From: Paenibacillus sp. FSL W8-0426
GTDB lineage: Bacteria; Bacillota; Bacilli; Paenibacillales; Paenibacillaceae
Reading direction: 5' to 3'
DNA: 64,000 nucleotides
NCBI RefSeq assembly: GCF_037969725.1
Contig: NZ_CP150203.1
Location: 2,434,001 to 2,498,000 of the forward strand
The notes beneath the pieces were generated by a model. That model had not been told where the DNA came from, searched no databases, and saw only the letters and a list, made by a program, of their open reading frames with translations. Each line of letters starts with the position of its first letter. The first letter of the stretch is position 1. Positions 1 through 64,000 of the stretch are shown piece by piece. A program made the translations under genes and the position numbers.

Positions 1-612
1 TTGCTCAGATTAAGTTCTTTTATTTATTACAATGGGGCTTATATAGAATGTGAGCATACAGGAATTAACGATCATGTACCGATTGAATCTGAAACTACAG
101 CTGAATGTCTCAATTGTAACCCTGATCTTGACTTAAGTTTAGAAGTGAAAGATGAATGGATGAGTTTAAGGGAATATGATTACACAACACTCATTAAGGT
201 CAAAGATAACCCTATTGTAAAGCCACTTGAAGATCTCAAACGACTTGAGGCATCAAAGATCCTTTTTTCTGGAAACATTGATATGGTTTCATTCATGGAG
301 AAATTTAATACGAAATTAAATATTCTAACTACAGACAATGGAAAGCTAACTCAGCTTTCATCCATTAGGGCTTCTAAGGAAAATGCAGTAGCGGTTTTAT
401 GCAAGGCGATGAACATTCCACTCGAAAACGTCATGGTTTTTGGTGATGATTTTAATGACATAGGATTATTTAATTCTTGTGGATGGCCGGTGGCAATGGG
501 GAATGCCATTGAAGAATTGAAACTGATATCGAAAGAGATTACTGAAACTAATGATAACGATGGAGTGGCAATGATCTTAGAAGACTTTATTTCGGGAATA
601 CGAGAACGTTAG
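1..612 (+). CDS. HAD superfamily hydrolase, Cof type (C-terminal part, cut by window edge)
   Basis: The frame is open from the first base and ends at 612, so the N-terminus with the DxDxT nucleophile motif lies outside the window. The visible 203 residues carry late HAD motifs: a lysine in RASKENAV (motif III, about residue 126) and GDDFNDIGLF (motif IV, about 148-157), followed by the usual VAMGNA segment. This is the pattern of Cof/YidA-like HAD-IIB phosphatases acting on sugar phosphates or other small phosphorylated metabolites in the cytosol. Substrate cannot be read from sequence. The family is clear; the true start is not visible. Confidence 0.85.
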   Translation: MLRLSSFIYYNGAYIECEHTGINDHVPIESETTAECLNCNPDLDLSLEVKDEWMSLREYDYTTLIKVKDNPIVKPLEDLKRLEASKILFSGNIDMVSFMEKFNTKLNILTTDNGKLTQLSSIRASKENAVAVLCKAMNIPLENVMVFGDDFNDIGLFNSCGWPVAMGNAIEELKLISKEITETNDNDGVAMILEDFISGIRER

Positions 613-674
613 ATCGAAACCTGTGTAAGGAAAAGAATGTTTGGTGCTGACATTAAAGAATGGAGTCTAGGGCG

Positions 675-899
675 ATGAAAAACAATAGAGTAAGGATATT
701 AACGACACTGCTCTTTGGTATGATATTTACTGTCACTGCTGGAGCAGTTCTATATTTATTAAAGCAAGATAAAGAGAGCATGAATATCAGTTGGTTAATG
801 ACGGTCTGTTTATTCTCCATCTTAATTTCAGGTGGAAACCTAACAGTGTTGATTACAAAAAGAATTGAGGGTAGATCAAAACAATCGTATAAGAAATAG
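675..899 (+). CDS. Small two-helix membrane protein, function unknown
   Basis: A 74-residue protein starting at ATG 675, with TAGGGCG just upstream; an earlier in-frame start at 660 is less well placed. It has a short basic N-terminus (MKNNRVR), a hydrophobic segment at about 8-29, a polar loop (KQDKESMN), a second hydrophobic segment at about 38-58, and a basic tail (KRIEGRSKQSYKK). This predicts a hairpin of two membrane helices with both ends in the cytosol. I do not recognise the family. It follows the HAD gene by 62 bases. Confidence 0.5.
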   Translation: MKNNRVRILTTLLFGMIFTVTAGAVLYLLKQDKESMNISWLMTVCLFSILISGGNLTVLITKRIEGRSKQSYKK

Positions 900-907
900 A
901 GTAAACC

Positions 908-1136
908 CTATATAAACCGCAAAAAACATACACACGTAAACGGAGAGGCAGAACCAATCTGGAGAAGCGAAGCGTTCCCTAAAAGCTTTCTGAAAGAAAG
1001 CTGCATCGGAAGCATAGGCTTATCACCGGATTTTCCCCTAAGAAGAGGGGATTCAAAAAAATCTGGGGATAACAGCGATCGGAAGATGGTACTGCACTCG
1101 CAGTGGCCTTGTGTGATTGATTAATGGGGTTAAGTA
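908..1136. repeat. Dispersed repeat, copy A (type-1 ends)
   Basis: The left end CTATATAAACCGC (908-920) and an AACGGAGAGGCAGAACC block are followed by the shared core: a run beginning CTGGAGAAGCGAAGCG, an AGCTTTC/GAAAGCT hairpin, a GCATCGGAAGCATAGG segment, a CCGGATTTT/AAAATCTGG long stem, GGGGATAACAGCGATCGGAA and GATGGTACTG. The right end is degenerate (GGGGTTAAGTA instead of GCGGTTTATATAG). It is closest to copy B at 17.5 kb and shares its core with copy G at 62.7 kb. It ends about 110 bases before the exonuclease gene. It contains no convincing coding frame. Confidence 0.8.
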
Positions 1137-1248
1137 CTGAGGGATTCCGGGGAAGCAGAAGTAGCCAGACACCTAGCACCTTGGTTAGGACAGTGAACAT
1201 GGGGAACGTTACTGAAACTTTACTGCAATGTTGAAGGAAGGTGTTTCG

Positions 1249-1911
1249 TTGAAGATAGATATGGTTTCTGAAACGGAGTATATCGTGTCTGAATTGATTA
1301 TTGAGAGTATTCCAACCCAAAGGTTCTGTATCTTTGATTTAGAGGCCACAGGGCCAAATGAAGAAGAGGACCAAATTATTCAAATTGGTGCGCTGATCAT
1401 GAATAGCCGTTCAGGCGAAATCGAAAAGACATATGAAACATTGATTAAACCATCTAAACCGATACCTGAAGTGATTGAGCGATTAACTGGAATTACTAAT
1501 GAAGATGTAATTGAAGCACCGGAATTGACTGAAGTTTTCTCTGAATTCATAGACTTTTGCAAAGGAGCAGTATTAGTAACTCAAGCTGGTTATGAGTATG
1601 ATTGGCCGTTGCTGATGAATGAATGTAAAAGAAACAATTTACGGATGATTCCTAATAAGATCATTGATACTAAAGCATTATTCACATTTCTTTTTCCCGA
1701 GGTTGTTGAAATCATCTCTACAAACTTTTTGATTAAGTACTTTAGCATCGATGACTCAGATATAAGGCGGCATAATGCACTAGGGGATAGTTTCTTGATT
1801 GCAAGAATATTCAATGAGCTGATGATAGAACTAAATAATAGAGAAATCGTTGACATCAATATTCAGAATCCCCTAACAATAAAGAGAGTACAACTGCAGA
1901 AACTCTTGTAA
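1249..1911 (+). CDS. DnaQ-like 3'-5' exonuclease (DEDDh family)
   Basis: The 220-residue product has exonuclease motif I in FCIFDLEATGP (D and E metal ligands), motif II around TQAGYEYDWPLL, and a C-terminal HNALGDSFL segment with the His and Asp of the DEDDh type. Such proteins remove nucleotides from 3' ends of DNA or RNA, as polymerase III epsilon-like proofreaders or stand-alone repair or RNA-trimming enzymes. I chose TTG 1249 because AAGGAAGGTG lies 5 bases upstream; ATG 1228 is in frame but has no clear ribosome site. The core is the usual size, with a 40-residue C-terminal extension of unknown role. Repeat copy A lies just upstream. Confidence 0.8.
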   Translation: MKIDMVSETEYIVSELIIESIPTQRFCIFDLEATGPNEEEDQIIQIGALIMNSRSGEIEKTYETLIKPSKPIPEVIERLTGITNEDVIEAPELTEVFSEFIDFCKGAVLVTQAGYEYDWPLLMNECKRNNLRMIPNKIIDTKALFTFLFPEVVEIISTNFLIKYFSIDDSDIRRHNALGDSFLIARIFNELMIELNNREIVDINIQNPLTIKRVQLQKLL

Positions 1912-2003
1912 GTATAACGGGATAAAGCAACAATCTAACCTAACAACATATTCTTATAATGGGCATTCGACCTCGGTCCATGGAGGATAAAAAAACAAAA
2001 ACT

Positions 2004-2162
2004 TACGGGGTCTGTTATTGATTAAATCAAGGGAACGGGCAAGCTCTTCATCCTTCACCTCAGCAAGATCCGTACCTTTCGGGAAAAACTCTCGAAGCAG
2101 CCCGTTCGCATTCTCATTGGAACCCCGTTGTCAAGGGGAATAAGGGTCCGCAAATAAACGTA
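2004..2162 (-). pseudogene. IS30-family transposase fragment
   Basis: On the minus strand this stretch encodes RGSNENANGLLREFFPKGTD, continuing into LAEVKDEELARSLDLINNRP and RK, the conserved end of IS30-family DDE transposases. The upstream part (toward 2162) still reads like the YFADPYSPWQ segment of the family, but only if two single bases are restored, so the frame is broken. No inverted repeats or intact transposase were found. It is a relic of an old insertion beside another decayed gene (LysE-like). Confidence 0.8.
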
Positions 2163-2233
2163 TAAATATCCTTGCTCACAATTAGAGATAAGAATTAAGA
2201 GTAGTTCAAGCAAATGCTTCGAGGGCGGAAACT

Positions 2234-2566
2234 TTAGTTAAAAACGCATTCACGCATCGGACAGCTCCGCTCCTCCTCGGTCGCCAGAAGAGAACAAGTG
2301 CGCCAGTCTATCCAGGCAAGCAATACGCCACCAATTAGTTAAAGCCATATCTGGTAACCGATAAGCAGGTGGGTCAACCAAGCAAGGCCGAATGCGGCTT
2401 TACACCCGTATAGTGCATCGGCCGTTGCCAATCCCAGGCCAGATACAAATCCGTACCAGCCTCCTTGAGTCAGTGATCTCCGAATGCAAATCACCACTAT
2501 CGGCTCCACGGGTGCCGCAAACGCCAAGCAATGATACATCCTTTGAGTAACAAAGGAAATATCCAT
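2234..2566 (-). pseudogene. LysE/RhtB-family amino-acid exporter, truncated and interrupted
   Basis: Reading from 2566 downward, the first 75 codons match the N-terminal part of LysE-type exporters: MDISF start, the APVEPIVVICIRRSL segment (family consensus APVGPI), and WYGFVSGLGLATADALYG. An in-frame TAA at about 2339-2341 interrupts the second membrane helix region. The same frame then continues about 35 codons (LIGGVLLAWIDWRTC) to a stop at 2234. Intact family members are about 200 residues with six helices; the second half is missing. Glycine-to-glutamate in APVEPI is another sign of decay. It lies head to tail after the serine hydrolase gene. Confidence 0.75.
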
Positions 2567-2586
2567 CGTTTCTTACCTTCCATAAA

Positions 2587-3978
2587 TCATTTCTCGATGC
2601 GATCCGCCACGGACTGACCCTCGTGATCATACCAGATAAATTGGAGACTCTTTCCTGCCTCAGTGCCGATGAATTCTAGTTCGGTCGCGGTTTGTTGCTC
2701 GTAGAAACGTACGTTACTGATGGGCAGCAATAAAAACTCCATTCCGTTGCCTAGCCGCATATAAAGTTGACTGTGCTTAACATAAACCTTCACAGATATC
2801 GATTGTTCCTGTTCATCTGAGAAACAGTATTCACCCAGAAACGGTTCATAGTCTTCCGATGTGCGCGGGATAATGGTGCGGTGGGCCGCTGGCCGCGGCA
2901 TTTCAATCTGTTCGCCGGCAAGAATCTGTTCAATACTCTGGATCAACTGCTGTGTATAGGCAAATTCCCGTTCCCCATTTTGCAGGAGGATCAGTGTGGT
3001 ATCCTGCTCGATATAGCGTTTGAAGAGAGTGGCATATCCAGGCCAACCACCGCTGTGCCACACCATTTTGCCTAGCTGATCATGATGCTCGATCAGCCAT
3101 CCAAATCCGTAGTCAAAGGATTCTCCGTTATTCAGCACTACTGGTGCGAACATGGCTTCGCGCAACTGCGGATGTATAAACTTGTCATCATAAAGCGCAC
3201 GATCCAAACGAAGCAGATCCATGACCGTACTGTTCACCATGCCATCTCCCTGCAAACCGTCCAAATAGTCGACATAATTCAGTTCCGGCACCATATCCGG
3301 CAACACATATCCACCGTGTTCCAGCCGATAGACATAGCCCCAAGCGTAGTCATTCGGAACCGGGCCTGGATCAAAACGTCGGTTGTATACGCGTGTCCGC
3401 GTCATACTGAGCGGCTGAAAAATCTGCTCGGACAAAAAGTCTGCATAGGACTGACCGCTTATCCGTTCGATTAGAATAGCCAGCATAATGTAACCCGTAT
3501 TGCTGTACATCCAACTGTCATTAGGTGCAAACAGTGAGGCGGGCCGGTGAGCGGCCAGCATGTCCATTACATCATTGTTGACAGCCTTCTGTGCAGGATT
3601 CCACTTCTTGGCGGATAACTCCATATAGTCCGGCAGCCCTGATGTATGGGTCAGTAAATGACGGATGGTAATACCCGGATAGGGCAAATCAGGCAGCCAT
3701 CTGGACACAGGATCGTCCCACTCCAATTTTCCCAACTGATTCAAGCGTATGATGCCCAATGCAGTAATCGGTTTGGAGACCGAAGCTAACTCGAACATCG
3801 AATCTGTGGTAAGCGTACGCACGCGATCTTTGCTAAATTCTGCGATGCCCATCGCATCACAAAGGAGAGGTATACCCTGTTTGGCAATAAGGATTACGCC
3901 ATTAAAATGTTCTTGTTCTCTAATATGCTCCATGAGTGCAGACAATTGTGCTGCCCGTTCTTTCAATTCTCCTGTCAT
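2587..3978 (-). CDS. Beta-lactamase-family serine hydrolase (class C / PBP4-like)
   Basis: The 463-residue protein has the catalytic S-x-x-K motif SVSK (residues 66-69), the YSN motif at 158-160 and HSGG in place of KTG at about residue 311, the arrangement of class C beta-lactamase-like esterases, DD-peptidases and D-amino-acid hydrolases. About 110 C-terminal residues after the catalytic domain form a beta-rich extension, as in many Bacillales members. No signal peptide is apparent, so it is probably cytosolic. The ATG start has AAGGAGGAG 6 bases upstream. A MerR regulator lies upstream in the same direction, which may control it. Substrate unknown; true beta-lactam hydrolysis is not implied. 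Confidence 0.88.
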   Translation of the reverse strand: MTGELKERAAQLSALMEHIREQEHFNGVILIAKQGIPLLCDAMGIAEFSKDRVRTLTTDSMFELASVSKPITALGIIRLNQLGKLEWDDPVSRWLPDLPYPGITIRHLLTHTSGLPDYMELSAKKWNPAQKAVNNDVMDMLAAHRPASLFAPNDSWMYSNTGYIMLAILIERISGQSYADFLSEQIFQPLSMTRTRVYNRRFDPGPVPNDYAWGYVYRLEHGGYVLPDMVPELNYVDYLDGLQGDGMVNSTVMDLLRLDRALYDDKFIHPQLREAMFAPVVLNNGESFDYGFGWLIEHHDQLGKMVWHSGGWPGYATLFKRYIEQDTTLILLQNGEREFAYTQQLIQSIEQILAGEQIEMPRPAAHRTIIPRTSEDYEPFLGEYCFSDEQEQSISVKVYVKHSQLYMRLGNGMEFLLLPISNVRFYEQQTATELEFIGTEAGKSLQFIWYDHEGQSVADRIEK

Positions 3979-4128
3979 TTATGCTCCTCCTTTGGTTCTA
4001 CAAATACTCCTGCAAACGCAGGGGCTCTTATTGATTAAGCGATGCTGCTCACACTCCTGCTCCGATTGTTTACGATTACAATAGCTATAGCCCGGTCAGC
4101 CTGAAAAAAGTCTGTTTCTCTTTTTCCA

Positions 4129-4917
4129 TCACTCCTCTTTCTGCGCTTCCTTCTGCCCATCGATTCCATGAAGGCCGAATTTGCTCGCATAGTGTGCCAA
4201 CGCCTCATCCAGCCAAGCGCTCTCCCGTTCGTTAAATGGCATATCCACCAACTGGTTCAAACATTCATGCTCCTCCTCTGGAATATGGGCAAAGTTTGCA
4301 ATCGCCTTGTCATCAAGAAAACCGAGTATCCGCTGCACATAGAAACCTAGCATTTCCTCGGCTTCCAAAGCATCCGGCTCTCCTGCCGCTAAACGCGTAA
4401 CAGCTTCGGCAAAAGCAAGCATTTCCCGATCCAATTCAGCTACGGCATCTTGAGAGATATCGAACAAGGCAGTTGCCGTTTGCTCTGACAGATGCTCAGC
4501 CACCCAACTGCGCTGTTTGTCCTCCCTTAGCATGTTACGTATCAGCAGAAACATCATGTTATGCTCCAGTTCACCTTCACGCTGCAGGATGGTTAGCAGC
4601 CGTTCGAGGATCTCCAGCGACTTGTCAAGTTCAGCGCGGGCGGCTTGCAGGGCTTGCTGCTGCATATTCAGTGTTTCGACCAAACTCATCTCCGATTCGC
4701 GATGATTAAATTTGCGAATACGTTCCAAAGAAAAACCGAGCGTTTTCAATCCAATGATTTTCTGCAAGGTGATCAAATCACCAGTACCATAGATTCGATG
4801 CCCGTTTTCCTGACGACGTGGGCACAGCAGCCCCACCTCTTCATAATAATGAAGCGTCCGTATCGGAATGCCGCTCAATTCGGCAAATTTTCCGATGGAA
4901 TAATGTGTACTGCCCAT
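4129..4917 (-). CDS. MerR-family transcriptional regulator
   Basis: The N-terminal residues (YSIGKFAELSGIPIRTLHYY) form the winged helix-turn-helix of MerR proteins, followed by the wing with RRQENGHRIYG and a long dimerisation helix. The C-terminal half is helical and acidic and holds no metal-binding cysteine cluster, so it probably senses an organic ligand rather than a metal. I place the start at ATG 4917, 6 bases after GAGGAGGAG; ATG 4923 directly abuts that ribosome site. 262 residues. MerR proteins usually activate promoters with long -35/-10 spacing; the adjacent serine hydrolase is the obvious candidate target. Confidence 0.88.
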   Translation of the reverse strand: MGSTHYSIGKFAELSGIPIRTLHYYEEVGLLCPRRQENGHRIYGTGDLITLQKIIGLKTLGFSLERIRKFNHRESEMSLVETLNMQQQALQAARAELDKSLEILERLLTILQREGELEHNMMFLLIRNMLREDKQRSWVAEHLSEQTATALFDISQDAVAELDREMLAFAEAVTRLAAGEPDALEAEEMLGFYVQRILGFLDDKAIANFAHIPEEEHECLNQLVDMPFNERESAWLDEALAHYASKFGLHGIDGQKEAQKEE

Positions 4918-5961
4918 CGTCATCTCCTCCTCATGCCTCCATTATATAACCTCCAGTAACTGTAGGAGCAAGCAGAACAAATCACATAAAAATGATTACA
5001 GGAACAATGAAATTTTTGATTTCGCGAATCAATACCGTATAGATATCAACAGGCACTTGCTGCGCAAGAAAGGCGAAATTCATCTGCTTGGCGCTGCCGA
5101 GATAGAAACAAAGTGTTAGCGGTTAAAGGTTTTTGGCCTTGCAAACGAGAATAAAAGAAGCAGATCCTTCAATTGAGTTGATGTTTGGCTTGACTCGGCT
5201 TCTCTGCGTTTCCAGCTTGTTTTGACGACGAGGAATGTTCAAAGCTTCAGCCAGATGTTCGATGGGGCTGAATTTCTCATACTGAGCTTGCAAATCCCAG
5301 GCGAACCATTGGACTTACTGGAAAACTACTCGAAATACATACATGGAGACAAGAATAAAAATTACTTTGAAAGCAACACGAAAAAGTGGGTGGCATCTTC
5401 TAACATCGAATTCAACGGAAACAATAAGAACGGCTAACTGGTATCGCACTTAACGTATCGAGACTCGTGAATGCAGAAACGTTATTAAAAGATCAGCGTA
5501 ATGTCTGAAAAAACAAACTTGCTTGAATGAAAAAAACAATTTGAGAGGTACCAAGAAATTAATAAAACTGAAGGGTAGTAAAACTGAGGAAGACATCAGG
5601 AGACAATTAATAGGATCGCATGAATCGCTATTCAATAACGAAATAAGATCAGGCTTACTTTCTGTGATAAAGAGGTTTTTTCCGCAAATGAAAACCGCTA
5701 GATAATACCTATCTAAAAGGGCTCAGAAAAAATCCTCAGATTACATTAGCGATTGCACTTGAACTTGCAAATATGGATCTTAAAGAAATGACTAATTGCA
5801 AAATGGATAATGGTAGATCATTCGGGGAAGACACTGACATCCTGTAACACGATATCTAGGCCGCGGATTCTGTCCTTGCTTCGCATTTAGGTGTATGCGG
5901 AGAGTTCGCTTTTTTTGAATTTGAAAAGCTTCTCGGTTTCGTGAATATCGTTATCCGAAAT
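4918..5961. other. Gene-poor, decayed stretch upstream of the ParB-like gene
   Basis: About 1 kb holds no gene I can support. There are protein-like but broken frames: a stretch near 5035-5120 that reads in one frame to a stop (IDINRHLLRKKGEIHLLG), a 71-codon frame at 5222-5437 (LDLLENYSKYIHGDKNKNYF) and a 60-codon frame at 5523-5705, none recognised and none with a good ribosome site. The last part contains an XRE-like fragment listed separately. I read the block as remnants of deleted genes. Confidence 0.4.
5701..5847 (+). pseudogene. Fragment resembling an XRE-type helix-turn-helix regulator
   Basis: In one frame this reads NTYLKGLRKNPQITLAIALE then LANMDLKEMT before a stop at 5847. This resembles the end of the recognition helix and the following helices of Cro/C1-type regulators (typical pattern: GxRxPSxxTxxKIAxALxVxxxEL). 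The N-terminal half of the domain is not present in frame, and the upstream frame has several stops. There is no start or ribosome site. It is most likely a relic; the match rests on a short stretch only. Confidence 0.35.
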
Positions 5962-6009
5962 GTTGAACTGGACATTTACACGATAAAAATCACTGGTTCA
6001 ACTTCTATA
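5962..6009. repeat. Dispersed repeat, copy E (both ends joined, core deleted)
   Basis: GTTGAACTGGACATTTACAC is the type-2 left end seen in copies D and G. After only CGAT it runs straight into AAAAATCACTGGTTCAAC, the type-2 right end of copy G. The roughly 190-bp core is absent. The two ends can pair into one hairpin. It sits just ahead of the ParB-like gene. Confidence 0.7.
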
Positions 6010-6030
6010 ATGAGATATGGGGTGCTGACT

Positions 6031-6465
6031 ATGTCTAGATTTACTTTAACGGCTGCAATGAAGTACGCTGCAAACGATGATATTGAAACATGGATACATC
6101 ACTTTCTGAATGGTGAAGGAGAGAACGTTGGATTATCGAATGGACTTAAGTTAAAAACAAGGTATTGGCTCGGACCAGTCGAAATCGAGACAAGTTATCT
6201 TAGCAGAGTTGTTGGGCCAGAATCACATATGGAGTATGTAGAGGATGAGAATTGGTGGAATCATACCATAAATCAAATTTGCGAGCGATTAGAGGCTGGA
6301 TGGGATATGCCTCCGTTAATTGCTGAAAATCGAAATGGATCTTTTAGTGTACGAGACGGTAATCACCGACTTGGCGCACTGCAAAAGTTAAATAAAGAAA
6401 AGTGTCATGTAATTATATGGGACGATCATAGCGTAGATCACATATTAAAGGCTATGCTTCGTTGA
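6031..6465 (+). CDS. Small ParB/sulfiredoxin-fold protein
   Basis: The 144-residue product ends with PPLIAENRNGSFSVRDGNHR followed by LGAL, the signature of the ParB N-terminal nuclease/sulfiredoxin fold (a loop G-x-H-R that binds nucleotide in ParB CTPases and in DNA-binding relatives). There is no helix-turn-helix or C-terminal dimer domain, so it is not a chromosome-partition ParB; stand-alone versions are found as small nucleotide-binding enzymes of unknown substrate. Start ATG 6031 has GGGGTG about 5 bases upstream; an in-frame ATG at 6010 would begin at the edge of repeat copy E. The phosphotransferase gene follows after 31 bases, suggesting cotranscription. Confidence 0.7.
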   Translation: MSRFTLTAAMKYAANDDIETWIHHFLNGEGENVGLSNGLKLKTRYWLGPVEIETSYLSRVVGPESHMEYVEDENWWNHTINQICERLEAGWDMPPLIAENRNGSFSVRDGNHRLGALQKLNKEKCHVIIWDDHSVDHILKAMLR

Positions 6466-6496
6466 AAGGATGCGAAGTACAAGAAAGGAGGAAACG

Positions 6497-7276
6497 ATGA
6501 AAATTCAGGACATCCCCATTGAGATCATAGACCAAATCGGAGAAGTACGAAAAATTACTTTTCCCAGGCAAGGTCATACCTCTATCGTTGCTATTTTAGA
6601 TACACCCGATCAAAAGTACATCATCAAGAAGACAGAAAACGACCTATACAATGAATGGTTATCCAAAGAATATAAGGTACTTCAATATCTTTGCGATACA
6701 GGGCTGCCCGTTCCGAAAGCGTATTCATTCTGTGCCAAGAACCAATCAAGATGGCTTCTGATGGATTATATGGATGGAATAAGTTTGAGGGAATTTCTAG
6801 CTCGAGAGCCTGATCTCAAAGAAAAGGAAAAAGCCATCTTCAATTTTGGACGTTGTTTAAAGAAAATACATGAAAGTGCTTGCCCGATTGAATTGTTGAA
6901 GAAGGATCATTCTTGGTTAGATTCAATGCTACTCCAAGCAGAATATAACCTAACCCACTTTGCTGTAGATGGATCAGAAGAACTGCTTAAACGGTTGAAA
7001 GAAGATAAACCAAAACCGATCGAGAATACGTTGATTCATGGCGATTTTACAATAGATAATGTATTAGTGAATGAATGCAATATCGTTGGAGTTATTGACT
7101 GGTCAGGAGCTGCGTTCGGAGATCCAAGATATGATGTCGCTTTAGCAATAAGACCGAAACATAATGCTTTTGAGAATGAACGAGATCAAGAAATATTTTT
7201 TGACGCATATGGAACGTTGAGAATAACGGATGAAGAATATGATTACTTCGAGAACGGAATATATAACTTCTTTTAG
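6497..7276 (+). CDS. Aminoglycoside-phosphotransferase-family kinase
   Basis: The 259-residue protein has the Brenner-type catalytic motif HGDFTIDN (residues 181-188; catalytic Asp and metal-binding Asn) and the downstream VIDWSGAAFGDPRYD segment with the metal-binding Asp at about 201. An ATP-binding lysine (YIIKK, about 44) and LMDYMDGISL hinge are in place. The family phosphorylates hydroxyls on aminoglycosides, macrolides, choline, homoserine or other small molecules; this one is not close enough to a known type to name a substrate. The start ATG 6497 follows AAGGAGG by 6 bases. The C-terminus (ENGIYNFF) is shorter than in most members, which often have another 20-40 residues, so slight truncation is possible. 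Confidence 0.85.
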   Translation: MKIQDIPIEIIDQIGEVRKITFPRQGHTSIVAILDTPDQKYIIKKTENDLYNEWLSKEYKVLQYLCDTGLPVPKAYSFCAKNQSRWLLMDYMDGISLREFLAREPDLKEKEKAIFNFGRCLKKIHESACPIELLKKDHSWLDSMLLQAEYNLTHFAVDGSEELLKRLKEDKPKPIENTLIHGDFTIDNVLVNECNIVGVIDWSGAAFGDPRYDVALAIRPKHNAFENERDQEIFFDAYGTLRITDEEYDYFENGIYNFF

Positions 7277-7306
7277 TGCCGCTTCAAAACCGAAAATACG
7301 AAGAAG

Positions 7307-8253
7307 GTGAAGATTGAATTGTTTAACCTTAAAACCTCCCAAAGCGACTCGTTCAAAGAACTAAATAAGTATGTTTCGGACGTAAAGCAGTTCATATCCG
7401 CTACCGCTGCTGCAACGTATATTATTCATAATGATCGGATCGTGAATGAATGGTATGCAGGAACACATGCCAAGCCTACAGATAGCCGATTCGTTGATGC
7501 CGAATCACGCTTCAATGTCGCTTCCGTCCGGAAGACTTTTTTAGGGTTTGCTATTAGTCTTGCACTCGTTGAAGGTAAGATCGAAAGCATAGACGACCTT
7601 GTTGTTGATTATTTAAATGACTTCGACAGAGGAGTATTAAACGATACAACCATAAGGCATTTGTTAACCCATACCCATGGACTGGATAGCCTGCATCATA
7701 GGCGGTTTCTCCAAGGAGCAGATTGGAAATACAATAATGTCGGTGTGAATTTGCTTATTGAGCTGTCCGGAAATTATATAAGATGCCTTTGGCACGATTG
7801 CTTGAGGACCGCGTATTTTCGCCTTTGGGATTTAACCAAACCGGATGGAGCAAGAAACAGAATGACAAATTAGTATGGCTTAACGAGTCCTACACAGACG
7901 ATCTGGGGAATGAAGCTAACTTGTTTATGAGTGCGAGAGAATTGGCCTTTTGGGGTTATTTGCATTTAAATAAGGGAGCCATAGAGGGGAAGCAGCTATT
8001 TCCTAAAGAAATATTTGAGCAAGTTTCGACGATCATTACGCCTCCGGGTTTGGAACAAAAATTACCGAGAAACGGATTTTTCTGGTTTGTGCAAGATGAA
8101 CCGCGTTCTTTAACGGAATTAGGCGATACACTTCCATATGGTTCTTTTCAATCTTTGGGTGCTACCGGATGCGCATGTCTTGTCATACCCGAGTATAGAA
8201 CCGTGGCGGTCAGAATGTATAATCAGAACGGACCAAAAGACGGGAAGTATTGA
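7307..8253 (+). pseudogene. Beta-lactamase-family serine hydrolase, frameshifted
   Basis: Two overlapping frames give the two halves of one protein of about 315 residues. The first (7307-7873) has the catalytic SVRK motif (S-x-x-K), IRHLLTHTHGLD and a YNN motif. It loses homology after NLLIELSG at about 7770. The second frame picks up immediately with KLYKMPLARLLEDRVFSPLG and runs to 8253 with the C-terminal conserved SLGATGCACLVIPE. Adding one A to the AAA run at about 7773 joins them perfectly, so this is a one-base deletion or sequencing error. The start is GTG 7307 or TTG 7319. The intact enzyme would be a cytosolic esterase or peptidase-like hydrolase. Confidence 0.8.
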
Positions 8254-8321
8254 GAGTCCAACCATCAATAATGACAGGCCAGTGAGCAGCGATCAACATT
8301 TATTTTAGAGGAGATGATCTA

Positions 8322-9068
8322 TTGAACAAATATCGTGTGCATGAAACCAACAGATCGTATTGGAACACCAAGGGAAATGACTTTTTGGAAGCCATCGTGC
8401 TTCCTTTATATGGAGCATTTGTGTCGGAAGAAAAACACCAGCTTTTTGGCGATGTTTCAGGAAAAAAGCTGTTAGAGATCGGCTGTGGAAACGGTCAATC
8501 CTTGCAATATCATGGGGAACGCCAATCAAAAGAACTTTGGGGTTTGGACATGTCGGACAAACAAATTGAAAAGGCAAAGCAGCGTATGGCGGAGAGCGGT
8601 CTTTCAGCAACATTGATCTGTTCTCCCATGGAAGAAGAATGCGGCATTCCGTTAGCCTATTTTGATGTTGTTTATTCGATTTATGCCATAGGCTGGACAA
8701 CCGACCTTGAAGGCACTTTTCGGCGGATCGCTTCATATTTAAAAAAAGACGGCGTATTTATTTTCAGTTGGTCCCATCCTATGCACAAATGTATTGTTGA
8801 AGAAAATGAACGGTTTACGTTTAACAAGTGTTATTTCGATGAATCTTGGTATTCGGTATCTCCTGATTTTTGTCAAGGCGACCTTACCTTATCCGACCGC
8901 AAACTATCTACCTATATCAATGCGTTGGCTAAAGCAAGGTTTGTTATTGAACAGATGATTGAAGAAACCGACAATGAGATAATACAATTGCGCGATGAAA
9001 AACATGATTTGGCAAAAAGAGCGAGGATGTTTCCTGTAACCTTTGTGATCAAAGCAAGAAAACTTTAA
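8322..9068 (+). CDS. Class I SAM-dependent methyltransferase
   Basis: The 248-residue protein has motif I LLEIGCGNGQ (about residues 50-59), an acidic residue ending strand 2 (LWGLDMSDKQIEKA) and a motif IV-like FDVVYSIYAIGW, the Rossmann fold of class I methyltransferases. The layout matches small-molecule methyltransferases of the Methyltransf_11/25 type. Substrate cannot be told. The start is TTG 8322, with GAGGAGATGATCTA upstream and the family's usual N-terminal length. It follows the broken serine hydrolase by 68 bases. Confidence 0.85.
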   Translation: MNKYRVHETNRSYWNTKGNDFLEAIVLPLYGAFVSEEKHQLFGDVSGKKLLEIGCGNGQSLQYHGERQSKELWGLDMSDKQIEKAKQRMAESGLSATLICSPMEEECGIPLAYFDVVYSIYAIGWTTDLEGTFRRIASYLKKDGVFIFSWSHPMHKCIVEENERFTFNKCYFDESWYSVSPDFCQGDLTLSDRKLSTYINALAKARFVIEQMIEETDNEIIQLRDEKHDLAKRARMFPVTFVIKARKL

Positions 9069-9188
9069 AGCATCATCGATTATTTCAACAATGGAACCCG
9101 AGGTAATATAACCGACAAGCCAAGATGTACAAATGAAGGAAGAGGTTGCTTAAAAAATATAGTTTCTCAAGTTGGAGGAGGGAGTATT

Positions 9189-9653
9189 ATGACATATTAC
9201 ATTGATAAAATGAATGTGGATTTTGCTAATGAAGTATTAAGGTGGAAGTATGAACAACCATATGATTTTTATGATAATGAACCTTCGCAAGAAGCGTTAG
9301 TTGAAATGCTCAACGAAACTTATTATGTAGTTTTAGATAACAAAAATGAATTGATTGGATTTATATGCATGGGTGGTTCAGCTCAAATTGAAAATGAAAC
9401 GTACGTATATTCCGAAGATTCTATAGATATTGGAATAGGAATGAAGCCAGAATTAACTGGTAGGGGGCATGGGACTGCGTTTTTCACATTTGTACTCAAC
9501 TACATAAATAAAATGTTCGGGAAGAGTCCCTATAGACTAACTGTAGCAGAATTTAACCAGAGAGCGATTCGTCTCTATGAGAAATTTGGATTTATCAAAG
9601 AGGATACGTTTGTTAAGGGAGAAAGCAAGTTCATTGTCATGATTAAGAAATAA
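9189..9653 (+). CDS. GNAT-family N-acetyltransferase
   Basis: The 154-residue protein shows the GNAT fold: motif A with the acetyl-CoA pyrophosphate loop ELTGRGHGTAF (Q/R-x-x-G-x-G/A pattern) at about 93-104 and motif B RLTVAEFNQRAIRLYEKFGF. It is RimI-like in size. It probably acetylates an amine of a small molecule or peptide; substrate unknown. The ATG follows GGAGGAGGGAGTATT. The codons are notably AT-rich. No partner gene is obvious. Confidence 0.85.
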   Translation: MTYYIDKMNVDFANEVLRWKYEQPYDFYDNEPSQEALVEMLNETYYVVLDNKNELIGFICMGGSAQIENETYVYSEDSIDIGIGMKPELTGRGHGTAFFTFVLNYINKMFGKSPYRLTVAEFNQRAIRLYEKFGFIKEDTFVKGESKFIVMIKK

Positions 9654-9728
9654 AGCAAAAGAAGATTTAAGTCTATGGCGGTACGAGAAACGCCCATATA
9701 TTGCATTATTTTTCAAGGAGAATACAAC

Positions 9729-10262
9729 ATGTCAAAAACAGTTTATATCATTTCCGGTCCCGCTGGGGTGGGGAAATCGACGACCTCAAAGAAACTGGTT
9801 GAACAATTGGAGCGCAGTTCATATATTTCTGGGGATGACATTAGTCACCTGCCCGTAAACGGGAGAGGCAAACCTTGGCTATGTGAAGAAACGCATAAGT
9901 TGACTTGGAGAAATATATTAAGTTTAGCGAAAAATCTGATTGAGTTTGATTACGATGTTGTTATAGATTATGTGACGTTTCCATCTGAGGCTAACTGGTT
10001 AGCGAATGAACTGGGGAGTATGGATGTGAGGATCGTTTATGTTGTGTTTATGGTTGATCCTGCAACCCTTGTTATAAGGGACCGGTCAAGAGATCCATTA
10101 TTTCAAATGGGAGAACGAAGCGTAATTCTATTGAATGAATTTAAAGAAGCGTTAAAAGACGAAAGACATATCTTAAATACGGAGCAATATTCTGTTGACC
10201 AGATCGACGCAGTAGTTGCAGAGATATTAAATAATAATCGATTTTTGATAAGCTACATTTGA
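9729..10262 (+). CDS. P-loop small-molecule kinase-like ATPase
   Basis: The 177-residue protein begins MSKTVYIISGPAGVGKSTTS with a Walker A loop (GPAGVGKST, residues 10-18). An RDRSRDP stretch around residue 117 is a likely lid, and a helical C-terminal half follows. The architecture is that of AAA_33-type small kinases (chloramphenicol phosphotransferase, gluconate kinase, shikimate kinase relatives). Start ATG 9729 follows AAGGAGAATACAAC; an in-frame upstream start at 9675 lacks a ribosome site. Substrate unknown; its neighbourhood of modifying enzymes fits a small molecule. Confidence 0.75.
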   Translation: MSKTVYIISGPAGVGKSTTSKKLVEQLERSSYISGDDISHLPVNGRGKPWLCEETHKLTWRNILSLAKNLIEFDYDVVIDYVTFPSEANWLANELGSMDVRIVYVVFMVDPATLVIRDRSRDPLFQMGERSVILLNEFKEALKDERHILNTEQYSVDQIDAVVAEILNNNRFLISYI

Positions 10263-10347
10263 AGAGGCTGAGGCCATCGAAAACATCCGACTAGGTAGAA
10301 ACATAATTGGAGTGGAATAGAGAAGTCAACCTTGAAATATGTTCCAT

Positions 10348-10353
10348 TATAAT
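10348..10353 (+). promoter_or_regulatory. Possible -10 box for the leader-peptide/GNAT transcript
   Basis: A perfect TATAAT sits 30 bases before the leader peptide start. No good -35 box lies at 17 bases (GTCAAC is there); TTGAAA lies too close. It is a plausible but unproven promoter that would make a leader RNA containing the peptide and hairpins described next. Confidence 0.35.
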
Positions 10354-10382
10354 GATCGATAACTTGAAAGGAGTGATGTGGT

Positions 10383-10439
10383 ATGAACAATACACATTCG
10401 AGTAATGCCCATAGTGGTTTAAGAGGTGTTTTGATCTAA
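10383..10439 (+). CDS. Putative 18-residue leader peptide upstream of GNAT
   Basis: ATG 10383 has AAAGGAG about 10 bases upstream and encodes MNNTHSSNAHSGLRGVLI before TAA at 10437-10439. The stop abuts the first arm of a 9-bp stem (10440-10448), and the GNAT start lies 54 bases further on. Short peptides placed like this control translation of resistance genes such as erm and cat by ribosome stalling. The peptide does not match a leader I know. The assignment rests on the ribosome site, the position and the paired arms; there is no proof that it is translated. Confidence 0.45.
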   Translation: MNNTHSSNAHSGLRGVLI

Positions 10440-10487
10440 CACAGAGGAGTGTTCAAGTAGTTCCTCTGTGAACACGTTGAGGAGGAA
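10440..10487 (+). promoter_or_regulatory. Competing hairpins over the GNAT ribosome site (putative attenuator)
   Basis: Arm 1 CACAGAGGA (10440-10448) pairs exactly with arm 2 TCCTCTGTG (10462-10470). Arm 2 can instead pair through TTCCTC (10461-10466) with GAGGAA (10482-10487) inside the ribosome site GAGGAGGAA (10479-10487) of the GNAT gene. A third stem, GTGTTCA (10449-10455) with TGAACAC (10469-10475), excludes parts of both. In the arm 1:2 form the ribosome site is free. A ribosome sitting at the leader stop would cover arm 1 and release arm 2 to mask it. This is an inference from base pairing. Confidence 0.5.
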
Positions 10488-10493
10488 TTGAAC

Positions 10494-10937
10494 ATGACAA
10501 TAAGTTTGAAACCCGTGTCGGTCGATAACTGGTATAGCTGCACCCAATTAGAAGTAAGAGAAGATCAAAAGGAAGTATTCCCGGCCCCGATCGTATATTG
10601 GATTGCTGAATCGAAGTATGTCACTGAATTTCAACCGATGGCGATCTATTGTAATGAGAATATTATCGGTTTTATCGTTTATTGTACGATTCCGGATGAG
10701 GATGGAAACTATTGGATTCCGGCGCTAATGATTGACCAGAAGCATCAGGGAAAAGGACACGGAAGAGAAGCGATGAAGCAACTGCTAACACTCATGAAAG
10801 AAACACTGGACTGCCAAAGAATCATGATCGGGCACAGACCGGAAAACACGGTTGCAGGCGCTTTATATGAATCATTAGGATTCAAACGAATAAGTCGAGA
10901 ACTGATCGATGGTGAAGTGGTCCGTCTTTTGATCTGA
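10494..10937 (+). CDS. GNAT N-acetyltransferase, BltD/spermidine-acetyltransferase-like
   Basis: The 147-residue product opens with ISLKPVSVDNWYSCTQLEVR, the pattern of the BltD/PaiA-like polyamine acetyltransferase group, and has the acetyl-CoA loop DQKHQGKGHGREAM at about 83-96 and ALYESLGFKR near the end. Enzymes of this group acetylate spermidine/spermine or related amines. ATG 10494 follows GAGGAGGAA by 6 bases; TTG 10488 overlaps too closely. It is clearly paralogous to the gene at 30340 (DNW, QKE, YWI and DQ-HQGKG positions shared). The upstream leader peptide and hairpins suggest translational control. Confidence 0.83.
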   Translation: MTISLKPVSVDNWYSCTQLEVREDQKEVFPAPIVYWIAESKYVTEFQPMAIYCNENIIGFIVYCTIPDEDGNYWIPALMIDQKHQGKGHGREAMKQLLTLMKETLDCQRIMIGHRPENTVAGALYESLGFKRISRELIDGEVVRLLI

Positions 10938-11184
10938 ACGTGTTGATTGAACCAGGTCACGATTCATAAAGCGAATGAGCCGATCATCAAAACGTGGCTG
11001 CTGTATAAATGGAGAAACAAAGTGATTGGAAGGGAAAAGTGAATTCGTAACAGGAGTGTTACAACAATAGACTGAAATCTAAAACTGAATCAAAAGAAAG
11101 TCGAGGCAAGAAGATAGAGTGCTTGTACGGTATTGTAAACGAAGGTAAAATATAGATATCCTATCCAAAGGTAGCGAACTGACA
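10938..11184. other. Intergenic with a short protein-like remnant
   Basis: From 10953 to a stop at 11042 one plus-strand frame reads VTIHKANEPIIKTWLLYKWR and NKVIGREK, which looks like the C-terminal tail of a lost enzyme, but there is no start and no recognisable family. The rest up to repeat copy C is AT-rich and shows AAGGTAAAATATAG (11143-11156), a sequence also found at 33867 and perhaps a -10 region. Confidence 0.35.
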
Positions 11185-11246
11185 CCGATCGGAAGATGGT
11201 ACAGTGCTCGTAGTACCTAGTGAATTTATTACTGCGGTTTATATCA
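11185..11246. repeat. Dispersed repeat, copy C (right end only, type 1)
   Basis: CGATCGGAAGATGGTAC, a CTCGTAG segment, and TTATTACTGCGGTTTATAT match the right-hand part of copy B (17.5 kb). The left end and most of the core are missing. It ends just before the terminator at 11254. Confidence 0.7.
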
Positions 11247-11253
11247 TTGTACT

Positions 11254-11281
11254 AACCAAGTGTTAACGCACTTGGTTTTTC
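11254..11281 (+). terminator. Rho-independent terminator
   Basis: AACCAAGTG (11254-11262) pairs with CACTTGGTT (11269-11277) around a TTAACG loop, followed by a T run. It would end transcripts from the GNAT gene at 10494, about 320 bases upstream, or from the remnant region. Confidence 0.75.
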
Positions 11282-11332
11282 ATTAAGACAGATTGTCAAG
11301 CTCCAACGTTAGATGTAAGGGAGGGGGGTGGT

Positions 11333-11806
11333 TTGAAACCGTGTATTGTTATCATTGTCTTTTTAATTTTTCTCGGATGTCAGTCAATAAAGCCGGTTCA
11401 AACTACAGCATCGAGTACAGTAGGTGCTTTGTCTAGTACGACTCTGGATGATTATTCCGCAACGCTTTCGATCCCACAAAAAGTAAAGGTCAACGAGGAA
11501 TTCACGATCAAGGCTGAACTTAAAAAAGAATTAGAGCAAAAAGTGACGATTTCGAGTAAGCAGCAAATGTTCGTCTACGTGATTAAAGATCGTAATGGGA
11601 GACAGATTAATTCCTATGCGATTACGGACAAAGGAAAGAATCGAGAAGTTTCTGGTAAGGTTGTTATTTCGGAAAACTACAAGTATAAGATTAAGCAGCC
11701 TGGTATATACGAAATCTCGGCAATAGCAGAATTTACAGTCGTTAAAGACGGAAAGAGTCAAAATTTTAAAATTGAAACCGATTCTAAGCAAGTAGAAATA
11801 GAATAA
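11333..11806 (+). CDS. Lipoprotein with BsuPI-like beta-sandwich domain
   Basis: The 157-residue product starts at TTG 11333 after AGGGAGGGGGGTGG. It has a short hydrophobic signal (IVIIVFLIFLGC) ending in a lipobox LGC, so it is predicted to be acylated and anchored outside the membrane. The mature part is a beta-rich domain (PQKVKVNEEFTIKAEL ... KQPGIYEISAIAEFTV) resembling the intracellular proteinase inhibitor (BsuPI) fold. It is paralogous in layout to the lipoprotein at 21041. Role unknown. Confidence 0.7.
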   Translation: MKPCIVIIVFLIFLGCQSIKPVQTTASSTVGALSSTTLDDYSATLSIPQKVKVNEEFTIKAELKKELEQKVTISSKQQMFVYVIKDRNGRQINSYAITDKGKNREVSGKVVISENYKYKIKQPGIYEISAIAEFTVVKDGKSQNFKIETDSKQVEIE

Positions 11807-12006
11807 TAAACACGAACCCATGCGGCGCTCCTTATGGTCCGTCTTTCTTATTCCGAGCGGCGGCACCAGCATATATAGTATACCCGGTAAGCACGTTGGG
11901 CTTGTTCTGCCTGATCGCCTTCGGTAGAAGCTGCACGCTCTAACTCTCGGCAAATGGTCGAAGAATATTGAGTCATTTTGATGATCCGAATGAATGGGGG
12001 ATAACG

Positions 12007-12489
12007 ATGCCATTTCCAGTACATATCGTGGCAGCAGCAGGTTTTGTCGAGAATAAGCACGGTGAAGTGTTGTTAGTGAAAGATCGGCGGAGTGGGTGGG
12101 TCTTTCCTGGTGGACAGGTGGAGGCCGGCGAAAACCTCATCGATGGGTTAATCAGAGAAGTAAAAGAAGAAAGTGGAATAGAAGTTGCTGTATCATACTT
12201 GATTGGTGTATATTCCAACACTGCGACGTATGAAGGGCATAGCGGAGTGGGAATGGTGCCTACCAAAGTATTGTTCGATTTTGTATGTGAACCTGTGGGC
12301 GGTGAACTAACAACATCCGAAGAAACATCTGAATGTCGTTGGGTTAGAAAGGATGAAGCGCTTAAGATGATATCGGCTCCGGCGATTCGTACGCGGTATC
12401 AAGCGTATCTTGATTTTGAAGGCAGCATCCATTATGCGGAGTATATCACCAAACCTGAATTTGAATTAAAGATGAATCGCAAAATATAG
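12007..12489 (+). CDS. Nudix hydrolase
   Basis: The 160-residue protein holds a near-complete Nudix box, GGQVEAGENLIDGLIREVKE followed by ESG (residues 35-57), with the metal-binding REVKEE core. Nudix enzymes cleave nucleoside diphosphates linked to another moiety (oxidised dNTPs, NADH, Ap4A, nucleotide sugars). Substrate unknown. ATG 12007 has GGGGGA about 6 bases upstream; the in-frame TTG 11968 is less likely. The prenyltransferase gene follows closely (25 bases), so the two may be cotranscribed. Confidence 0.85.
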   Translation: MPFPVHIVAAAGFVENKHGEVLLVKDRRSGWVFPGGQVEAGENLIDGLIREVKEESGIEVAVSYLIGVYSNTATYEGHSGVGMVPTKVLFDFVCEPVGGELTTSEETSECRWVRKDEALKMISAPAIRTRYQAYLDFEGSIHYAEYITKPEFELKMNRKI

Positions 12490-12514
12490 CAAGATGAGAG
12501 TTGGAGGGTTACCC

Positions 12515-13210
12515 ATGAACATAGAGGGTAAGGGACTTGAGCATATCGCAATCATGATGGATGGCAATGGACGTTGGGCGACGAAACGAGGATTACCCCG
12601 AACAGCTGGTCACTATGCCGGTATGGAAACGATGAGGAAAATAATCCGTGATTGTCATGCGATAGGATTAAAATATGTCACGTTGTATGCGTTCTCATCC
12701 GAGAACTGGAAACGGCCCAAAGATGAAGTTGAGTATCTTCTGAGTTTGCCGATGAAATTCCTGAATGAAACCACATTAATGGAATTTGATCGGAACCATA
12801 TCAGGGTCAGGTTCATCGGAGATCTGTCAGGGTTCTCAAAGGATTTGGTCCATTCATTTGACAATATTGAAGAACGAACAAAAAATAATACGGGCATGAC
12901 CGTAAGCTTCGCCATAAATTATGGTGGGAGAAATGAAATATTACATGCTATGAAACGACTCATTTCGGATGGGATCGATCCTGAATTAATAACGGCAGAG
13001 GTTATCGAAAATTATTTATACACTCAAGGGATGCCTGCTCCGGAACTGATTATAAGAACGAGTGGAGAACAAAGGCTAAGCAATTTCCTGTTATGGCAAT
13101 CATCCGTTGCAGAGCTTTGGTTTACCAAGACATTATGGCCTGATTTTACAAAGGAACATTTATTCGATGCGATCAATGAATATCACAAGCGGAAATCACA
13201 TGTCAGCTAA
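12515..13210 (+). CDS. Isoprenyl transferase, UppS-like (probable extra copy)
   Basis: The 231-residue protein has the cis-prenyltransferase signatures MDGNGRWATKRG (catalytic Asp, residues 15-26), YAFSSENWKRP and the C-terminal IIRTSGEQRLSNFLLWQ. UppS condenses isopentenyl diphosphate onto farnesyl diphosphate to make the C55 lipid carrier used for peptidoglycan and wall polymers. The housekeeping gene normally lies between frr and cdsA; here it stands alone among accessory genes, so it is probably a second copy with a product of unknown chain length. ATG 12515 follows GGAGGGTTACCC. Confidence 0.88.
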   Translation: MNIEGKGLEHIAIMMDGNGRWATKRGLPRTAGHYAGMETMRKIIRDCHAIGLKYVTLYAFSSENWKRPKDEVEYLLSLPMKFLNETTLMEFDRNHIRVRFIGDLSGFSKDLVHSFDNIEERTKNNTGMTVSFAINYGGRNEILHAMKRLISDGIDPELITAEVIENYLYTQGMPAPELIIRTSGEQRLSNFLLWQSSVAELWFTKTLWPDFTKEHLFDAINEYHKRKSHVS

Positions 13211-13231
13211 ACCATGGAGGATTATCAATAG

Positions 13232-13966
13232 ATGAGTTATTATGGAGAATTGTGCACCAGAATGTATGAAAGTGACAAATCATTAGCTGAGGGGAAAGAA
13301 CTGGAGTTTTATCTTTCTTTTGTCCATCGAAAAGATATGCGCGTACTAGAGCCCATGTGTGGAAATGGCCGTTTGTTAATTCCTTTTATGCAGCAGGGGA
13401 TTGATATCGAAGGATTCGATATTTCTGATGATATGTTGAAGGTGTGCAGAGAGAAGGGCAAGCAGTTGAATCTTGAACCTCGTGTATATAACCGCGGAAT
13501 TGAAGATTTTATAAGCCCTAACACATTTGATTTGATCGTCATTCCGTTTGGATCATTCTCCTTACTACCAGACGAACTGGTGAATATGAGTCTACACAAT
13601 TTGAAAAAAGCTCTAACCGATCAAGGGAAACTCCTTGTTACGATTATGTTGAAGGATAAAGAGGTACATGAACTCCCCGAATGGACGGAATCAGGAAAGG
13701 TACATTTCGAGCATGAATCGATTGTGTTGTACAAGAAAACGCAATATCTCAGAGATCGATCCATATTATTTACCGAACTAAAGTATCAACTGCAAAACGA
13801 TGATCAAATCATAAAGACGGAGATGATGGAATTTCCACTTAAGCTTTATTCGATCACAGAATTTGAAGGTATACTCCAGGACAATGATTTTGAACATATT
13901 CGGTTACATGAAGTGAAGGATGGGTATGGGCAAGGGACTTGTTTTCACGTTTTTGAGTGCAGTTAA
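13232..13966 (+). CDS. Class I SAM-dependent methyltransferase
   Basis: The 244-residue protein has motif I VLEPMCGNGRLLIPF (residues 38-52), an acidic strand-2 end in IEGFDISDDML, and FDLIVIPFGSFSLL as motif IV, typical of Methyltransf_25-type small-molecule methyltransferases. The start ATG 13232 has GGAGG 10 bases upstream (CCATGGAGGATTATCAAT). It follows the UppS-like gene by 21 bases and precedes a GNAT by 33 bases, so 12007-14497 may be one transcript. Substrate unknown. Confidence 0.85.
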   Translation: MSYYGELCTRMYESDKSLAEGKELEFYLSFVHRKDMRVLEPMCGNGRLLIPFMQQGIDIEGFDISDDMLKVCREKGKQLNLEPRVYNRGIEDFISPNTFDLIVIPFGSFSLLPDELVNMSLHNLKKALTDQGKLLVTIMLKDKEVHELPEWTESGKVHFEHESIVLYKKTQYLRDRSILFTELKYQLQNDDQIIKTEMMEFPLKLYSITEFEGILQDNDFEHIRLHEVKDGYGQGTCFHVFECS

Positions 13967-13999
13967 CCAAAATACGAAATCACGAAAGAAGGATGCCAT

Positions 14000-14497
14000 A
14001 TGATTGCCATTCGCTTGGTTTCAATGGAGGATATTCCGCATATTCAGTCCATTGCTCATGAAACATGGATGTACACATATGGAAGTATATATACCAAAGA
14101 GTACATTGATACGTTCCTAAGTAGAGCTTATTCTACCGAGAATTTAAGTCGATCTGTAGAGAGAACACTTCAAAGTGAGAAACGGGATTTTTTGATCGCA
14201 GAATGGAATGACGCAGTCGTCGGATATGCTCACACCCGTCAAGTAAACGAGGAAGAGGTTGAATTACTACGAATTTACGTACGGCCTGAGTTTCATAAAA
14301 TGGGGGTAGGTAAAGCTTTCATCCAAGAATATATTCACGTTTTAAAGCCAATGAAGAAATTGTTTGCGTGGGTAGGAAAAGACAATTCTATAGGCAGGGC
14401 ATTTTATGAGAAACGCGGGTTCGTCCAAACGGAAGAAATGGTAGATACCACTGGAGGGCAGGAAAAAACACAAATTAAATATGAACTGAAACTGTAG
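14000..14497 (+). CDS. GNAT-family N-acetyltransferase
   Basis: The 165-residue protein shows a classical GNAT layout: N-terminal IRLVSMEDIPHIQSIAHETW, the acetyl-CoA loop RPEFHKMGVGKAFIQEY (about 95-111) and GRAFYEKRGF near the C-terminus. It resembles single-domain acetyltransferases of small amines. Start ATG 14000 follows AAAGAAGGATGCCAT. It is the last gene of a tightly spaced run beginning at 12007; substrate is unknown. Confidence 0.85.
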   Translation: MIAIRLVSMEDIPHIQSIAHETWMYTYGSIYTKEYIDTFLSRAYSTENLSRSVERTLQSEKRDFLIAEWNDAVVGYAHTRQVNEEEVELLRIYVRPEFHKMGVGKAFIQEYIHVLKPMKKLFAWVGKDNSIGRAFYEKRGFVQTEEMVDTTGGQEKTQIKYELKL

Positions 14498-14561
14498 AGG
14501 GGGAGAACGTCTTGGATGCAGTGGGAATTTATTAAAATAGACATCTAAAGGAGAATAAGAA

Positions 14562-15092
14562 ATGTTTCCAATCCTAACAACGGAAAGAACAATTTTGAGA
14601 GAAGTACAATTTGAAGACGTTGAACAAATATATGATTCCTTTTCTAATAAAGAAACCATGAAATATTATGGTCAAGATCCCTTTACTGAAAAAGAACAAG
14701 CTGCAAACCTTATTAATCACTTTCATACTATGTATCAAGAGAAAAAAGGAATGCGTTGGGGAATACAGCTTAAGGGTCAAAAGCATGTGATCGGAACAAT
14801 TGGTTTTAATCTATGGTCTCAAAAATACAAACGAGCAGAATTAGGGTTTGAGATTCATCCAGGCTACTGGAGAAAAGGCTATGCGTCAGAAGTAATTCCC
14901 GAGGTACTTAAATATGGTTTTGAAGAGTTAAAATTGGCCCGTATTGGTGCAATAGTTTTTCTTGAGAACGAGGCATCCAACAATTTGCTATTGAATATGG
15001 GATTTGAACACGAAGGAATTCTCAGAAACTATATGTATCAAAATGGACGCTTCTATGATACGAATGTGTACTCAATACTGAACTCTAATTGA
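14562..15092 (+). CDS. GNAT-family acetyltransferase, RimJ/RimL-like
   Basis: The 176-residue protein starts LTTERTILREVQFEDVEQIY, the hallmark opening of the RimJ/RimL group, with GFEIHPGYWRKGYASEV as the acetyl-CoA loop (about 106-122) and NNLLLNMGFEHEG near the end. Members acetylate ribosomal protein N-termini or small molecules; most chromosomal extra copies have unknown substrates. ATG 14562 follows AAAGGAGAATAAGAA. Confidence 0.85.
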   Translation: MFPILTTERTILREVQFEDVEQIYDSFSNKETMKYYGQDPFTEKEQAANLINHFHTMYQEKKGMRWGIQLKGQKHVIGTIGFNLWSQKYKRAELGFEIHPGYWRKGYASEVIPEVLKYGFEELKLARIGAIVFLENEASNNLLLNMGFEHEGILRNYMYQNGRFYDTNVYSILNSN

Positions 15093-15105
15093 TCCTTTTT
15101 GTAAA

Positions 15106-15336
15106 GTGATGAAAGTGTCAAGATATAGGCCCAAAGCAGCAAATGCAGGATATCCATCCATAGCTATTCCGTCAGGGTATATGGATAACGGTCGACCATT
15201 TGGTATAACTTTTGCGGGAAAAGCATTCAGCGAGTCCACGTTAATTTGCATCGGTTATGCTTTCGAACAACGAACCAAGCATCGTAAAAAACCGAATGGT
15301 TATCATCGACTAAATATTACAGATGGATCGGTGTAA
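15106..15336 (+). pseudogene. Amidase C-terminal fragment
   Basis: About 70 codons read AANAGYPSIAIPSGYMDNGR followed by PFGITFAGKAFSESTLICI and GYAFEQRTKHRKKP, the conserved end of amidase-signature enzymes. The catalytic Ser-cisSer-Lys region (about 300 residues) is missing. The short upstream part has no ribosome site. It is a relic of an otherwise deleted gene. Confidence 0.8.
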
Positions 15337-15394
15337 CTGAAGGTAGTACACGTTAGCTTTATTGGTGCTTGTGAGATGAAAGGGTTGGTTTTTA

Positions 15395-15880
15395 ATGTTC
15401 TATGTAAATGCAAGAGCTTTTGTAGAGCGAAAGAATAATGAAGGAATCGAGATCGTTATACAAAGAAGGACTAAGGCAAATGCTGCGTATAAGTTCGAAC
15501 TTCCCGGGGGGAGGGTGGAACCTTTTGAATCGCAGCTCCAAGCATTGATCAGAGAAGTTAAGGAAGAAACAGGATTGGATGTATATGAAATAGAAGGAGC
15601 TAACACTCGGATTGATACGATCGGCATAAATCCTGCATTTGAGGTGGAGTGTCTTCAACCTTATGCAGCGTATCAAACCATTAAGGGACCGATTGATTCC
15701 GTCGGTTATTATTTTAGATGCAAGGCCACCGGAGATTTGCTGGAAGCTGGTGACGAAACCGCAGATATTCAGTGGATTGCTATCAAGGAACTTAATGATT
15801 TATTTACCCGGAATCCATTGGATTTTTCGGATGTTGATCGTGCTGGAGTGAAGTATTATTTGAAGGACCACGGGTTTTAA
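15395..15880 (+). CDS. Nudix hydrolase
   Basis: The 161-residue protein has the Nudix box GGRVEPFESQLQALIREVKE followed by ETG (residues 38-60), with PGG and REVKEE intact. The N-terminal MFYVNARAFVERKNNEGIEI and VIQRR pattern matches the MutT-like group. Substrate unknown. Start ATG 15395 follows GAAAGGGTTGGTTTTTA, a weak site. It is one of three Nudix genes within 5 kb. Confidence 0.83.
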   Translation: MFYVNARAFVERKNNEGIEIVIQRRTKANAAYKFELPGGRVEPFESQLQALIREVKEETGLDVYEIEGANTRIDTIGINPAFEVECLQPYAAYQTIKGPIDSVGYYFRCKATGDLLEAGDETADIQWIAIKELNDLFTRNPLDFSDVDRAGVKYYLKDHGF

Positions 15881-15967
15881 TTTTTACGTAACTTTACATT
15901 TAAGCTTGATTCGGGCGTGTTCTACAGGAGCTTGGTCAGCGGGATGAACTTCCAGGGGGACGAAACA

Positions 15968-16975
15968 ATGAATCTTCAATACAATATACAATTTGAGAAA
16001 ATGTGTCATACGTTACAGCTGGGTGAGATGCTTAAAACACCTGAAGCTATTTCGGGCGGTTTATTACATAGGATGTTTTCTTTGGAGACCTCTAAAGGGA
16101 GATATGCTGTAAAAGCATTAAACCCACAAATCATGGCGAGGCCAACTGCCTATGAAAACTATATTCGGTCAGAAAAAATCGCAAGCCTTGCATCAAATTA
16201 TATACCTGCTCAACCTGCAAAGGTGTTTAATGGTCATGGACTGCAAAACATAGACAATCAGTTTTATCTGGTTTTTGACTGGATCGAGGGTTACAGTCTT
16301 AAATCACAGGAGATTACTACAACCCATTGTACGCAAGTGGGCTCTATTCTTGCTAAACTTCATGAGATCAATTTCTCTCAGATCGAGAATAGCAACAACA
16401 ATACGAATAACACAAAAGACACAGACTGGCAATTCTATTTAAGTAAGGGGAAAGAACTCGATTCTTCATGGGTAAACCTGTTAGCCGCTATTATTGACGA
16501 GTTGTTTTTGTGGACTGATCGAGCGAATCATGCCCTCCAATTATTGGCGGGAGAACGTATATTGAGTCATAGAGACCTGGATCCAAAAAACGTAATGTGG
16601 AGTAAAGGCAGTCCCATATTCATTGATTGGGAATCAGCCGGAGTTATACATCCAAAACATGATTTAATGGAGACCGCTATTTATTGGTCAACGGGGGATT
16701 CGGGAGAAATAGATCAAGAAAAATTTAATGCTTTTGTCACGGCATACCAAGAGCACTACGGCGTTGTAACTGCAAATTGGAGGATAGTTCTGGAACTTGG
16801 TTATTTAAGTAAACTCGATTGGTTGGAGTATAGTCTTAAACGATCATTATGGATTGAATGTGCAGACGCAAAAGAACAAGAAATGGGCACAAAACAAATC
16901 GTAGCTACAATTCATGCACTGAAACAATATGAAGAGATGATCTCCATATTAGAGACGTGGTTGAACAACGGATAA
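15968..16975 (+). CDS. APH-family phosphotransferase
   Basis: The 335-residue protein has the kinase catalytic loop LSHRDLDPKNVMW (His 201, Asp 203, Asn 208) and the metal-binding FIDWESAG (Asp 220). YAVKAL contains the ATP-binding lysine (about 49) and LVFDWIEGYSL is the hinge. It is longer than aminoglycoside kinases, resembling choline/homoserine/thiamine kinase-like members. The ATG follows CAGGGGGACGAAACA. Its end overlaps nothing; the next gene starts 48 bases later. Substrate unknown. Confidence 0.82.
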   Translation: MNLQYNIQFEKMCHTLQLGEMLKTPEAISGGLLHRMFSLETSKGRYAVKALNPQIMARPTAYENYIRSEKIASLASNYIPAQPAKVFNGHGLQNIDNQFYLVFDWIEGYSLKSQEITTTHCTQVGSILAKLHEINFSQIENSNNNTNNTKDTDWQFYLSKGKELDSSWVNLLAAIIDELFLWTDRANHALQLLAGERILSHRDLDPKNVMWSKGSPIFIDWESAGVIHPKHDLMETAIYWSTGDSGEIDQEKFNAFVTAYQEHYGVVTANWRIVLELGYLSKLDWLEYSLKRSLWIECADAKEQEMGTKQIVATIHALKQYEEMISILETWLNNG

Positions 16976-17022
16976 TATCAAATACTTTCGTGAAATCCAA
17001 ATCGCATGGAAGGACTGAGACC

Positions 17023-17487
17023 ATGACTAGACGTATTGTTGTAACTGGAGGAGCGATCATTCGAGATGAATTTGGAAGAATATTATTGCAGAAGAGATCG
17101 GATTATGGAGATTGGGGATTGCCTGGTGGCGGGATGGAACCTGGTGAATCCATAGAAGAAACGATGCTAAGGGAAGTGATGGAAGAGACAGGTCTTGAAG
17201 TCAAACAATATCATTTGAATTCCATATATTCAGGCCCTCGTATGAAATATACATACCCGGATGGAAATGAAGTTGTTTTTGTCATGTTTTTGTTTAATGT
17301 TGAGGCGGAATTGAAAGGGAAAATATTAGATGACGGAAAAACGGTGAATTTCAAAGATCAAAATAATGAGTCGTTACAACTCGTGTTCAAGGGACTCGAT
17401 GAGATTGATTTGGACTCGATAAATGCCGTGCAAAAGCCGGTGTTTGTGGATTTGATAACAAATAACAATAAGTTATTAAAAACATAA
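17023..17487 (+). CDS. Nudix hydrolase
   Basis: The 154-residue protein has an intact Nudix box GGGMEPGESIEETMLREVME followed by ETG (residues 35-57), after WGLPGG. The upstream part VVTGGAIIRDEFGRILLQKR is the usual first beta strand. ATG 17023 follows GGAAGGACTGAGACC. It lies directly after the phosphotransferase gene and may be cotranscribed with it; repeat copy B follows 24 bases after its stop. Confidence 0.85.
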   Translation: MTRRIVVTGGAIIRDEFGRILLQKRSDYGDWGLPGGGMEPGESIEETMLREVMEETGLEVKQYHLNSIYSGPRMKYTYPDGNEVVFVMFLFNVEAELKGKILDDGKTVNFKDQNNESLQLVFKGLDEIDLDSINAVQKPVFVDLITNNNKLLKT

Positions 17488-17511
17488 TGTTGTAATGATA
17501 CATAGAATTCA

Positions 17512-17706
17512 CTATATAAACGCAAAAACATACAAACACACGTTAACGGAGAGGCAGAACCAATCTGGAGAAGCAAAGCGGTCGCGTTTATCACCGGATT
17601 TTCCCGCTAGAAAAGGGGAACCAAAAAATCTGGGGATAACAGCGATCGGAAGATGGTACTGCACTCGTAGTGGCCTTGTGTGATTGATTAGTGCGGTTTA
17701 TATAGA
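17512..17706. repeat. Dispersed repeat, copy B (complete, type-1 ends)
   Basis: CTATATAAACGCA (left) and TGCGGTTTATATAG (right) are terminal inverted repeats. Between them are ACACACGTTAACGGAGAGGC, the AATCTGGAGAAGCAAAGCGG block, a CCGGATTTT/AAAAATCTGG stem and CAGCGATCGGAAGATGG. It is about 45 bases shorter than copy G because the AGCTTTC/GAAAGCT hairpin and the following hairpin are absent. A frame passing through it (17495-17683) is not conserved as protein among copies. Confidence 0.8.
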
Positions 17707-17889
17707 TTTATGTAAAATGTGGTTTTAAGGAAGAAGGCAGATTCAGAGAAAAGATTTATAAACACGGGAAGTACTGGGATAGCATTTGCATGAGTCTATT
17801 AAAAGTGAATATACATCTTCTTAAGCATAACCTTCCAAAAGAACATGGCATCTGCTTTACTTAAAAATGTTCATGAAAGGATCATAACG

Positions 17890-18765
17890 ATGGAGAGATA
17901 TAAGAGCTCGTCCGGAAGAAAATTAATTATGGATTCCTATAACATGCTGCTGCATTCATGGGAAACGGATTTCGTAGAAAAGGTGATCGAGACGACCTAT
18001 GGATCGACGCACGTGATCATTGCCGGTGACCGTTCGAATCCACCGTTGATGCTATTTCATGGGACAGCAGATAATTCGGCCATGATGTGGATATACAATA
18101 TTAAGGATTTAGCTAAGGCGTTTTATGTGATTGCGGTAGATGCTATAGGGGGATCTGGCAAAAGCGAACCTAATGATGAATATTTCAGAGCATTCAATCA
18201 AATCACTTGGATGGACGACATTGTGACAGCTTTGAACATCCATACCATAAATATTTGCGGAGTTTCATATGGTGCCTATTTATCTTATAACTACACATTG
18301 AAGAGACCTGATAAGGTAAATAAGGCAGTCTGTCTTGCAGGTAGAATTCCAAGCAATTCATTTGAAGTGATTTATAAAATGATGGCCGCTTTTTTGCCAG
18401 AGGCATTATTTCCGTCGGAAAAAAACTGTGAAAAGCTGCTGAATAAATTGAGTGGGCCTCATCGTTCGCCATTTCAAGACAATGAACTTCTGATGAAGCA
18501 CTGGTACTACTTGTTAAAGTATTTTAACAATAAATCGATGATGCAGCACAAAATAGAAATACATACGGATCAGGAGGTATCCGAATTAAGGAACAAGGTA
18601 TTGTTCCTCATTGGTGAATACGATCGATTATCCAATTATCCGAAAGCTATAAAGAAACTTGAGGACAACAGAATGAATTACAAAATCATTCCTGATGCGG
18701 GACACGCAATAAATCATGAGCAAGCCGATCTGATCAATAAGGAGATTATTGACTTTCTAAATTGA
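17890..18765 (+). CDS. Alpha/beta hydrolase
   Basis: The 291-residue protein has the oxyanion strand PPLMLFHGTAD, the nucleophile elbow GVSYG (Ser 126), an acid candidate in LIGEYDRLSN and the catalytic His in DAGHAINHEQ, in the order of the alpha/beta hydrolase fold. It is likely a cytosolic esterase or related hydrolase; a weak similarity to carboxylesterase YbfK-type proteins is possible. ATG 17890 follows AAAGGATCATAACG; an in-frame ATG at 17845 has no ribosome site. A terminator follows. Confidence 0.85.
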   Translation: MERYKSSSGRKLIMDSYNMLLHSWETDFVEKVIETTYGSTHVIIAGDRSNPPLMLFHGTADNSAMMWIYNIKDLAKAFYVIAVDAIGGSGKSEPNDEYFRAFNQITWMDDIVTALNIHTINICGVSYGAYLSYNYTLKRPDKVNKAVCLAGRIPSNSFEVIYKMMAAFLPEALFPSEKNCEKLLNKLSGPHRSPFQDNELLMKHWYYLLKYFNNKSMMQHKIEIHTDQEVSELRNKVLFLIGEYDRLSNYPKAIKKLEDNRMNYKIIPDAGHAINHEQADLINKEIIDFLN

Positions 18766-18788
18766 TGGGGCTTCATTTAGCTGTTTGT

Positions 18789-18815
18789 AGCTCATGGTGC
18801 AATCATGGGCTTTTT
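18789..18815 (+). terminator. Rho-independent terminator
   Basis: AGCTCATG (18789-18796) pairs with CATGGGCT (18804-18811, one G-T pair) and is followed by TTTTT. It ends the alpha/beta hydrolase transcript. Confidence 0.65.
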
Positions 18816-18874
18816 AATTTATTTTAAGTGATGCCGTTCCTTCAAAACCCAAAATCAAAAAGCAGGTGAAAAAT

Positions 18875-19450
18875 ATGAGTATAAGTAAAACGATTACATA
18901 CATCGATTTTGAACTGTCCAACACATTAAATGAATACCAGCCTTGGTTTGGGCTGAACACCGAAGTGCTTTGTTTTAAACCTAAAGTGGGGTGGAGCATC
19001 GGACAGATTTTGGAGCATGTTACATTAACCAATCACTATTTGTTGATATTAATCAGAAAAGGGAAGAGAAAGGCGATTGATTTGGCCGGAAAGAAAGATT
19101 TACAAACACTGTTAGAAACATATTCATTTAATTTGCATGAGCTAGATGCAATTGCTAGACATAACTCATTTGATTGGATTAGACCCGAGCATATGGAGCC
19201 GACAGGAGATAAAGATCTCGAAGAAGTAAGATTACTGCTTGAGGAACAATTAAAAGAATGTAGAGACATACTGTTCGAAATGAACAAGGGCGAAGGAATA
19301 CTTTACAAGACGACGATGACGGTAAATAACTTAGGGAAGATTGATGTGTATCAATATATTTATTTTCTGTGCCAACATGCCAAAAGACATATCACCCAAA
19401 TGCAGAAAGTTCTGAATGAGTATAATGAAATTAATCCATTAGGATTATGA
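18875..19450 (+). CDS. DinB-family protein
   Basis: The 191-residue protein is a four-helix-bundle DinB-type protein: WSIGQILEHVTLTNHYL (first metal-ligand His in LEHV) and a C-terminal LCQHAKRHITQMQKV with the last His pair. DinB/YfiT proteins bind a divalent metal and often act as thiol transferases (bacillithiol S-transferase group) or have unknown roles. ATG 18875 follows AGCAGGTGAAAAAT; the GTG at 18866 lies within that ribosome site. A second DinB gene is at 29808. Confidence 0.8.
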   Translation: MSISKTITYIDFELSNTLNEYQPWFGLNTEVLCFKPKVGWSIGQILEHVTLTNHYLLILIRKGKRKAIDLAGKKDLQTLLETYSFNLHELDAIARHNSFDWIRPEHMEPTGDKDLEEVRLLLEEQLKECRDILFEMNKGEGILYKTTMTVNNLGKIDVYQYIYFLCQHAKRHITQMQKVLNEYNEINPLGL

Positions 19451-19697
19451 GTACATGTAAATAGAAAGGAGGTCATCCGTACAACATCGTGGAACTTGGA
19501 AGAGCAGTAAAAAAAGATAAAATCGAAAGCTGCGTTTCCTGCAACTAAACGTAGTATTTAAGCGTTAGGAAAATAGGGATTAAACGATTGGATTATCTAA
19601 TCAACCGGACATTTCGCGAGGAACTCTTTTGAAAAAATAAAGATATGCTGTGATCGAGGATCGTATTTTTCAATAAAACGCAAATCGGAGGTATTCC

Positions 19698-20093
19698 ATG
19701 GAAAACGGAAAAATCTTGGGTATTGCTTACAATGTGATCCCTGTTGAAGACTTGGAAGCATCCGCAGCCTGGTTTGTTAAGCATTTCGGATTCAACATCA
19801 GAAATCGAAGGGAAGGATATTTAAGCCTTTTCAGGGAGAACCGACCTATTTTGGATCTGATCCAAAGCGAACATAAGTCAAGAGCCGTATTCGAAGTGCG
19901 AAATCAAAGAAGATGGGTGATTACCTTTTTCACGGACGATATTGCATCGTTACATAACTATTTAAAATCAGAAGATGTTAAAGTCGGGAACATAAGTGAT
20001 GAAGGAAAGTATGGGAAGTTTTTTGTGATGGAAGATTTGGACGGCAATTTGTTCGATGTTTGGGAACACCATGATTGTGAACTGATTTTTTAA
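19698..20093 (+). CDS. VOC-family protein (glyoxalase/bleomycin-resistance fold)
   Basis: The 131-residue protein has the paired beta-alpha-beta units of the vicinal oxygen chelate fold: YNVIPVEDLEASAAWFVKHF and GFNIR at the start and FFVMEDLDGNLFDVWEH at the end, the latter with the typical metal-ligand Glu/Asp region. Such proteins act as dimers, as fosfomycin or bleomycin resistance proteins, dioxygenases or lyases; no specific role can be set. ATG 19698 follows CGGAGGTATTCC. Confidence 0.85.
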   Translation: MENGKILGIAYNVIPVEDLEASAAWFVKHFGFNIRNRREGYLSLFRENRPILDLIQSEHKSRAVFEVRNQRRWVITFFTDDIASLHNYLKSEDVKVGNISDEGKYGKFFVMEDLDGNLFDVWEHHDCELIF

Positions 20094-20100
20094 CGAGAAA

Positions 20101-20352
20101 AATAAAGGATTTGGTTTTGTTCACGAACATGTTCCTGAAATTGGCATGGCCTTGCTAAAAGAATATTGCGGCAACGGAATAGGTACCTCCTTAATGAATG
20201 AACTATTTAAAGAAGCTAAGCAAAGAGGAATCCGACGCTTATCCCTGAGTGTGGACCCAGGGAATATACCAGCCGTGAAACTGTACGAGCGGTTCGGATT
20301 CAAAGAAGTGGGGAAGGTGGGTACTTCCATCACGATGGTGGTTGAATTGTGA
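20101..20352 (+). pseudogene. GNAT acetyltransferase, C-terminal fragment
   Basis: The frame reads GFGFVHEHVPEIGMALLKEY then CGNGIGTSLMNELFKEA and PAVKLYERFGFKEVG, the last 80 residues of a GNAT protein including the acetyl-CoA loop. The N-terminal half (about 60-80 residues) is missing, and only 7 bases separate the first codon from the VOC stop. A shorter frame from ATG 20146 is possible but would not form a full fold. It is probably a deletion relic. Confidence 0.7.
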
Positions 20353-20410
20353 TCAAATCATCAGTTTGAGAGATAAAAGCAGAGTTTTTGAAAAATGTAT
20401 GTATACGTAA

Positions 20411-20944
20411 TCAATCAGGAATAACTTTTTTGCCAATGATATGTCCCAACATGACTATAGGGATCAGGATCAGGCCAACAGCCAGACTTTGTATAAATGA
20501 CCACCAGGTGAGCATGTTCAATTCTGCTAAACGGTAGAATAAATAAACGGAATAGGGAAGAGTTACGAAAACGGCTGTCACTACTCCAGGGGTGTACATT
20601 CGCAAGTAGATGCTTTGAAATAGATGAGTGAACACATGGATGAAGAGAACAGCATTAAAACCGATGAATAACAACAAAGAATGATGCTCCGCAGCTATCC
20701 ACGTTACCGGAATGAACATAATGAATTCCAAAGCAACCGCCACGGCAAATTGAGCAGAGGTAATATGCTGAAAGGAATCGAAACGCCGTCTAAGCGGCTT
20801 GGGCAGCGCTGAACGAACCAACCCATGGTTTCGTTTCATCCATTTCTCTACAACAATAATTTCTTCGAAATCATGAATCATAAATGCAGCGAAAAACAGC
20901 CAAATCAGCGAATTCAGGCTGATCTGTTCATTGAACCAGTCCAT
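20411..20944 (-). CDS. HXXEE-domain membrane protein
   Basis: The 177-residue protein carries HDFEE (residues 24-28) inside the first hydrophobic segment, the defining HXXEE motif of this membrane family, followed by about four more hydrophobic segments (AVAVALEFIMFIPVTW, SLLLFIGFNAVLFI, VVTAVFVTLPYSVYLFY, SLAVGLILIPIVMLG). The His/Glu cluster suggests a metal-dependent membrane enzyme or transporter, but function is unknown. The start ATG follows AGGAGGAAGCT (minus strand). It is the only minus gene between 5 and 27 kb. Confidence 0.8.
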   Translation of the reverse strand: MDWFNEQISLNSLIWLFFAAFMIHDFEEIIVVEKWMKRNHGLVRSALPKPLRRRFDSFQHITSAQFAVAVALEFIMFIPVTWIAAEHHSLLLFIGFNAVLFIHVFTHLFQSIYLRMYTPGVVTAVFVTLPYSVYLFYRLAELNMLTWWSFIQSLAVGLILIPIVMLGHIIGKKVIPD

Positions 20945-21040
20945 AGCTTCCTCCTGTGAATTTTTAGTATGTTGTTTTAAGTGAGCTTCCCATTTCCTTA
21001 TTGACAGGTGTGGGTTGAATAAAAAAATGGGGAGAGAAGG

Positions 21041-21586
21041 ATGAAAAAACGAAATTTCTTATTCATGCTAATTGTCTCGAGTTCGTTGTTACTTACAAGT
21101 TGCAATGATGCTAACCATACGATGGCTACGCAGGGTGAACATACAAAAACAGTCGATATGGAGCATGCCAACGAACCATCCGAATCCATGTTTAGGATCG
21201 AAATGCAATCCCCTCCAACGATTACAGCCGGGGAAACCTTTGAGGTAAAGGGATATTTGGTCAATCAAAGCGAGACTGCTTGGGATATTTTCCATGGTGC
21301 GGATATGTTTACTTATACCATTTACGATGATGCAGGTAAACCCCTGCCAAACCATGAGGGGATGATTGCAGTAAATGATATAGGTTTGGGGACAACGCTC
21401 CAGCCCAATAGCAAATATAATTACGACGGTGAACAGCATGTTAGTTCCAAGTTATATCAATTGTCGGTAGACCAACCCGGAAAATATAAGATCGTCGGTC
21501 AGGCAGAATTCTACATTACTTATGACAATAAATCGCATCGATTTCAAATTAAATCTGAACCACTGGAGGTAAATGTAGATTCATAA
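21041..21586 (+). CDS. Lipoprotein with BsuPI-like domain
   Basis: The 181-residue product begins MKKRNFLFMLIVSSSLLLTS with Cys 21 after LLTS, a lipoprotein signal. The mature part (PPTITAGETFEVKGYLVNQS ... DQPGKYKIVGQAEFYITYD) is a beta-sandwich like the BsuPI proteinase-inhibitor family. It shares the layout of the lipoprotein at 11333 (GKYKI/GIYEI, AEF positions). ATG 21041 follows GGAGAGAAGG. Extracytoplasmic; role unknown. Confidence 0.78.
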   Translation: MKKRNFLFMLIVSSSLLLTSCNDANHTMATQGEHTKTVDMEHANEPSESMFRIEMQSPPTITAGETFEVKGYLVNQSETAWDIFHGADMFTYTIYDDAGKPLPNHEGMIAVNDIGLGTTLQPNSKYNYDGEQHVSSKLYQLSVDQPGKYKIVGQAEFYITYDNKSHRFQIKSEPLEVNVDS

Positions 21587-21633
21587 ATCAAGTGAAGTGA
21601 ATGGTGTTGGAATTCAACTCGGAAAGGTGATGA

Positions 21634-22266
21634 ATGATGCATCAGGTCCTCGAAACATACTCATCGAATGTGCTACTGTCGGGAAATGTACGAAACGACA
21701 TTCAAGCCTTTTTTTCAGCTCATCATGATCTTGAAACTTTAAATCATACGTTAATAGTGGCAACCCAGGCAAGGCACATCGCAGAACTTTATGGTGCAGA
21801 TCCGTGGAAGGCAGAACAAGCAGGTCTGCTGCATGACATCAGTAACGTGGTCCCTGTAAGCGAGATGTTAAATGTAGCCAAGGTACTATCGATCGATATC
21901 ATGGACGAAGAGTATACCTATGATCGAATTGTACATCAAAAATTGTCCAAAGCTATGGCCAAAGAAATTTTTTATATCACCGACAGTGAGATCTTGGACG
22001 CCATAGAATGTCATACCACATTCAGGCCTGAAGCAAGCCTTATGGATAAAGTTCTTTTCGTTTCAGACAAAATCTCTTGGGAGCTGCCAGGAAATCATGC
22101 GTATTTACATGAAATCCGAAAGAAGGTTGAAGACGAGCAGCGATTGGATGAAGGGATACTGATCTATCTTAATTACATTTGGGAGCAGCGTTCCAAACTT
22201 AAATTAGTACATCCTTGGCTAATCCAGGCGAGAGAAGAATTATTGCAAAAGGGACTTTGTATCTAA
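21634..22266 (+). CDS. HD-domain phosphohydrolase, YqeK-like
   Basis: The 210-residue protein has the HD-type metal site: His 38 in LNHTLIV, His 67-Asp 68 in LLHDISNV, and ECHTTFRP with DKVLFVSDKIS further on. The order and spacing match YqeK, a Co/Fe-dependent symmetrical Ap4A hydrolase (bis(5'-nucleosyl)-tetraphosphatase). The usual yqeK sits beside nadD, not the case here, so this may be a divergent extra copy. ATG 21634 follows GGAAAGGTGATGA. Confidence 0.78.
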   Translation: MMHQVLETYSSNVLLSGNVRNDIQAFFSAHHDLETLNHTLIVATQARHIAELYGADPWKAEQAGLLHDISNVVPVSEMLNVAKVLSIDIMDEEYTYDRIVHQKLSKAMAKEIFYITDSEILDAIECHTTFRPEASLMDKVLFVSDKISWELPGNHAYLHEIRKKVEDEQRLDEGILIYLNYIWEQRSKLKLVHPWLIQAREELLQKGLCI

Positions 22267-22303
22267 CAATGTTGTTCCTGTAACGATGTGGGGAGTGAGT
22301 GAA

Positions 22304-22633
22304 ATGTCTCTTTGTTTTTACGATAACATAGAAATCAGCGATGAATCGATCGTCAGCATTGATCGGGTGTATGGTCTGGATTTTGGGCAATTTGACGATG
22401 AGATGTGGGACAAGTTGTCTGAGATCTATTCCATGCTGCCTGCGCAAATCCAAGTTGACGGCGTTGGACAACCTGCCTGGTTTGGAGAAGAAGACAAACA
22501 TCACGAATACCTGTGGGCGTCTGTGGAGCCTTCAGGTCTGCAGGTTGTCGGACGATTGAATTCCGCAGATTGGTACGAGTGGGAAAAGACGTTTCATGAG
22601 GGAATCATCGCTTTTCCATTTTTCGCGATTTAA
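22304..22633 (+). CDS. Small hypothetical protein
   Basis: The 109-residue product is acidic and mixed in composition (MSLCFYDNIEISDESIVSID ... GVGQPAWFGEEDKHHEYLW ... VVGRLNSADWYEWE). No signal, membrane helix or motif is recognised. ATG 22304 has GGGGAG 8 bases upstream; an in-frame ATG at 22286 overlaps this site. It follows the YqeK-like gene by 37 bases. Confidence 0.55.
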   Translation: MSLCFYDNIEISDESIVSIDRVYGLDFGQFDDEMWDKLSEIYSMLPAQIQVDGVGQPAWFGEEDKHHEYLWASVEPSGLQVVGRLNSADWYEWEKTFHEGIIAFPFFAI

Positions 22634-22938
22634 CGATGAAGACTCGTGTAATATAAAGGCGTTTTCTCACTAAATATGCACGAATAAAAAGAAATATAGT
22701 ACCTTAATTTCCAATTATATGTTATTCTGAGAAAAGGATGCGCTTTCATCCAAGCGTAGACTTGCTAGTAGGTTTCTCTATCGCTTTTTCTAGCACCGGC
22801 AGCTTGGGAATGGCAGCAACGTATACGATGCAGAAAGGAGGGCATCCGGACTTTGATTGCAGTATGGTCAACGAAGTGTGTTCAAGGTAATCGTTCTGCG
22901 TGTGGAAGAATCATCATTAAATAAGCGGAGGTTTTGAC
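22634..22938. other. Intergenic region upstream of the cellulase-like gene
   Basis: About 300 bases without a gene. GGATGCGCTTTCATCC at 22738-22753 is an imperfect hairpin or operator-like repeat. The last bases hold GCGGAGG, 7 bases before ATG 22939. No riboswitch that I know was recognised. Confidence 0.4.
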
Positions 22939-24156
22939 ATGCTGGCCAAAATGAAAAAGTGCGGAATGTACAGTCTGGCTCTTGTATTGTTGTCTACCAT
23001 GTTCTTAAACGGGTGGAATGCCAAAGTATCGGCGGCAACCCCGATTACATCGGATTTCAGGTCTTTGCAGGCTTCGCAGATCATTAGCGAGATGGGTGCA
23101 GGATGGAATCTGGGAAATCAGCTTGAAGCATCATTGAACGGCACGCCAAGCGAGACGGCATGGGGCAATCCTATGGTTACTCCGGAATTGATCAAAAAAG
23201 TAAAAGCAGCGGGTTTCAAAACGATTCGAATTCCCGTTTCTTATTTGAATCATATTGGAAGCGCTCCCAACTATACGATTAATTCAGCGTGGCTGGATCG
23301 AGTGAAAACGGTCGTTGACTACGCCTACAATGAAGGTTTGTACGTCATCATCAACATTCATGGAGATGGCTACAATACCGTGCAAGGTGGATGGCTGTTG
23401 GTCAATGGAAGCAATCAAACGGCCATCAAACAAAAGTATGAGAAAGTGTGGCAACAAATTGCCAACAAGTTTATCAACTATGATGAACGGCTTATTCTGG
23501 AATCGATGAACGAAGTGTTTGACGGCAATTATGGAAATCCCAATTCCGCATACTATGCCAACCTGAATGCGTACAACCAAATCTTCGTGGATACGGTAAG
23601 GAAAACCGGAGGCAACAATAGCGCCAGATGGTTGCTCATTCCGGGTTGGAATACGAATATCGACTATACCGTTGGCAACTATGGTTTTGTTCTGCCAACG
23701 GATACAAACCGATCTTCGTCGATCCCAAGCTCGGAGAAAAGAATCATGATATCGGCGCACTACTATTCCCCGTGGGACTTTGCAGGCGAGGAAAATGGAA
23801 CGATTACACAATGGGGAGCCACGGCAACGAATCCTTCCAAAAAATCGACGTGGGGACAAGAAGATTACCTGAATTCACAGTTGCAATCGATGTACAATAA
23901 ATTTGTCACCCAAGGATATCCTGTGGTACTCGGTGAATTTGGTTCCATTGATAAAACGTCATACGATTCGACCAATAACGTATATCGCGCAGCGTTTGCC
24001 AAAGCGGTCACCGCAACGGCAAAAAAATACGGGGCGGTGCCGGTTTATTGGGATAATGGCCACAACGGCCAACATGGATTTGCCTTGTTTAACCGATCCA
24101 ACAATACCGTAACCCAACAAGGCGTCATTAATGCGATTATGCAAGGAATGCAATAA
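22939..24156 (+). CDS. Secreted GH5-family endoglucanase-like enzyme
   Basis: The 405-residue protein begins with a signal peptide (basic MLAKMKKCG, hydrophobic core, cleavage near VSAA-TP at about 32). The catalytic domain shows AGWNLGNQLEASLNG, GFKTIRIPVSYLNH, ESMNEVFDGNYG (acid/base Glu after Asn) and VVLGEFGSIDK (nucleophile Glu), the GH5 pattern near the GH5_4/GH5_2 groups (endo-beta-1,4-glucanase, sometimes xyloglucanase). There is no carbohydrate-binding module. ATG 22939 follows GCGGAGGTTTTGAC. A strong terminator follows. It degrades plant beta-glucans outside the cell. Confidence 0.9.
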   Translation: MLAKMKKCGMYSLALVLLSTMFLNGWNAKVSAATPITSDFRSLQASQIISEMGAGWNLGNQLEASLNGTPSETAWGNPMVTPELIKKVKAAGFKTIRIPVSYLNHIGSAPNYTINSAWLDRVKTVVDYAYNEGLYVIINIHGDGYNTVQGGWLLVNGSNQTAIKQKYEKVWQQIANKFINYDERLILESMNEVFDGNYGNPNSAYYANLNAYNQIFVDTVRKTGGNNSARWLLIPGWNTNIDYTVGNYGFVLPTDTNRSSSIPSSEKRIMISAHYYSPWDFAGEENGTITQWGATATNPSKKSTWGQEDYLNSQLQSMYNKFVTQGYPVVLGEFGSIDKTSYDSTNNVYRAAFAKAVTATAKKYGAVPVYWDNGHNGQHGFALFNRSNNTVTQQGVINAIMQGMQ

Positions 24157-24176
24157 GCCATTCATACGTGTGTTTG

Positions 24177-24216
24177 TGAACGGCGCGAACCCGCAAACGG
24201 GATTTCGCGCCGTTCA
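24177..24216 (+). terminator. Strong hairpin terminator after the GH5 gene
   Basis: TGAACGGCGCGAA (24177-24189) pairs perfectly with TTCGCGCCGTTCA (24204-24216); the loop itself holds CCCG/CGGG. A weak T-rich tail follows. Confidence 0.75.
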
Positions 24217-24335
24217 TATTAATATTGTCCTGATGGAAGTAAGCATTAAAAGAATATAACTTCACATGATGGAATGTTTGGGATAAGATGGATGTTGTGG
24301 AAGCAGGTTAATGCCTTCAGAAAGAGGAGATTTCC

Positions 24336-24863
24336 ATGAAAGTTCGTCTTACATCGTATGATGAGAACTGGGCCAGGATGTATGAAGAAGAAGCTCAAGT
24401 GTTAAGGGGCATTTTTGGCGACGAAATACGGGCACTCGAACATTTTGGCAGTACGGCCGTTCCGGGAATGAAAGCCAAACCCGTCGTGGATATGATATGT
24501 TTGGTGAAAGATATTCAAGTTATTGATGGATACAATGACCGTATGCATGCTCTTGGGTATGATGTGGCCGGAGAATGGGGCATTGCGGGAAGACGGTTAT
24601 TTCGAAAAGGCGGGGAACAGCGGACGCATCATATTCATTTTTATCCATACGAACATCCGCAAATATTACGTCATTTGGTTTTTCGCGATTATTTGCAAGC
24701 TCATCCGGAAGAAGTTGAACGTTATTCAGCGATGAAAGAAGAGCTTGCTCAACGTTACGAGGATACGAGCGACTACAGCAAGGGAAAGAAGCCGTTTGTT
24801 CAGGAGATGGAACAGAGAGCTTTGCAATGGCACAGCGAGAAAACGAAATACGGCACTCAGTAA
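24336..24863 (+). CDS. GrpB/UPF0157 family nucleotidyltransferase-like protein
   Basis: The 175-residue protein has EHFGSTAVPGMKAKPVVDMI, the signature of the GrpB/UPF0157 family (nucleotidyltransferase fold with GS and D-x-D residues), then THHIHFYPYEHPQ and VFRDYLQAHPEEVERY. The family is often fused to CoaE but here stands alone; biochemical role is unknown. ATG 24336 follows AAAGAGGAGATTTCC. A second member lies at 38065. Confidence 0.85.
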   Translation: MKVRLTSYDENWARMYEEEAQVLRGIFGDEIRALEHFGSTAVPGMKAKPVVDMICLVKDIQVIDGYNDRMHALGYDVAGEWGIAGRRLFRKGGEQRTHHIHFYPYEHPQILRHLVFRDYLQAHPEEVERYSAMKEELAQRYEDTSDYSKGKKPFVQEMEQRALQWHSEKTKYGTQ

Positions 24864-24905
24864 CCCTACACTAAACTCACTCGATTAGAACAAGGATGTG
24901 AGCGC

Positions 24906-25651
24906 ATGTTGAACTATACGAATACAACGAAAGAGTTAACGGAAAGCGGGATCGACACCGCTATTATTTCTGTAGGTGCTACCGAACAATGCACCTGGAC
25001 AATTTGATTGCCGAAAAATACGCTGAAGCGTACGGGAAAGTATTGAATGCTTATGTTCTTCCGACAATCCCCTTTAATACATCCGAGGAGCATGCCAATT
25101 ATAAAGGTACAGTTACCATCAGCCCTAACTTGATCTCTTCGATGATTGAAGAAATGATGGTTTGTTTGATGCGGCAGGGATTCACCAAGTTTGTCATTTG
25201 CTCTGGTCATGGCGGGGCTTATTGGGAAGGCGCTTTCATCAAACACATGAATTATAAATACCCGGATATGATCGTCATTCATCCTCATCATAATCATGAT
25301 GCCTGGCACAGTGCCATTCAAGCAGCAGAATTGGAAGGGCTGGATGAGATGCATGGAGGTTTGCTGTCGGTATGTACGGCAATGTGGCTATGCCCGGATA
25401 AGGTGAAGCTTTCATCCATGGGGTCCCATATCCCTGATGAACATAAAAAGTTTGCTGACTTTATGGGATGGGATAAGCTCACATCGGATGGTTGTTGGGG
25501 CAGCTTTCAACCCGGGATATACACTGCCGAGCAGTTGGCTTGTAAAGGAGAACTATTCTGGACTACATTTATACAGCGGAAAGCGGAAGGGCTTAAAGCG
25601 GTATTGGAAGACGCATATCGTCGAAAAGTTGAAACAGGTACTCAAACGTAA
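24906..25651 (+). pseudogene. Creatininase-family amidohydrolase with a small internal deletion
   Basis: ATG 24906 begins a frame that ends after SVGATEQCTWTI. The second frame, from about 24990, gives HLDNLIAEKYAEAYGKVLNA, GHGGAYWEGAF and DEMHGGLLSVCTAMW to 25651. In intact creatininase-like proteins the first metal loop reads GATEQ-x-GPHLP-x-x-x-D; here the codons for GPHLP are missing and the frame is shifted, so a short out-of-frame deletion removed metal ligands. It may be a natural null allele. The family hydrolyses creatinine or cyclic amides or acts in cofactor synthesis. Confidence 0.75.
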
Positions 25652-25721
25652 ACGGGCATCACTATAAAACATAGCTTTTATATCATTTTGGAATCAAGGA
25701 AAAAAGAGTGGGGGTTAAATC

Positions 25722-26258
25722 ATGATCTATGTAGTGCGGCATGGCCAAACGGACCTGAACAAACAAGGCAGACTTCAAGGACGACAAGGGTTGCCTCTAA
25801 ATGATGCAGGAATGAAGCAGGCGGAATGGCTGCGGGAGCATTTAAGCCGTGTTACTTTTGACTATGTATTTTCTTCTCCACAGGATCGGGCGATTCAGAC
25901 TGCAGAGATCATTACAGGCCAGAAGGCAGTCACGGATTCCAGGCTGGACGTGTTCGATTTGGGTGAGGCGGATCTATTGTTAAAGAAAGAAGTCAAGTTG
26001 GCGGGTGTAATGCCAGATCCCCGTTTTTATCAAGGGGTGGAAGAACTGAATCACTTTGTGAACAGAGTATTTGGATTCATGAAAGAGCTCGAACTTCAAC
26101 GTGATACCAAGGAAGCCAATATTTTGATATCCGGTCATCGCTGCACAACAGGCTGCATGGGCGCTTATTTCATGGGCATACCGGAAGACGGTAACTTGCT
26201 TCAATATTCATCTGGCAATGGGGATTACAAGACGTATACATTTAAATCGGGAGTGTAA
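25722..26258 (+). CDS. Histidine phosphatase superfamily protein
   Basis: The 178-residue protein begins MIYVVRHGQTDLNKQGRLQG, with the RHGQT phosphohistidine motif at residues 6-10, then FSSPQDRAIQTAEII and a second catalytic His in LISGHRCTTG (about residue 140). It is a phosphoglycerate-mutase-like phosphatase of small size. Substrate unknown. ATG 25722 follows GTGGGGGTTAAATC. It is in line with, but not coupled to, the creatininase remnant. Confidence 0.85.
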   Translation: MIYVVRHGQTDLNKQGRLQGRQGLPLNDAGMKQAEWLREHLSRVTFDYVFSSPQDRAIQTAEIITGQKAVTDSRLDVFDLGEADLLLKKEVKLAGVMPDPRFYQGVEELNHFVNRVFGFMKELELQRDTKEANILISGHRCTTGCMGAYFMGIPEDGNLLQYSSGNGDYKTYTFKSGV

Positions 26259-26319
26259 GCCCGATAGATGTTCTGAAATGGTAGATTTCCCAAAAGAAAT
26301 AGATCCTGTGAGGTGAAAA

Positions 26320-26568
26320 ATGTTATATCATTTCGGCGAGGAGCCAGATATTGAACAATTTGTCCCACGAGAGAAACAAAACCGTAAGGATTTTCCGGCC
26401 GTCGTATGGGCAATTGATCAAATGAATGAGCATTCCTATTTCTTCCCACGAAATTGTCCAAGAATTGTACTTAAACGAACTCCCGAAATCTCAGAAGAAC
26501 ATCGGAAAATGTTTTTCGGAATGTCGCAGGCGAACAAGATCATTGCTATAGAGAGCCCCAGCTTATGA
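26320..26568 (+). CDS. DUF6886-like protein, C-terminally short
   Basis: The 82 residues (MLYHFGEEPDIEQFVPREKQ ... PAVVWAIDQMNEHSYFFPRN ... CPRIVL) match my memory of the start of a conserved Firmicute family of about 165 residues of unknown function (DUF6886). The frame stops at 26568, at a point where the family normally continues with an ESxWY-type segment, so about half is missing. A terminator-like stem overlaps the stop. It is probably truncated; it may not be functional. ATG 26320 follows GTGAGGTGAAAA. Confidence 0.5.
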   Translation: MLYHFGEEPDIEQFVPREKQNRKDFPAVVWAIDQMNEHSYFFPRNCPRIVLKRTPEISEEHRKMFFGMSQANKIIAIESPSL

Positions 26569-26600
26569 TGGAAAATCACTTCTAGAACTGGGGTATTTTT
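26556..26600 (+). terminator. Weak terminator-like hairpin
   Basis: CCCCAG (26556-26561) pairs with CTGGGG (26588-26593) across a 26-base loop, followed by TATTTTT. It overlaps the end of the DUF6886-like frame. Confidence 0.4.
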
Positions 26601-26617
26601 AGTCAGGAGGAATTCAA

Positions 26618-27439
26618 ATGCGGACACACTTTGGCAAATACGATATACCGCCAACGCTTCAGAAGCTGATTCAATTACAGGAAAGTCTCCAAGACGCTGA
26701 ACAATTTTTTACGGGATTTCATTTTTATCTAAGTTTAAACGGGTTCAGGTATTTCAACACGCCTTGCGATGTTATTGAGTTTGGAAATATCGGCGCCGAT
26801 GGCATACATTACGGTTTTCTTACGGATTACGGGACAGTAACGGACCTTGAAGCAGCCCCGATCGTTTGTGTCAGTCCGATGAATTTTGATCGTCCGTCCC
26901 GCGTTGTAGCCAACAATTTATCGGAGTTTCTGAACGTTAATCTGAATGACGGAGCATTGTTTTACAATGATTTTGAGAGCGAAGAAAGTTATTTGCTTCA
27001 GAAGCGGCAGTGGGCCGAACAAGCGTTGAACTCTCCATATCAGCCTACAGATATTGAAAGGATTACTCGGGAAAGAATTACAATATGGACAGTAAACAAT
27101 GTACCAACCCCTGCCATTGATAACCCTTATACATATGTTCAGAATGTAAGTCTGGTTCGTCAGAATGAGATTACTCTTCAGACACAGGACGGATTAGGCG
27201 TGAAATTTCCTTTTGCTGAAGGAGAAGAACATCTACCATATCGAATCCACGATGTTACGGATCTTGATATGGGTTGGCTTGAGGATTATTTAAATTCAGC
27301 TCCCGTAACGTCACGACTTGCATTGATTAGAGATATTCAAAAGAATCACGATATCCGTGACCAAAAAGATCTCCAAGCCATCATTATCCCGGCATTGCAT
27401 CTGATGAGTCTTGACGATGAGGCTGTTCGAATCATGTAA
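26618..27439 (+). CDS. Hypothetical protein, possible SUKH-like fold
   Basis: The 273-residue product contains DVIEFGNIGADGIHYGFLTD and EAAPIVCVSPMNFDR followed by LSEFLNVNL, a pattern reminiscent of SMI1/KNR4 (SUKH) proteins, which include toxin-immunity proteins. The second half (EHLPYRIHDVTDLDMGWLED) is not recognised. No signal or membrane helix. ATG 26618 follows AGGAGGAATTCAA. No toxin gene is adjacent, so an immunity role is not supported by context. Confidence 0.5.
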   Translation: MRTHFGKYDIPPTLQKLIQLQESLQDAEQFFTGFHFYLSLNGFRYFNTPCDVIEFGNIGADGIHYGFLTDYGTVTDLEAAPIVCVSPMNFDRPSRVVANNLSEFLNVNLNDGALFYNDFESEESYLLQKRQWAEQALNSPYQPTDIERITRERITIWTVNNVPTPAIDNPYTYVQNVSLVRQNEITLQTQDGLGVKFPFAEGEEHLPYRIHDVTDLDMGWLEDYLNSAPVTSRLALIRDIQKNHDIRDQKDLQAIIIPALHLMSLDDEAVRIM

Positions 27440-27535
27440 GAGAATTAAGAATAAAAGATCAAGGGCTCTTCCTGATTGTGCGACATGACAAACAGCCTCT
27501 GACGATAAAGTTAGGGGCCGTCTGTTCATACAGGT

Positions 27536-28465
27536 TTATTTTTTGCTTTTCGTTAGGCGAAAAGAATGACTTCTGTCAAAACTGGAGGAGCCATTTTTTT
27601 TGCGCCTGTTCTTAACAAGGATCGATTTTCGTTTCGTGGATCGCTTTGCATGACGTGGCTTTACATGTATACCGGGTGCTCGGAGCGGTTTGTGGATAAG
27701 CGGCATTGTTGCTGTTTTCGCTGCGGCAAGCTGGCCGAAATGGATCAAACGAACGCCGTACTTTGCAAGCGCTTGATGAATGCTCCGACTGCGGAAGACG
27801 TTTAATTCAAGTTCCCGCCCTTGGGTGTAATTGGATATCTTTCGTGTGGTATCATCGACATAACCGGGATGGCACATGATTTCGGTTGAACCTTTGGGCA
27901 GATGGGCAATGGCTCGGATTAAGCGTTTCAAGCTATCTTGTTTGTCGTAGGTGTCAAGTAAAATATAATCTGTTGTCAAAGGCACAGGAGTGGCGGAAAC
28001 GGCAGAGAGCCGGGATTTGCGCATCGGCACTTGATGGCGTAGGGCAAACGTTGACATCGCTCGATGCACGGCATGATCATGCAAATGCAGATGATGGTGG
28101 GAATCGAGGTGGGTCGGTTTCAAACCGGCGGTAACGAACCGTTCCCATTGGGCGGCAAGCTCCAATTCGATCTCGCATTCGTTCCACGATGACATCGTGT
28201 GTATACCGTTGAATGTCCCATCTGGCTTTACAAGCGAAGGCACATGCTGTGGATCGGAAATCGGTTTTCCATACGTCAGATTAAAATGCAGGCCGACCCC
28301 AAGCTCCGGTAACGTATTAGCCCTGTTCACTGCATCCGGGAAGCCAGGCATGTTGACCATTAACGTTGCGCTGGAAAGCGATCCTGCCCGGTGTGCCTCT
28401 TCGATCCCCCGGTTTGTGCCTTCCGACAGGCCGAAATCGTCTGCATTAATAATAAGCCATCTCAT
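27536..28465 (-). CDS. ChbG/HpnK-family carbohydrate deacetylase (YdjC-like)
   Basis: The 309-residue protein begins MRWLIINADDFGLSEGTNRG with the metal-binding Asp pair of YdjC-type deacetylases, then LGVGLHFNLTYGKP and THLDSHHHLHLHDHA with the His ligands. The family removes an acetyl group from N,N'-diacetylchitobiose or related sugars. ATG 28465 has GGGAGG 10 bases upstream. The last 55 residues are strongly basic (KPRHAKRSTKRKSILVKNRR), an unusual tail that could bind nucleic acid or the cell wall. The gene lies opposite and divergent to the GNAT at 28587. Confidence 0.83.
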   Translation of the reverse strand: MRWLIINADDFGLSEGTNRGIEEAHRAGSLSSATLMVNMPGFPDAVNRANTLPELGVGLHFNLTYGKPISDPQHVPSLVKPDGTFNGIHTMSSWNECEIELELAAQWERFVTAGLKPTHLDSHHHLHLHDHAVHRAMSTFALRHQVPMRKSRLSAVSATPVPLTTDYILLDTYDKQDSLKRLIRAIAHLPKGSTEIMCHPGYVDDTTRKISNYTQGRELELNVFRSRSIHQALAKYGVRLIHFGQLAAAKTATMPLIHKPLRAPGIHVKPRHAKRSTKRKSILVKNRRKKNGSSSFDRSHSFRLTKSKK

Positions 28466-28586
28466 TGGCGGCCAACCTCCCAAGGGGTTCGTTTTCCTCC
28501 TATATAGATATTTGAAGAAGCGTCCATTGGAAATGGACAGATGCCGATTATGGAATAACCAATCCCATGCAGGAGGTGCAGTAACA

Positions 28587-29327
28587 TTGATGACGCCTCA
28601 AGAAATGTTGCACATCGTGCAATCACAGCTTGCTGTCGATCTTCATTGCAGCATTGACGATTTGAATGGGGACAAGGACCACATTATTTATGTGGACGCC
28701 CAGGAAAACCCGGGACGCAGGCCGTTTCGGCGAAATGCACGATATTTTGAGATACTGTCAATGGGACAAACGATTATCGTTTCGGCAACGCCGGAGCGCT
28801 TGAACATAGCAAAAGCGTATATGGAAGGCAAAACGCGGGATTATATTTTTTCATCGCCTTTTATCAGAGGGTTGTATTTGCATTTTCTTCCCGATCTGAA
28901 TTCGCTGCAGCGTTTGTCACCCCCGGATTCATTTACATACGAAGTGCTTGGAATGGATGAAGTTTGCGATTTGGCTGGGATGACAGCATTCGATAACGCC
29001 GTCATCCATGACCCGACTTGCCCTTATCAAACGGTATTGGCTGTGTTAGCCAAGCATAACGGCTCCATTGTTGGTATAGCGGGAGCAAGCAATTCAGGAG
29101 AAAAAATGTGGCAGCTCGGCATCGATGTGCTTCCGGGGTACCGCCGCAATGGGCTTGCTGCCTACCTGGTCAACCGTTTGACGTTCGAGGTGTTAGAACG
29201 GGGATGCGTCCCGACATACGATGTCATTGCGAGCAATATCGCTTCACAGCGAGTGGGTGTCCGGGCAGGTTATGTTCCCGCATATGTTACCGATTGGAGA
29301 TGCGATTTTACGGCGTACGAAGCTTGA
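28587..29327 (+). CDS. GNAT N-acetyltransferase (long, two-part)
   Basis: The 246-residue protein has an N-terminal non-canonical part with QENPGRRPFRRNARYFEILS and RGLYLHFLPDLNSLQ. A GNAT domain follows in its last 100 residues (MWQLGIDVLPGYRRNGLAAY contains the acetyl-CoA loop; YDVIASNIASQRVGVRAGY the last helix). It belongs to the type whose N-terminal half is a degenerate GNAT repeat. TTG 28587 is 10 bases after AGGAGG; ATG 28590 is also possible. The in-frame extension to 28197 is antisense to the deacetylase and is not coding. Confidence 0.75.
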   Translation: MMTPQEMLHIVQSQLAVDLHCSIDDLNGDKDHIIYVDAQENPGRRPFRRNARYFEILSMGQTIIVSATPERLNIAKAYMEGKTRDYIFSSPFIRGLYLHFLPDLNSLQRLSPPDSFTYEVLGMDEVCDLAGMTAFDNAVIHDPTCPYQTVLAVLAKHNGSIVGIAGASNSGEKMWQLGIDVLPGYRRNGLAAYLVNRLTFEVLERGCVPTYDVIASNIASQRVGVRAGYVPAYVTDWRCDFTAYEA

Positions 29328-29423
29328 GTAAGAGGGCTTACGCCGCCGAAAACAGGGATGTATAATCATGGAAGACGGCTTTGACAATCCAGCCCTATAA
29401 CGGGCCATTAAGGAGGAATTCCT

Positions 29424-29771
29424 ATGTCTCCCATTCATAATGAGATCGGTGCAGTGTTTATTCCGGTGAAGGATTTGCAGCATTCGCGTGACTGGTATTG
29501 CGATATTTTGGGATTGCAGGCAGACGGGGAAATACTGCATGGACATTTGTACATGCTGCCGATGAAAGGACCTGTCCTTATTTTGGATAGCAAAATTTAT
29601 ACGGAGGATCGCGTGTTCAAGACGCCTGCATTTCATTTTAATACCAGTGACATTCAAGCGGCATATGATTATCTCGTTGCCAAGAAGGTTAACATTATGC
29701 CGCGGATGGAACCAAATTGGTTGAACTTTGAAGACCCGGATGGGAATCTCTTAATGGTGTGTGAATGTTAA
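29424..29771 (+). CDS. VOC-family protein
   Basis: The 115-residue protein reads GAVFIPVKDLQHSRDWYCDI at the start and EPNWLNFEDPDGNLLMVCEC at the end, the two beta-alpha-beta-beta halves of a glyoxalase/bleomycin-resistance-type protein. ATG 29424 follows AAGGAGGAATTCCT. The DinB gene follows after 36 bases. Small dimeric enzyme or binding protein; substrate unknown. Confidence 0.85.
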   Translation: MSPIHNEIGAVFIPVKDLQHSRDWYCDILGLQADGEILHGHLYMLPMKGPVLILDSKIYTEDRVFKTPAFHFNTSDIQAAYDYLVAKKVNIMPRMEPNWLNFEDPDGNLLMVCEC

Positions 29772-29807
29772 TGAGAGGATTTAAATCGGAGTGAGGAGGA
29801 TTTCAGG

Positions 29808-30377
29808 ATGTTGCACGACTTGCAAGGTGAAGCCGGGATGACGCCGGTAGTGGGCATGTTGTATTCCGCTGTCAAGGAAAATAGCGACCGGTTGCGATCT
29901 ATCACGGAAGGCATGTCCCAGGAAGAAATCGATTATAGAGGACTCGATGGTCATTATAATAGTGCAGCTCAGTTAATCAAACACATTATGGTTGTAGATT
30001 TGAACTGGGTTTACCGGGTAAAAGGAGAACCGCTTCCGTCCTCCCTTCAAAAGCAACATGGTCCTATGATCGACGAAAATAACAGGCTTCCGATGGTTAC
30101 GGGAGTAGCTTTGGAGGTCCTCTTGGCACAATATGCCGAAGTCATGCTTTGGTTAAAAGAAACATGTGAGAAGCTGGTGGATGCCGATTTAGACAGGGTT
30201 GTCACGTTTGGGCATGAGAACGAAAAACAGGCGACGATCCGCTGGGGCCTGTGGCATATGGCAGATCATAACCGGTATCATCAGGCGCACATCAACCAAC
30301 TTCGGAAATGGTATAAACAATGCAAAGAAGGAGTCTACAATGAGTTTGATTCACATCGTTCCAGTCACCAAAGATAA
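29808..30377 (+). CDS. DinB-family protein
   Basis: The 189-residue protein has helix 1 with MLYSAVKENSDRLRSITEGM, the QLIKHIMVVDLNWVYR segment (first His) and RWGLWHMADHNRYHQAHINQ (clustered His residues) at the end. This is the YfiT/DinB metal-binding bundle. It precedes and overlaps by 38 bases the next GNAT gene at 30340, implying translational coupling. ATG 29808 follows GTGAGGAGGATTTCAGG. Confidence 0.82.
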   Translation: MLHDLQGEAGMTPVVGMLYSAVKENSDRLRSITEGMSQEEIDYRGLDGHYNSAAQLIKHIMVVDLNWVYRVKGEPLPSSLQKQHGPMIDENNRLPMVTGVALEVLLAQYAEVMLWLKETCEKLVDADLDRVVTFGHENEKQATIRWGLWHMADHNRYHQAHINQLRKWYKQCKEGVYNEFDSHRSSHQR

Positions 30378-30813
30378 TTGGGAAGAGGCCATGAACATCT
30401 CTGTTTATGAAAACCAAAAAGAGTTTGTGCCATCGATTGTGGAATCATTGGCATTTGCCTATATCAAACCTTGGGATGAAGCTTTTGATCCGTATACGTT
30501 ATTTTGCGAAGGCCAGATGGTCGGTTTCTATTACCTCTCTTACACGCCAGAGAGCAGGGATAATTATTGGATTGGCGGGTTTCAATTGGATCAGCGTCAT
30601 CAAGGCAAAGGTTTGGGAAAAATAGCATTAAATGAAATGATTAGATTTATTAAAGAAACGCATCCCAAATGCGAGTTGATTTCATTGACCGTTGAAAAGA
30701 AAAATGAACACGCCAGGCGACTTTATGAAAGGGCAGGCTTCGTAAGCCAACAAAAGGAAAACGAATTCGGTGAGATCATTTACCAATTGTCATTGAAGGA
30801 GAGTACCTTTTGA
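30340..30813 (+). CDS. GNAT N-acetyltransferase, BltD-like
   Basis: The 157-residue protein (MSLIHIVPVTKDNWEEAMNI ... QLDQRHQGKGLGKIALNEM ... RRLYERAGFVSQQ) belongs to the same polyamine-acetyltransferase-like group as the gene at 10494. ATG 30340 follows AAGAAGGAGTCTACA within the end of the DinB gene. It overlaps the next gene's TTG start by 4 bases, so the three genes 29808-31049 are coupled. Confidence 0.82.
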   Translation: MSLIHIVPVTKDNWEEAMNISVYENQKEFVPSIVESLAFAYIKPWDEAFDPYTLFCEGQMVGFYYLSYTPESRDNYWIGGFQLDQRHQGKGLGKIALNEMIRFIKETHPKCELISLTVEKKNEHARRLYERAGFVSQQKENEFGEIIYQLSLKESTF

Positions 30814-31049
30814 AGAAATACATGGAGATCGGGTTTGGAAATCGCTGGTTCATTCGAACGGAATTCGAACACGAGGATGGAACGGAGAGCGAACAAAAAG
30901 GATTTACCGCTCCTTTTCGCTTAAAGTCCGTATATTTAAGGATATGGATCGGTACGAGCGTGTTGATCATAGATTCCAGAGAAGGCATTAAGCGTGCCCG
31001 CAAAAACCGGAAAGCGTTCAAGCTGATCTTGGGGTTTTACGGAATATAA
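30810..31049 (+). CDS. DUF3977-family protein
   Basis: The 79-residue product (MKKYMEIGFGNRWFIRTEFE ... APFRLKSVYLRIWIGTSVLI ... RKAFKLILGFYG) matches the small DUF3977 family of Firmicutes. TTG 30810 overlaps the GNAT stop by 4 bases and has AAGGAGAG upstream. Function unknown. Its tight coupling to GNAT and DinB genes suggests a common transcript. Confidence 0.7.
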   Translation: MKKYMEIGFGNRWFIRTEFEHEDGTESEQKGFTAPFRLKSVYLRIWIGTSVLIIDSREGIKRARKNRKAFKLILGFYGI

Positions 31050-31076
31050 AGCTGAATCTCCGGAAGGAGGGCGAGG

Positions 31077-31169
31077 TTGACAGGCAAAGAGAATGCTGCC
31101 GCAATCCACGTCTATGAAAGCTTGAAGTATATACCCGAAGAAGAGCAGGTGCTGCAAAAAACGCTGTAA
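31077..31169 (+). CDS. Putative 30-residue peptide
   Basis: TTG 31077 lies 6 bases after a clear GGAGG and encodes TGKENAAAIHVYESLKYIPE and EEQVLQKTL to TAA 31169. It is cytosolic, acidic and unrecognised. It could be a genuine small gene following DUF3977 or the tail of a deleted larger gene (its composition resembles a protein C-terminus). Only the ribosome site argues for the first. Confidence 0.3.
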   Translation: MTGKENAAAIHVYESLKYIPEEEQVLQKTL

Positions 31170-31231
31170 AGCTGAGGACACCAACGTGGAACGTGTTATT
31201 TATTTGAACTAAAGGAGCTTACTGCATTAGT

Positions 31232-32008
31232 ATGTATAAAATTGTTTTCTTTGATGTAGATGGAACGCTGCTAAGCGAAGTGGATCGAAGTCTGGCAGCG
31301 TCAACGAAAGAAGCGGTCACAGCATTAATCGACAATGGCATTGAAGTTGTCATCGCTACAGGCAGGCCCCACAATATGTGCCAACCATTTTTGGAGTTGG
31401 GCATAGATAACATCATTTCTGCGAACGGGGCCCTGATCAAATGTAAACATGAAACGATACATCAATCACTGCTTGCACCGGAAACGGTTCGTGAACTATC
31501 GGAGTTTGCCAAATTAAATGGCAGCGGCCTTTCCTATTTTACGGATTGTTTGGCCATGAACGGCATGGGCCGTCAAAATGAACGGGTGCAGGAAGCTTTA
31601 TTTGAAACGTTAGGGCTCACTCAGTATCCTGATGCTATGGGTTCTCTCGTAGACGAAGTATGCTGTATGTGTTTATATGCGGATGAGGATGAAGCGGGGA
31701 AGTACGTCGAGCATTTTCCGACCTTAAGGTTCGAACGTTTTCACGGCTACGTGTTGAATGTTTTGGAAGAAACGAAGGTTTGCAAATCAACGGCAATGCG
31801 AAAAGTACTGGAGCATTATCAAATTGATGCCTCAGAGTCCATTGCTTTTGGGGACGGTGGCAACGACATGGATATGCTGGCAGCTGCAGGATTGGGGATT
31901 GCAATGGGCAACGCGCATGATGCTTTGAAACAGCAGGCGGACTTTATCACTTTAAAGTCAAGTGAAGGCGGGATTGACTACGCATTACGCAAATTCGGCG
32001 TCATATAA
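31232..32008 (+). CDS. HAD-IIB hydrolase, Cof type
   Basis: The 258-residue protein starts MYKIVFFDVDGTLLSEVDRS with the HAD nucleophile motif DVDGT (residues 8-12), has VVIATGRPHNM (motif II), and FGDGGNDMDMLAAAGLGIAM (motif IV). It is a complete member of the Cof/YkrA-like sugar-phosphate phosphatase group, unlike the cut copy at position 1. ATG 31232 follows AAAGGAGCTTACTGCATTAGT. Confidence 0.88.
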   Translation: MYKIVFFDVDGTLLSEVDRSLAASTKEAVTALIDNGIEVVIATGRPHNMCQPFLELGIDNIISANGALIKCKHETIHQSLLAPETVRELSEFAKLNGSGLSYFTDCLAMNGMGRQNERVQEALFETLGLTQYPDAMGSLVDEVCCMCLYADEDEAGKYVEHFPTLRFERFHGYVLNVLEETKVCKSTAMRKVLEHYQIDASESIAFGDGGNDMDMLAAAGLGIAMGNAHDALKQQADFITLKSSEGGIDYALRKFGVI

Positions 32009-32126
32009 ACCATGTCGCGCTGAACCATGAGTGTCTCAAATACGCGAACAGAGAATAAAGATGATCGTGGGTTGGCTTAAACGTCCTCCTTACACTTTGA
32101 CCGTGGGAAGCGAGGGATCATTCATT

Positions 32127-32510
32127 ATGGTTGTGCAAGTCGCCTCATTCATCTTTTCGATCCTTATTGGGATCGTGATTTTGTTTCAATTGGCATTGGC
32201 TCTCGGTATGCCTTGGGGAGAGTGCGCCATGGGAGGCAAGTTTCCCGGAAAACTGCCGCCACCGATGCGCTTCGCAGCAGTCATACAAATGTTTGTCCTC
32301 GGCTTCATTGGCTCCATCGTACTTAGCAAGGCGGGATTATGGCTGCCGGAATGGTCTGATTTCTCGGAAACGGCTGTGTGGTTTGTTATCGCGTTTTGCA
32401 CCTTGTCAACGTTTCTGAACATCATCACAACCAGCGTATGGGAACGAAGGATATGGGCACCCGTAGCGATGCTGCTGCTTGTCACAAGCTTGATTGTAGC
32501 CGTTTTTTAA
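32127..32510 (+). CDS. Four-helix membrane protein, function unknown
   Basis: The 127-residue protein has four hydrophobic segments at about 3-24, 46-65, 78-96 and 106-125 and a conserved loop MPWGECAMGGKFPGKLPPPM after helix 1. I recognise this arrangement (WGE-x-AMGGKFPGK) from small conserved Firmicute membrane proteins without known function. ATG 32127 follows GCGAGGGATCATTC; an upstream in-frame start at 32031 has no ribosome site. Confidence 0.6.
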   Translation: MVVQVASFIFSILIGIVILFQLALALGMPWGECAMGGKFPGKLPPPMRFAAVIQMFVLGFIGSIVLSKAGLWLPEWSDFSETAVWFVIAFCTLSTFLNIITTSVWERRIWAPVAMLLLVTSLIVAVF

Positions 32511-32535
32511 TTCAATAAAATGATGCAGGAGGAGT

Positions 32536-33093
32536 ATGATGCAGGGGATCCAAGCTGCTTTTATCGACCGAGACGGCACGATCGGCGGGACAGGTCATTT
32601 TGTTCATCCCACGGAATTCAGCCTGTTTGATGGGGCCCAGGGTGCCATTAACATGCTGAAACAAGCTGGAATCAAAGTATTTGCGTTTACGAATCAGCAT
32701 CGGATTTCGCGCGGTCAAGCCAAGCTCGAGGAGTTTAGAACGCAATTCGAGCAGTATGGCTTCGACGATGCCTTCATCTGTCCTCACGGTGCTCAGGATC
32801 AGTGCGATTGCAAGAAACCGAAACCAAGCATGCTCAAGGAAGCGGCGGTTAAATATGGCCTTGATCTGTCAAAGTGCGTGGTGATCGGAGATGTCGGCGA
32901 TACGGATATGCTGGCAGCCCATGCGGTTGGCGCAATCAAGGTGTTGGTCAAAACGGGTTGGGGTGAATCATCGCTGTTGGAATACAGGCACCGATGGAAC
33001 GAGGTTGAACCGGATTATATTGCCGAAAACATTCATGACGCGGCAGCATGGATTCTCCGCAGCCTTCCAAGGAGAATTTCTCCCAATGGATAA
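32536..33093 (+). CDS. HAD-IIIA hydrolase (GmhB/histidinol-phosphatase-like)
   Basis: The 185-residue protein has AFIDRDGTIGGTG (nucleophile DRDGT), AFTNQHRISRGQAKLEEF (motif II), CDCKKPKPSMLKEAA (metal/cysteine loop and motif III Lys) and VVIGDVGDTDMLAAHA (motif IV). This layout is that of histidinol-phosphate phosphatase or heptose-bisphosphate phosphatase-type HADs. With no his or heptose genes nearby its substrate is unknown. ATG 32536 follows AGGAGGAGT. Confidence 0.85.
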   Translation: MMQGIQAAFIDRDGTIGGTGHFVHPTEFSLFDGAQGAINMLKQAGIKVFAFTNQHRISRGQAKLEEFRTQFEQYGFDDAFICPHGAQDQCDCKKPKPSMLKEAAVKYGLDLSKCVVIGDVGDTDMLAAHAVGAIKVLVKTGWGESSLLEYRHRWNEVEPDYIAENIHDAAAWILRSLPRRISPNG

Positions 33094-33223
33094 ATGGTCT
33101 GGAGATTTTAACAATATGGGGGAATCAAGGGATGAAGGACATCGATTTCTCGAATTATTTTTGGCAAGATGATGAGATTCGCTTGAGAAGCAGAGGCACA
33201 GCAGGCGTGAGGGGAAGAAGAAC

Positions 33224-33748
33224 ATGAACAACGGAGTCATCGAATTCCCGCGTCTGGAAACGGAAAGATTGATGATGAGAGAGCTGACGCTTCAAGATGC
33301 AGCGTCCATATTGAACCATTTCACTGATCCGGAAGTCATAAAGTTTATGGATATCGAAGCATGTAAGGACATCGCGGAAGCCGAGGAAATCATTGCTTTT
33401 CACATCAACGATTCGGGTTGCCGGTACGGTCTGTTCAGCAAAGAAAAGGATGAGCTGCTTGGTACGTGCGGTTATCATTGCTGGATGGCGAACCAGGATG
33501 GGACAAGGGCCGAGATCGGGTTCGATCTGGCGCCTCGTTATTGGGGGAAAGGCATCATGCAAGAGGCTTTGCGTGAACTGATTCCGATGGGGTTTGATCT
33601 CATGCAGCTGCAATATATCGAGGCAACAACGGAACAAAAAAATGACCAATCGCAGAAGTTGCTAACCAGGTTGGGATTTAAGCAGGAGCCTTTTCTCAAA
33701 GACAACTTACTCTATTTTACGTTAAGGCGAGAACAGTACGAAGTATAA
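33224..33748 (+). CDS. GNAT acetyltransferase, RimJ/RimL-like
   Basis: The 174-residue protein begins with PRLETERLMMRELTLQDAAS, typical of RimJ/RimL, and has EIGFDLAPRYWGKGIMQEAL (acetyl-CoA loop) and SQKLLTRLGFKQEP. ATG 33224 follows GAGGGGAAGAAGAAC. A clean terminator follows at 33771. Probably an extra modifying enzyme of unknown substrate. Confidence 0.85.
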   Translation: MNNGVIEFPRLETERLMMRELTLQDAASILNHFTDPEVIKFMDIEACKDIAEAEEIIAFHINDSGCRYGLFSKEKDELLGTCGYHCWMANQDGTRAEIGFDLAPRYWGKGIMQEALRELIPMGFDLMQLQYIEATTEQKNDQSQKLLTRLGFKQEPFLKDNLLYFTLRREQYEV

Positions 33749-33770
33749 CCTTGTCCAGCTCAATACCGTA

Positions 33771-33809
33771 GACTCTCTACTTGTATATTTTCAAAGAGAG
33801 TCTTTTTTT
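33771..33809 (+). terminator. Rho-independent terminator
   Basis: GACTCTCT (33771-33778) pairs exactly with AGAGAGTC (33795-33802), followed by seven T. It ends the RimJ/RimL-like gene transcript. Confidence 0.8.
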
Positions 33810-33914
33810 GTTGTCGTCATTGTTGCGGCAATAGGATTAAAATCCTTGTATGTTATTGATCATAAAGGTAAAATATAGATGTTTTCGCTAAATCGGAGGT
33901 ACGGGAGTGTTGGC

Positions 33915-34454
33915 ATGATTATCATGATTAATGGGGCTTTCGGTTCCGGCAAAACTTCGGCGGCAGCGCAGCTGCAGCCTAGAATCGCGAACAGCATGAT
34001 TTTTGACCCGGAGGAAGTCGGTTATATGCTCAGAAAGCTTATACCGGAAGAGCAGCGGCTTATGGAAGAACGTACGGATGATTTTCAGGATATCGAGCTT
34101 TGGAGAGTATTGACGGTACAGACGGCAAGGGAAATCCGGCGTAAATACGGCAAACACTTGATCGTGCCAATGACGATCTATAAAGAAGCTAACTTCCATT
34201 ACATTTCCAATGGGTTCAAAGAATTCGATGCGGATGTATATCATTTCTCGCTGATTGCTTCGGAAGAAACGATTCACCAACGTTTGGCGAAACGGGGAGA
34301 TGCACTTGGAGGTTGGACGTATCAACAGGCACCGAAATGTTTGAAGGCGCTTGGTGAACCACAATTTGCGGAGCATATCATTACGGATTCGTTGGACACT
34401 GGGGATATCGTAAATATCATTTTGGAGCGCGTGGGAGACAAAGCAGAACGGTAA
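33915..34454 (+). CDS. TmrB-like P-loop ATPase
   Basis: The 179-residue protein starts MIIMINGAFGSGKTSAAAQL with a Walker A (GAFGSGKT). It goes on with MIFDPEEVGYMLRKLIPEEQ, HLIVPMTIYKEANFHYI and ASEETIHQRLAKRGDALGGW, matching Bacillus TmrB in order and spacing. TmrB confers tunicamycin resistance by binding the drug at the membrane; many chromosomal relatives have no tested role. The TmrB C-terminal amphipathic anchor is absent (179 versus about 197 residues). ATG 33915 follows GGGAGTGTTGGC. Confidence 0.75.
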   Translation: MIIMINGAFGSGKTSAAAQLQPRIANSMIFDPEEVGYMLRKLIPEEQRLMEERTDDFQDIELWRVLTVQTAREIRRKYGKHLIVPMTIYKEANFHYISNGFKEFDADVYHFSLIASEETIHQRLAKRGDALGGWTYQQAPKCLKALGEPQFAEHIITDSLDTGDIVNIILERVGDKAER

Positions 34455-34473
34455 ACGAAGGAGGTGGGCCAGG

Positions 34474-34896
34474 TTGTTTAAAGCTACTACTCATATTGTA
34501 AAAGGAACAAGCGAGGAAGCCCGTTTCGTGAGAAACAAGCTGATCGAATTTAATTCAAAGCATATTCCTGACGGGAGATATGAGGAAGTTTGCTTATGCG
34601 TGAAGGATAACAAAGGCGAAATCATAGCCGGACTTAACGGTTCCATTTGCTGGAACTGGATGGAGATTGACTTCTTATGGGTGGATGAGAGTTTTCGGGG
34701 ACAGGGACTTGGCCAAAAATTGCTGGAGGAAGCCGAACGGCGGGCTGCAGCCGAACAGTGCACTTTCATTCAACTGAATACGTTTAGTTTTCAAGCACCG
34801 GGGTTTTATGAGAAAAATGGATTTGCGGCAATAGCCGTAATCGAAAATGCACCGCGAGACCACAAACACTATTATTTCATTAAATATTTGAGATAA
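34474..34896 (+). CDS. GNAT-family N-acetyltransferase
   Basis: The 140-residue protein has EIDFLWVDESFRGQGLGQKL as beta4 and acetyl-CoA loop (about 69-88) and APGFYEKNGFAAIAVIENAP at the end. TTG 34474 has AAGGAGGTG 7 bases upstream. It follows the TmrB-like gene by 19 bases, so the two are probably cotranscribed. Confidence 0.83.
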   Translation: MFKATTHIVKGTSEEARFVRNKLIEFNSKHIPDGRYEEVCLCVKDNKGEIIAGLNGSICWNWMEIDFLWVDESFRGQGLGQKLLEEAERRAAAEQCTFIQLNTFSFQAPGFYEKNGFAAIAVIENAPRDHKHYYFIKYLR

Positions 34897-34980
34897 GAAG
34901 TAAGCGGTTACGTATTTGAAGCAAGTTGATTATTAAACGTTATCTTCTTCAATATGTTCTTATTTTAAAGGGGGAATCCA

Positions 34981-35475
34981 ATGAAAGTTGCACTGCATGC
35001 CAATGAACTGGAAAGCGTAGAGCTTAGCTGGTTATGTATTAAACCGATGCTGCACGCGGTACGCGGGAAAGATATGCAAACCAAGCTGGAGATGTATCAT
35101 CAATTAAGTGAAGCCCAGAAAGGCTTGTACTTATTTTATTCCTACCATAACCACACGGATACGAGCATGGAGTTTTATTGGTTCTCTGCCCACCATATCA
35201 ATGAGCTGAAATCCTGGGAATGGATCAGGCAAGCCGTGCTGTTTTTTAAAGCAGATGCCTTGATTGAAGTGTTGGATGAGATCCAGCGATTCATACAGAA
35301 ACGGAGCATGCTGAACAAGACGATCAGCCCAATGGATCTAGAGAGGGACTCTTTTCTCTTGAATGAAGTGAACCAATTACACGAGAAGTATAGTCGATGT
35401 TCGGCACTCGCCATACAACAAATGAATGAGTACATATTGGATCATCGGGCGGAATTTTTGGAACCGGATTTGTGA
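34981..35475 (+). CDS. Hypothetical protein
   Basis: The 164-residue product is helical and rich in aromatic residues (KGLYLFYSYHNHTDTSMEFY, WFSAHHINELKSWEWIRQAV). No membrane segment, signal or known motif is seen. ATG 34981 follows AAAGGGGGAATCCA. I could not assign a family; it resembles conserved hypotheticals of Paenibacillus. Confidence 0.6.
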   Translation: MKVALHANELESVELSWLCIKPMLHAVRGKDMQTKLEMYHQLSEAQKGLYLFYSYHNHTDTSMEFYWFSAHHINELKSWEWIRQAVLFFKADALIEVLDEIQRFIQKRSMLNKTISPMDLERDSFLLNEVNQLHEKYSRCSALAIQQMNEYILDHRAEFLEPDL

Positions 35476-35627
35476 AGATGTGTTTAATGGATAAACCGAT
35501 TGGTTTGCCAGAGCTGGTTTTTGGCTGGATGAGTTCAGATGTCGCTGGATGCAGAGAACGAAATCGTACACTTTTTACATACAGCCCATGAGGTACAAAA
35601 ATTCACGTTGTCACCGAGGTGAGCGAT

Positions 35628-36182
35628 ATGAAAATCATGGTCATTGGTTCCAGCGGATCGGGGAAGTCGACGTTTTCTCGGGAACTGGGGAAAGGATTGG
35701 GTTTGCCCGTACATCACTTGGACCTGTATTACTGGAAGCCTGGCTGGGTTGAAACGCCCCGAGAAGAATGGGAAGAGTTCAACAAACAATTGGTTGCCAA
35801 AGAAAACTGGATTATCGACGGGCATTTTGGAAGAACGATGGATATCCGGATGAAAGCGGCAGATGTCATCGTTTTCTTTGATTTGTCGCCGATCGTCACA
35901 ACCTATCGCGTCATTAAACGCAGAATTCAATATCATGGCAAAACGAGACCTGACTTGAACGAGGGTTGTCCTGAATCCATTGATTGGCCTTTTATCAAGA
36001 ACGGGTGGAATTTTCGCAGAGACAAACGACCCGCCATTATCGAAAAATTAAAACAACAACCTTCAAACAAATGCGTGATGATCATTGGCAGCTTGAACCA
36101 AGCAAAAACGGTATTGAGCGAGATCCATAGGAAGGGGGACCGCTATTTCGAACAATATCGGAATGATGCGGTGAAAGGATAA
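35628..36182 (+). CDS. P-loop kinase-like protein (FlaR/topology-modulation type)
   Basis: The 184-residue protein begins MKIMVIGSSGSGKSTFSREL (Walker A GSSGSGKS). HHLDLYYWKPGWVETPREEW and NWIIDGHFGRTMDIRM follow; this series defines small adenylate-kinase-like proteins annotated as FlaR or DNA topology modulation proteins. ADVIVFFDLSPIVTTYRVIK completes the core. Substrate unknown. ATG 35628 follows CCGAGGTGAGCGAT. The gene at 37300 is of the same group. Confidence 0.8.
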   Translation: MKIMVIGSSGSGKSTFSRELGKGLGLPVHHLDLYYWKPGWVETPREEWEEFNKQLVAKENWIIDGHFGRTMDIRMKAADVIVFFDLSPIVTTYRVIKRRIQYHGKTRPDLNEGCPESIDWPFIKNGWNFRRDKRPAIIEKLKQQPSNKCVMIIGSLNQAKTVLSEIHRKGDRYFEQYRNDAVKG

Positions 36183-36268
36183 CTGGAAATCGTACGATAG
36201 TTTGTCGCAAGGGATTTTTGATTTGGGTCTATAGAGCTTAGCGGTTTATTTCTCAGGAAATATTTCGG

Positions 36269-36350
36269 CTATATAGGTTGAACTAGACATTTACACGATA
36301 ACGGAGAGGGCAGAAAGAATCTGGAGAAGCGGAGCGTTCGCCTAAAAAGA
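36269..36350. repeat. Dispersed repeat, copy D (left half, type-2 end)
   Basis: CTATATAGGTTGAAC, then ACATTTACACGATAACGGAG, GGCAGAAAGAATCTGGAGAA and a GCGGAGCGTTCGCC hairpin match the left half of copy G. The element breaks off at about 36350 and the right end is missing. It lies 43 bases before the methyltransferase gene. Confidence 0.72.
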
Positions 36351-36392
36351 ACAAAGATAAGGCATGTTGCAAATCATAGGAGGAAACGAATC

Positions 36393-37271
36393 ATGACCGA
36401 GTATTACTGGGATACCAAGATCGAATATTTGAGGAACACGCGCTGGCTGTACTACAATGACGATTATCTGGAATTTTTGGTGAAAAGCGTATGGAAAATC
36501 GATAAACCGGTTAACATCGTAGATTTTGGATGCGGTTACGGTTATCTCGGTTTGAAGCTTCTTCCGCTTATGCCGCAAGGAAGCACGTATACCGGCATGG
36601 ACAAAGGAACAGAACTGATTCGCGAGGCTGAGGAAATTTACTCGCATTTAGACTATGATGCAACGTTTATAACGTGTGATATCGATGAAGTGCAGCTGGA
36701 GCCAAAGTACGATATTGCCGTAAGCCATGCGTTTTTGTTACATATGACCGAACCTGCTAGGATTGTTCGCAAAATGATGGACAGCGTACGGAATCACGGA
36801 AAATTGATTTGCTTCGAACCACACTGGATCGGCAATATGGCCAATTGTTATATGGACGGCGTAGATCAGAGCAGCATCGTTCGTTTAGGCGTTCTGCAAA
36901 AGTTGTATGAAGAAGACGAACGGCGCACGCTCAAGGGTGGAAATATCGGCATGGCTCTGCCAGTGATGTTAAGTCAGCTTGGGTTAAAGAAGGTGGAGTG
37001 CCGAGTCAGCGACAAAGTAAACTTTTTGGATCAAAACATGGATGCGGACCGTAAAGAACTTCTTTTTCAAGCGCTGCGTGAAGAAGGATTGGGACAGGAT
37101 CCCGGGGAACTGGATCAGGTCGTGAACAATCTGCTTGCCAGGGGATTAAATGAACATGAGGCCAGAGAGGAATACGAGTCGGAAGCTAACTTTGGGAGGA
37201 CATTCAATGCGGATTCGTGGCTGACATATGCACCTAATTTCAAAATCTCCTTTGGTACGGTGGAACGTTGA
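36393..37271 (+). CDS. SAM-dependent methyltransferase
   Basis: The 292-residue protein has NIVDFGCGYGYLGLKLLPLM (motif I), YTGMDKGTELIREAEEIY (strand 2 acidic residue) and YDIAVSHAFLLHM (motif IV). This is the Methyltransf_25-type fold with a C-terminal helical cap of about 90 residues. Substrate unknown. ATG 36393 follows AGGAGGAAACGAATC. The P-loop gene at 37300 begins 28 bases after it. Confidence 0.85.
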   Translation: MTEYYWDTKIEYLRNTRWLYYNDDYLEFLVKSVWKIDKPVNIVDFGCGYGYLGLKLLPLMPQGSTYTGMDKGTELIREAEEIYSHLDYDATFITCDIDEVQLEPKYDIAVSHAFLLHMTEPARIVRKMMDSVRNHGKLICFEPHWIGNMANCYMDGVDQSSIVRLGVLQKLYEEDERRTLKGGNIGMALPVMLSQLGLKKVECRVSDKVNFLDQNMDADRKELLFQALREEGLGQDPGELDQVVNNLLARGLNEHEAREEYESEANFGRTFNADSWLTYAPNFKISFGTVER

Positions 37272-37299
37272 CTAACAATTAAAAAAGGATTTGGCATTC

Positions 37300-37851
37300 A
37301 TGAAAAAAATTCTAATCATCGGCATCGTTGCCAGTGGAAAAACAACATTAGCCAGAACATTGTCGCAGCACATAAACATCCCTTGGCATGAATTGGATGC
37401 CATCGTCCACCACCAGACGGAAAGTGGAAGGATCAAGAGAACGCCGGAAGAACAGATGAACGTCATTCATGATATTAACAAACAGGGAACATGGATTTTG
37501 GAAGGAACGGATCGTGCCTCCTATCAGTCACTGTATGATATGGCGGACACGATCGTTTTTTTGGATCCCCCGTTGTGGAAACGGAAAATCAGGATTTTCC
37601 TCCGCTTCGCGAAGCAAAGGTTCGGGATCGAGAAAGCAAACTACACTCCCGATCTGACGATGCTGAGAATGATGTACAGATGGACAAGAGAATTCGAGCA
37701 AAACCGCGACAGCTTCGAAACCAAACTGAAACGATACAAGAACAAGCTGGTGAGATTGCGTGATAATACGGACTTGGCTTGGGTTGCTCAGCGGCGACAA
37801 TGCACAGGGGCGGTTGGGGCAGAGCGGCAGGAGACTGCGGCAGGAGATTAA
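37300..37851 (+). CDS. P-loop kinase-like protein, altered C-terminus
   Basis: The 183-residue protein has IIGIVASGKTTLARTLS (Walker A), PWHELDAIVHHQTESGRIKR and GTWILEGTDRASYQSLYDMA, the FlaR-like order also seen at 35628. After RDNTDLAWVA the sequence becomes low-complexity (QRRQCTGAVGAERQETAAGD), unlike the family, perhaps from a 3' rearrangement. ATG 37300 follows AAAAAGGATTTGGCATTC. A broken GNAT head follows. Confidence 0.78.
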   Translation: MKKILIIGIVASGKTTLARTLSQHINIPWHELDAIVHHQTESGRIKRTPEEQMNVIHDINKQGTWILEGTDRASYQSLYDMADTIVFLDPPLWKRKIRIFLRFAKQRFGIEKANYTPDLTMLRMMYRWTREFEQNRDSFETKLKRYKNKLVRLRDNTDLAWVAQRRQCTGAVGAERQETAAGD

Positions 37852-37865
37852 TGGGGAGGAACGAA

Positions 37866-37931
37866 ATGAAAATTGAAGGGGACCGTGTGACTCTCTGCCA
37901 AATGACCAAAAAGATTTGGATTTGCGAGTGA
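37866..37931 (+). pseudogene. GNAT N-terminal fragment (21 codons)
   Basis: ATG 37866, with GGGGAGGAACGAA upstream, encodes MKIEGDRVTLCQMTKKIWIC and E before a stop. The first 14 residues match the usual opening of RimJ/RimL-type GNATs (M-x-I-x-G-x-R-V-x-L-R-x-M-T). The rest of the gene is absent. It is a start-site relic with its ribosome site still intact. Confidence 0.55.
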
Positions 37932-38064
37932 ATTGGAGTGTTATACAAATCTTTCGCTTCAGCATTCATTTTCCCGTGTATAATGGTGTAAATATATGAT
38001 TTCTTGTACCATGAGTGCGCTTTCGCGTAAGCTTGGGCAAGATCGGGAGACGGGAGGCCAGGAT

Positions 38065-38607
38065 GTGCAGGAGGCCATTATAGTGGTGCCCCATGATCCT
38101 TGCTGGGCAAACGAGTTTATGGAAATAGGCAGGCGGATCAGCGCAAGCATGGGGGAAAGTGCCATCCGGATCGATCATATCGGTTCTACTTCAATACCTG
38201 GCCTGGATGCCAAGCCGATCATTGATATTCAGATTTCGGTGCGTTCGTTGGATAAGCTGGATTGGAAACCTTTTTTAGAGCAGCTTGGGTACATGCATCG
38301 GGAGAATAATCCGGATCAAACGAAGCGTTATTTTCGGGAAAGCGGCAGTATGAGAAGAACGCATATCCATGTTCGAAAAGCAGGCAGCTGGTCAGAGCAG
38401 TTTGCACTGCTGTTTCGGGATTATTTGCGGGTACACCCGGAAGACAGCCAATGCTATGCTCGGGAAAAATACAGGTTAAGCGAATTATACCGTCATGAAC
38501 GGGAGCGATACGTCACGGCAAAAGAACCGATCATCTGGGAGATCATACGCAAAGCAAGCTTATGGAGCCAGCAGACAGGCTGGGAGCCTGGAACAACGGA
38601 TATCTAG
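38065..38607 (+). CDS. GrpB/UPF0157 family protein
   Basis: The 180-residue protein (from GTG 38065, about 8 bases after GGGAGG) has EAIIVVPHDPCWANEFMEIG and IDHIGSTSIPGLDAKPIIDI, the GrpB signature, then RRTHIHVRKAGSWSEQFALL with FRDYLRVHPEDSQCY. An upstream open frame from 37996 is not needed; the family begins at this point. It is the second GrpB member in the window (first at 24336). Confidence 0.82.
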   Translation: MQEAIIVVPHDPCWANEFMEIGRRISASMGESAIRIDHIGSTSIPGLDAKPIIDIQISVRSLDKLDWKPFLEQLGYMHRENNPDQTKRYFRESGSMRRTHIHVRKAGSWSEQFALLFRDYLRVHPEDSQCYAREKYRLSELYRHERERYVTAKEPIIWEIIRKASLWSQQTGWEPGTTDI

Positions 38608-38685
38608 CTTGACGCCCTCTCTTCGTATACTGTCTAAACTGGGGCCTATTGGAATTAAGCGAAAACGGGATTGGAGGTGCAAAAT

Positions 38686-39156
38686 TTGATTCATCCTGTA
38701 TTGCTGAGGGAAGATATGTTAACGGGATTTCGGGAAAATGTGGCGAATCATGCTTACCATCACGTCGTTCGGGAGGGAACGTTTTATCCGGATTGTGTAA
38801 GCCAAAGGTTTACTGTCCCGGAAGCCGATCAACTGGTTGAACGTTTCGCGAACTGTGATTTTCCAATCATATGTCATGCCGGCAGCAAGAGTACCGAGAA
38901 GTTTTTTGATTATCATATCGCTTTGCGTTATGGAAAAGGCAGCAGAGAAGCGTACGTTTACGAAATGATTGTGCGTGAAGATCGGGACGACAATGTTATT
39001 CGGGGCCTTCAAATGGCCTTTTATTATTTGACGTTGGACCGTTTCGGCCTCGAAAGCATTGTTGTTGCTTGCCCGGCCACGGAGCTTGAGGCCATGAATG
39101 ATATTCGCGTGGAGGCGGTGCAAGCGAACATCAGCCGATTGACGAAAAATAGTTGA
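38686..39156 (+). CDS. Hypothetical protein
   Basis: The 156-residue product (from TTG 38686, 8 bases after GGAGG) contains FYPDCVSQRFTVPEADQLVE, DFPIICHAGSKSTEKFFDYH and GLQMAFYYLTLDRFGLESIV. It is a soluble mixed alpha/beta protein with no motif I can name. The GNAT gene at 39172 follows after 15 bases. It may be an uncharacterised enzyme conserved in Paenibacillus. Confidence 0.6.
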   Translation: MIHPVLLREDMLTGFRENVANHAYHHVVREGTFYPDCVSQRFTVPEADQLVERFANCDFPIICHAGSKSTEKFFDYHIALRYGKGSREAYVYEMIVREDRDDNVIRGLQMAFYYLTLDRFGLESIVVACPATELEAMNDIRVEAVQANISRLTKNS

Positions 39157-39171
39157 AAAGGAAGAGATGCA

Positions 39172-39711
39172 ATGATCAGACTCGAATATTTTACGACGAA
39201 CGATATAACCCAATTGATCGAATGGAGCGGAGACGAAGCCTTTTTGCTGCAATGGGCCGGACCGCAGTTTCAATATCCGCTAACGGAAGAGCAGCTGCTG
39301 ACTTACATGCAGGGCGCCAATGACTTTCAAGAGTCCGACAAGCTGATTTATAAAGTAGTGGACTCCGAAACAGGAGATACCATTGGGCATATTTCGCTCG
39401 GGGCCATCGATCGCTATAACCGTTCGGCTCGAATCGGCAAAGTGCTGATCGGCGGATCTTCCGCCAGAGGCAAAGGATTCGGAGTGCAGATGATCACGGA
39501 AGCATTACGCATCGGGTTCGACGAGCTGGGACTGCATCGCATCAGCCTTGGCGTATTCGATTTTAATCATAGCGCCATCAAGTGTTATGAGCGGGCAGGC
39601 TTCACGAAAGAAGGGCTGATTCGCGATGCAAGAAGGCATCATAACGAATACTGGAGTCTATGGGAAATGGGTATCCTTGAGCAGGAGTGGAGAGAGCGAA
39701 AACGTCCATAA
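39172..39711 (+). CDS. GNAT acetyltransferase, RimJ/RimL-like
   Basis: The 179-residue protein has ITQLIEWSGDEAFLLQWAGP, a pattern of the YoaA/RimJ-like group. RIGKVLIGGSSARGKGFGVQ is its acetyl-CoA loop (about 84-103) and HSAIKCYERAGFTKEG its last helix. ATG 39172 follows GGAAGAGATGCA. Start and end are clear. Substrate unknown. Confidence 0.85.
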   Translation: MIRLEYFTTNDITQLIEWSGDEAFLLQWAGPQFQYPLTEEQLLTYMQGANDFQESDKLIYKVVDSETGDTIGHISLGAIDRYNRSARIGKVLIGGSSARGKGFGVQMITEALRIGFDELGLHRISLGVFDFNHSAIKCYERAGFTKEGLIRDARRHHNEYWSLWEMGILEQEWRERKRP

Positions 39712-39737
39712 GGTCCATAAGGGAGGGGATTTTAAGG

Positions 39738-40148
39738 ATGAAAGATATGAACGAATACAATACGTTTATCGGCGTAGCCGAAGACTGTCCCGTTGCCGCA
39801 GCAGAAATTCCGCAGGCCAAAAAAGGCAGCAAAACCGTTCCGGTGCTCCACTACGAAATCATGGCCAATCATCCGTACGAGTATACGCAGATGGACGTTT
39901 TGTTCGAGGTTCATGCCCGGCGTAACGGGATTCCTGAAGCAGACCGGCAGGAGGAACGCGAAAGGTTCTTTTCCAAAGGCCAGCCCTGCCTGCGGACCTC
40001 TTCATTGGGCAAACGATACGGATGGGGCATACATCATAACGAACAAGGAAAGTTGGCCCTATACGCCATCGAATCAGACGAGTACCAAAGCCTGATTAAC
40101 GATCCATCCCTTAAGCAGGTCAAGGCCATGCGTTCCCGTCGGGGGTAG
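39738..40148 (+). CDS. DUF6157-family protein
   Basis: The 136-residue product (MKDMNEYNTFIGVAEDCPVA ... KGSKTVPVLHYEIMANHPYE ... GQPCLRTSSLGKRYGWGIHH) matches a small conserved bacterial family, DUF6157, of unknown function. ATG 39738 follows AAGGGAGGGGATTTTAAGG. It overlaps no neighbour; GNAT stop is 26 bases upstream. Confidence 0.7.
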   Translation: MKDMNEYNTFIGVAEDCPVAAAEIPQAKKGSKTVPVLHYEIMANHPYEYTQMDVLFEVHARRNGIPEADRQEERERFFSKGQPCLRTSSLGKRYGWGIHHNEQGKLALYAIESDEYQSLINDPSLKQVKAMRSRRG

Positions 40149-40251
40149 TTCACGACCGTGCAATGAAACTCATCCCATCATTCCGTCTGGGAGGCGAATT
40201 CATAATAACTTTTATTGGATTTTGGAGGGTAGGGGGCAGATTTTTATACGC

Positions 40252-40761
40252 ATGAAGAGGTACAAGCATAACCGGGAGCGAATACTCAGCACTATTATTG
40301 TATTTTCAATTGCTTTGCCATTTTTTTTAGCCAACATGTTTTTTGGATTTTTCCCTGCATGGTTTTACACACGTCTATTTGGAATTGCATTTGGAATAGT
40401 GTTCACGGTTTCGGGCTTATTTCTCTCACTGAGACAAATAGGTAATAAATTTAAAAGAGTCTGCTGTAGAGTTCTGTTCGTTGTTGTAGGGGTCGTGGTA
40501 ATTATACTAATGTATCCGGAGGCGTCTGCAGGTGTACTGGACTTGAAGGCATATTATTTGAAGGACTACAAAACAACCACAGGTGTTCCGGATTACATTG
40601 GTTCTATGGGCAAAAAGATGAGGCAACAGACCATTGAATTAAATAATATTGAATTGATCAACACAAAGAGCGATAGTTCCTTGCATGACCGGACGAAGGT
40701 CTTAGAGATCACATATTTGCCACACAGCAAGTTTGTTATTAACATTAAAGTAGTAGAGTGA
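40252..40761 (+). CDS. Membrane protein, function unknown
   Basis: The 169-residue product has three hydrophobic segments at about 11-30, 37-57 and 68-90, then an extracytoplasmic-looking C-terminal part (YPEASAGVLDLKAYYLKDYK). The sequence is AT-rich and unlike the GC-richer genes that follow, and unrecognised. The start is uncertain: ATG 40252 has AGGGGG only 14 bases upstream. No homologue comes to mind. Confidence 0.5.
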   Translation: MKRYKHNRERILSTIIVFSIALPFFLANMFFGFFPAWFYTRLFGIAFGIVFTVSGLFLSLRQIGNKFKRVCCRVLFVVVGVVVIILMYPEASAGVLDLKAYYLKDYKTTTGVPDYIGSMGKKMRQQTIELNNIELINTKSDSSLHDRTKVLEITYLPHSKFVINIKVVE

Positions 40762-40886
40762 CATTCTGACAGAATGATAAGTACCTCGTTTTATCTTAAC
40801 CAATACAAGAGGATAGATTTCGTATATAATGGATGCACACTAGATGTTGAAACAAATCAACTTACATAAAATCGCGAGGTGCACCT

Positions 40887-41438
40887 ATGGCAACCATTTA
40901 TGACTTCAGCGTTACCAAAACGAGCGGAGAACGGTTCCCGCTCTATCAATACGAGGGCAAGCCCGTCCTGATCGTCAACACGGCAAGCAAATGCAAATAT
41001 ACACACCAGTTCGACGACATGCAGAAGCTGTACGACAAGTACAAGGACCAAGGGCTGCAGATCATCGGTTTTCCATGCAACCAATTTGCGGAGCAGGAGC
41101 CGGGAACAAGCGAGGAGGCGGCATCCTTCTGCCAGATCAATTATGGCGTCAAATTCCCGATGTTCGCGAAGATCGACGTGAATGGGGAGACGGCACACCC
41201 GTTGTACGATTTTCTCAAAAAGGCAGGTCCCTTTGCCGGATTCGACGAATCGGACATCCAGGCGAAGCTGCTGAAGCTGATGGTTGCCGACAAGGCGCCG
41301 GAATGGCTGCTTGGCGATGCCATCAAATGGAATTTCACCAAATTCCTGATCGATGCCGAAGGACGCGTCATTAAACGATTCGAGCCTATAGCCACGATGG
41401 ACGAGATCGAATCCAGCATTGAACGGGTTTTGCCGTAA
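40887..41438 (+). CDS. Glutathione peroxidase family (thiol peroxidase) protein
   Basis: The 183-residue protein has NTASKCKYTHQFDDMQ with peroxidatic Cys 36, FPCNQFAEQEPG with Cys 64, and KWNFTKFLIDAEG with the conserved Trp-Asn-Phe. This is the BsaA-like, cysteine-type glutathione peroxidase, which in Firmicutes uses thioredoxin to reduce peroxides. ATG 40887 follows GCGAGGTGCACCT. From here on GC content rises clearly. Confidence 0.9.
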   Translation: MATIYDFSVTKTSGERFPLYQYEGKPVLIVNTASKCKYTHQFDDMQKLYDKYKDQGLQIIGFPCNQFAEQEPGTSEEAASFCQINYGVKFPMFAKIDVNGETAHPLYDFLKKAGPFAGFDESDIQAKLLKLMVADKAPEWLLGDAIKWNFTKFLIDAEGRVIKRFEPIATMDEIESSIERVLP

Positions 41439-41594
41439 CCGGATACCGCCACGAAGGAGCTGCGGGAAATTAGCTGTACTTTATTTCGTCGCAGTCTCCA
41501 AAAATAGGGCCATGATATGCACCGTTATGCGGATGACGTCTCATGGTCTTTATTTCTGGCAACGGTCCCATCCTTCCAGCAGGAGGTGTTCTGC

Positions 41595-42458
41595 ATGCCG
41601 CGCATACTGAAAATCGGAGCTTCGCTGCAATACAATTACCGTTCCACCACGGCATATTTGCCGGTCGAAGACGGATTTCACTCGCATCCCCAATACGAGG
41701 TATACTATTTCCACGCAGGGGAGTGCACATACATTATCGGAGACCGCGTGTATGTTTTGGCGCCGGGCGATCTGGTGCTCATGCACGGCATGACGCTGCA
41801 TCGTCCGCATCCAATGCCGGATACGACCTATGAACGGACGACGCTGCATTTCGACCCATCCGTCATTCGCGGCAGCTTGCATCCGGATCGGGCCTTTGAG
41901 GTGCTTCAACCTTTTGAGGAACTCGGCAATTGCCGCCTGAACCTGCAAGGCGAAGAACGCACGGAATTTGAAGGGCTGTTGTTTGAATTTCATCGAATGT
42001 TGTCAGGTAAGGGCAGCTTCCGACAGGAACGATTGAACATTCGGCTCTGCGATCTGTTGTATTTTGTGGCCGACCTTTGCCGAAGCAGTCTGAAGGAGCA
42101 CCGTCCTTCTTCGGAAAAGGAAAAGCACGTCCAGCACATCCTGCGTTACATTGACATCCATTACATGGACGATATCGGCCTGGATGATCTGGCGGGCGAA
42201 TTGCATCTGTCCAAGCCTTATCTGGCAGGACTGTTCAAAGAGATGACGGGCAGCACCGTCTTCAAATACGTGTTCGATCGCCGCATCAATCAGGCAAAGC
42301 TGCTTTTTCAGCTTGACCCCGAAATTAGCGTTACGGAGGTAAGTCGTTTATCCGGCTTCAAACGGTTGTCCCATTTCAGCCGGATGTTCAAACAATCGGT
42401 GGGCTGCACGCCCGATCTGTACCGCACTCGCATCCAAGGCGGTCAAGATATGGCGTGA
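41595..42458 (+). CDS. AraC-family transcriptional regulator
   Basis: The 287-residue protein has an N-terminal cupin (HSHPQYEVYYFHAGECTYII, VYVLAPGDLVLMHGMTLHRP) that binds a sugar or other small ligand. A C-terminal AraC double helix-turn-helix (DDLAGELHLSKPYLAGLFKE, FDRRINQAKLLFQLDP, EVSRLSGFKRLSHFSRMFKQ) binds DNA. ATG 41595 follows AGGAGGTGTTCTGC. Its target is unknown; an operator was not seen. Confidence 0.88.
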   Translation: MPRILKIGASLQYNYRSTTAYLPVEDGFHSHPQYEVYYFHAGECTYIIGDRVYVLAPGDLVLMHGMTLHRPHPMPDTTYERTTLHFDPSVIRGSLHPDRAFEVLQPFEELGNCRLNLQGEERTEFEGLLFEFHRMLSGKGSFRQERLNIRLCDLLYFVADLCRSSLKEHRPSSEKEKHVQHILRYIDIHYMDDIGLDDLAGELHLSKPYLAGLFKEMTGSTVFKYVFDRRINQAKLLFQLDPEISVTEVSRLSGFKRLSHFSRMFKQSVGCTPDLYRTRIQGGQDMA

Positions 42459-42523
42459 TTTGCTGATCGGGACAAGGCGGACATCCGAACACGCAACATT
42501 AAATCGTAAAAGGAGGGAGCTCC

Positions 42524-43282
42524 GTGCCAACGGAATCATTGTACACCCGCGCATACCGGATCGGCTCAGCCGATTCGGATTACATGTCGCTCTATCGTCC
42601 ATCGGCGCTGCTCGAACATATGCAGTTGGCCGCAGACGGGGATCTCTCTTCCATGGGCATCACCGTGTCCGAAATGCTGGCGCAGGGTCTGGGCTGGATG
42701 CTGCTGACCACGGATCTGACGATACTTCGTCCGGCGCGGCTGGAGGAAGAGGTTTCGCTTCAGACTTGGCATAAAGGCAATAAAGGGGTGATGTGGCTGC
42801 GGGATTTTGTGTTGTCCGACAACCAGGAAAACGTCATTGCGGAAGCACGCACCACTTGGGCGCTGGTCGATTTGCAGAAACGAAAGCTGCTGCGTCCAAC
42901 GGCGCTGCCCTTCGAAGTTCGATCGCATCCCGCCCGATCGCTTGGCGACATTCCTGCGAAGGTATCATTGCCGGATTCTCTGCAAACATGGGAAGCCGAT
43001 CGATTTAAGGTTCGATATAGCAGCACGGACAGCAACGGTCATATGAACAATGCCCGTTATGCTGATCTTTGTTGCGATACGCTCACGACGGAAGAGCTGG
43101 AAACCGGAATCCGACGTTTGCAAATATCGTACCATCGCGAGGTGCGCATGCATGAACAAGTCGTCGTGGAACGAAGCGCCTTTGTGGATAACGGCATTTG
43201 GGTTCGAGGAATGGCTCCGGAAGATCGCGGTACGATTTTCGAAGCCCGACTGACCTTAAACGAAGCAGACACGAGTCGTTAA
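42524..43282 (+). CDS. Acyl-ACP thioesterase (FatA-like)
   Basis: The 252-residue protein has two hotdog domains: SADSDYMSLYRPSALLEHMQ with GWMLLTTDLTILRPARLEEE in the first, and RYSSTDSNGHMNNARYADLC in the second. The Asn-His-Asn-type motif in DSNGHMNN is typical of bacterial acyl-ACP thioesterases, which release free fatty acids from acyl carrier protein. GTG 42524 follows AGGAGGGAGCTCC. The AraC regulator lies 65 bases upstream in the same direction. Confidence 0.86.
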   Translation: MPTESLYTRAYRIGSADSDYMSLYRPSALLEHMQLAADGDLSSMGITVSEMLAQGLGWMLLTTDLTILRPARLEEEVSLQTWHKGNKGVMWLRDFVLSDNQENVIAEARTTWALVDLQKRKLLRPTALPFEVRSHPARSLGDIPAKVSLPDSLQTWEADRFKVRYSSTDSNGHMNNARYADLCCDTLTTEELETGIRRLQISYHREVRMHEQVVVERSAFVDNGIWVRGMAPEDRGTIFEARLTLNEADTSR

Positions 43283-43393
43283 TACCATTTGCCGGAACCG
43301 AGCCATTCGCATATGCGGATGGCTTATTTGCCGTGTTTAGATCGCGGAAAGAAAAGGTAAAGAATGGGTAACACTTTAGAGGAGGCGTTTCGC

Positions 43394-43633
43394 ATGAAGC
43401 ATGAACCATCGAAATTACGGCAGGAATCCCCGCAGCAGGCTAACCATGATAATCCCGAGCAGTTCCCGACGGAGGAACGACATATGCTGGACCGGTTCGA
43501 GGAGGAGCAGACGGTAGACCCAATCCCCCTTGAGGATCTGAACATGGAGCAGCAGGAGGAACAGGACAAGGACGCGACCAAGGCCAATTCGTCTACCGAA
43601 GAGAAATACCGCGCGGATTATCGCAAGCGATAA
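43394..43633 (+). CDS. Small acidic, glutamine-rich protein
   Basis: The 79-residue product (MKHEPSKLRQESPQQANHDN ... ERHMLDRFEEEQTVDPIPLE ... DLNMEQQEEQDKD) is charged and probably unstructured. No family is recognised. ATG 43394 follows GAGGAGGCGTTTCGC, a strong site. An in-frame ATG at 43364 lies further upstream. It may be a small conserved Paenibacillus protein. Confidence 0.55.
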   Translation: MKHEPSKLRQESPQQANHDNPEQFPTEERHMLDRFEEEQTVDPIPLEDLNMEQQEEQDKDATKANSSTEEKYRADYRKR

Positions 43634-43715
43634 TGGTTATAATCCAGAAGGTAATCCATTGAATGCAACTCGATGTAACATTGGATTTAAATCCAAGGTA
43701 AAATAATATAGCTTA

Positions 43716-43744
43716 TTGACTAACGTTCGTTACTATATTATAGT
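43716..43744 (+). promoter_or_regulatory. Promoter with operator-like inverted repeat for nitroreductase gene
   Basis: TTGACT (43716-43721) and TATAGT (43739-43744) are 17 bases apart, a good sigma-A promoter. TAACG-TT-CGTTA (43721-43732) is a perfect inverted repeat between and overlapping them, where a bound repressor would block RNA polymerase. The regulator is not obvious nearby. Confidence 0.55.
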
Positions 43745-43786
43745 TACCAAGAGAGCATAATGAAAATTTTGGGAGGCGAATGGAAA

Positions 43787-44386
43787 GTGACCACGTTTAT
43801 TGACGCTTTGAAAAAAAGAAGATCGTTTTATGGCATTAGCAAAGAATCCACCATTTCGGATGCACGAATTCAGGAAATCGTTGAAGAAGCCGTGAAATAC
43901 ACGCCAACTTCGTTCAACTCTCAGACGTCCCGCGCAGTTGTGCTGCTCGGTGAGCAGCATGATAAATTGTGGAACCATACGGAAGAAATTTTGCGCGAAG
44001 TAGTCGGCAACGAAGAAGCATTCCAATCGACTGCGGAGAAAATGGCCTCGTTCCGCGCAGGATACGGTACCGTACTGTACTTCGAGGACAACAATGTCAT
44101 CGCTCAGCTTCAACAAAACTTCGCCTCTTATGCGGACAATTTTCCGATTTGGGCGAACCAATCCAACGGCATGCTTCAACTGGTGATCTGGACGGCGTTG
44201 GAAGAAGAAGGACTCGGCGCCAGCTTGCAGCACTACAACCCGCTGATCGACGAAAAGGTTAAACAAGAATGGAACATTCCGGAGCATTGGAGACTGATCG
44301 CGCAAATGCCGTTTGGCAAACCGACAGCTACCCCTGGCGATAAAGAGTTCCAACCGATCGAAGAGCGCGTAAAAGTATACAACTAA
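43787..44386 (+). CDS. Nitroreductase-family protein (YdgI/Frm2-like)
   Basis: The 199-residue protein begins VTTFIDALKKRRSFYGISKE with the FMN phosphate-binding RRSFYG. It has PTSFNSQTSRAVVLLGEQHD (flavin site) and ALEEEGLGASLQHYNPL near the end, typical of the short, Frm2/YdgI-type nitroreductases that reduce nitroaromatics or quinones with NAD(P)H. GTG 43787 follows GGGAGGCGAATGGAAA; ATG 43760 lies upstream of that site. The promoter above carries a repressor-like palindrome. Confidence 0.88.
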   Translation: MTTFIDALKKRRSFYGISKESTISDARIQEIVEEAVKYTPTSFNSQTSRAVVLLGEQHDKLWNHTEEILREVVGNEEAFQSTAEKMASFRAGYGTVLYFEDNNVIAQLQQNFASYADNFPIWANQSNGMLQLVIWTALEEEGLGASLQHYNPLIDEKVKQEWNIPEHWRLIAQMPFGKPTATPGDKEFQPIEERVKVYN

Positions 44387-44515
44387 GCCACGGATGAAGC
44401 CGCTAACGGCTTTGGCGCGGATTTGAATCATTACCAACATTTACACACATACGGCCTCGCTTCAATCTGATACGATGATACAAGATCGTAAACCATTGAA
44501 GCGAGGCTTTTGCAT

Positions 44516-46156
44516 GTGAACGAACAACCGATAAAGCAAGTCCGGCGATGGACCCGGACGGCGATAGCCCTGCTGGGCGTATTTTCCATGTCCATATCCA
44601 CTTTTACGGGTTGGGCACCGAGCGTGCAAGCTGCGGCTGCCAAGACCTTTTTTACGGATACTGCCAACAGCTATGCGAAGGAAGCGATCGATTTGCTCGT
44701 AAGCGAAGGCATTGCGACAGGCACATCCAGCACGCGTTTTGAACCGAAAAAAGCGGTCAGCCGCGCGGAGTTTGCCGCATTTGCAGTTCGCTTGCTCGGG
44801 TTGGAGCCCGTGAGCAACGACATTAACCCTTACAGCGATATCAGCAAAAGCGCATGGTACTACGGCAGCGTGGCCGCCATGACGAATTTGTCCATATTGG
44901 AAGGAAAAGGACAAGGGACTTTTCAGCCCGGTGCTTCCATTACCCGCGAAGAAGCGGCGGCATTGCTGTCCAGAATGCTTAAACGGCAGTCCACGTCCAG
45001 CGCTTCGCTGAATGCGCTATACAAGGATGCTGCGAGCATTTCCGATTGGGCGCGGCCCTATGTGCAAAATGTTTATGTGCTGGGATTGATGCAAGGCAGC
45101 GACGGCTTGTTCCGTCCGAAGGACAAGGTTACCAGGGAAGAGGCGGCGATGATGCTGTCCGCCGTATTGCAGAAGCCGGTGTGGTACAGCCAATTGAAGG
45201 GTACCGTCTCGGAGGGCATTCAATTGGGGTGGCAATATGATTCCACAACGTCCGAATTCAAGCAGCAAGTCGCCCGATCTCCCGTCAACACGCTGGTTCC
45301 GCGATGGTTTTTCCTGAATGGCAGCATGCAGCTGACCAATCAGACGGATTCCTCGCTTTTGAATTGGGCAGAGGCAACGGGACGCCAGGTATGGCCGCTG
45401 CTCGGCAACCGTTCGAATGCAGCGTTAACCCATCAGATGCTGTCCAGCGCGACCAACCGGAATTTCGTGATTTCCCAAATTACGGCGTACGTGAAACAAT
45501 ACGGTTTGGAAGGCATCAACGTTGATTTTGAAAATGTGCTGCCCGAAGACCGTGCCAACATGACCGTATTTATTACTGCGTTAACCGCTTCGCTGCACGC
45601 GGCAGGAGCTGTCGTTTCTGTTGACGTTTCCCCTGACCTGGGCACGGATTGGACAGAAGCTTTCGATTATGCCGCTTTGGGCGAAGTCGCCGATTACATG
45701 ATCCTGATGGGTTATGAAGAGCATTGGAACGGTTCTCCCAACGCTGGCTCCGTGGCCTCGCTGTCCTGGCTCGAACAGGCATTGGACACGATGCTTTCGC
45801 AGATGGACAGCGCCAAAATCATTGTGGCATTGCCGCTTTATACGCGAGATTGGTCACTGCTTACGCCTGCCACGGGTTCATGGGACATCACGCTTGGCGA
45901 ACAAGGTAGCAGGTCGCGTACCGCAGGCACGACGAAACATTGGGATGACGACGTTTGGCAATATGTGCTCAAATATGTCGCAAACGGCACGTCCAGGGCG
46001 ATCTGGGCGGAAGAGGCGCGTTCCCTTTCGGTCAAAACCGGCATGATCAGCGAGCGCGGCATTGCGGGTTTGGCGTATTGGTACATGGGCGGGGAAACCG
46101 AGGATGTATGGAAGGCCATCTCCAATGCAATTCGCTTCGAATCCTATCGGTTCTAA
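44516..46156 (+). CDS. S-layer-anchored glycoside hydrolase, GH18/YaaH-like
   Basis: The 546-residue product has a signal peptide (basic KQVRRWTRTA, then ALLGVFSMSISTF, cleavage near VQAAA). Three SLH domains follow (YAKEAIDLLVSEGIATG, YYGSVAAMTNLSILEGK, YVQNVYVLGLMQGSDG starts), which bind pyruvylated wall polymers. The C-terminal half is a GH18-like barrel with GLEGINVDFENV (D-x-x-D-x-E-like) and YMILMGYEEHWNGS, as in spore-coat YaaH-type and chitinase-like enzymes. It likely cuts cell-wall or chitin-type GlcNAc polymers at the surface. GTG 44516 or TTG 44510 can start. Confidence 0.87.
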   Translation: MNEQPIKQVRRWTRTAIALLGVFSMSISTFTGWAPSVQAAAAKTFFTDTANSYAKEAIDLLVSEGIATGTSSTRFEPKKAVSRAEFAAFAVRLLGLEPVSNDINPYSDISKSAWYYGSVAAMTNLSILEGKGQGTFQPGASITREEAAALLSRMLKRQSTSSASLNALYKDAASISDWARPYVQNVYVLGLMQGSDGLFRPKDKVTREEAAMMLSAVLQKPVWYSQLKGTVSEGIQLGWQYDSTTSEFKQQVARSPVNTLVPRWFFLNGSMQLTNQTDSSLLNWAEATGRQVWPLLGNRSNAALTHQMLSSATNRNFVISQITAYVKQYGLEGINVDFENVLPEDRANMTVFITALTASLHAAGAVVSVDVSPDLGTDWTEAFDYAALGEVADYMILMGYEEHWNGSPNAGSVASLSWLEQALDTMLSQMDSAKIIVALPLYTRDWSLLTPATGSWDITLGEQGSRSRTAGTTKHWDDDVWQYVLKYVANGTSRAIWAEEARSLSVKTGMISERGIAGLAYWYMGGETEDVWKAISNAIRFESYRF

Positions 46157-46279
46157 TCCATATTCATTCATAAAAGCGATGAAGCAACCTGAACGAACCT
46201 TGAATCATCGGGGCGTTTGGGTTGTTTTCGTTTGGTGTAAAATATATAACAGCGTGCAGAGTGATTGGAGGAGAGAATC

Positions 46280-47248
46280 ATGCGGGATGCGGATTGCATC
46301 ATCGTGGGTGGCGGCATTGCAGGATTGCAGGCAGCCATACAATTGGGACGGTACAGCGTCCATAAAGTGTTGGTCGTGGATGACGGCCAAGGGCGTTCAT
46401 CGCGCTGCCGTTCTTATCATAACATCATTGGTTTTCCCGAAGGTGTCTCGGGCGCCGAATTAAGAGCCAAAGGCAGAATGCAGGCGGAACGGACAGGCGT
46501 TCTTTTCGAACAGGACCGCATTGTCCGCGCCGAACGGCGAGGGGAACGGATATGGCTTGCAGGTTCTGCGGGACGCCAATACACGGCCTCTGCCGTGCTG
46601 CTTGCCACAGGCCTTTCGGACCGGATACCCGACATTTCCGGAATCACGGCCACGCTGGGCAAGTCGGTGTATGTCTGCCCGGACTGCGACGGATACGAAA
46701 TACAGAACCGCCGAACGATTCTGATGGGATCCGGGGAGCCCGGGGCGAGCATGGCGTTGACGCTCATTGAGCGTACGCGCGAGCTGATGTATATTAACCA
46801 TGAACAGCTGCCGATCTCCGCTGAATTGCATCGGAGCATGAAGCAGGCTGGCGTTCGATACCTGGAGGCTGCGGTAAAGGAGGTTCGGCATGCGGGAGAT
46901 GGATGGATTCAAGGCGTGGTGACGGAGGACGGGCAGCATTTTGACGCAGAGCGCGGTTTTGTCGCCTTCGGCGGCAATCAGGTTCACTCCGGTCTGGCCC
47001 GCCAATTGGGTGCGAAAATCGCGGACAACGATCATGTCCATGCTGACCCGAGGAGCATGCAAGCTGCGCCGCAGGTGTGGATTGCAGGGGACCTCGGCAT
47101 CCATGCGGAACAGGCTACCGTTGCGATGGGCGAAGGCGCCATTGCAGCCATCTGGATTCACAAAGCGTTGAAGCAGCTGCGGCAGCAGGAGCAGCAGGAG
47201 CTCCAGTCGAAAATGGCGGATGTCCCGGCACGCGCAAAATTCGATTGA
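46280..47248 (+). CDS. Thioredoxin-reductase-like FAD/NAD(P) oxidoreductase
   Basis: The 322-residue protein begins with the FAD-binding ADCIIVGGGIAGLQAAIQLG, has the redox CPDCDGYE loop (C-x-x-C) in mid-protein, a nucleotide-binding ILMGSGEPGASM and a C-terminal VWIAGDLGIHAEQATVAMGE. This is the thioredoxin reductase fold. The substrate-specific parts differ from TrxB, so it may be a thioredoxin-like or other disulfide reductase. ATG 46280 follows TGGAGGAGAGAATC. A terminator follows. Confidence 0.85.
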   Translation: MRDADCIIVGGGIAGLQAAIQLGRYSVHKVLVVDDGQGRSSRCRSYHNIIGFPEGVSGAELRAKGRMQAERTGVLFEQDRIVRAERRGERIWLAGSAGRQYTASAVLLATGLSDRIPDISGITATLGKSVYVCPDCDGYEIQNRRTILMGSGEPGASMALTLIERTRELMYINHEQLPISAELHRSMKQAGVRYLEAAVKEVRHAGDGWIQGVVTEDGQHFDAERGFVAFGGNQVHSGLARQLGAKIADNDHVHADPRSMQAAPQVWIAGDLGIHAEQATVAMGEGAIAAIWIHKALKQLRQQEQQELQSKMADVPARAKFD

Positions 47249-47298
47249 CAAGCGGCGAGGGTTTCCGGGTACAGCGTTCGTGACATTGAACATTAAAT

Positions 47299-47327
47299 AG
47301 GATGGGTGCGAAACCCATCCTTTTTTA
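47299..47327 (+). terminator. Rho-independent terminator
   Basis: AGGATGGGT (47299-47307) pairs with ACCCATCCT (47313-47321), then TTTTTT. Ends the flavoprotein transcript. Confidence 0.85.
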
Positions 47328-47364
47328 CGATTTGTTAGACACGCAGCAGTTACAAAGAATGAAA

Positions 47365-47922
47365 TTACGGTATTTGTCCGGCTGCGATATATTTATCTTT
47401 TGTAGCGTTCCATGTGTATGTGGCTGCCGCCAAATTCCATCCGCCCTCGGGCAGGTACTTTTTCCAGGATTGCTTGATCTTCCCGTCTTTTTGGATAGCA
47501 ACCCCTTGATCTCCCATCACAGAGAGCTTTTTCTGCAAGGTGCCATTTTTATATTTATAGGCGTACAGTTGCGTGTTAGACGGAAAGTAACCAAATGTAA
47601 CGGCTACATGTTTTTCTTTTTTAGAAGCTTGATAGATATGTATACTCGGGGATTCAAATTCTTCGTCACCAACAATACCGGTATCGATTAGCACGACCGT
47701 TCCCTTGGCGTTGACGAGATAAAAGTTGCCGGATGCCGTCAGCATAAAATGCTCTTTTTTATTGTCCCCGTTCAAATCTGCGGATTTTAACAGGGTCACT
47801 GTTTCACTAGGATATTTCTTTTTCAGTAACGCTTTTGGATCCGTGGCCGCTTCTGCATTCAATGGTGCGAGTGTCAGCCATGCAACGAGGATGGTACAAC
47901 ATAGAACGATCATTTTTCTCAA
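47365..47922 (-). CDS. Secreted hypothetical protein with EF-hand/VCBS-like loop
   Basis: The 185-residue product has a signal peptide (MRKMIVLCCTILVAWLTLAP, cleavage near NAEA-ATD). The mature part is beta-rich with SADLNGDNKKEHFMLTASGN, a D-x-N-x-D calcium-loop repeat unit. Sequence suggests a single-blade propeller-like extracellular protein. The start ATG follows AGGAAGGAAGAGTATCTTG. It is convergent with the oxidoreductase, across the terminator. Role unknown. Confidence 0.7.
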   Translation of the reverse strand: MRKMIVLCCTILVAWLTLAPLNAEAATDPKALLKKKYPSETVTLLKSADLNGDNKKEHFMLTASGNFYLVNAKGTVVLIDTGIVGDEEFESPSIHIYQASKKEKHVAVTFGYFPSNTQLYAYKYKNGTLQKKLSVMGDQGVAIQKDGKIKQSWKKYLPEGGWNLAAATYTWNATKDKYIAAGQIP

Positions 47923-48027
47923 GATACTCTTCCTTCCTGTTTATCATCTTCGAACATTCTATCAGAACGATGGCGTTTTATCCATTTCAATTGAATGTCT
48001 AACCGATCGTCATGCAAAAGCTAAAAC

Positions 48028-48058
48028 CAAAAAGCCCTCCCCATTCGGAGGGAAGGCG
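48028..48058 (-). terminator. Terminator for the small acidic gene
   Basis: Read on the minus strand, CCTTCCCTCC and GGGGAGGG form a stem closed by CGAAT and end in CTTTTTGG. It lies about 40 bases after the stop of the gene at 48099. Confidence 0.65.
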
Positions 48059-48098
48059 ACATTAATAGATTTTTATATACGTGTTACCGTAATTATAC

Positions 48099-48284
48099 TT
48101 ATTGTTTTTCTTTGGAATGGCCTTTTTTACGGTTTGCTCCCGAGATGTTGTCCATAATCTCTCCAACCGCATCCTCGATCATATCCGTAGGTCCCGGATT
48201 GTAGTCGTCAGGGTCGGACATCTCGTTGACATTAGGCTTCAGCTCCCATTCGTGCTTGTTATGTTCTTTTTCATGGTTGCTCAC
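48099..48284 (-). CDS. Small hydrophilic protein
   Basis: The 61-residue product (SNHEKEHNKHEWELKPNVNE ... GPTDMIEDAVGEIMDNISGA ... NRKKGHSKEKQ) is highly charged and soluble, without cysteine after the start used. GTG 48284 follows GAGGGGATGCATA, giving a better ribosome site than the in-frame ATG at 48302. No known family. Confidence 0.55.
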   Translation of the reverse strand: MSNHEKEHNKHEWELKPNVNEMSDPDDYNPGPTDMIEDAVGEIMDNISGANRKKGHSKEKQ

Positions 48285-48412
48285 TATGCATCCCCTCCTC
48301 ATTTTGGTTAATCTAGGTATTCCTTAACATCTCCAGCCGTTGTAATCTATATGTATAAACATTAACCATGGTTGTTGCTTTGAAACGTTGGGAAAAGGGA
48401 GGAGGGGACGCC

Positions 48413-49855
48413 CTGAAGAAAACGATCGCCCTTTTGCTGCTCGTATTCCTGTGCGTTTGGACCTATTGGCGGACAGATGGCGATGATCAAAATCCGTTTC
48501 TCATTACGGACTATAGCCGCCTGCATCCTGTCAAAGTGGAACGCGTTGTGTCAGGACGGGAGGAGCAGCAGTTGATCCAACTCGTCCGCGAAGCGAAGGA
48601 ACGGAATTTGACGATATCCATTGCAGGGCAGCGTCATAGCCAAGGAGGGCACACCTATTACGAGGACGGCATCGTCATTGACATGTCCGCATACAATAAA
48701 GTGTTGGAGGTTGATCCCGAGGCCCGCACCATTCGCGTTCAAGCCGGAGCTACCTGGGCAGACGTTCAGCAGGCCATTCATCCGTACGGCCTTTCGGTCA
48801 AGAACATGCAGTCGCAAAACATTTTTACCGTCGGTGGCTCAATCAGCGTGAATGCGCATGGGCGCGATCTCCGTAACGGGTCGTTGATTCAGAGCGTGCA
48901 ATCTTTTCGGCTGCTTACGGCGGATGGCCGGGTCAGGGATGTCAGCCGAGCCAATAACGCCGAGTTGTTTCCGCTGGCGCTGGGAGGGTACGGTTTGTTT
49001 GGCCTGATCCTCGATGTGACCTTAAGCCTGACTGATGATGAGGTTCTACAATTGACGACGGACCGTTTGCAGGCCGAAGAATACCCCGATTATTTCCGTC
49101 GCCAAGTGCTGGGGGACGAGCGTGTACGTTTGCATTTGGCCAGATTGTCGTTGCAGCCAGGTGAAGGATATTTCAGCGAGATGTATGCTCTCAATTACGT
49201 TACCGATCCTGAAGCGGACTTGAACGATTATCGTCGCCTTGAAGGCCGCGAGCAAGGGGTGCTTCCTGCCAAAATTCTGTTTAACCTGAATCGCGAATTT
49301 GCATGGGGACGGGCCTGGTTCTGGCCGCTGCAGCAGCGGTATTTCGAAGCGCAGGAAGGCAAGCGGTTAAGCCGAAACAATGCGATGGCTTCCGAATCGG
49401 CGTTTATGGAATACCATCAGCCAGGGGAGAATGATCTGCTGCAGGAATATTTCATCCCTGTAGATGCTTTTCCGGCATTTGTGCGGGAGATGGGGGAGAT
49501 CGTTGCAGGAGAAAACCTGGATTTGCTGAACGTCACGGTACGTTACGTTGGAAAAGATGACGAAGCTGTGCTGTCCTACGCGACCGAAGACATGTTCGGA
49601 CTCGTATGCCTTTTCCATGCCTCGCTTTCGAAGGAGGAGCAGGACCGCTTTCAATCAGGTCTTCGGAAAATCATTGATGCGGCAATCCGGCATGATGGCA
49701 CATATTATTTGCCTTATTATGCTTACCCGTCATCATCCCAATTTAGGCGAGCCTATACGCGGAGCGGCGAATTTTTTGCGGCCAAGGACCGATATGATCC
49801 GCAGCATGTGTTTATGAATTATTTTATGGAACAGTACGGAGGAGAACACCAATGA
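48413..49855 (+). CDS. FAD-linked oxidase, YitY/L-gulonolactone-oxidase-like
   Basis: The 480-residue protein has one N-terminal membrane segment (TIALLLLVFLCVWTYW), the PCMH/FAD_binding_4 domain (TISIAGQRHSQGGHTYYEDG, RVQAGATWADVQQAIHPYGL, VGGSISVNAHGRDL) and a C-terminal ALO-type domain ending YDPQHVFMNYFMEQYG. Such enzymes oxidise an aldonolactone or alcohol, with FAD bound at the outer or inner face. GGGAGGAGG sits 7 bases before CTG 48413, so the start may be the rare CTG; in-frame ATG 48368 and TTG 48383 lack a ribosome site. It overlaps the next gene by 4 bases. Confidence 0.83.
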   Translation: MKKTIALLLLVFLCVWTYWRTDGDDQNPFLITDYSRLHPVKVERVVSGREEQQLIQLVREAKERNLTISIAGQRHSQGGHTYYEDGIVIDMSAYNKVLEVDPEARTIRVQAGATWADVQQAIHPYGLSVKNMQSQNIFTVGGSISVNAHGRDLRNGSLIQSVQSFRLLTADGRVRDVSRANNAELFPLALGGYGLFGLILDVTLSLTDDEVLQLTTDRLQAEEYPDYFRRQVLGDERVRLHLARLSLQPGEGYFSEMYALNYVTDPEADLNDYRRLEGREQGVLPAKILFNLNREFAWGRAWFWPLQQRYFEAQEGKRLSRNNAMASESAFMEYHQPGENDLLQEYFIPVDAFPAFVREMGEIVAGENLDLLNVTVRYVGKDDEAVLSYATEDMFGLVCLFHASLSKEEQDRFQSGLRKIIDAAIRHDGTYYLPYYAYPSSSQFRRAYTRSGEFFAAKDRYDPQHVFMNYFMEQYGGEHQ

Positions 49856-50394
49856 ACAATATCAGATGGCTGGTCCGTTCGCAGAGCATCGTCACGCTGG
49901 CGTCCGGCATGATCTATCCCTATTATCTCCTCTTTCTCAAAAATCTCGGCAACAGCTACTCCAAGTACGGATTGGCTTTTGCCGTGTTTACGATCAGTTC
50001 GGCTGCCGCTTCGCAGTGGCTCGCTCCGCGAATGGATCGACAGGCCAGGCAGATGCTGGCGGTCAGTGCCTTCGGCATGGCCGCAGCGATGCTTGCATTT
50101 CCTTGGGTAGGCTCGTATATTTGGGTATTGTTGCTTCAGATGTTGATGGGGCTGTGCAATGCCATGCAGCGCATGAGCGAGCGGGTACTGCTCGCGGACT
50201 ACACGGAACCGGGTCGACGGGGGCACGCTGTAGGACATTATCACTTTTGGACCGCGGCCGCTTCGGGATTTGCCGTTATTCTGGGAGGTATGCTCATTGA
50301 TTGGCTGACGATTGATGTTTTGTTTTATCTGAGCGCTCTTTTGTATGTGATGTCCGGCATAGCGGTATGGCGCGCAAGCCAACCATCCGTGTAA
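49852..50394 (+). CDS. Half-size MFS transporter (YitZ-like)
   Basis: The 180-residue product has six hydrophobic segments (SIVTLASGMIYPYYLLFL, LAFAVFTISSAAASQWL, MLAVSAFGMAAAMLAF, YIWVLLLQMLMGLC, TAAASGFAVILGGMLI, VLFYLSALLYVMSGIAVW) and ends there, about half of a normal MFS protein. The typical MFS loop motif after helix 2 is APRMDRQARQ. The start overlaps the oxidase stop (ATGA), so the two are translated together. A similar oxidase plus short transporter pair is known in Bacillus subtilis (yitY-yitZ), arguing that the short form is real. Cargo unknown. Confidence 0.72.
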   Translation: MNNIRWLVRSQSIVTLASGMIYPYYLLFLKNLGNSYSKYGLAFAVFTISSAAASQWLAPRMDRQARQMLAVSAFGMAAAMLAFPWVGSYIWVLLLQMLMGLCNAMQRMSERVLLADYTEPGRRGHAVGHYHFWTAAASGFAVILGGMLIDWLTIDVLFYLSALLYVMSGIAVWRASQPSV

Positions 50395-50515
50395 ATAAAT
50401 GGGCAAAATTCGAAATCGCCTGATCGAACCAAAGCTTTCTGATTAATCTTCGCCAAGACGTTTATATTAACGGTATGGGCAAGACCAAATCCGACAAGCT
50501 TAGGAGGAATCAACC

Positions 50516-50863
50516 ATGATGAATGAAGACAATCATGTTATTCGCAAAGACGGCCAGGTGGAACTGGGACAAGTAGAGGATGCCGTAAACCGGATTGCTC
50601 CGGAACAACGCGAGCAGATTCTGCACAATTTCGAAACTTTTAAGGAGTATCTTGCTAAACGCATTGCCGTAGGCGAAGCGATTGGCCTCGGGGAAGAACA
50701 GATGGCTCGCATCGCGGAGAAGGTTGCCGATTATCTTGCGGCCAACGAGGAACCGCGCAATAGCGAAGAGAAGCTCCTTCAGGAGCTTTGGAGCGTAGGC
50801 CGCGAAGAGGAACAGCATATGCTTGCACACATGCTGGTTCGTCTGGCCCAACGGGCACATTGA
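50516..50863 (+). CDS. DUF3243-family protein
   Basis: The 115-residue product (KDGQVELGQVEDAVNRIAPE, LHNFETFKEYLAKRIAVGEA, IGLGEEQMARIAEKVADYL) matches DUF3243, a small helical family of Bacillales (YmfJ type) linked to the cell cycle or sporulation. ATG 50516 or the following ATG can start, after TTAGGAGGAATCAACC. A strong terminator follows. Confidence 0.8.
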   Translation: MMNEDNHVIRKDGQVELGQVEDAVNRIAPEQREQILHNFETFKEYLAKRIAVGEAIGLGEEQMARIAEKVADYLAANEEPRNSEEKLLQELWSVGREEEQHMLAHMLVRLAQRAH

Positions 50864-50892
50864 CACATTAATCATTAATCGGGAGATTTCTT

Positions 50893-50937
50893 AAGGAACC
50901 CTGGGATTCAATCAAGCACGCCCGGGGTTCCTTGTTC
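50893..50937 (+). terminator. Rho-independent terminator
   Basis: AAGGAACCCTGGG (50893-50905) pairs with CCCGGGGTTCCTT (50921-50933, one mismatch), followed by a short T-containing tail. Ends the DUF3243 gene. Confidence 0.8.
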
Positions 50938-51039
50938 ATGGAAGCCGGATTGTAACCATTTTTCAACTTATATGATACTTTTGATCTTTATAACTGAAGT
51001 ATGATGTAGGAAGTAAAGTGATTAAGGGGAGATGCTGCT

Positions 51040-51606
51040 ATGAAGAACGCGGCAAAACAATGGAAATTTCGGTGGATTGGCGCAGGCGTTGCTTTGCTGG
51101 GCATCATGGTGATTGCTGCATATTTATGGACTCCGGCCAAAGCGGAGGGAATCACGGCAACATCGCTTTCCACCGCAAAGGAAACGTTGGCAACCAATTC
51201 GGAGACGTACACCGCTTACGTCGATGGCATACAACAGGAGAACGGCAAGCTGTTCCTGATCGTAGACAAAATCGGCTGGTACCAAGGCGAAGAGGCTGAC
51301 ACCATATTCGAGCAGCGCAACCCCGATTCGGGATTGGATGGAGCTCCGGATGGTTATTATATTGTGAATGACAGCAAAGAACAGGAAAAGGTTGAAGTTC
51401 AAGCAGATGCCGAAGTGCTGATGCAGCTGTATGACCGGGACGGTACATATGCCGGAGCGGACATTCAGTGGAACGAACCTGTGACTTTGAATAAATTCGA
51501 ATCGTTGTATGACAACAAAACCATCGTGGATCTGTCCATGTTTCCGTATCATCTGACGGTGAAGGATGGACAAGTGATCAAAATCGTACAGCAATATATT
51601 CCATAA
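51040..51606 (+). CDS. Secreted or membrane-anchored hypothetical protein
   Basis: The 188-residue product has an N-terminal hydrophobic segment (WIGAGVALLGIMVIAAYLWT) after a basic start, a signal or membrane anchor. The outside part contains YTAYVDGIQQENGKLFLIVD, FEQRNPDSGLDGAPDGYYIV and YHLTVKDGQVIKIVQQYIP. No named domain is recognised; the pattern fits an extracytoplasmic Paenibacillus hypothetical. ATG 51040 follows AAGGGGAGATGCTGCT. Confidence 0.6.
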   Translation: MKNAAKQWKFRWIGAGVALLGIMVIAAYLWTPAKAEGITATSLSTAKETLATNSETYTAYVDGIQQENGKLFLIVDKIGWYQGEEADTIFEQRNPDSGLDGAPDGYYIVNDSKEQEKVEVQADAEVLMQLYDRDGTYAGADIQWNEPVTLNKFESLYDNKTIVDLSMFPYHLTVKDGQVIKIVQQYIP

Positions 51607-51641
51607 TATACATGAAGCCTAAAGCTTTTCAAAGAAAAGAC

Positions 51642-51668
51642 CTCCGTTTTCTGAACGGAGTTTTTTTT
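51642..51668 (+). terminator. Rho-independent terminator
   Basis: CTCCGTT (51642-51648) pairs with AACGGAG (51654-51660), then eight T. Ends the transcript of the hypothetical gene at 51040. Confidence 0.85.
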
Positions 51669-51784
51669 GTCCATTTTTCACGGAAGACGGTATGAGAAAA
51701 ATCATAGAAACATTGTAATTGTCAGGAACAGCATGTATCATTATTGGAATGGTGTTTGTATTCCGTTCAGGAGGCTGCTTATTC

Positions 51785-52642
51785 ATGCTTAAAGACATGA
51801 TTGCACTAACGAAGCCCCGATTGCTGCGGCTGAATGTGTTTGCTGTGGTGGTCGGTTATTGGGTTGCTTCAAAGTGGGATATCGACTGGTTATCCCTGCT
51901 GATGGTGATTATTGGCTCTACCCTGGTCATTGCCTCGGCATGCGTCATCAACAACTATTGGGACCGTGAATTGGATCAGAAAATGGAACGGACGAAAAAG
52001 CGGATCGAGTACATCAATCATCTAAATCCCGGATTTGTGTTGGGTTACGGCCTCGTGCTGGGGCTGGCCGGCTTTGCCGTATTGTACGTGCTCGTGCATC
52101 CATTGTCGGCTTGGCTTGCTCTCGGGGGATGGTTTGCGTATATTGTCGTGTACACGATCTGGCTTAAACGCAGCTCCACATGGAGCACCTCGCTCGGCGG
52201 AATCGCGGGCGCGATGCCGCCTGTCATCGGTTATTGCACAGTGACCGAACAGGTGGATGCCGGCGCCTGGCTGCTGTTTGCGCTTCTGTTCCTGTGGCAG
52301 CCGCCACATTTCTGGTCGCTTGGCATCCGCAGAGTTGAGGAGTATCGCGCAGCCGGATTCCCGCTTTTGCCTGTAGTGAAAGGCATCAAACGGACCAAAA
52401 TTCAGATGATTCCTTACGTGCTGCTTTTGCTGCCTGCAGTTATTCTGCTTTATCATTACGATTACGTTGGAATCGTTTTTCTCATCGTGTCGACGGTGGG
52501 GGAATTGATTTGGTTGGTACATACGCTCTCCGGGTTACGCTCCCAGGATGATGAGAAATGGGCGAAAACGAATTTCCTCATTTCCGTTAATTACCTGATG
52601 CTGGTATTTATCGTTATGGTAGCGAATACAACTTGGGCTTAA
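51785..52642 (+). CDS. ctaB: Haem O synthase (protohaem IX farnesyltransferase)
   Basis: The 285-residue integral membrane protein has NNYWDRELDQKMERTKKR (the N-x-x-x-D-x-x-x-D prenyl diphosphate motif) and FLWQPPHFWSLGIRRVEEYR. About eight further hydrophobic segments give the UbiA fold. It attaches farnesyl diphosphate to haem b to make haem O for cytochrome oxidase. ATG 51785 follows CAGGAGGCTGCTTATTC. No cta operon genes (ctaA, ctaC-F) are adjacent, so it is a lone copy here. CyoE is the same function. Confidence 0.9.
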   Translation: MLKDMIALTKPRLLRLNVFAVVVGYWVASKWDIDWLSLLMVIIGSTLVIASACVINNYWDRELDQKMERTKKRIEYINHLNPGFVLGYGLVLGLAGFAVLYVLVHPLSAWLALGGWFAYIVVYTIWLKRSSTWSTSLGGIAGAMPPVIGYCTVTEQVDAGAWLLFALLFLWQPPHFWSLGIRRVEEYRAAGFPLLPVVKGIKRTKIQMIPYVLLLLPAVILLYHYDYVGIVFLIVSTVGELIWLVHTLSGLRSQDDEKWAKTNFLISVNYLMLVFIVMVANTTWA

Positions 52643-52788
52643 CATGCGGGGGAACGATGGCAGTTACGACTGCGACGCTGCCTTCGTCCTGCGAGACCAC
52701 CGAATGATCGAACATCCCGCAACAAGGAAGAGGGTGGATTTCAGCCCGTGTCCTTGCTCACGGCGGGGTGTTTTTGGTTTGTTCAAGA

Positions 52789-52890
52789 AGCAGAATCAAT
52801 CTGAAGAAGCAAAGCGGTCGCTTAAAAAAGCTTTCGGAAAGAAACCTGAAGCGGAAGCATAGGCGGGTCACCGGATTAATATAAAATGCA
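52789..52890. repeat. Dispersed repeat, copy F (core fragment)
   Basis: CAGAATCAATCTGAAGAAGC, then AAAGCGGTCGCTTAAAAAAG, CTTTCGGAAAGAAACCTGAAGC and GGAAGCATAGGCGGGTCACC match the core block of copies A and G at about 80 percent. No left or right end is present. Unlike the other copies, it can be read as one uninterrupted peptide frame to a stop at 52862. Confidence 0.65.
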
Positions 52891-52909
52891 CCAGATTTTT
52901 TTCATGGTA

Positions 52910-52938
52910 ATGACCTGATAAGGAATTTTTTGTATAAT
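52910..52938 (+). promoter_or_regulatory. Promoter for TPR gene
   Basis: TATAAT (52933-52938) sits 17 bases after ATGACC (52910-52915) and 33 bases before ATG 52972. The -35 match is weak. Confidence 0.45.
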
Positions 52939-52971
52939 TAAAGAGATCGACGTGGAAAGGGTTGTGTCAGA

Positions 52972-53454
52972 ATGGCGACATTAGAGCAGGCTATTTTGTT
53001 AAGAGAGCAGGGGAAGGCGGAAGACGCCATTAAATCCATGCAGCAGATTGCGCTGCGCGAACCCGACAATGCGCAGGTATGGTATCAATTGGCTTGGGCG
53101 CATGATTCACTTGGTTTGGAGCGGGAAGCCGTTCCTTATTATGAGAAAGCGTTGAATCTTGGCCTTGTCGGAGAAGATCGTGCCGGAGCCATGCTTGGCC
53201 TTGGCAGCACCTATCGCACGCTGGGTCAGTATGAGGAAGCAAAAGCGTGGCTGGGGCGGGGGATCGATGAATTCCCGGAACGTGGCGAGTTCGAGGTATT
53301 TTACGCGATGGTGCTGCATAATCTTGGCGAGCATGCCGAAGCGATGAAGCGGCTGCTGCTCATGCTGGCCGACACTTCAAGCAACGCAGGCATTCAAGCG
53401 TATAACAGAGCCATTCGCTTTTACTCGGAGCAACTGGATCGGGTGTGGGAATAG
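52972..53454 (+). CDS. Tetratricopeptide-repeat protein
   Basis: The 160-residue product is built from TPR units: EQGKAEDAIKSMQQIALREP, WYQLAWAHDSLGLEREAVPY and AMLGLGSTYRTLGQYEEAKA. It ends with a partial repeat. TPR scaffolds bind partner proteins; the partner is unknown. ATG 52972 follows GGAAAGGGTTGTGTCAGA. Its promoter region begins 20 bases after repeat copy F. The downstream small membrane gene is 30 bases away. Confidence 0.8.
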   Translation: MATLEQAILLREQGKAEDAIKSMQQIALREPDNAQVWYQLAWAHDSLGLEREAVPYYEKALNLGLVGEDRAGAMLGLGSTYRTLGQYEEAKAWLGRGIDEFPERGEFEVFYAMVLHNLGEHAEAMKRLLLMLADTSSNAGIQAYNRAIRFYSEQLDRVWE

Positions 53455-53484
53455 CAAGTCCATTAGCGGAGGGGAGACGAAGGA

Positions 53485-53685
53485 ATGGACAAGGAAACGC
53501 AACAAATCCACGAAAGACTGGATCGGATGGAACGAAAACTGGATGAACTGGCTCGAAACAGGCAGGACTTTGGACCGCAGCGTTCCGGGGCTGCCAGGTT
53601 TTTGATCGGATTTGGCGTTGTCGTTGCGGTGCTGTTCGTTTTAATGACATTGATCGGAGTTCTGCAATTCGTAAGCAATGGATGA
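53485..53685 (+). CDS. Small membrane protein with coiled-coil N-terminus
   Basis: The 66-residue product has a helical charged start (HERLDRMERKLDELARNRQD, likely coiled coil), a short Arg/Phe linker and one C-terminal membrane helix (FLIGFGVVVAVLFVLMTLIG). ATG 53485 follows GGAGGGGAGACGAAGGA. It lies 30 bases after the TPR gene and 15 bases before the ATPase, in a likely three-gene unit. Confidence 0.7.
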   Translation: MDKETQQIHERLDRMERKLDELARNRQDFGPQRSGAARFLIGFGVVVAVLFVLMTLIGVLQFVSNG

Positions 53686-53700
53686 GAGAGGGGGGACGGC

Positions 53701-54444
53701 ATGCCTTTTTTGAAAAGAGTGCTGCTGGACTGGTCGGCACGCCCACCCATGAACCGCGATAATTTCCCTTATAACATCGCGGCTTTGCGTCAGATCGAAC
53801 AATTGGAATTCTCGCACAATGTCACGTTTCTTGTAGGTGAGAACGGATCAGGCAAATCGACGCTGTTGGAAGCGATGGGTGTATCCTGCGGCTTCAGCAT
53901 TGTCGGCGGCAGGGATCTCGTCATTCGTCGTGACAAGGATGATGCATCGTTGTCCGAGATCATGACGCTGCAATGGCTGCCCAAGGTGAATCAGGGCTTT
54001 TATTTTCGGGCAGAGACGTTCGACACCTTTGCCAAATATATCGATGAACTGGCTGAAGAGCCATTTGTGGGGCGTGCGGCGTATGCTCCGTACGGTGGTG
54101 TTTCCTTGAATGAACGCTCTCACGGTCAGGGTTTTCTGGAGTTTTTTGCAGGACGATTCAGCGAGAAGGGATTGTATTTGCTGGACGAGCCGGAATCGGC
54201 CCTGTCGCCGCAAAATCAGCTTGTTCTATTACGCATGATGCATGATCTGGAACGGAGCGGCAAAGCCCAGTTCGTCATTGCCACGCACTCTCCAATCCTG
54301 ATGTCTTATCCCGGAGCGACCATCTATCATTTCAACGAAAATGGTGTGGAGTCCATGGACTATGAAGAGACGGAGCATTTTCGCTTGACCCGCGATTTTC
54401 TGAACAATCGGGAGGTATACCTGAATCGTCTCTTTGAAAGTTAA
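53701..54444 (+). CDS. AAA ATPase, ABC/OLD-like
   Basis: The 247-residue protein has Walker A GENGSGKST (residues 46-54), a signature-like HGQGFLEFF and Walker B GLYLLDEPESALSPQNQLVL, with the switch His in ATHSPILMSYPG. The head domain lacks the long coiled coils of SMC/RecF. It resembles single-domain ATP-binding proteins used in resistance or metal uptake or as defence regulators; no partner endonuclease is present. ATG 53701 follows GAGAGAGGGGGGACGGC. Its end overlaps the LysR stop by 4 bases, convergently. Confidence 0.82.
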   Translation: MPFLKRVLLDWSARPPMNRDNFPYNIAALRQIEQLEFSHNVTFLVGENGSGKSTLLEAMGVSCGFSIVGGRDLVIRRDKDDASLSEIMTLQWLPKVNQGFYFRAETFDTFAKYIDELAEEPFVGRAAYAPYGGVSLNERSHGQGFLEFFAGRFSEKGLYLLDEPESALSPQNQLVLLRMMHDLERSGKAQFVIATHSPILMSYPGATIYHFNENGVESMDYEETEHFRLTRDFLNNREVYLNRLFES

Positions 54445-55316
54445 TGTTCTAAGGCAAGCCAATCCTGAACTGCTGCAATAAAGCGGTGAGCTGCTGGAGA
54501 AAGATTGTCGAGCGACGGGCAAGTCAGGCCAATCGTGCGGAACGGATCCCCTTCCAGGGGAATCAGCGCGAGCTCATGCTCGTGGCCTCGCAGGACCATT
54601 TCCGGCAGCAAACTGATGCCAAGGCCGTTCCGCACCATCGCCATGATGGCTTGATCTTCGGCTACCTCATATATGATGTCCGGTTTGGCAGCATATTGTC
54701 TGATCAGTCGTTCGATTTCGTTATCACCGCCCCATTTCGGCATGATGAACGGCTCCGAGAGCAGCAGCTCGAAGGGGAGCGTTTCGGCGGTCGAGAGTGG
54801 GTGATCCAGGGGCAGAATGCACATCATCCGATCTTTGCGCAGCTCAATGGAGTCGTAAGGGAGGGAGTCTCCCAAAGAAAGAAAACCGAGATCGATGGCT
54901 CCACTGGCCAGCCAAGCGGATATCTCCGCATAATCTCCCTCCCATAATTTGATTCCGATGCCCGGATGCTGCACGCGGAATTGTTTCAAAATGCCGGGCA
55001 GCCACTGCGTCGACACGCTTGCAAACGTTCCGATGCGTACCGTCCCCGTTTCTGCCCCGCGGATGAGCGACATTTCCTGATTCAACAGCTCGGCCCAGCG
55101 CAAAATCTCCCGGATGTACACGATCATCCGTTCTCCGTCGGCCGTCAGGCGTACCCCGGAGCGCCCGCGATGGAGCAGGGAGAATCCACACTCCGATTCG
55201 AGGCTGGAAATGGCGTGACTCACCGCGGATTGCGTAATATTTAGCGCCTCTGCAGCCCTTGTTAGACTTCCATATTCAATGACGGCATTCAGAATTTCAT
55301 ATTTAACCAGCGACAT
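54441..55316 (-). CDS. LysR-family transcriptional regulator
   Basis: The 291-residue protein has a winged helix-turn-helix (LVKYEILNAVIEYGSLTRAA, ALNITQSAVSHAISSLE) and a periplasmic-binding-like effector domain (TGTVRIGTFASVSTQWLPGI, EPFIMPKWGG). The start is placed at ATG 55316, the usual LysR position; an upstream ATG at 55349 overlaps the palindromic operator. It is divergent from the EamA transporter gene at 55481, the usual layout for a regulator controlling a neighbouring exporter. Confidence 0.87.
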   Translation of the reverse strand: MSLVKYEILNAVIEYGSLTRAAEALNITQSAVSHAISSLESECGFSLLHRGRSGVRLTADGERMIVYIREILRWAELLNQEMSLIRGAETGTVRIGTFASVSTQWLPGILKQFRVQHPGIGIKLWEGDYAEISAWLASGAIDLGFLSLGDSLPYDSIELRKDRMMCILPLDHPLSTAETLPFELLLSEPFIMPKWGGDNEIERLIRQYAAKPDIIYEVAEDQAIMAMVRNGLGISLLPEMVLRGHEHELALIPLEGDPFRTIGLTCPSLDNLSPAAHRFIAAVQDWLALEH

Positions 55317-55345
55317 GATGGAGACCCGAACCTTTCCTGAATAAT

Positions 55346-55364
55346 ACATGAAATGATTTCATGT
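55346..55364. promoter_or_regulatory. Perfect 19-bp palindrome, LysR operator candidate
   Basis: ACATGAAAT-G-ATTTCATGT lies 30 bases before the LysR start and 117 bases before the EamA start. It contains the T-N11-A core favoured by LysR proteins (TGAAATGATTTCA). It probably serves autoregulation and activation of the exporter. Confidence 0.7.
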
Positions 55365-55480
55365 TATCCATTATAAACATTCGTTTTCATAATGCAAAAA
55401 GATCGGATATACTTGCCAAGGCGAGAATGCCAAATACATATTCCGCATCACAAAATATATGGGACGAAGGTAGAGACAGA

Positions 55481-56413
55481 ATGGATTCATCATCACGGGG
55501 AAATCGGGGCCAGGCAGCAAGAAGGGCCGATCTGCAAATGCTGCTCGCCACGATCATTTGGGGATCATCGTATTTGTTTATGAAATCAGGGCTCGCATCG
55601 ATTCAGGAACTGAATCTGATTGCTTTGCGTTTCGCCATCGCGTTTATCGTTGCAGCCGTCATCTTTCACCGGAGGCTGCTGCGGGCGGATCGGAAAACGT
55701 GGATCGCGGGAGCCGTGATGGGTACGGTATTGTTTGCGGCGTTTGTGCTGATTACGTACGGGGTGCAGCGGACCAGTGCGTCGCAGGCAGGTTTTTTGAT
55801 TAGTCTCGCGGTCATTTTTGTGCCGATTCTGATGACGATCATCCATAAAAAAATGCCGGATGTACGGCTCGCTGCAAGCATTGTTTTGGCCGTGAGCGGG
55901 CTGGGGCTGCTTACGCTGCAGCATGAGCTTCGTTTGCACATCGGAGACGTGCTGTGCATTTTGGCCGCATTGGTTTATGCCATTTATATCATCATTGCCG
56001 GTAAATACACGCCGAAACATGATCCGCTTACCCTGGGAACGATTCAGCTCGGCATGGCCGCCGGATTGGGCATCGCTGCAGCAGTTCTGTTCGAAACGCC
56101 GCACCTTCCTGACAGCGCGGAAGCGTGGGCAGCGATTTTGGGGCTTGGCATTTTGTGCAGCGGGATCGGGTATATTCTGCAGACGTTGGCCCAGCGCCAT
56201 GCTTCTCCGGCGAGAACAAGCCTCATCTTTTCGCTGGAACCGCTGTTTGCCGCAGCTTTTGCGTTTATTTTTCAAGGAGAACAATTAACGTTGCAAGGAT
56301 ATACCGGAGCAGCTTTAATGCTGCTTGCCGTGCTGGTTGCGGAGCTTAAAGGATTGGATGCGATGTACCGACGGCGGAAAAGGAGCACGTCTGCGAACGA
56401 AATGCATATATGA
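55481..56413 (+). CDS. EamA/DMT-family transporter
   Basis: The 310-residue protein has ten hydrophobic segments in two EamA repeats (DLQMLLATIIWGSSYLFMKS begins the first; GDVLCILAALVYAIYIIIAG the second, and LQTLAQRHASPARTSLIFSL near the end). DMT transporters export metabolites, amino acids or drugs. ATG 55481 follows AAGGTAGAGACAGA; upstream in-frame starts would cross the palindrome. Controlled by the divergent LysR gene in all likelihood. Cargo unknown. Confidence 0.87.
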   Translation: MDSSSRGNRGQAARRADLQMLLATIIWGSSYLFMKSGLASIQELNLIALRFAIAFIVAAVIFHRRLLRADRKTWIAGAVMGTVLFAAFVLITYGVQRTSASQAGFLISLAVIFVPILMTIIHKKMPDVRLAASIVLAVSGLGLLTLQHELRLHIGDVLCILAALVYAIYIIIAGKYTPKHDPLTLGTIQLGMAAGLGIAAAVLFETPHLPDSAEAWAAILGLGILCSGIGYILQTLAQRHASPARTSLIFSLEPLFAAAFAFIFQGEQLTLQGYTGAALMLLAVLVAELKGLDAMYRRRKRSTSANEMHI

Positions 56414-56447
56414 TGGAAACGGATGAAGTCCGGGAGTCGCCTCTGCC

Positions 56448-56472
56448 AAAGGCCGCCCTCGGCCTTTTTTTT
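56448..56472 (+). terminator. Rho-independent terminator
   Basis: AAAGGCC (56448-56454) pairs with GGCCTTT (56461-56467), extended by a T run to 56472. Ends the EamA gene and separates it from the LacI unit. Confidence 0.75.
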
Positions 56473-56505
56473 CATTTAATGATTGCTGTTAGCGGGAAAG
56501 AACAT

Positions 56506-56547
56506 AACAAAACAAACAAAATGATAACTTGTTTTGTTGTGTATAAT
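56506..56547 (+). promoter_or_regulatory. Inverted-repeat operator and -10 box of the LacI gene
   Basis: AACAAAACAA (56506-56515) and TTGTTTTGTT (56529-56538) form a perfect 10-bp inverted repeat with a 13-bp spacer. TATAAT (56542-56547) follows within 4 bases. The half-site TTGTTTTGT recurs exactly at 57679-57687 before the GH2 gene, so this is probably the binding site of the LacI protein itself. Confidence 0.6.
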
Positions 56548-56594
56548 GTTTTGTGCTACACTGGAAACAAAAAAAGGAAAACAGGGTGAATGGG

Positions 56595-57653
56595 ATGGGC
56601 AAAAAAGTAACGATGCAGCAGATTGCCGATGCGGCAGGGGTATCCAAATTTGCAGTGTCCCGCGCGTTGACCGGCAAACCGGGCGTAAGCGAGCAAACCC
56701 GGGAGATGATTATGCGGACCGCTGCGCAACTAGGCTATTTCAAGGCCGAGCCGAAGCGTTCTTCATTGGGGGGAGAGCCTGAGCGGGACGCCAAAGGGGA
56801 GCAAGGCGGAACGGTTCTCATCTTGTTTCCCAACATCCGCTCCCAGAACCGTTCATCCCTATATTGGGGACCGGTCTTCGATGGCATCTCGGCTCGCCTG
56901 AACGAGCTGGGCATGGACATCCTGACGCTGACCGAACCGTCCTCGGAGCGCATGTTCTCGGTGCTGAATCCCGAGGCAATCAGCGGCGTCATTACGGTCG
57001 GTTCGATTTCGACCTCCATGCTGCTGGAGGTATACAGGCTGCACATCCCGCTGGTTATGGTTGACCACGAGGAGCCGGCGATCCATGCCGATTCGATATT
57101 CACGGACAACATGAAATGCATGAGGGAGTTGGTCCTGATGCTGATCGGCACAGGGTACAAGCGCTTCCAGTTTGCCGGGAAACTGCCGGATGCCGCCAGC
57201 TTCAGGGAACGTTGGCTCGGCTATCGTTCCATGCTGGAAGAAATGCAGATCGAGGGGCAGCAGCGGACGGAATTGCTCGGACCGGATCATGGACATATTG
57301 AGGCAGCCATTGGCGAAATGCCGCTCGAGGAACTTCCGGAAGTCTTCGTTTGCGACAACGATCTGACGGCTTCCATCGTGCTGGGTGCATTAAGAAAGAA
57401 AGGGGTGCCGGTCCCGGAACGCTGCGCGGTAACCGGGTTCGATGACACCCGAACCGACGAGCCGATTGTGGCTACCGTCCGCGTCGACAAGGAGAACCTG
57501 GGAAAGCGGTCCGTGGACCAGTTGTTATGGCGCATGGAAAACCCTGACGTGCCGGCAGAACGTAAGCTTATATATTCCGAACTTGTGGTAAGGAAAGAAT
57601 ACCATGCGACACTTCATTCAGAACAATTGCAAAACGCCAACAAAACAGATTGA
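56595..57653 (+). CDS. LacI-family transcriptional regulator
   Basis: The 352-residue protein has a LacI helix-turn-helix (TMQQIADAAGVSKFAVSRAL) with the hinge helix, then a periplasmic-binding-like sugar domain (GTVLILFPNIRSQNRSSLYW, FVCDNDLTASIVLGALRKKG, AVTGFDDTRTDEPIVATVRV). ATG 56595 follows AGGGTGAATGGG. It lies 121 bases before the GH2 mannosidase and is probably its regulator, responding to a manno-oligosaccharide or related sugar. The effector is not known. Confidence 0.88.
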   Translation: MGKKVTMQQIADAAGVSKFAVSRALTGKPGVSEQTREMIMRTAAQLGYFKAEPKRSSLGGEPERDAKGEQGGTVLILFPNIRSQNRSSLYWGPVFDGISARLNELGMDILTLTEPSSERMFSVLNPEAISGVITVGSISTSMLLEVYRLHIPLVMVDHEEPAIHADSIFTDNMKCMRELVLMLIGTGYKRFQFAGKLPDAASFRERWLGYRSMLEEMQIEGQQRTELLGPDHGHIEAAIGEMPLEELPEVFVCDNDLTASIVLGALRKKGVPVPERCAVTGFDDTRTDEPIVATVRVDKENLGKRSVDQLLWRMENPDVPAERKLIYSELVVRKEYHATLHSEQLQNANKTD

Positions 57654-57678
57654 CTGAATAGATAAAAACATGTTAATT

Positions 57679-57725
57679 TTGTTTTGTAAGTTATTTCGTT
57701 TTATAATAACAGAACCATAACAAAA
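57679..57725 (+). promoter_or_regulatory. Promoter and LacI half-sites before the GH2 gene
   Basis: TTGTTT (57679-57684) and TATAAT (57702-57707) are 17 bases apart. TTGTTTTGT (57679-57687) overlaps the -35 box and matches the LacI operator half-site at 56529 exactly. AACAAAA (57719-57725) is the opposite half-site. LacI protein bound here would block the promoter. Confidence 0.55.
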
Positions 57726-57730
57726 TAACC

Positions 57731-57769
57731 GATATAAACCGCCAAAAAACAAACACACGTTAACGGAGG
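57731..57769. repeat. Dispersed repeat, copy H (left end only, type 1)
   Basis: GATATAAACCGCCAAAAAAC then AAACACACGTTAACGGAGG matches the left end of copy B (ATATAAACGCAAAAACATAC, ACACACGTTAACGGAGAGG). The match stops at GGAGG, which is the ribosome site of the GH2 gene starting at 57775. No core or right end is present. Confidence 0.65.
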
Positions 57770-57774
57770 CTGTT

Positions 57775-60333
57775 ATGAGCAAACAATCGCTGATTTTTGA
57801 AAATTGGACCTTCAAGGCTTGCGACGATCAGGAGTGGCTGCCCGCTAAGGTGCCGGGCTGCGTGCATACGGATTTGCTGAGACTGGAGAAAATTCCGAAC
57901 CCTTTCTACGGAACGAACGAAAAAGAGGTTCAGTGGATCGACAAGAAAGATTGGGAGTACCAGACGGAATTCGGCGTCGAGGATGCTTTGCTGTCCCAAG
58001 AGCATCTGGAACTGGTATTTGACGGGCTGGACACTTACGCAGACGTATATTTGAACGGCCAACATGTGCTGGCCGCAGACAACATGTTCCGCGTATGGAA
58101 CGTCGATGTAAAGCCTTACGTCAAAGCGACCGGCAACGTGCTTCATATCCGGTTCAGATCTCCGATCCAGGAGGATCTGCCGAAACTGGAGAAGCTGGGT
58201 TATGCATTGCCTGCATCCAATGACCAATCCGACGTAGGCGGACTGGGTGACAAACGAGTGAGCATCTTCGCCCGTAAGGCACCATACCATTACGGCTGGG
58301 ATTGGGGTCCGCGGTTCGTAACGAGCGGCATCTGGCGCGAAGCACGGCTGGAGGGCTGGACGGAAGCCAAAATTCACGACGTATTTATCCGTCAGGATCA
58401 GGTAAGCGCTTCCCTCGCCTCGCTGACTGCCGTTGTGGAAGTAGAAATGCCGGCAGCATCCGAAGCGGTCATTCGCATTCAGACGGATGGACAGAGCTGG
58501 GAGAAATCGTTTTCGCTTCAGGCAGGCCTGCAAACCGTTGAGATTCCGGTGGAGATCAGCGAACCGAAGCTGTGGTGGAGCCGCGGATTGGGCGAAGCGC
58601 ATATGTACAGCTTTGCAGCCAAAGTGCTCGAGGGCGAGCGGATTCTGGCGAATGCCGAAGTGAAAACGGGATTGCGTTCGATCCGACTCGTTCGCGATAA
58701 AGACGAAGCAGGAGCCTCTTTCTACTTTGAATTGAACGGCGTTGCCGTGTTTGCCAAAGGGGCAAACCATATTCCGAACGACAGCTTCACCACCGAAATC
58801 ACGCGGGAACGCTACCTGCACGAGATCGTTTCGGCGGCTGAGTCCAACATGAACATGCTTCGCGTATGGGGCGGCGGCATTTATGAAGAAGACGTCTTCT
58901 ACGAATTGTGCGATGAATACGGCCTGCTCGTATGGCAGGACTTCATGTTTGCCTGCAGCATGTATCCGGGGGATGAAGCATTCCTGAACAGCGTGAGACA
59001 TGAAGCCATCGATAACGTGAAACGTCTGCGCAACCATCCAAGCATCGCGCTGTGGTGCGGCAACAACGAGATCGACTCGGCTTGGGCCCACTATATTGAA
59101 GAAGGCGGATGGGGTTGGAAAAAAGACTTTACGCCAGAACAGCGGGAGAAAATTTGGGCCGACTATGAAGCCATCTTCCATGATCTGCTGCCGGAAGTGG
59201 TGGAAGCGTACGCGCCGGGCGTCGATTACTGGCCTTCCTCGCCGCTCGTCTCCCTGACCGGAGACGCCAGCCAGCATGCCAATCCGTCCACGTCGGAAGG
59301 GGACATCCATTACTGGGGCGTGTGGCACAGTGTCGAGCCATTTGAGAACTATAACAAATACGTGGGACGTTTCATGAGCGAGTACGGCTTCCAGTCGTTC
59401 CCGGAATACAAATCCGTCCGCACCTATGCGGAGGAAGTGGATCTGGCGCTGGAATCCGAGGTAATGCTGGCTCACCAGAAAAACGGAGCAGGCAACCGTT
59501 TGATCAAGCAATACATGGACATGTACTTGCATGAGCCGAAGGATTTCCCGTCATTCCTGTACATGAGCCAAGTGCTTCAGGCCGAAGCGATGAAGATGGC
59601 GATCGAAGCCCATCGTCGCCGCAAGCCGTATTGCATGGGGACATTATATTGGCAAATGAACGATTGCTGGCCGGTCGCTTCCTGGGCGGGCATGGACTAC
59701 TACGGACGCTGGAAGGCGCTGCAGTATTATGCCAAACGCAGCTTTAGCGACGTATTGCTCTCCGTGGACGGTACGAAGGATAACGTCATCGATATCCATT
59801 TGATCACGGATTTGCTTAAGCCGGTACAAGGCAGGCTGCGCCTTCGCCTCATCGGTTTTGACGGCACCGTCTATCGCGAGGAAACGCATGAAGTGTCCGT
59901 GGCTGCCAATGCCGGGCAAAACGTGCTGACGTTGAATCAGGCCGAATGGCTGCAGGGACGCGATGCGTCTGCAACGCTGCTGCGTCTTGATCTGACGCAG
60001 GATGGACAGGAGGATATCGTGCAAGAGCATTATTTTGCCGCCTCGAAGGATATTGCGCTGCAACCGGCGAACCTTCGTGTGACCGAAGTGCAAGAAGCCG
60101 ATGGCCACTATTTGGTGTTGGATAGCGACGTGCTGGCCAAACAGGTGTGGATCTCTTCCGAAAACGAAGGCGTCTTCACGGACAACTTCTTTGACGTCAT
60201 CCCAGGCATTCCGGTGAAGGTGAAATTTGTGTCCAGAGCCGAATTGCAGGGCGCAGGCGGGAATACGGGGCCAGGCGCCGTTCAGATCCGTTCGATGGCC
60301 GATTTCATCAAACTGACGTCCCAGCCGGTCTAA
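57775..60333 (+). CDS. Beta-mannosidase, GH2 family
   Basis: The 852-residue protein has the GH2 sugar-binding domain (FDGLDTYADVYLNGQHVLAA, KAPYHYGWDWGPRFVTSGIW), the immunoglobulin-like domain and a TIM-barrel with acid/base WCGNNEIDSAWAHY (Glu) and nucleophile FMSEYGFQSFPEY (Glu). The GWDWGP and NNE patterns mark beta-mannosidases rather than beta-galactosidases. No signal peptide: it acts in the cytosol on imported manno-oligosaccharides. The GGAGG ribosome site comes from repeat copy H, 5 bases before ATG. Regulated by the LacI gene upstream, and ended by a bidirectional terminator. Confidence 0.92.
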   Translation: MSKQSLIFENWTFKACDDQEWLPAKVPGCVHTDLLRLEKIPNPFYGTNEKEVQWIDKKDWEYQTEFGVEDALLSQEHLELVFDGLDTYADVYLNGQHVLAADNMFRVWNVDVKPYVKATGNVLHIRFRSPIQEDLPKLEKLGYALPASNDQSDVGGLGDKRVSIFARKAPYHYGWDWGPRFVTSGIWREARLEGWTEAKIHDVFIRQDQVSASLASLTAVVEVEMPAASEAVIRIQTDGQSWEKSFSLQAGLQTVEIPVEISEPKLWWSRGLGEAHMYSFAAKVLEGERILANAEVKTGLRSIRLVRDKDEAGASFYFELNGVAVFAKGANHIPNDSFTTEITRERYLHEIVSAAESNMNMLRVWGGGIYEEDVFYELCDEYGLLVWQDFMFACSMYPGDEAFLNSVRHEAIDNVKRLRNHPSIALWCGNNEIDSAWAHYIEEGGWGWKKDFTPEQREKIWADYEAIFHDLLPEVVEAYAPGVDYWPSSPLVSLTGDASQHANPSTSEGDIHYWGVWHSVEPFENYNKYVGRFMSEYGFQSFPEYKSVRTYAEEVDLALESEVMLAHQKNGAGNRLIKQYMDMYLHEPKDFPSFLYMSQVLQAEAMKMAIEAHRRRKPYCMGTLYWQMNDCWPVASWAGMDYYGRWKALQYYAKRSFSDVLLSVDGTKDNVIDIHLITDLLKPVQGRLRLRLIGFDGTVYREETHEVSVAANAGQNVLTLNQAEWLQGRDASATLLRLDLTQDGQEDIVQEHYFAASKDIALQPANLRVTEVQEADGHYLVLDSDVLAKQVWISSENEGVFTDNFFDVIPGIPVKVKFVSRAELQGAGGNTGPGAVQIRSMADFIKLTSQPV

Positions 60334-60358
60334 TTCAACGTTCATTCGTTCATCCCAA

Positions 60359-60397
60359 AAAGCGAGGGTACACACATCATGTGTGCACCCTCGCTTT
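60359..60397. terminator. Bidirectional terminator between GH2 and GH42 genes
   Basis: AAAGCGAGGG (60359-60368) pairs with CCCTCGCTTT (60388-60397); an inner ACACA/TGTGT pair extends the stem. T or A runs flank it, so it can stop transcription from both sides. Confidence 0.8.
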
Positions 60398-60419
60398 ATT
60401 TGCATCTCCATGGATCCGC

Positions 60420-62417
60420 TTATGGTCGGACCTCAATAATCTCCACACCGTAGGGAGGAAGCTCCAGCTTCGGCCCAAGGCGGGATGCATCCAATGCAGA
60501 AAGAGCTTCTGCACCCAAGTCGACGATGGCCGCTTCAGGGCTGAGATTGAGGATGAAACGGAACGTTCCGCCCGGCCCGGTGCGGGTCGTTATTTGTACG
60601 CCTTGAGGCAGGGACTGTACTTCTGATAATCCGTGTTCTTCAGCAATTGATCGAAGGAGTTGACTAAGGTAGGCCTGCTCCGGTTGCGTGGCCATGTAAT
60701 AGACGTTCCCTTGTCCCCAGCGGTTCCGGGTTACGGCAGCGGTTTTCGCATAAAACTGGTCGGCGTACACGGCGATGGCTTCTGCCGTATCCAGCTCCAA
60801 AACGTCGGCCCATTGCGAGGCAGAATATCGCTCTCCTTGGTCTCCCAATATTGTAGCAGAGTCGCTGCCGAGTGGATCGTATTCGATGACCCGGACCCCC
60901 GCACAGGTCGACAGCAAGCCGGGAAGAGGAGACATGGTGCAGATGTTGCTGTTATTTTTGACGCCCGAACGATGGGTAAGCACAAGCGTGCCGCCCGCAG
61001 CGGCAAAGCTTTGCAGCCGTTCAGCGCTGTCTTGGTCCAGCAAATACAGGTGCGGGGCGATGACGACGCTGTACCCGTCCAGCGATTCGGCTTCGTGAAT
61101 GACATCGGCTCCGATGCCGAGTTGAGTTAATGTGCGATGCCAGACTTTGATGTTCTCGTAGTAGTCCAGACCCTCCGCCTGCTTCTGAATGTGAAGCGCG
61201 TTCAGTTGGTCGTGCGAGTGCAGTATCGCTACTTGATGCTGCAGGGTTGATCCTTGCAAACGCTCGCCAAGCCGATTCACTTCAGCGCAGAGCTGCTGGA
61301 ACTCCCGGAATCTGCGGCCGGGAACGTTGCTGTGGTCGATCAGCCCATGCCAAAACTGTTCTGCGCCCGCGACGGCGCTGCGCCAGCGAAAATGCACGAC
61401 CGCATCGGCTCCGCGAGCAATGGCCTGCCAGGAATGGGCGCGCAGGAAGCCCGGCTGGGGCGCTCGCCACATCGGGAACCAGCATCCCGGCGGTCCGCTG
61501 AGCTGTTCCATGATCCAGAAATTGCGGCGTTTAATGCCTCTGGTGAGATCCAGGGACAGCGCGCCGCTGTAAGGAGATGTCTCCGTTTTGCCCGGCGAAG
61601 GGTTCGGATAATAATCGAAAGACGCGAAATCCAGCTCCCGACCGATGCTGTATTGGTCCGCTTTTTGCGGATACGTGTGAAAATTGTGCGTAACCGCATG
61701 ACCTGGGCAGTTCCGACGGATCAGCGCGATTTGGATCTGCTGGAAGGCAGCGATCGAATCCGACTGGAAGCGGGTGTAATCGAGCAGCAGCGAAGGATTC
61801 TGGAACGGGGAGCCCCCGTACGGCGGCGTAACTTGCTCCCAATCGTTGTACTCTCCGCTCCACACGACCGTTCCCCAAGCCTCATTGAGCTGCTCCAATG
61901 TATCGTAACGGGAGCGAACCCAGTCCCGGAACGCGTCGGCGCAGGCGTCGCACTGGCAATCGGTGAAGCTGAATTCGTTGTCGGTCTGCCAGCCGATGAC
62001 CGCGGGGTGTTGGCCGTAGCGCTCGGTCAGTTTTTGCACGATCCGGGCGCTGTAAGTTCTCATGCTGGGGCTGTTATAACAGCGGTGGCCCCTGACGCCT
62101 TCGTGATTGATCTGTCCGTTTGGGAGAACAGGCAGAATATCCGGGCACTTTTCGGTAAGCCAGCGAGGCGGGGTCATCGTTGGCGTGCCAATAACGACCT
62201 GCAGCCCGTGGCAGTGAAGTGTATTTAGTGCTTCGTCTAACCAAGTCCAATCGAACTTTCCGTCCGAAGGTTCCATCCGGCTCCAGGCGAATTCACCGAC
62301 GCGCACGATGCGAACTCCGCTTTCGGCCATCAGCCTGGCATCCTGTTCCCACATGGCAGGCGGCCAATGCTCGGGATAATAATCAACGCCCATCTGTACG
62401 GGACGGTTCAATGTCAT
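60420..62417 (-). CDS. Beta-galactosidase, GH42 family
   Basis: The 665-residue protein has VQMGVDYYPEHWPPAMWEQD (GH42 start), GTPTMTPPRWLTEKCPDILP, the acid/base Glu in WQTDNEFSFTDCQCDAC and the nucleophile Glu in FWIMEQLSGPPGCW, followed by GH42 trimerisation and C-terminal beta domains. The cysteine group CQCDAC (also HRCYNSP) is the family zinc site. It hydrolyses beta-galactosides, such as galactan oligomers, in the cytosol. ATG 62417 is 11 bases after AAGGAG (minus strand). A further 89 in-frame codons upstream are open but do not belong to the family. Confidence 0.9.
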   Translation of the reverse strand: MTLNRPVQMGVDYYPEHWPPAMWEQDARLMAESGVRIVRVGEFAWSRMEPSDGKFDWTWLDEALNTLHCHGLQVVIGTPTMTPPRWLTEKCPDILPVLPNGQINHEGVRGHRCYNSPSMRTYSARIVQKLTERYGQHPAVIGWQTDNEFSFTDCQCDACADAFRDWVRSRYDTLEQLNEAWGTVVWSGEYNDWEQVTPPYGGSPFQNPSLLLDYTRFQSDSIAAFQQIQIALIRRNCPGHAVTHNFHTYPQKADQYSIGRELDFASFDYYPNPSPGKTETSPYSGALSLDLTRGIKRRNFWIMEQLSGPPGCWFPMWRAPQPGFLRAHSWQAIARGADAVVHFRWRSAVAGAEQFWHGLIDHSNVPGRRFREFQQLCAEVNRLGERLQGSTLQHQVAILHSHDQLNALHIQKQAEGLDYYENIKVWHRTLTQLGIGADVIHEAESLDGYSVVIAPHLYLLDQDSAERLQSFAAAGGTLVLTHRSGVKNNSNICTMSPLPGLLSTCAGVRVIEYDPLGSDSATILGDQGERYSASQWADVLELDTAEAIAVYADQFYAKTAAVTRNRWGQGNVYYMATQPEQAYLSQLLRSIAEEHGLSEVQSLPQGVQITTRTGPGGTFRFILNLSPEAAIVDLGAEALSALDASRLGPKLELPPYGVEIIEVRP

Positions 62418-62741
62418 GTCGGTCAGCTCTCCTTTGCAGGCAAAAATGTAGGGAAATCGTTCTTGCGCCTCACCGCTATAGAAGCGGAATCGCGCATCTT
62501 CCTCATTGTATATTGCTTGGGACCAGGGAGATATAACAATATGTTGCGATAAGTTAGCATGATGTTGTTCTACGAAGAAAGTCGCCAAATGATCAAGTTC
62601 ATTTCCCGAGCGGGGAAACAGGTCTTTGTGACCCGGCATCCCTGCTTTTGGATGAAGCGTAAACCCCGTGCCGCAATACTGCAAGAAATCAACATTTCAT
62701 TACTTGTTTTCAAAATTATTTCTTACTGAACGAACTACAAT
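62418..62741. other. Upstream region of the GH42 gene with an open frame
   Basis: Before the GH42 start, the same minus-strand frame stays open to 62684 (HPKAGMPGHKDLFPRSGNEL, ISPWSQAIYNEEDARFRFYS). The sequence looks protein-like, but neither a ribosome site nor a GH42 domain extends into it. It may be the end of a decayed gene, or a real N-terminal extension. Repeat copy G begins 58 bases beyond it. Confidence 0.4.
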
Positions 62742-62980
62742 AACTATATAGATTGAACCGAAAATTTACACGATAACGAAGAGGGCAGAAAGAATCTGGA
62801 GAAGCGAAGCGGTCGCTTAAAAGCTTTCTGAAAGAAAGCTGCTTCGGAAGCATAGGCTGATCACCGGATTTTTCCTTTGAAAAAGGGAATTCGAAAAAAT
62901 CCGGGGATAACAGCGATCGAAAGATGGTTCTGACCGCGTAGTGTCTCTGTGTAAAAATCATTGGTTCAACCTATATAGTT
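62742..62980. repeat. Dispersed repeat, copy G (complete, type-2 ends)
   Basis: AACTATATAGATTGAACC (62742-62759) and GGTTCAACCTATATAGTT (62963-62980) are near-perfect terminal inverted repeats (one mismatch). The core has an AAGCGGTCGCTT hairpin, an AGCTTTC/GAAAGCT hairpin, TGCTTCGGAAGCA, a long CCGGATTTTT/AAAAATCCGG stem, and GGGGATAACAGCGATCG. TA flanks both sides of ACTATATAG/CTATATAGT, as a TA target duplication would leave. There is no transposase gene. Confidence 0.85.
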
Positions 62981-63012
62981 AAAGTTATCGTCTACAGAAA
63001 GAAGGAATGCAA

Positions 63013-64000
63013 ATGTTGAATGTTGAAGACCAGTCATGGCTGGAGCGTTTAATCGCCAAGTTTGATCATAAATTGGCCTGGGTAAGCGAAAAATCAAGGG
63101 ATAAAATCCCTTATACGACCATTGGCGGGACACATGACGATCGTTCTGTACATAACCCCTCAGGGACAGTCACCGATGGAATCAATTGGTGGACCAACGG
63201 TTTTTGGGGCGGCATGATGTGGCTGATGTACCATGCTACGGGACAGGAAAAATATAAAGATATTGCTTCGGTGTCAGAGGAAAAACTGGACAAATGCTTT
63301 GATGATTTTTATGGACTGCACCATGACGTTGGTTTTATGTGGCAGCTCACGAGCGTAGCCAACTACAAACTTACGAATAATCCAGATTCCCGCAAGAGGG
63401 CCCTGCATGCAGCAACCCTTTTGGCAGGGAGATTCAATCCCGTCGGAGGTTTCCTCCGAGCCTGGAACGATATCGAAGGGGAGGATACAAGGGGATGGGC
63501 AATCATTGACTGTATGCTCAACATCCCGCTGCTGTATTGGGCGGCAGAAGAAACGGGAGACCCTAGATTCAAACACATTGCGAATATGCATGCGGATACA
63601 GCCATAACGGCGTTTGTTCGATCAGACGGGTCTGTGAACCACATTGTAGAGTTCGATCCCTTCAAAGGCGGGATCATCAGAACGCATGGCGGTCAAGGTT
63701 ATCAAGCAGGCTCTTCGTGGACAAGAGGCCAGTCGTGGGCGCTATATGGATTCATGATGAGTTATCATCATACGGGGAACATCGAATACCTGAATGCGGC
63801 CAAGCGGATCGCACATTACTTTATATCCAACATTCCTGAGAACGGGGTGATATCTGTGGATTTCAGGCAGCCGTCAGAACCACGGCTGGAGGACGATACA
63901 GCTGCAGCCATTGCGGCTTGCGGTCTGATTGAAATGGCCAAGACGGTTGAAATGCACGACAAGAACATTTATCTCAGAGCAGCATTAAAGCTGTTAAAGG
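63013..64000 (+). CDS. GH88-type unsaturated glucuronyl hydrolase (cut by window end)
   Basis: The 329 visible codons start at ATG 63013 after GAAGGAATGCAA. They contain INWWTNGFWGGMMWLMYHAT, FYGLHHDVGFMWQLTSVANY with the first catalytic Asp, IIDCMLNIPLLYWAAEET with the second Asp, and SSWTRGQSWALYGFMMSYHH, all hallmarks of GH88. The family removes the unsaturated uronic acid left by polysaccharide lyases from disaccharides (from hyaluronan, chondroitin, xanthan or gellan). The reading frame stays open to the window end. Copy G lies 32 bases upstream, so its end overlaps the promoter region. Confidence 0.88.
   Translation, partial: MLNVEDQSWLERLIAKFDHKLAWVSEKSRDKIPYTTIGGTHDDRSVHNPSGTVTDGINWWTNGFWGGMMWLMYHATGQEKYKDIASVSEEKLDKCFDDFYGLHHDVGFMWQLTSVANYKLTNNPDSRKRALHAATLLAGRFNPVGGFLRAWNDIEGEDTRGWAIIDCMLNIPLLYWAAEETGDPRFKHIANMHADTAITAFVRSDGSVNHIVEFDPFKGGIIRTHGGQGYQAGSSWTRGQSWALYGFMMSYHHTGNIEYLNAAKRIAHYFISNIPENGVISVDFRQPSEPRLEDDTAAAIAACGLIEMAKTVEMHDKNIYLRAALKLLK

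Follow-up and report, generated by a model that had tools for sequence, protein, structure and literature searches.

A dispersed repeat family of Paenibacillus and related genera with transposon-like ends and a strand-specific folded core

Results

The repeat family to which copy G of Paenibacillus sp. FSL W8-0426 belongs is, on balance, likely to be built of two layers, a strand-specific folded core being carried by several transposition systems. Copy G is one of eight pieces (A to H) recognized in the window, that is, the whole stretch of 64,000 nucleotides analysed, positions 2434001-2498000 on a single 6.9-Mb contig. The preliminary description took the family for either a miniature inverted-repeat element (MITE) of the TA-inserting IS630/Tc1 type or a structured RNA that had become mobile.

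Copies in the window

The eight pieces are related, as had been described, each being matched by another in a within-window BLAST; the weakest, E, matched D at 3e-6 and G at 4e-4. With the covariance model of the core, full-length matches were obtained for B (E 2.9e-36), A (1.8e-26) and G (1.5e-23) and weak matches for D (1.2e-5) and F (2.2e-5). Piece C, matched to B at 3e-12 by BLAST, had a model E of 0.11, which is not significant, and pieces E and H were absent from the model matches in the window. The features are as follows, all on the + strand except where indicated.

62745..62977, +, copy G, complete element including the TA on each side (sequence, BLAST, model)
62745-62746 and 62976-62977, target TAs of copy G, read as a duplication on the model of another copy's empty site
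62745..62759, +, left terminal inverted repeat of G, TATATAGATTGAACC, within a 21-bp match to an IS630 element
62963..62977, -, right terminal inverted repeat of G, TATATAGGTTGAACC, read on the - strand
62783..62797, +, P3 stem of G, 5' side (covariation, strand tests)
62922..62935, +, P3 stem of G, 3' side (covariation, strand tests)
62798..62810, +, conserved junction GGAGAA and mini-hairpin GCGAAGC of G
62811..62816, +, first segment of the P4 rod of G, GGTCGC, partner GCGATC at 62913-62918
62817..62857, +, optional module of G, two small hairpins, missing in insertless copies such as B
62859..62918, +, remainder of the P4 rod of G, with CCGGATTTTT and AAAAATCCGG
909..1136, +, copy A, with a degenerate right end
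17513..17704, +, copy B, complete, without the optional module
11185..11246, +, copy C, fragment of the right end (BLAST)
36269..36350, +, copy D, fragment of the left end (BLAST, model)
5962..6009, +, copy E, pieces of both ends, core missing (BLAST)
52789..52890, +, copy F, fragment of the core (BLAST, model)
57731..57769, +, copy H, fragment of the left end (BLAST)

Several readings of the preliminary description were confirmed on the sequence itself: both terminal ends are present in B and G, TA flanks G on both sides, and the outer stem pairs as CCGGATTTTT with AAAAATCCGG in G and as CCGGATTTT with AAAATCTGG in A and B, through G-T. The commonest state at that outer-stem pair is G-U, in 63% of the copies with letters there. 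The fold of G was better than 200 of 200 shuffles on both strands (z -6.6 and -8.9). Copy A has lost its right TATATA end. Since copy E retains pieces of the ends without the core, loss of the core is possible. A transposase domain was not detected in the 20 ORFs scanned out of the 290 mechanical ORFs of the window, and it is for these 20 that the reported absence of a transposase holds.

Abundance and distribution

The whole-genome search, which had been suggested as a check, revealed a family far larger than the eight pieces of the window. The window's genome, 98-99% identical to that of strain JJ-223, contains at least 139 core-model matches at E <= 1e-3, a lower bound as 150 of 2719 candidates were scored; BLAST gave 40 scored matches out of 178 candidates. 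The youngest copies are 92-94% alike. Partial copies are tightly clustered at L135:3428-4272 in strain JJ-223, the optional hairpin module is seemingly doubled at L127:2462-2737, and the core copy at L259:1501-2219 has an RNase P RNA gene some 160 bases away.

The core was found in 79 of the 119 genomes and 18 of the 34 genera sampled in the order. A class-wide sample gave matches in 17 of 200 genomes, all in the window's family, a result by which the coverage of other families is not gauged, 163 matchless genomes being unlisted. Four genomes of other genera hold at least 80, 72, 41 and 40 copies, and one copy each was found in five genomes (G026, G123, G126, G148 and G160). In one genus, three genomes (L265, L267 and L269) have one copy each at a shared site, with no sign of mobility.

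Rfam had been named as a place where the family might already stand described. At gathering thresholds no match was obtained for the window or for 20 loci of other genera, and copy G, searched up to E 10, gave three weak unrelated matches only. No earlier description of the family was found in the literature searched, most subscription journals lying outside the reach of that search.

Terminal repeats and target sites in Paenibacillus

The ends of the Paenibacillus copies consist of TATATA followed by a short subfamily-specific stretch (GTTGAAC, AACCGC and AGATGAAC types). Among the copies listed, the end type is usually the same at both ends. An exception is L154:674-908, with GTTGAAC on the left and a different TATATA type on the right, which indicates that the ends of one copy are not always in agreement. 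A second Paenibacillus class has no TATATA ends and a different P3 stem, with TTAAAAATAAG-like ends in some copies (L130:3133-3292, L092:2300-2448, L103:6262-6697 and L126:7269-7417).

The comparison of empty sites, also proposed beforehand, yielded one clean case, for a copy other than G. In the comparison of L186 with L212, a copy present in JJ-223 and absent in the window's genome gave CCATC-TA[element]TA-GATC in the former and CCATC-TA-GATC in the latter, with flanks aligned at 99%, so that TA is the duplicated target. For a second polymorphic copy (L183 versus L187) the empty site is diverged, without a clean TA; the L184/L188 difference coincides with a larger island difference, and in the pairs L196/L195 and L217/L216 the copy is present in both members. 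Copy G itself is present in JJ-223 too. Of the 65 copies whose ends are exact, 45 are flanked by C on the left and 43 by G on the right, a preference for CTAG at insertion.

An element sharing these ends and carrying a transposase, for which a search had been recommended, was found in a relative. At contig ends of P. xylanexedens DSM 21292 the same end is joined to the C-terminus of a protein; when this end was searched in 75 genomes of the genus, matches were present in 10, the window's genome not being among these. The complete element, L198:418-1552, is 1.1 kb long and its ends, TATATAGATTGAAC and GTTCAATCTATATA, enclose a protein of 355 aa. This protein is an IS630 transposase (NF033545, 244 bits against a cut-off of 100; Pfam DDE_3), 53% identical to plasmid proteins annotated 'IS630-like element ISBs2 family transposase'. 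The left end of G matches the element over 21 bp at 95%, and no match above 11 bp was found between the core and the element. The partner is thus an autonomous element of the ISBs2 group of the IS630 family with the same ends and without the core, and the interior of the repeat was not seen to derive from the parent element, as it usually, though not always, does in MITEs. A shortened IS630 relative, L199:743-1550, keeps both ends and a 186-aa open frame, and is a possible step towards a MITE.

A candidate autonomous element at G000:6393614 and 6395537 was rejected, as the wide end pair encloses a response-regulator gene and no transposase. At L151:1611-3542 a stray left end and a near-complete copy enclose a response-regulator gene, in a composite-like arrangement.

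IS630-like terminal inverted repeats, duplicated TA and many dispersed copies are therefore found together. The TA-type MITE reading gains support from the one clean empty site and from the IS630 element with the same ends, and may be regarded as established as far as sequence allows. The IS630 transposase presumably moves the Paenibacillus copies in trans.

The core beside other ends

In other genera the core stands between ends unrelated to the TATATA ends of Paenibacillus. Yet further ends occur, and the types beside the core include:

GGCTCAAAACAATAATC
GGCCACTGAAAAA
TTGATAAA

Copies of G139 end in GGCTCAAAACAATAATCAGTGCTTG. Their flanking 8-mers are alike (mean 4.8 of 8, versus 3.1 when swapped; 14 of 20000 permutations), in a test on nine copies found in twelve loci in which copy L263, registered two bases off, was scored 0 despite AGTTAACT on both sides. 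These are signs of 8-bp target duplications. Long direct repeats in the form of terminator-like hairpins enclose six of the eight copies of genome G132 (scores 13-31, against a maximum of 10 when swapped), and those of copy L351 share 31 identical bases. At L349-L353 of this genome, two direct terminator-like hairpins flank the copies, as if the whole terminator had been duplicated on insertion. In G134 many ends GGCCACTGAAAAA stand beside terminator-like hairpins, the direct repeats being weak (1 of 20 above the swapped maximum). The direct-repeat test was flat in the remaining sets, including G139, for which it is too coarse at 8 bp. The partner search outside Paenibacillus covered the G139 ends alone: 14 ends were found and 8 regions read, with no transposase between ends.

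Fold of the core and compensatory change

A total of 77 copies without the optional module were aligned, a consensus fold was predicted and the covariance model R1 was obtained. Most of these copies came from loci found by a 26-base pattern inside the core, and the conservation of that stretch is biased upward because the copies were found with it.

The stem-covariation check that had been called for revealed strong compensatory change across genera. In 107 copies from other genera, pairing held in 97.3% of cells, and both-side changes occurred in 22 of 27 pairs and in 454 cells, against 102 in shuffles, in an alignment fitted to the model; alignments A2 and A4 were fitted to its structure. 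None of 500 shuffles reached the observed both-side change, and with slid partners pairing fell to 30-45%. A check independent of that alignment compared the own halves of each stem with all eight cross-genus swaps. Own halves paired better than every swap in 145 of 170 copies for the inner stem and in 131 of the 170 for the 38 nt next to it on the outside, after 102 candidates had been dropped for anchor misfit and others as duplicates or too short. The core has therefore a conserved fold with compensatory change beyond controls, as expected of a structured RNA.

Of 170 copies, 153 keep the junction G.AGA, and the commonest mini-hairpin is GC-GNA-GC, with AC-GNA-GT as its covarying form; these junction and hairpin shares are upper values, the selection pattern having contained the junction with one mismatch allowed. 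GNRA-like tetraloops are present in some copies. Judging from the kink-turn consensus, the core junction appears to resemble a kink-turn.

Strand asymmetry

The inner stem is more stable on the + strand in 164 of 170 copies and, by median, in 13 of 13 genera, much of this bias being one inherited shared G-U pair in copies that are not independent. In the outer arms the + strand is the more stable in 82 cases versus 85. Single-side changes were counted at variable sites of 158 Paenibacillus copies. The ratio of G-U to A-C was 32/7 in P3 and 131/40 in P4 (32/11 without two pairs); it was 58/48 in the arms and 78/91 at the tip. In 105 copies of other genera 195 G-U and 21 A-C were found (111 and 21 without one pair). 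The excess of G-U over A-C in the core, absent in the arms, points to a core that behaves as a single folded strand and to arms that behave like double-stranded repeats. Selection on one strand is thus found, and would look the same for RNA or single-stranded DNA. Reverse-strand model matches (positions 44-114) were dropped as the near-palindrome of the rod itself.

Of the mobile structured RNA suggested beforehand, the folded core selected on one strand stands, through covariation and the G-U excess in the core; its work as an RNA would be a further step.

Orientation relative to genes and replication

Between co-oriented genes, the + strand of the core is sense/antisense in 112/21 cases in Paenibacillus and 45/17 elsewhere, as counted with a simple ORF caller and with orthologous copies of near strains included. 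By source, the Paenibacillus counts are 27/8 for the window's genome, 14/1 for JJ-223 and 69/12 for other species. Of 346 distinct copies, 22 are inside ORFs and 27 at their edges.

With the origin placed at coordinate 1 and the terminus at 3.45 Mb, both by assumption, 108 of the 139 copies of the window's genome are co-oriented with replication. In nine other genomes, 87 of the 110 best-scoring listed copies are co-oriented with the fork, the origin being again assumed at coordinate 1. Two other genera, whose copies have other ends, show a bias pointing the same way relative to the core (6 of 8 and 7 of 8, small numbers). Of the 139 copies, 112 were placed and 100 classified by gene context: at gene-neutral sites 33 are co-fork and 11 anti-fork, between leading-strand genes 35 are sense and 9 antisense, and between lagging-strand genes 5 are sense and 7 antisense. 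Adding the fork to the gene model gave p 3e-5; adding genes to the fork model gave p 0.18. Gene orientation as the cause of the sense bias was weakened by this replication test. Orientation tracks replication more clearly than genes, which makes an action as single-stranded DNA possible. Leading-strand genes are in general also more expressed, so that selection at the RNA level is possible too. The orientation bias towards the lagging-strand template that marks IS200/IS605 elements is thus seen, under the assumed origin. IS200/IS605 elements are said to make no target duplication, whereas TA is duplicated here.

Discussion

In the reading that we prefer, the outer layer would be the terminal inverted repeats recognized by a transposase. 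In Paenibacillus an IS630-type transposase would act in trans and insert the element at TA, preferably CTAG, with duplication of the TA; the shared ends and the TA duplication are observed, and the action in trans is what they suggest. The inner layer would be the core, some 110-150 nt in length, with a + strand that forms a rod carrying the conserved junction, the GC-GNA-GC mini-hairpin and conserved internal loops; the core would have been kept across the order while its ends were swapped for unrelated ones. Several transposition systems have probably carried this core: different ends and target signatures are seen, from which the exchange is inferred. This two-layer reading is weakened a little by the mixed-end copy L154 and by direct-repeat tests that were flat for most sets. 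The folded strand could, as RNA in host transcripts, recruit a host factor to the junction, which would make the insertion tolerable or lead to processing of the transcript. There is about an even chance that it acts in this way in the transcripts it enters. In its widest form the two-layer reading makes the core an ancient order-wide rider whose ends changed repeatedly, using at least three unrelated systems (with TA, 8-bp and long terminator-site duplications), and whose fold shields transcripts or exploits the fork; this version comes just short of an even chance.

As the main alternative, the fold could act as single-stranded DNA, the core folding on the lagging-strand template and aiding capture, insertion or copying of the element, with the RNA fold incidental. 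Such a role would agree with the co-orientation with the fork (108/139 and 87/110; 33 versus 11 at gene-neutral sites) and with GC-GNA-GC, the letter pattern of very stable DNA mini-hairpins. IS200/IS605 elements provide a precedent on the lagging-strand template, with the same orientation bias of the folded strand as here (PMC5371812, accessible part). Against it, TA duplication belongs to a double-strand mechanism, the higher expression of leading-strand genes means that an RNA effect scaling with expression could look like the fork bias, and GNRA-like tetraloops occur in some copies. We regard it as possible but doubtful, action of the core as RNA appearing somewhat likelier than action as single-stranded DNA. 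The orientation bias might instead come from the transposases themselves, by interaction with the clamp at the fork, the core being plain structured RNA cargo. Several IS families are indeed fork-oriented through the sliding clamp, according to the accessible part of the same source (PMC5371812), but the same bias relative to the core is present with other ends (6/8 and 7/8, small numbers), and this explanation is unlikely.

An ordinary IS630 MITE, with hairpins as a by-product of inverted repeats and recent descent and with the core unselected, would have the true ends, the TA duplication, the partner and the close likeness of the youngest copies (92-94%). It would leave unexplained the cross-genus compensatory change, upheld by a stem-swap check independent of the model-fitted alignment, the strand asymmetry confined to the core, the insertion sequence without the core and the core with other ends, and it is very unlikely. 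Still less credible is a fixed, riboswitch-like RNA useful to the host and not itself mobile. The orthologous site that holds one copy in each of three congeneric genomes (L265, L267 and L269) would suit such an RNA, but copies with terminal repeats and target duplications are present by the dozen in many genomes, and for Paenibacillus a fixed RNA is contradicted by the TA empty site.

Comparison with known elements

Small interspersed bacterial repeats are usually regarded as species-bound relics of one insertion sequence. In the family described here the inner part looks older than any vehicle, with selection at the level of the fold on one strand. The comparisons that follow were made by published features only, as given in the accessible parts of the cited papers. 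The RUP of Streptococcus pneumoniae, an IS630-Spn1-dependent MITE of 107 bp with 108 copies, has TA termini and IS630-like ends (PMC2229807), like the present repeat. It is reported to be almost absent outside pneumococcus and S. mitis (PMC3049150), whereas the present core was found, beside ends of several kinds, in 18 of the 34 genera sampled. In the Bacillus cereus group, bcr1-bcr18 are likewise dispersed repeats, of which bcr1-3 are MITE-like and bcr10 and bcr18 have a conserved RNA structure, about half of the copies being found in transcripts (PMC3446304); MITE-like and RNA-like repeats are separate families there, whereas both layers are found in one element here. ERIC and Correia/NEMIS elements have TA termini and stable hairpins, as here. 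ERIC alters transcript stability in one orientation and NEMIS RNA was proposed as an RNase III substrate; a shared core with unrelated ends is not mentioned for either in the accessible part of that source (PMC2229807).

If the two-layer reading is true, a short non-coding cargo can outlast and switch transposition systems, and the elaborate folds of MITEs become a testable question, of tolerance in transcripts or of capture at the replication fork. A covariance model now exists for a dispersed element that is missing from Rfam.
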